A DNA stretch of 9,905 nt from Deltaproteobacteria bacterium (lineage in GTDB: Bacteria > Desulfobacterota > Desulfobacteria > Desulfobacterales > JAFDDL01), in NCBI GenBank assembly GCA_019310865.1, contig JAFDDL010000142.1:1-9905 (forward strand), given 5' to 3'. Positions 1 to 9,905 of the stretch are shown here, piece after piece. Made by a program: the position numbers and the translations under genes. The notes beneath the pieces were generated by a model, which saw nothing but the letters and a program-made list of their open reading frames with translations, was not told the origin of the DNA and searched no databases. Positions within the stretch are counted from its first letter, which is position 1. Each line of letters opens with the position of its first letter.

Positions 1-1546
1 GGCCTTCTCCGGGGTGAAGTTCTCGTCGATATATTCTTTCATGAGGTCAAATACCGGGCGAACCTTGACCTTTTCTCCGTTGATGGTGGTCACTTCAAAG
101 CGCCCTTCAAGGGCCGGATCAGCGGTGAGATGCTCACCGTAATCGTCCCGGCCTACGGCCGCAGGGGCGTTGGCCTTAAGATCCCACACCACATAGTCTC
201 CCCACTCGGCGGCAAGGGCTTCCGGGATCAGCTGCTCATGGTGCTCTTTCAGGGAAGGCTTCTTGGCTCCCTTTTTGATGACCCGCGTGTGGCGGGTCGG
301 GGTCTTTTTCTCATACCCGGCGATAATTTCTTCAGGACGGAGAAAATCGAGTGTGTCGAGTCTCACGAGAAACGGCAGGTCGGTATTTCGCTTGACATGC
401 GCGCCATCGTGCAATTTTTCCTGTATGATGACCTGCGCCATACTGAGGGCAAACGCCGGATCGGTGGCCGGCCGGATGACAATCACCTCATCCGATCGGC
501 ACGCGGTGGCCGGATATTCCACGGAAATGGTAACAATCTTGCTGCCTTTCAGCCGTGCTTCGGTGAGCCAGTGGGCATCAGGCATCTTGGTCGCGATCCA
601 GTTCATCCCCCACACCAGTATCAGTTTGGACCGCTCCACGGCGAAAAGCTCAAACTCGTTGGTCTGTGCACCGGTGACCATTGGATGGCCCGGCGGAAGA
701 TCCGTATGCCAGGAATAACTGTCCCATCCCCGGGCACCCAGGGCTTTCTCAGGGGAAACGCCGCGAATGTGATGGTCCATGAGGCCGAGCATGTTGGCAA
801 AGCGGTAATAGCCAAAAATCCGGGTGGCGCCCAGAAACGCCATGCCGCCTCGGAACTTGAGCGTCTGGGTGCCGGCCCCGTGCATGGCCGCCACCATGGC
901 AGGGTCGTACCCCTGCCGGTTCAGGTACCCCTGTCCCGTCTCCCCGGAATAGGTGACAGCAATATTATGAAGGCTCCTGGCAGCCAGTTCAAACGCTTCG
1001 TCCCAGGGCAGCTTCAACCATTTGTCCTCCCCGCGTTTAAAATATTTTTCCGGCGGCTTGCCCGTATCCGGATCCCTTGGGAATCCGGCTTCCACCCATG
1101 ACTTGAAGCCCTTTCGGACCATGGCGCCTTTGACGCGCCGGTCTCCGTAGATCCGCCTGACCAGAGCCGAACCCTTCTGGCAGATTCTCGGGTCCCAGCG
1201 GCGGGACGCCCGGTTGCCGTACAGGTCGGTGGCTTCCCCGTACCGGTAGGAGGGGCTGATTCTCGTAATCACGCCGTTTTTCACATGCGCTTTCAGCAAA
1301 CAGTTATGGGTGTCATTGGGCGCGCAGAGGAAATGAAATTCGCTGTCTGCGGCATAGATATTTCGGTACACCCTCTCCCAATCCCTGTCCGGATACGTCT
1401 CCAGCGGACTGTCTGTCGTCGGCTCCAGAAAAGTAGCCAGATCCGGCTGGCACCCGGCCAGCAGCATGCCGGCACCGGTGCCGGCGGTCAGTTTCAGAAA
1501 GGCCCTTCTGGATATTAGCTCCTTGCCCGTGCTTGTTTTCCGCCAT
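1..1546 (-). CDS. NarG/NxrA-type molybdopterin oxidoreductase alpha subunit, 5' part, with apparent frameshift near start
   Basis: Partial: it runs off the left edge, with about 515 of the usual 1000-1200 residues visible. One frame is open from about 1545 down to 1. It begins with a Tat signal (SRRAFLKLTAG) followed at once by MLLAGC, a possible lipobox, so export to the periplasm is expected. Next comes the N-terminal Fe-S motif, C-x3-D-x3-C (CAPNDTHNC), then the fourth ligand in DPRICQKG. SWHTDLPP (about 697-674) matches the NarG segment holding the Asp ligand of molybdenum. LVWGMNW and KMPDAHWLTEARLKGSK match NarG MWGSN and TPDAHFFTEVRYKGTK. This places it in type II DMSO reductases: NarG, archaeal pNar, Nxr. 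The only good start, ATG at 1546 with AAGGGG six bases upstream, is in another frame. Removing one A from the AAAA run at 1536-1539 joins them as MAETSTGKELISRRAF. Rieske and cytochrome b genes lie directly upstream. Nitrate reduction or nitrite oxidation cannot be decided here. Confidence 0.85.
1536..1539 (-). other. Putative one-base indel in an AAAA run (frameshift site)
   Basis: The ATG at 1546 opens frame MAENKHGQGANIQKG, which continues 77 codons without resembling any family. The Tat signal and molybdoenzyme lie one base out of phase and have no ATG, GTG or TTG between the cytochrome b stop and the twin arginines. Dropping one A of this four-base run restores a continuous and plausible N-terminus. 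The cause could be a sequencing or assembly error, a true mutation, or an unusual start. The rest of the gene is one clean frame for 1.5 kb, which favours an error or a very recent event. Confidence 0.7.
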
Positions 1547-1552
1547 ACAAAA

Positions 1553-1558
1553 CCCCTT
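1553..1558 (-). promoter_or_regulatory. Ribosome binding site of the NarG-like gene (AAGGGG)
   Basis: AAGGGG sits six bases before the ATG at 1546, in the 15-base gap after the cytochrome b stop. A second Shine-Dalgarno-like AAGGAG (1519-1524) lies inside the N-terminal region, but only ATA follows it in the molybdoenzyme frame. It therefore does not offer a conventional alternative start. Confidence 0.6.
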
Positions 1559-1561
1559 TTC

Positions 1562-3109
1562 TTAATGGATCGGCCATTGGCTTTTGGACCAATAGAAATC
1601 CCAGTTGGGTCCCCTCAGTTCGGTTCCCACATAGGTGAATATCAGAAAGCTGATCAGAAACAGGGTGAACATGGCGATGGCACCCATCCGAGTGGATCCG
1701 GTCCGGTGAATGACCCATAAGGACCAGAAAGTCATAAACCCGATCCAGATCGTCCCCGGATTGATCAGGACGATGATCAGCTGCGGGATATTGGGCCACC
1801 AGTTTCTGAACCAGCCGAAATTGATGACAAACGCAAGGAGACCGATCAGTACAAAGGTCCCCAGGGCAAGGGCTCCCAGGGCCACGCGTCGTCCCTGGCG
1901 GTTTGAAAACCAGACACCCACATGAAGCGGCTGTCTGTCGAGGTAGGGTATGAGCGCAAGGCCCAGCAGGGCAACGGCGGGTAGAGCGATGCCACCCATG
2001 AAAGCAGAGTAGGACACCAGCTCCTGAAGCCCGAGAAAATACCAGGGGGCCTTGGCCGGGTTTTCAGGAATCAGCGGATTGGCAAGCTCTTTGAGAGGCG
2101 CATCTATAAAATAGGAATACACCACCACCCCGGCCAGGCAGAGCATAAAGACGGCCACTTCGGCCCGCAGCAGATGGGGCCAGCTCATTACGGTGTTTTC
2201 CACATCGTCGTTTTCCACTGCAGGCGTTTTTCCTCGCACCAGCGCCATCAGGCCATAGGTCTTGGTGGTTGGAAAGAGGCGCTCCGTTTTTCCCGGCAGG
2301 GCGCCGGGCTTTATTGGCTGGAAATTCTCCGGAACGGTCAGCCCGCCGTCTTTTCTGATTCGCCAGAAATGAGCGCCGACAAAGAGGGATAATATAAGGG
2401 GAAGCAGCATAATGTGAAGGAAATAGACCCGTGTGAGGGTGACCTGGCCGGGGGTCAACCCACCCAGGAGGAGTTCCTTTTGAAACCCTCCGATGTCGAA
2501 TATGCCGGTGAGTCCCAGAATATCAGTGATCTCCTTGGGGGCCTGGGCGATATTCGAACCGATGACCAGCGCCCAGTATGAGAGCTGATCCCAGGGCAGC
2601 AGATAGCCCGTGTAGTTCAGTACAAAAGTGAGCGCAAGGAGTATGATTCCGACAACCCAGTTGAATTCCCGCCCTTGCTTGTAAGAGCTGGTATAAAACA
2701 CCCGGCCCATATGAAGCAGGAGAAAAAGAATCATCCCCTCGCCGGCCCATTTGTGAATGTTTCGCAGCAGCCTCCCGGCGAAGACAACAAAGTTGATGTC
2801 CTTTACGCTTTCATAGGCACCCTCCACGGACGGGGTGTAATAGATCATCAAAAGAGCGCCGGATACGAACGTGATCAGCAGCAGATAGAACGTGATAAGA
2901 CCCAGGCCGAATGTATAGGTGGGCCTCAGCGTGTTCAGATGTGTCTTGCTGCCCTGGATGTGGAGGAAAAAGTTGTTGGCGATCACGGCAGTCCTTGACC
3001 TGTCGGATGAAGGCCGGCCGCCCCTTAGAAAAGAACGGACAACTGTATTCTTAATGGAAAGGATGTTCTCTTTAAATTCGTTGAGTCCCGAGCGGGTCGG
3101 CCCAATCAT
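1562..3109 (-). CDS. Single-chain b6-type cytochrome b of a Rieske/cytochrome b complex
   Basis: 515 residues joining the b6-like half and the subunit IV-like half in one chain, about nine or more membrane helices. Heme ligands are His119 and His133 (H-x13-H, in NIHKWAGEGM..LLHMGRVF) and His232 and His247 (H-x14-H). The 14-residue spacing in the second pair is the b6f-type feature. The Qo-site PEWY motif reads APWY (354-357, in PAKAPWYFLGLQE), and the chain ends with the usual TYVGTELRGPNW segment. Aligned with plant b6, the Cys that binds heme c_n is Gly68, so that covalent heme is not expected. About 60 residues before the first helix form an extended cytoplasmic N-terminus. It follows the Rieske gene by 15 bases with a strong AGGAGG before the ATG, and precedes the NarG-like gene. 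It should oxidise quinol in the membrane together with the Rieske protein. The order Rieske, cytochrome b, NarG-like parallels narB-narC-narG of halophilic archaea. Confidence 0.95.
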   Translation of the reverse strand: MIGPTRSGLNEFKENILSIKNTVVRSFLRGGRPSSDRSRTAVIANNFFLHIQGSKTHLNTLRPTYTFGLGLITFYLLLITFVSGALLMIYYTPSVEGAYESVKDINFVVFAGRLLRNIHKWAGEGMILFLLLHMGRVFYTSSYKQGREFNWVVGIILLALTFVLNYTGYLLPWDQLSYWALVIGSNIAQAPKEITDILGLTGIFDIGGFQKELLLGGLTPGQVTLTRVYFLHIMLLPLILSLFVGAHFWRIRKDGGLTVPENFQPIKPGALPGKTERLFPTTKTYGLMALVRGKTPAVENDDVENTVMSWPHLLRAEVAVFMLCLAGVVVYSYFIDAPLKELANPLIPENPAKAPWYFLGLQELVSYSAFMGGIALPAVALLGLALIPYLDRQPLHVGVWFSNRQGRRVALGALALGTFVLIGLLAFVINFGWFRNWWPNIPQLIIVLINPGTIWIGFMTFWSLWVIHRTGSTRMGAIAMFTLFLISFLIFTYVGTELRGPNWDFYWSKSQWPIH

Positions 3110-3113
3110 AGCT

Positions 3114-3119
3114 CCTCCT
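3114..3119 (-). promoter_or_regulatory. Ribosome binding site of cytochrome b (AGGAGG)
   Basis: AGGAGG stands four bases before the ATG at 3109, in the 15-base gap after the Rieske stop codon (TAG, 3125-3127). It supports this start rather than a later one nearer the first membrane helix, and so supports the long N-terminal extension. Confidence 0.75.
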
Positions 3120-3124
3120 CAAAC

Positions 3125-3595
3125 CTAAACCGTAAAGGTTGTTCCTCTTTTTATCTCCCTTGCGGCATCCACCACCAGGGTGCCATCCACATTCTGGCTG
3201 ATTTCAAGCCAGGGCAGGTCCCTCGGCGCCGGCCCGGCAATCACTTTACCGTCCCGGTTGTATTTCGAGCCGTGGCAGGGACAGAGAAAACCGCTTTCGG
3301 AAATCGCCACCAGACACCCCAGATGCGTGCAGACGCTGGAGATGGCATGGATCCCGTCAGTGTCTGAAAAAACATAGATCATTTTGTCTTCAAGTTTTTT
3401 GACGATGCCCACCGGGAAGTTTTCTGGTTTTCCGATTTTGAATCTCTTGGACGCCTCGTAGTAAACGTTGGGTTTGGTCAGTCTTAAAACGCCGGCAAGT
3501 GCGGCCAGCGATGACAAAAGGACCGCCGCAAACGAAGCGAGGCCGAGAAAATCCCGCCTGGAAACGCCTGATTTCTCCTGGTTCTCATCACTCAT
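3125..3595 (-). CDS. Rieske [2Fe-2S] iron-sulfur protein
   Basis: 156 residues. The Tat motif SRRDFLG (12-18) is followed by one membrane helix (about 18-38), which in Rieske proteins remains as an uncleaved anchor; the soluble domain then faces the periplasm. The cluster motifs are complete: CTHLGC (89-94) and CPCHGS (105-110), with the Gly-Pro-Ala-Pro loop (121-124, [10 protein letters not shown]) after them. The two motif cysteines Cys94 and Cys107 could form the stabilising disulfide. KYNRDG follows CPCHGS, so the Tyr that raises the potential in high-potential Rieske proteins is present or nearby. The start overlaps the 3' end of the flavoprotein gene by eight bases and has an excellent AAGGAGG nine bases upstream, so translation is probably coupled. 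It pairs with the cytochrome b gene immediately downstream as the quinol-oxidising core of a bc-type complex. Confidence 0.95.
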
Positions 3596-5471
3596 CGCCC
3601 CATACCTCCTTGAAATTAAATGCCTCCATGGTTATCGCCCCCACCGGGCACCGTTCAGCGCATAAGCCGCAGCGAATGCAGATAGTTTCATCTTTGATGA
3701 TGGCTCCGGCGTCGGAAGGAAGCAGATCACCTGGATAGTTCTGAAGAAGCTTTTCATAATCGGCACTGCCCTGGAGGGCTTCCACCGGCACCAGTTTCAG
3801 ACAGTATTCCGGGCATATATCCGCACACCCGCCGCAAAGGATGCATTTTTCACTATCGAAAATGGTATTGACGCTGCAATTAAGGCATCGGCTTGCCTGA
3901 CGCCTGCCCTGGTCTTCAGTGAATCCCTTTTCAACCATAAGGTTCATGGCCTTCTTGCGCTCTTCGGGCGGCATGACCGGCACACCTTCCCGCGGGATCT
4001 CCTCGTATCCGCATTCCCGACTGTACCCCTTAATCTCCGAATGCACCAGGGTCGTCGTGAATGAAATCTCTTTTCGGTTCAGGTAGGTGTAAATTCTCCT
4101 TGCAACTTGTTTGCCGCTGGCGATGGCGTGGATCATGAGTTTGGCGCCATAGGCCACATCCCCTGCGGCAAAGACGCCTTCGGCCTCCGTCATGGAGCCG
4201 GCCGAATCAAGCTTCAGCTGCCCGCGCTCATTCAGGGCGATATCCGCCGAGTCGATGAAGCTCAAATCGGTGTCCTGGCCAATGGAGAGAAACACCTTGT
4301 CCGCATCCAGCGACATCACCGTGGTGTCGTCGTATTGGGGGGCAAACCGGCGGTTTTCATCAAAGATGGACAGGCATCGGACAAACGAGACGCCGCATGC
4401 CCGGCCATGGTCATCCACCAGGATCTCTTTCGGTCCCCATGAGTTGTATCGGGTAATCCCCTCTGCCGCGCCGTCTTCAATTTCTTCCGTATCGGCCGGC
4501 ATCTCCGTCAGGGACTCCAGGCATACCAGATGAACCTCTTTGACGCCCTTCTGGCGGATGGCGGTTCGCGACACATCGTATTCCGTCTGCCGTACCAGGG
4601 TTCTGGCCACATCGTAGGCGACATTTCCGCCGCCAATCACGACAACCTTCTCCCCCAGCGCCACCTCTCTGTCCAGCGCCACATCCTTTAAAAAATCCAC
4701 CCCGCCGATAACACCCGGCGCATCGATGTTTGGGATGGGGATTTTCTTTGATTTTTTGGCTCCCACCGCAATGAGCACCGCATCGTGCCGGGCACGCAGC
4801 TGCGTCATGGTGATGTCTTTTCCGACCTGGACATTGCAGACAATGTCGGTCCCCAGGGCCTTGATAACCTCAACCTCTGCTTCAATGAGACGACGCGGCA
4901 GCCTGTATTCGGGAACGCCCAGGTAAAGCATGCCGGCGGGAACGGGCTCCATTTCATAAATCACCGGCTTGATTCCCAGCAAACAAAGATCGTGAGCCGC
5001 TGCCAGCCCGGTCGGGCCGGAGCCGATGATCCCCACAGTGGGTGATGTGTCGGAAAGCGTTGGACTCTGGAAATGCTTTAGAAGGTTTTTGATATCTTCA
5101 AAATCTTCGCATTCATCTTCCGTCATGGAAAGAAACCGTCGAATCACCTGCAAGGGGCTCTTATCGTATCGTCCCGATTCAACACCGAATTTTTCTGTCA
5201 CGAATCTTTTTAATGCACGGATGGAAATGGCTTCATCGAAATCCGCCCTTCTGCAGGCCGCCTCACACGATGCACCGCAAATTCTGCCGCAAATGGACGC
5301 CAGCGGATTGGGACCCCGGGCAATCAGATATGCCTTTTCAAAGTCACCGTCCGCGATGGCGCGCACATAACCCCTGGCATCGGTATAAACCGGGCAGGCG
5401 TCCTGGCATTTAATCTGTTTCTTCCAATAAGCGATATCGGGGATTTCAATGGGAAATTTCTCTTTTTTCAT
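3588..5471 (-). CDS. GltD-like FAD/NAD(P) oxidoreductase with N- and C-terminal Fe-S domains
   Basis: 627 residues with no export signal or membrane helix, so cytoplasmic. Domains in order: an N-terminal GltD-type Fe-S region with Cys22, Cys26 and Cys61/65/69/73 ([13 protein letters not shown]); an FAD-binding Rossmann motif GIIGSGPTG (147-155); an NAD(P)-binding motif [13 protein letters not shown] (278-290); the closing FAD motif [11 protein letters not shown] (432-442); then RCLNC (528-532) and two [4Fe-4S] ferredoxin motifs, [12 protein letters not shown] (543-554) and [12 protein letters not shown] (598-609). Glutamate synthase small subunits are about 450-480 residues and lack the last part. 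Where NADPH-type relatives have the pair Arg-Arg before the EMPA motif, this protein has Leu-Glu ([10 protein letters not shown]), suggesting NADH. No glutamate synthase large subunit is nearby. The start overlaps the nrfD-like stop (ATGA) and the end overlaps the Rieske start, so it is most likely a subunit or partner of the membrane complex, passing electrons between NADH and the quinone-reactive proteins. Confidence 0.87.
3605..3611 (-). promoter_or_regulatory. Ribosome binding site of the Rieske gene (AAGGAGG)
   Basis: A full AAGGAGG lies inside the last codons of the upstream flavoprotein gene, nine bases before the Rieske ATG at 3595. It decides the start and shows that the eight-base overlap between the two genes is real. 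Confidence 0.75.
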
Positions 5472-6718
5472 GGCGGCTCCATGGAAAATGCCTTATCATA
5501 GCGATCCTCAATAATCAAAGCCGGCTTGATCAACATGGTAACGACAAAGATGCCCAGGGCCAGGACGCCAAGGGTAATGCATATCTCCACGCCGGTGGGT
5601 GTGTAATCGACGACTTCTCCAAGGGGTGACGGAATCAGGCCCGGCACAATCAGCCCGACACCTTTTTCGATCCAGATCCCCACAAAAAGAAGAAATGACG
5701 CCGGAAAAAGCACCTTGGGGTTGTTTTTCCCGGGGTTGAAGGCCAGCACCAGTGTACCGATGAGATTGATGCTGACGGCACTCCAAATCCACGGCACCAG
5801 AGAATTGTGGCCCTCCAGCCCGAAGAAGAGATAGATCGCCGAGAGGCTGTGATGGGTGGGCGTGTAAAACTCCTTAAACACCTCGGAGAAGAGCATGATC
5901 AGATTGATGATTGCGGAAACCACAATGACCAGCCTCAGTTTATTAAACAGCTGCTTTTCGATCTTATAGGTGGTGGTGGAATGAACGATAACCAGCACCA
6001 TGGTGATCAACGCCGGGCCGGCCGCAAAGGCGGATGCCAGAAACCTGGGTCCCAGCAGGGGGTTGTTCCAGAAGGGTCTGGCAGGGAGGCCTTCATAAAG
6101 GAAAGCGGTAACCATATGGATGGCAATGGCCCAGAATATGGAAAGGAAAACAAAGGGCCGGTACTTTCTTTCATCGGGTTTTTGAAAATTGTATCGGCAA
6201 TAGAGGATGTATAGGGGCACCAGCAGGTTCAACGCCAGATAACCATTTAGCACGATCACATCCCAGGTCAGGATTGAAGAGGGCCAGTTGAACAGGCCGA
6301 TCACCGGCATGAGATGCCATGCGCGCAAGGGCCCGCCAAGATCGATCAAAATAAACATCAGGCACATGACCAGTGCGCCCACCGCTACCCCCTCCCCTAT
6401 GATCACCACCCTGTGGAAATCCTTGTCCCTGAATATATAGGCGGGAAGGATCAACATGACGGCCGCCGCCGCAACGCCCACCAGGAATGTAAAGTTGGAG
6501 ATATAGAGCCCCCAGCTGATAATATTGGTCATGCCGGTGGCGGAAAGCCCCTGGGTAAACTGTATTGAATAAGCATAAACACCCAGCACCATGAAAGCAA
6601 GCAGTGTGCACAGATAAATCTGGTAGCGGATGCTGCCGGTTAAACTCCACAAGATCCCATCCTTGAAAAAAGAGAGCATTCCCTTGGGGTGCGTTTTTTC
6701 CATTGCTACTTCATTCAT
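5468..6718 (-). CDS. nrfD: NrfD/DsrP/PsrC-family membrane subunit (quinone-reactive)
   Basis: 416 residues, very hydrophobic, with about ten predicted helices (roughly 33-53, 66-92, 104-126, 147-172, 186-206, 226-247, 262-282, 307-326, 337-355, 376-398). The helix content, the DLGGPLRAWHL segment (126-136) and the C-terminal segment EKGVGLIVPG...SPLGE...YTPTGVE are typical of NrfD-type proteins; I judge them closest to DsrP of the DsrMKJOP complex, from memory. The family exchanges electrons between membrane quinones and a partner ferredoxin but carries no cofactor itself. That partner is the Fe-S gene immediately upstream (37-base gap), as in NrfCD, DsrOP and PsrBC. The stop codon overlaps the next start as ATGA, so translation of the FAD protein is coupled. 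ATG at 6718 has AGGA about nine bases upstream; a second ATG five codons later is possible. Confidence 0.9.
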   Translation of the reverse strand: MNEVAMEKTHPKGMLSFFKDGILWSLTGSIRYQIYLCTLLAFMVLGVYAYSIQFTQGLSATGMTNIISWGLYISNFTFLVGVAAAAVMLILPAYIFRDKDFHRVVIIGEGVAVGALVMCLMFILIDLGGPLRAWHLMPVIGLFNWPSSILTWDVIVLNGYLALNLLVPLYILYCRYNFQKPDERKYRPFVFLSIFWAIAIHMVTAFLYEGLPARPFWNNPLLGPRFLASAFAAGPALITMVLVIVHSTTTYKIEKQLFNKLRLVIVVSAIINLIMLFSEVFKEFYTPTHHSLSAIYLFFGLEGHNSLVPWIWSAVSINLIGTLVLAFNPGKNNPKVLFPASFLLFVGIWIEKGVGLIVPGLIPSPLGEVVDYTPTGVEICITLGVLALGIFVVTMLIKPALIIEDRYDKAFSMEPP

Positions 6719-6755
6719 ATGCTATTTTCCTAAGCCGGTTAAAGAGGACTCGATG

Positions 6756-7733
6756 TCAATCAATGAAATACCAGAATTTCGGGTCTGTCCCCAGCTCCTC
6801 CTTCATCCGAAACACCTTTTTGTTTTTCAGCACAAACCTGATTTCGCTGTTGGGGTCCAACAGATTCCCGAAGACCCTGGAGCCGGTGGGGCATGCCTCA
6901 ACGCAAGCCGGGAGTCTGCCATTCCGTGTTCTTTGCACGCAGAATGTGCATTTTTCCATCACACCCCGTGTGCGCACCCGGTTGCCGAGATAGTGCTGCT
7001 TACGGGTCATTTCCGCCAGGGGAATATCCGGCTCCCGCCAGTTGAAACGTCGTCCAAAGTAAGGGCACGCCGCCATGCAATATCGGCAACCGATGCACCA
7101 GTCGTAATCCACCACGACAATCCCGTCGGGCTCTCTCCAGGTTGCCTTTGTGGGGCAGGCTTTGGTACACGGGGCATTTTCGCAGTGAAAGCACTGTACG
7201 CCCATGTAGAAATGATCCGCCACCGGCACTTCATGGAAATATTTTCCATCCCCCGATTCCACGTTCATTTTGCCGTGTTCCATCTCGAAGATGCGTACGT
7301 ACTGTGTTTTCGAACTTCGATCGAGATTATTCTCCTTCACGCAGGCAGCCACGCAGTCCATGAACCCTTCGCATCGGGAAACATTAAAGGCATAACCGAA
7401 AAGTACATTCTCCCTCGGCTTCCGGTTGCTGATCTGGATGTCCACGCCGCGTTTCAGTTTTGCCAGCCGTTCCAGACGTCGGACCGTCTCTTGCTTTTCC
7501 GCCTGGGTCATCAGGCGATAATTGCCCTTGAAATATTCCTGCCACTTTAGAGCAAGCGCCTCGTTTGAGCCGAGCAGACCGCTTCCAGCACAGCCGGTCA
7601 CCATCATAGCGCCGCCCACAGCAGCGGTTTTTACGGCGCCTTTAAGGAAAGCGCGCCGGCCGCACTTTTTTTCTGACGGGTGATTTTTCTTTGCTTCCAT
7701 CTGACCTTCTTTGTCTTTAAGGACATCCATCAT
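6756..7733 (-). CDS. Tat-exported four-cluster ferredoxin subunit (NrfC/DsrO/HybA type)
   Basis: 325 residues. The Tat signal GRRAFLKGAV (25-34) is followed by VTGC (45-48), a possible lipobox, so the protein is periplasmic and perhaps lipid-anchored. Fe-S motifs: the first set is Cys121, Cys127, Cys131 with Phe at 124 where the second Cys normally stands; the others are complete, CFHCENAPCTKACP (181-194), CIGCRYCMAACP (213-224) and CTFC...CVEACP (262-282). The first site may therefore hold a [3Fe-4S] or a differently ligated cluster. This is the standard electron-transfer partner of NrfD-type membrane proteins, and its gene precedes nrfD here. The start is uncertain: ATG 7733 or 7730 just after the stop of the tetraheme gene, or ATG 7700, which has AGAAGG in front and would shorten the region before the twin arginines. 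It probably takes electrons from the NrfD-like subunit and hands them to the tetraheme lipoprotein. Confidence 0.88.
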   Translation of the reverse strand: MMDVLKDKEGQMEAKKNHPSEKKCGRRAFLKGAVKTAAVGGAMMVTGCAGSGLLGSNEALALKWQEYFKGNYRLMTQAEKQETVRRLERLAKLKRGVDIQISNRKPRENVLFGYAFNVSRCEGFMDCVAACVKENNLDRSSKTQYVRIFEMEHGKMNVESGDGKYFHEVPVADHFYMGVQCFHCENAPCTKACPTKATWREPDGIVVVDYDWCIGCRYCMAACPYFGRRFNWREPDIPLAEMTRKQHYLGNRVRTRGVMEKCTFCVQRTRNGRLPACVEACPTGSRVFGNLLDPNSEIRFVLKNKKVFRMKEELGTDPKFWYFID

Positions 7734-7739
7734 ATTCCC

Positions 7740-8363
7740 CTATTCGCTTATGGGGAGTGAATATGTTCGGGGCCACCGTTTTTCGAACCGCGGAGAATGC
7801 GGATTGTGACAATGGGTGCAATTTTTAACCACCCGCTTACCGGCCCAGTGAGAAACACGTTTGCCGTGGGCACCGCCGACCCAGTCTTTCTTCTGTCTGA
7901 AATGGCATTGTCCGCACATCTGGTAGCTATGATCGAAATCGACCTTTACACCCTTCTCGGTAATCAGAAAATCACGCTCATCCTGTTTGTGGCAGGTGGA
8001 ACAGGCCAGTTGCTTGCCCTGCTCACCATGAATCATGGCGATATCACCATGGGCCATTTCAGCGGCCTTTTCAATATGGACCTCTTTGTTGTTGTGGCAG
8101 TGGCTGCACTTAAAACGCTCGATCTTCGCCTTGCGGGTTTCGGTCCAAAAAACAATGCCCTGGTATTTGGTCTTCACCAGGACCGTTTTTCCGGCAGCAA
8201 GGGAGAAGGCACCGACACTTTCTTCGCCTTGAAAAGCTGCGGTCGCCTCTTTTATCCTCTGGGAGACGCCGCCATGACCGGCGTAGTCCTTACATCCGGT
8301 GACGGTCAGGCAGAACAGCGCCAGCGCCAAAGAAAAATAATGCTGAAAAGATAGTGGCATCAT
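7740..8363 (-). CDS. Tetraheme c-type cytochrome lipoprotein
   Basis: 207 residues. A short hydrophobic signal peptide ends in the lipobox VTGC with Cys24 as lipidation site; no twin arginine is present, so Sec export and lipid anchoring are expected. Four CxxCH heme motifs stand at 86-90 (CSHCH), 121-125 (CSTCH), 150-154 (CGQCH) and 182-186 (CTHCH, in CTHCHNPHSP). Additional histidines (96, 105, 112, 145, 166, 172, 189) are enough to supply distal ligands for bis-His hemes. The CxxCHxPHS ending is common in NrfB-like and c7/c554-like multiheme proteins. I do not recognise a named family. Its place directly before an NrfC/NrfD pair is that of NrfB, so it probably receives electrons from that pair and relays them to the NapB-like protein. 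ATG at 8363 follows AAGGA by four or five bases; a second ATG follows immediately. Confidence 0.88.
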   Translation of the reverse strand: MMPLSFQHYFSLALALFCLTVTGCKDYAGHGGVSQRIKEATAAFQGEESVGAFSLAAGKTVLVKTKYQGIVFWTETRKAKIERFKCSHCHNNKEVHIEKAAEMAHGDIAMIHGEQGKQLACSTCHKQDERDFLITEKGVKVDFDHSYQMCGQCHFRQKKDWVGGAHGKRVSHWAGKRVVKNCTHCHNPHSPRFEKRWPRTYSLPISE

Positions 8364-8390
8364 AAGGTCCTTGTCTGATCTGTATTACGA

Positions 8391-9071
8391 TTATCTTTGA
8401 AACGGCGCCACCGGAACGTCCGGCACATGGCACTGTCTGCAATATCCCCGGGAGGGATGTTCGGTGCGAATCGTCACCACCGCGCCGGGCCCCACGTGGC
8501 AGGCGATACAGTTTTCCCGCATCTGAAGATCATGTGCAATTGGCGGCGGTGCGCCCGGCAGATAGGACCTGCCCAACCGCGGTGGCGGTACGCTTAACCA
8601 GTCGATTTCCCGGAACAGCTGATCGGTTCCAGCTTTGAGGTGACACTGCCTGCAGCTGGTTTGCTCCGGGTGGGGGGTAAGGGGCGTATGACGCTTTAGC
8701 TCTTCGGTCCAGCCGCCTTTGACGTGGCATGTCAGGCACGCAATCTTCTGTCCCCACTCCTCGGCAAGGGGGTGCGGGATTTCGGGGGGGGAGCCGGCAT
8801 ATTGCCGTCGGGCGTAATAGTCACTGAGGGTTCGCTCAGTTGAGCCGCCTAGCAGGTAGTCCCTTGATATCTCGGCGTAATTTTCGAAGATCGCCGCTCC
8901 GTTGTTATCGAAGTTTTCCGAACCGGTTTCAGGTGGTGTCACCACGGGTTGCCCCTGCTCATGGGTGAAAGCGGACAGTACGATAAATACCACCGCCGCC
9001 ACGCACAGTCCGGCAAATACAAGAAAAAACCTTCCAACCTTTTGTTCTGATTTCCCTGGGGTTTCCATCAT
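8391..9071 (-). CDS. napB: Membrane-anchored tetraheme NapB-like cytochrome (duplicated diheme module)
   Basis: 226 residues, starting at ATG 9071, which overlaps the napA stop as ATGA and has GGAG six bases upstream; an upstream in-frame ATG at 9095 has no such support. One helix (about 15-35) without a clear cleavage site suggests an N-terminal anchor. CxxCH motifs are at 112-116 (CLTCH), 140-144 (CRQCH), 188-192 (CIACH) and 211-215 (CRQCH). Ordinary NapB is a soluble diheme protein of about 150 residues with PPxIPH before the first motif and CxQCHVP at the second. Both signatures appear twice: GSPPEIPHPL...CLTCH...CRQCH and GAPPPIAHDL...CIACH...CRQCHVPD. It therefore looks like two NapB modules in tandem. 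Role: electron donor to NapA in the periplasm. The symbol is given for family and position; the protein is not a canonical diheme NapB. Confidence 0.87.
   Translation of the reverse strand: MMETPGKSEQKVGRFFLVFAGLCVAAVVFIVLSAFTHEQGQPVVTPPETGSENFDNNGAAIFENYAEISRDYLLGGSTERTLSDYYARRQYAGSPPEIPHPLAEEWGQKIACLTCHVKGGWTEELKRHTPLTPHPEQTSCRQCHLKAGTDQLFREIDWLSVPPPRLGRSYLPGAPPPIAHDLQMRENCIACHVGPGAVVTIRTEHPSRGYCRQCHVPDVPVAPFQR
8424..8576 (-). repeat. NapB-like module 2 (protein-level repeat)
   Basis: Residues about 166-216 of the same protein. It shows Y-L-P-G-A-P-P-P-I-A-H, then CIACH eight residues on, then CRQCHVPD 23 residues after the first motif. This module is the closer match to the C-terminal end of ordinary NapB. 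Confidence 0.65.
8637..8807 (-). repeat. NapB-like module 1 (protein-level repeat)
   Basis: Residues about 89-145 of the tetraheme NapB-like protein. It shows the order Y-x-G-S-P-P-E-I-P-H, then CLTCH twelve residues on, then CRQCH 28 residues after the first motif. Same order as the second module, with a longer loop between hemes. Confidence 0.65.
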
Positions 9072-9905
9072 GCTCGCTCCAGTTTCACGGCGCATTTTTT
9101 ATAATCCGGTTGCTTGGAAATGGGGCAGAAGGCATCCAGGGTAACCTCATTGATCAAGTAGCTTTCGTCGAAAAAGGGCACGAAAACCATCCCCCTGGGC
9201 GGCATGCCGCGGCCGTTGATGCTGGCCTTCATGACAACAGCGCCTCGACGCGAGCTGATCTTGACCCGACTGCCATTGGTGATGCCCAGATTGGCAGCAT
9301 CATCGGGATGGATCTCCACATACGACTCGGGCATGGCCTTGTGCAAGATGGGAACCCGCCGGGTCATGGAGCCGGTATGCCAGTGCTCCAGCACCCGGCC
9401 CGTGTTGAGCCAGAAGGGGTAATCGCTGCCCGGTGATTCCGCCGGCGGTTCATAGGGCCGCATCCAGATCCAGGCTTTGTTGTCCGGCTTACCGTAAAAA
9501 TCAAAATCATCACCCTTGGCGGCCGGGTCGTACTTGGGATTGTAGCGCCACTTGGTCTCCTTGCCCGCCACAAACGGCCACTGGATGCCGGATCTCGCTT
9601 TAAGCTCTTTGTATGGGGCCATGCGGTGTTTGGGATTGTCGTGGAATTTCGTGTACTCGTTCCAGATATCTTCGATATACGTTTCCCGGCTCCAGGGGAA
9701 CTGCTTTTCATATCCCAGACGCCGGGCCACCTCGATGAGCTGCCAGGTGTTGCACATGGCCTCCCCGGGGGTGGGAATGATCTGCTCGTTATGTTGGGTG
9801 CGCCGTTCCGAGTTTCCGAAAAAACCTTCCCGTTCAACCCACAGGGCCGAGGGGAGAACCACGTCGGCCACATCAGAAGTGGGGGTTGGATAGATCTCGG
9901 AGACC
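9068..9905 (-). CDS. napA: Periplasmic nitrate reductase catalytic subunit, C-terminal part
   Basis: Partial: the frame is open to the right edge, leaving about 278 C-terminal residues of a protein normally 750-830 long. The start and the [4Fe-4S]/molybdenum-cysteine region lie outside the window. VADVVLPSALWVEREGFFGN with SERRTQ following matches the NapA cofactor-domain segment. The C-terminal molybdopterin-binding domain is highly characteristic: NTGRVLEHWHTGSMTRRVP (about 9406-9350), then the IHPDDA and SRRG segments, GRGMPPRGMVFVPFFDE, LINEVTLDA, and the terminal SKQPDYKKCAVKLERA. These match NapA rather than assimilatory NasA or formate dehydrogenase. The enzyme binds bis-MGD and reduces nitrate to nitrite in the periplasm. 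It is followed by the NapB-like cytochrome gene with overlapping stop and start. No NapC, NapGH or NapD is visible downstream; they could lie upstream of the window. Confidence 0.94.
   Translation of the reverse strand, partial: VSEIYPTPTSDVADVVLPSALWVEREGFFGNSERRTQHNEQIIPTPGEAMCNTWQLIEVARRLGYEKQFPWSRETYIEDIWNEYTKFHDNPKHRMAPYKELKARSGIQWPFVAGKETKWRYNPKYDPAAKGDDFDFYGKPDNKAWIWMRPYEPPAESPGSDYPFWLNTGRVLEHWHTGSMTRRVPILHKAMPESYVEIHPDDAANLGITNGSRVKISSRRGAVVMKASINGRGMPPRGMVFVPFFDESYLINEVTLDAFCPISKQPDYKKCAVKLERA

Follow-up and report, generated by a model that had tools for sequence, protein, structure and literature searches.

What unites nine closely spaced respiratory genes in a Desulfobacterales-like bacterium, one enzyme system or several, is the question raised by the 9,905-nucleotide stretch of DNA analyzed here (the window). 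As the first-pass annotation had described, the open reading frames give nine genes, all on the minus strand, tightly packed and in several cases overlapping, with gaps computed from their coordinates of −28, 27, 6, 37, −4, −8 and 15 bases from NapA onward. The claim that gaps are 40 bases or less holds at these seven junctions and fails only between cytochrome b and the molybdoenzyme gene, where 94 bases precede the first in-frame ATG of the latter. An ATG is found at 1546, 15 bases past cytochrome b, and its frame does not run on into the twin-arginine frame of the molybdoenzyme (SRRAFLKLTAGTGAG), which has no ATG, GTG or TTG of its own before 1467; the start region (1467–1546) apparently contains either a frameshift or a start that is not placeable. 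The window ends cut both NapA, of which the C-terminal 278 residues are present, and the molybdoenzyme, of which the N-terminal 489 are. Co-transcription of the row in this organism is plausible, because the NrfD and flavoprotein genes overlap by 4 bases and the gaps between window genes contain no minus-strand terminator-like site. The gene order nevertheless indicates two separately conserved modules set end to end: module 1, composed of NapA, a tetraheme double-NapB-like cytochrome, a tetraheme lipoprotein and a DsrO/DsrP-like pair, and module 2, composed of a flavoprotein, a Rieske protein, a fused b6/subunit-IV cytochrome b and the molybdoenzyme.

The NapA fragment (9068..9904) scores 350 bits against the NCBIfam NapA model, and a full-length ortholog in locus L107 reaches 991 bits against the cut-off of 904. 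Genes upstream of NapA fall outside the window. The next gene encodes a membrane-anchored tetraheme cytochrome c (8391..9095) with four CXXCH motifs and one hydrophobic segment, the two halves of which are 34% alike over 50 residues. Its original label, tetraheme NapB-like, finds weak support: Pfam NapB, with its cut-off of 25.1, recognizes two of the three orthologs, each in two stretches (41.8, 33.0 bits), but not the third (22.6) or the window copy itself (14.0 bits). A tetraheme c lipoprotein (7740..8363), with four CXXCH motifs and a lipobox-like VTGC in its sequence, follows, and 27 of 28 Nap loci have a relative of it after the first cytochrome. The pair annotated as NrfC/NrfD consists of a periplasmic multi-[4Fe-4S] protein (6756..7733) with a twin-arginine-like N-terminus and a quinol-side membrane subunit (5468..6718) for which hydropathy gives 10 hydrophobic segments. 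It is of the NrfCD type as proposed, but the closest models are DsrO, which is missed (188 bits, cut-off 200), and DsrP, which is passed (393 bits, cut-off 350). NapA thus shares its module with a DsrOP-like pair, in agreement with the proposal of a Nap set with an NrfCD-type donor. The module shares the NapA catalytic subunit with the standard Nap system, whereas, among the genes in the window, the tetraheme double-NapB-like and DsrOP-like genes replace diheme NapB and NapC/NapGH. The pair combines a periplasmic Fe-S protein with a 10-segment quinol protein, like DsrOP of DsrMKJOP and NrfCD, but its neighbors are NapA and two tetraheme cytochromes, and a profile search found no match to DsrM, DsrK or DsrJ among the nine window genes.

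Module 2 opens with an NAD(P)-type, GltD-like FAD protein (3588..5471) carrying N- and C-terminal Fe-S domains by Pfam and no hydrophobic segment by hydropathy; a PHROGs search with it returned nothing useful. The best PDB match of the Rieske protein (3125..3595) is 9rk4 (E 3.8e-26), which we take to be Kuste4569. Its CPCHGSKY motif includes the Ser and Tyr of the high-potential type, and the Ser, which is linked to a high Rieske potential, occurs in 63 of 66 relatives. The cytochrome b (1562..3109) joins a b6 portion and a subunit-IV portion, the latter with five hydrophobic segments, in one fused chain; the extra-heme His is present and the heme cN Cys absent. Rieske protein, b6-type cytochrome b, subunit IV and NAD(P)-type flavoprotein are therefore all encoded together in the window, and the three core subunits are homologous to those of two Kuenenia NAD(P)-linked Rieske/cytochrome b loci, presumably Kuste4569-4574 and Kustd1480-1485. 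This direct homology of flavoprotein, Rieske protein and cytochrome b supports the tie to anammox complexes drawn in the first-pass annotation. The window flavoprotein is 33% and 35% identical to the two Kuenenia flavoproteins over about 620 columns, each of which has 16 of the 17 conserved cysteine columns, and the cysteines for four Fe-S clusters are present in the window complex. AlphaFold3 models of the Kuenenia complexes place His, Arg and Lys at the extra heme (PMC12954380). All three are present in the window cytochrome b, and among relatives the His is found in 72/72, the Arg in 67/72 and the Lys in 67/72; flavoprotein R607, which corresponds to an Arg of Kustd1483 placed near the extra heme, is kept in 12 of the 13 rows, two of which are from Kuenenia. 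Conservation in relatives provides an independent check on the modeled heme. The subunit-IV segments also match the five helices described for the Kuenenia complexes (PMC12954380). The window differs from Kuenenia in the fusion of b6 to subunit IV, in gene order (the Rieske gene is first in Kuenenia), in having an NXR-type enzyme in the operon, in lacking an HAO-like octaheme (neither the window nor the related locus L110 has one), and in the missing heme cN cysteine, a position occupied by G or A in 72/72 relatives. The absence of this cysteine places the window complex as a variant of the FAD-linked anammox-type complex.

The last gene (1..1467, cut by the window end) encodes the N-terminal 489 residues, from the first in-frame ATG, of an NXR-type molybdoenzyme alpha subunit. 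It had been called NarG/Nxr-like; the NXR half of that label stood and the NarG half did not. The L110 ortholog scores 923 bits against NxrA 7b04, the next match being 193, while the narG equivalog gives it 152 bits, far under the cut-off of 1084, and a canonical NarGHJI was rejected on this score. NxrA residues C67, N70, D71, C75, C115 and D275 are all present in the window enzyme, and the FS0 ligands, Mo ligand and substrate Asn are present in it and in eight other rows, Kuenenia included. The likeness to NxrABC of anammox bacteria and nitrite oxidizers thus extends to full-length homology (43%), the Asp-ligated FS0 motif, Asn70 and Asp275, and the NxrC Met/Lys ligands are found in six relatives. 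The window system, known here from its genes, differs in its position in a tree with one named NxrA reference, where the enzyme falls outside the anammox/nitrite-oxidizer NxrA clade, in a separate clade that is the sister of anammox NxrA (supports 100/100 and 100/99). No multiheme gene lies beside cytochrome b within the window, the molybdoenzyme gene running off its end, and in L110 and L013 a hexaheme cytochrome gene closes the operon.

In other genomes the two halves are conserved mostly apart, the outcome that the first-pass annotation had set as refuting its reading. The complete order of module 1 is found in 23 of 28 loci examined, and none of the 28 has a flavoprotein beside it, 19 of them reaching at least 3 kb past NrfD. 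Conversely, among 80 loci from many phyla, chosen by their flavoprotein, Rieske is next in 78 and cytochrome b in 77, and the first tetraheme gene of module 1 is found in one, some of these loci having little upstream sequence. By this gene order the flavoprotein belongs with Rieske/cytochrome b and not with Nap. Where at least 7 kb of sequence follows cytochrome b (52 loci), the usual downstream neighbors are a multiheme gene (51/52) and a NapA-like, NarG-like or NXR-type molybdoenzyme (43/52), which upholds the suggested tie between the Rieske/cytochrome b pair and the NarG/Nxr-like gene; the other nine have no recognized molybdoenzyme in reach. Association with the NXR-type enzyme specifically is not invariable: when its loci were found without the flavoprotein as query, four of nine adjoin module 2 (three of eight excluding the seed). 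The joined order of modules 1 and 2 is found in one other genome examined, at L110, where module 2 looks intact and what is left of the lipoprotein gene (cytochrome 2) is a remnant, the NrfCD genes having been lost. Among 345 genomes of the phylum of the seed genome, both modules are found in only the seed and G331, too few for a chance test.

From these gene sets we infer, with a probability of roughly 0.55, two parallel quinol:nitrate routes, one of which would bifurcate electrons to NAD(P)+. In module 1, the DsrP/NrfD-like membrane protein would oxidize menaquinol and pass electrons through the DsrO/NrfC-like Fe-S protein and the two tetraheme cytochromes to NapA, which would reduce nitrate. 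In module 2, the anammox-like FAD-linked Rieske/cytochrome b complex is predicted to oxidize quinol, with one electron passing through the high-potential Rieske protein and the hexaheme cytochrome whose gene ends the operon in relatives to the NXR-type enzyme, acting as a periplasmic nitrate reductase, and the other through the b hemes, a further b heme, the four Fe-S clusters and FAD to NAD(P)+. Such NAD(P)H generation by bifurcation is a proposal made for Kuste4569-4574 and Kustd1480-1485, and an NAD(P)H-making Rieske/cytochrome b complex has been proposed for anammox bacteria; the authors state that a driving reaction has yet to be proposed for Kustd1480-1485 (PMC12954380). The same core recurs across phyla, usually by nitrate-type molybdoenzymes, which offers a candidate driving reaction, and nitrate could drive NAD(P)H production if the bifurcation scheme is true. 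Heme cN is a feared site of electron loss to quinone (PMC12954380), and absence of its cysteine in 72/72 relatives would remove that site, so that cN-less versions may be a simpler setting in which to test the low-potential path. More tentatively, and at somewhat less than even odds, widespread cN-less flavoprotein-linked complexes of many phyla may divide the electrons of menaquinol between nitrate and NAD(P)+, with interchangeable NapA-like, NarG-like and NXR-type exits, the window holding an NXR-type member. A search of literature titles and abstract openings, with subscription papers and supplements outside its reach, turned up none about an NXR-type enzyme next to a Rieske/cytochrome b linked to a flavoprotein.

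Module 2 might instead run in reverse, with electrons from NAD(P)H passing through the flavoprotein to the b hemes and the quinone pool, making it an NAD(P)H-linked quinone/nitrate reductase that does not bifurcate. GltD-type flavoproteins commonly oxidize NAD(P)H, and direction is not readable from sequence, but the missing heme cN cysteine and the high-potential Ser and Tyr of the Rieske protein speak against reversal, which for Kuenenia has been considered a waste of energy where complex I exists (PMC12954380). We regard it as unlikely.

A less probable alternative is that the NXR-type enzyme oxidizes nitrite, with the Rieske/cytochrome b complex in reverse electron transport. All checked NxrA active-site and FS0 residues are kept, and NXR works both ways, the Kuenenia enzyme also reducing nitrate (PMC8387239). 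However, the clade of the enzyme lies outside the one named NxrA reference, its 43% identity is nearer to the 40% given for Nitrotoga and Hydrogenobaculum than to the 60% of other nitrite oxidizers (PMC8387239), and the gene is lined up with NapA in a Desulfobacterales relative that is presumably anaerobic.

Also very unlikely is a canonical proton-pumping bc complex feeding the molybdoenzyme, with the flavoprotein a mere neighbor. Rieske/cytochrome b genes beside Nap genes in Caldithrix abyssi have been read in this way (PMC5317091), and that cluster likewise joins Nap and Rieske/cytochrome b genes, but it has NapM and NapGH in place of a DsrOP-like pair, and the available portion of its description mentions neither a flavoprotein nor an NXR-type enzyme. 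The trio in question is linked, moreover, by the 78/80 Rieske-after-flavoprotein loci, by gene overlap in the window, by its presence in both Kuenenia loci and by the stated co-migration of all Kuste4569-4574 subunits (PMC12954380). Least probable is the single super-complex or coordinated respirasome of all nine products suggested by the first-pass annotation, for which tight packing with overlaps, the four bases shared by the NrfD and flavoprotein genes and the same module junction in L110 can be cited, but which the mostly separate modules and the decay of module 1 in that one joined locus make highly unlikely.

The idea that the extra-heme His marks a link to the flavoprotein was also considered and failed its control: of 15 cytochromes b with no flavoprotein inside about 1.5 kb, 8 have this residue, so it is not specific to that link. 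Two of these eight (L180, L185) are on short contigs, and wider flanks reveal in L183 a flavoprotein-like gene (39%) on the opposite strand about 5 kb off, in L179 a GltD-like gene of distant similarity (31%) about 6 kb off, and in L110 module 2's own flavoprotein about 12 kb upstream. The heme cN Cys is kept in 3 of 15 flavoprotein-linked control cytochromes b, two from Kuenenia and one from G696.

The window is filled by nine genes, all on the minus strand, which encode, in 5′ to 3′ gene order, NapA (end only), a tetraheme c-type cytochrome (cytochrome 1), a tetraheme lipoprotein (cytochrome 2), NrfC/DsrO-like and NrfD/DsrP-like proteins (together module 1), followed by a flavoprotein, a Rieske protein, a fused cytochrome b and a molybdoenzyme (start only; module 2). 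The intergenic gaps in that order are −28, 27, 6, 37, −4, −8, 15 and 94 bases, the last of which, between cytochrome b and the molybdoenzyme, hinges on an ambiguous molybdoenzyme start. At 1467–1546, no ATG, GTG or TTG precedes the methionine at 1467 in the twin-arginine reading frame of this enzyme, and an ATG at 1546 opens another frame, an apparent frameshift or sequencing error. Promoter-like sites are at about shuffle level (8 in the window; shuffle mean 5.8, SD 2.4) and terminator-like sites are above it (26; mean 12.3, SD 3.2), with all 12 minus-strand terminator-like sites in the window lying within genes and none in gaps. Desulfobacterales MAGs are among the nearest named relatives of the window.

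Among the loci examined, both modules stand together only in the window and in the other joined locus, L001/L110. In L110, a contig of Desulfobacterales HyVt-363, a remnant of cytochrome 2 comes after NapA and cytochrome 1 and before the flavoprotein, with no NrfCD between the modules; the remnant (1264–1599) is short, decayed and interrupted by stops. Locus L013 holds module 2 with downstream genes as in L110 (beta, gamma, chaperone and hexaheme), but has no Nap genes, and its genome contains no cytochrome 1 match. Given this restricted joining, the decay in L110 and the absence of Nap from L013, the best reading of the joined operon is that two working units were brought together at the level of a lineage, and not that it encodes an obligate complex. 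The rarity of the junction, the missing NrfCD and the decayed cytochrome 2 likewise argue against the single super-complex that the first-pass annotation had offered as one possibility.

We searched for module 2 with an alignment of 25 flavoproteins against genome contigs, which confirmed at least 567 relatives. Of the best 80 of these loci, 78 have a Rieske gene after the flavoprotein and 77 a cytochrome b gene; in L049, L063 and L068, where cytochrome b is missing, the contig runs out. Going by MAG record titles, module 2 loci represent more than 15 phylum-level groups. Where at least 7 kb lies past cytochrome b (52 loci), an ORF with at least four CXXCH motifs is present in 51 and a molybdoenzyme in 43 (26 NapA-like, 11 NarG/type II and 6 NXR-type), while 9 show no recognised molybdoenzyme. 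For two of the NapA-like enzymes, the NapA model (cut-off 904) gives 314 and 277 bits; in L003, the best PDB match of the NapA-like protein is a periplasmic nitrate reductase, and its NapG-like and NapH-like neighbours are both below cut-offs. The flavoprotein was the selection criterion for all these loci, so that the counts are not informative on cytochromes b at large.

The closest solved relative of the window Rieske protein is 9rk4 (95 bits). Genome G442 was taken as Kuenenia from its 100% match to the 9rk4 fragment; its loci L137 and L138 have the subunit make-up described for Kuste4569–4574 and Kustd1480–1485, respectively, and residue numbers published for the Kuenenia proteins land on the correct letters. 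Identities of the window proteins to those of L137 and L138 are 33% and 35% for the flavoprotein (approximately 620 columns), 44% and 32% for the Rieske protein, and 43% and 42% for the b6 part of cytochrome b. PMC12954380 presents a modelled extra b heme in Kuenenia, held by His43 of Kuste4571 or His62 of Kustd1481 with an Arg and a Lys close by, and all three residues are found in the window cytochrome b. Of the best 80 loci, 74 contributed cytochrome b ORFs, 77 in total; the 72 ORFs with the heme-ligand signature were kept and 5 dropped. In this set, all 72 carry the extra-heme His, 67 the Arg and 67 the Lys (each with 4 gaps and 1 other residue), and none has the heme cN cysteine (G in 69, A in 3). 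R607 of the window flavoprotein, kept in 12 of 13 rows, corresponds to the Arg near the extra heme in Kustd1483, whereas Kuste4570 carries Asp at this position; 16 of 17 conserved cysteine columns are common to each Kuenenia flavoprotein. The second-sphere Ser of the Rieske protein occurs in 63 of 66 ORFs (65 loci; 1 has Ala and 2 lack the motif), and the window protein has Ser and Tyr, the same as L137. Hydropathy of the window cytochrome b gives five segments in the subunit IV part and three in the b6 part, where four are expected.

As a control, 37 cytochrome b matches were collected from 12 genomes and the 30 with loci were checked. The extra-heme His is present in 15 of 15 with a flavoprotein within approximately 1.5 kb and also in 8 of 15 without one, so it marks a class wider than the flavoprotein-linked one, and we dropped it as a mark of the flavoprotein link. 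Of the seven cytochromes b without this His, that of L161 has Gln and the other six miss the entire His-rich segment. Twelve of the 15 flavoprotein-linked controls are without the cN cysteine and three keep it, the two from Kuenenia and one from G696; its loss thus marks the fused form. Downstream of module 2, L110 also holds a second Rieske/b6/subunit IV/seven-heme set without its own flavoprotein (15581–20000), and in L181 of G005 (4565–16000) a Rieske/b6/subunit IV set adjoins a NarG/NarH-like set with gamma subunit and chaperone, no flavoprotein being called.

L110 contains a full-length ortholog of the window molybdoenzyme, which scores 923 bits against NxrA of 7b04, the next solved protein scoring 193. 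The window enzyme has the Kuenenia NxrA residues C67, N70, D71, C75, C115 and D275, and NxrC Met155 and Lys305 are present in the gamma subunits of six relatives, the roles of these residues being taken from an excerpt of PMC8387239. In a tree of 38 rows, the window molybdoenzyme, a partial row covering 42% of kept columns, falls in a 30-row clade beside the pair formed by Kuenenia NxrA and the second NxrA of G002 (supports 100/99 and 100/100), which by sequence makes it NXR-type, yet outside the named NxrA clade. This second NxrA (L187, 8735–12247) comes from a Desulfobacterales MAG and is possibly contamination. A survey of 345 genomes in the G001 phylum, in which the flavoprotein was not a criterion, found nine NXR-type loci in eight genomes. 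Four of the nine adjoin module 2 (G001, the seed genome of the searches, G028, G182 and one of G206), corresponding to 4 of 6 at ≥55% identity and 0 of 3 in the 39–43% group. In L200 of G223 (2115–16600), small cytochromes come after an NXR-type cluster, together with genes for products of 560, 410 and 329 aa, which might, purely as a guess, encode an oxidase.

Our preferred reading of the joined operon is two quinol:nitrate routes in parallel, one of which would bifurcate electrons and save energy as NAD(P)H. With textbook potentials of approximately −80 mV for menaquinone, −320 mV for NAD(P)+ and approximately +420 mV for nitrate/nitrite, both branches summed would be downhill by about 0.26 V, a matter of feasibility and not proof. 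The pairing of Rieske/cytochrome b with nitrogen-oxide enzymes is not new, since excerpts of earlier reports describe a Nap cluster with Rieske/cytochrome b in Caldithrix abyssi (PMC5317091) and, in Nitrospirales, Rieske/cytochrome b genes adjoining an octaheme nitrite reductase in most genomes with this enzyme (PMC12342949). As far as our literature searches reach, the new elements are a form that lacks cN and is linked to a flavoprotein, the spread of this form, and its association with an enzyme of NXR type.

Module 1 loci were located through the cytochrome 1 gene, again with the flavoprotein not used as a criterion. Matches were found at E ≤ 0.001 in 10 of the 345 genomes in the G001 phylum (four strong) and at E ≤ 1e-10 in 26 of 242 genomes of its order. 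G001 aside, 28 loci were examined, 25 of them found by the order search and 3 by the phylum search. The order NapA–cytochrome 1–cytochrome 2–NrfC–NrfD is found in 23 of the 28, a count that includes L227, with a small ORF ahead of NrfD, L223, with NapA in two pieces, and some loci with outer genes shortened by contig ends. A contig end removes NapA in L242 and L244 (2 of 28), no NrfD was called in L225, L229 is without NrfC and NrfD, and no partner genes were called beside cytochrome 1 in L245. None of the 28 loci, 19 of which extend at least 3 kb past NrfD, contains the flavoprotein. Cytochrome 1 resembles a tandem of two NapB-like units. The two halves of the window copy are 34% alike across 50 residues, and the L107 and L108 copies each exceed the Pfam NapB cut-off (25.1 bits) in two stretches; those of L109 (22.6) and the window (14.0) miss it. 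In L109, an octaheme cytochrome (5318–6817) starts within 4 bases of the NrfD end; it bears a distant likeness to hydrazine dehydrogenase (76.6 bits, cut-off 900) and is possibly a nitrite reductase.
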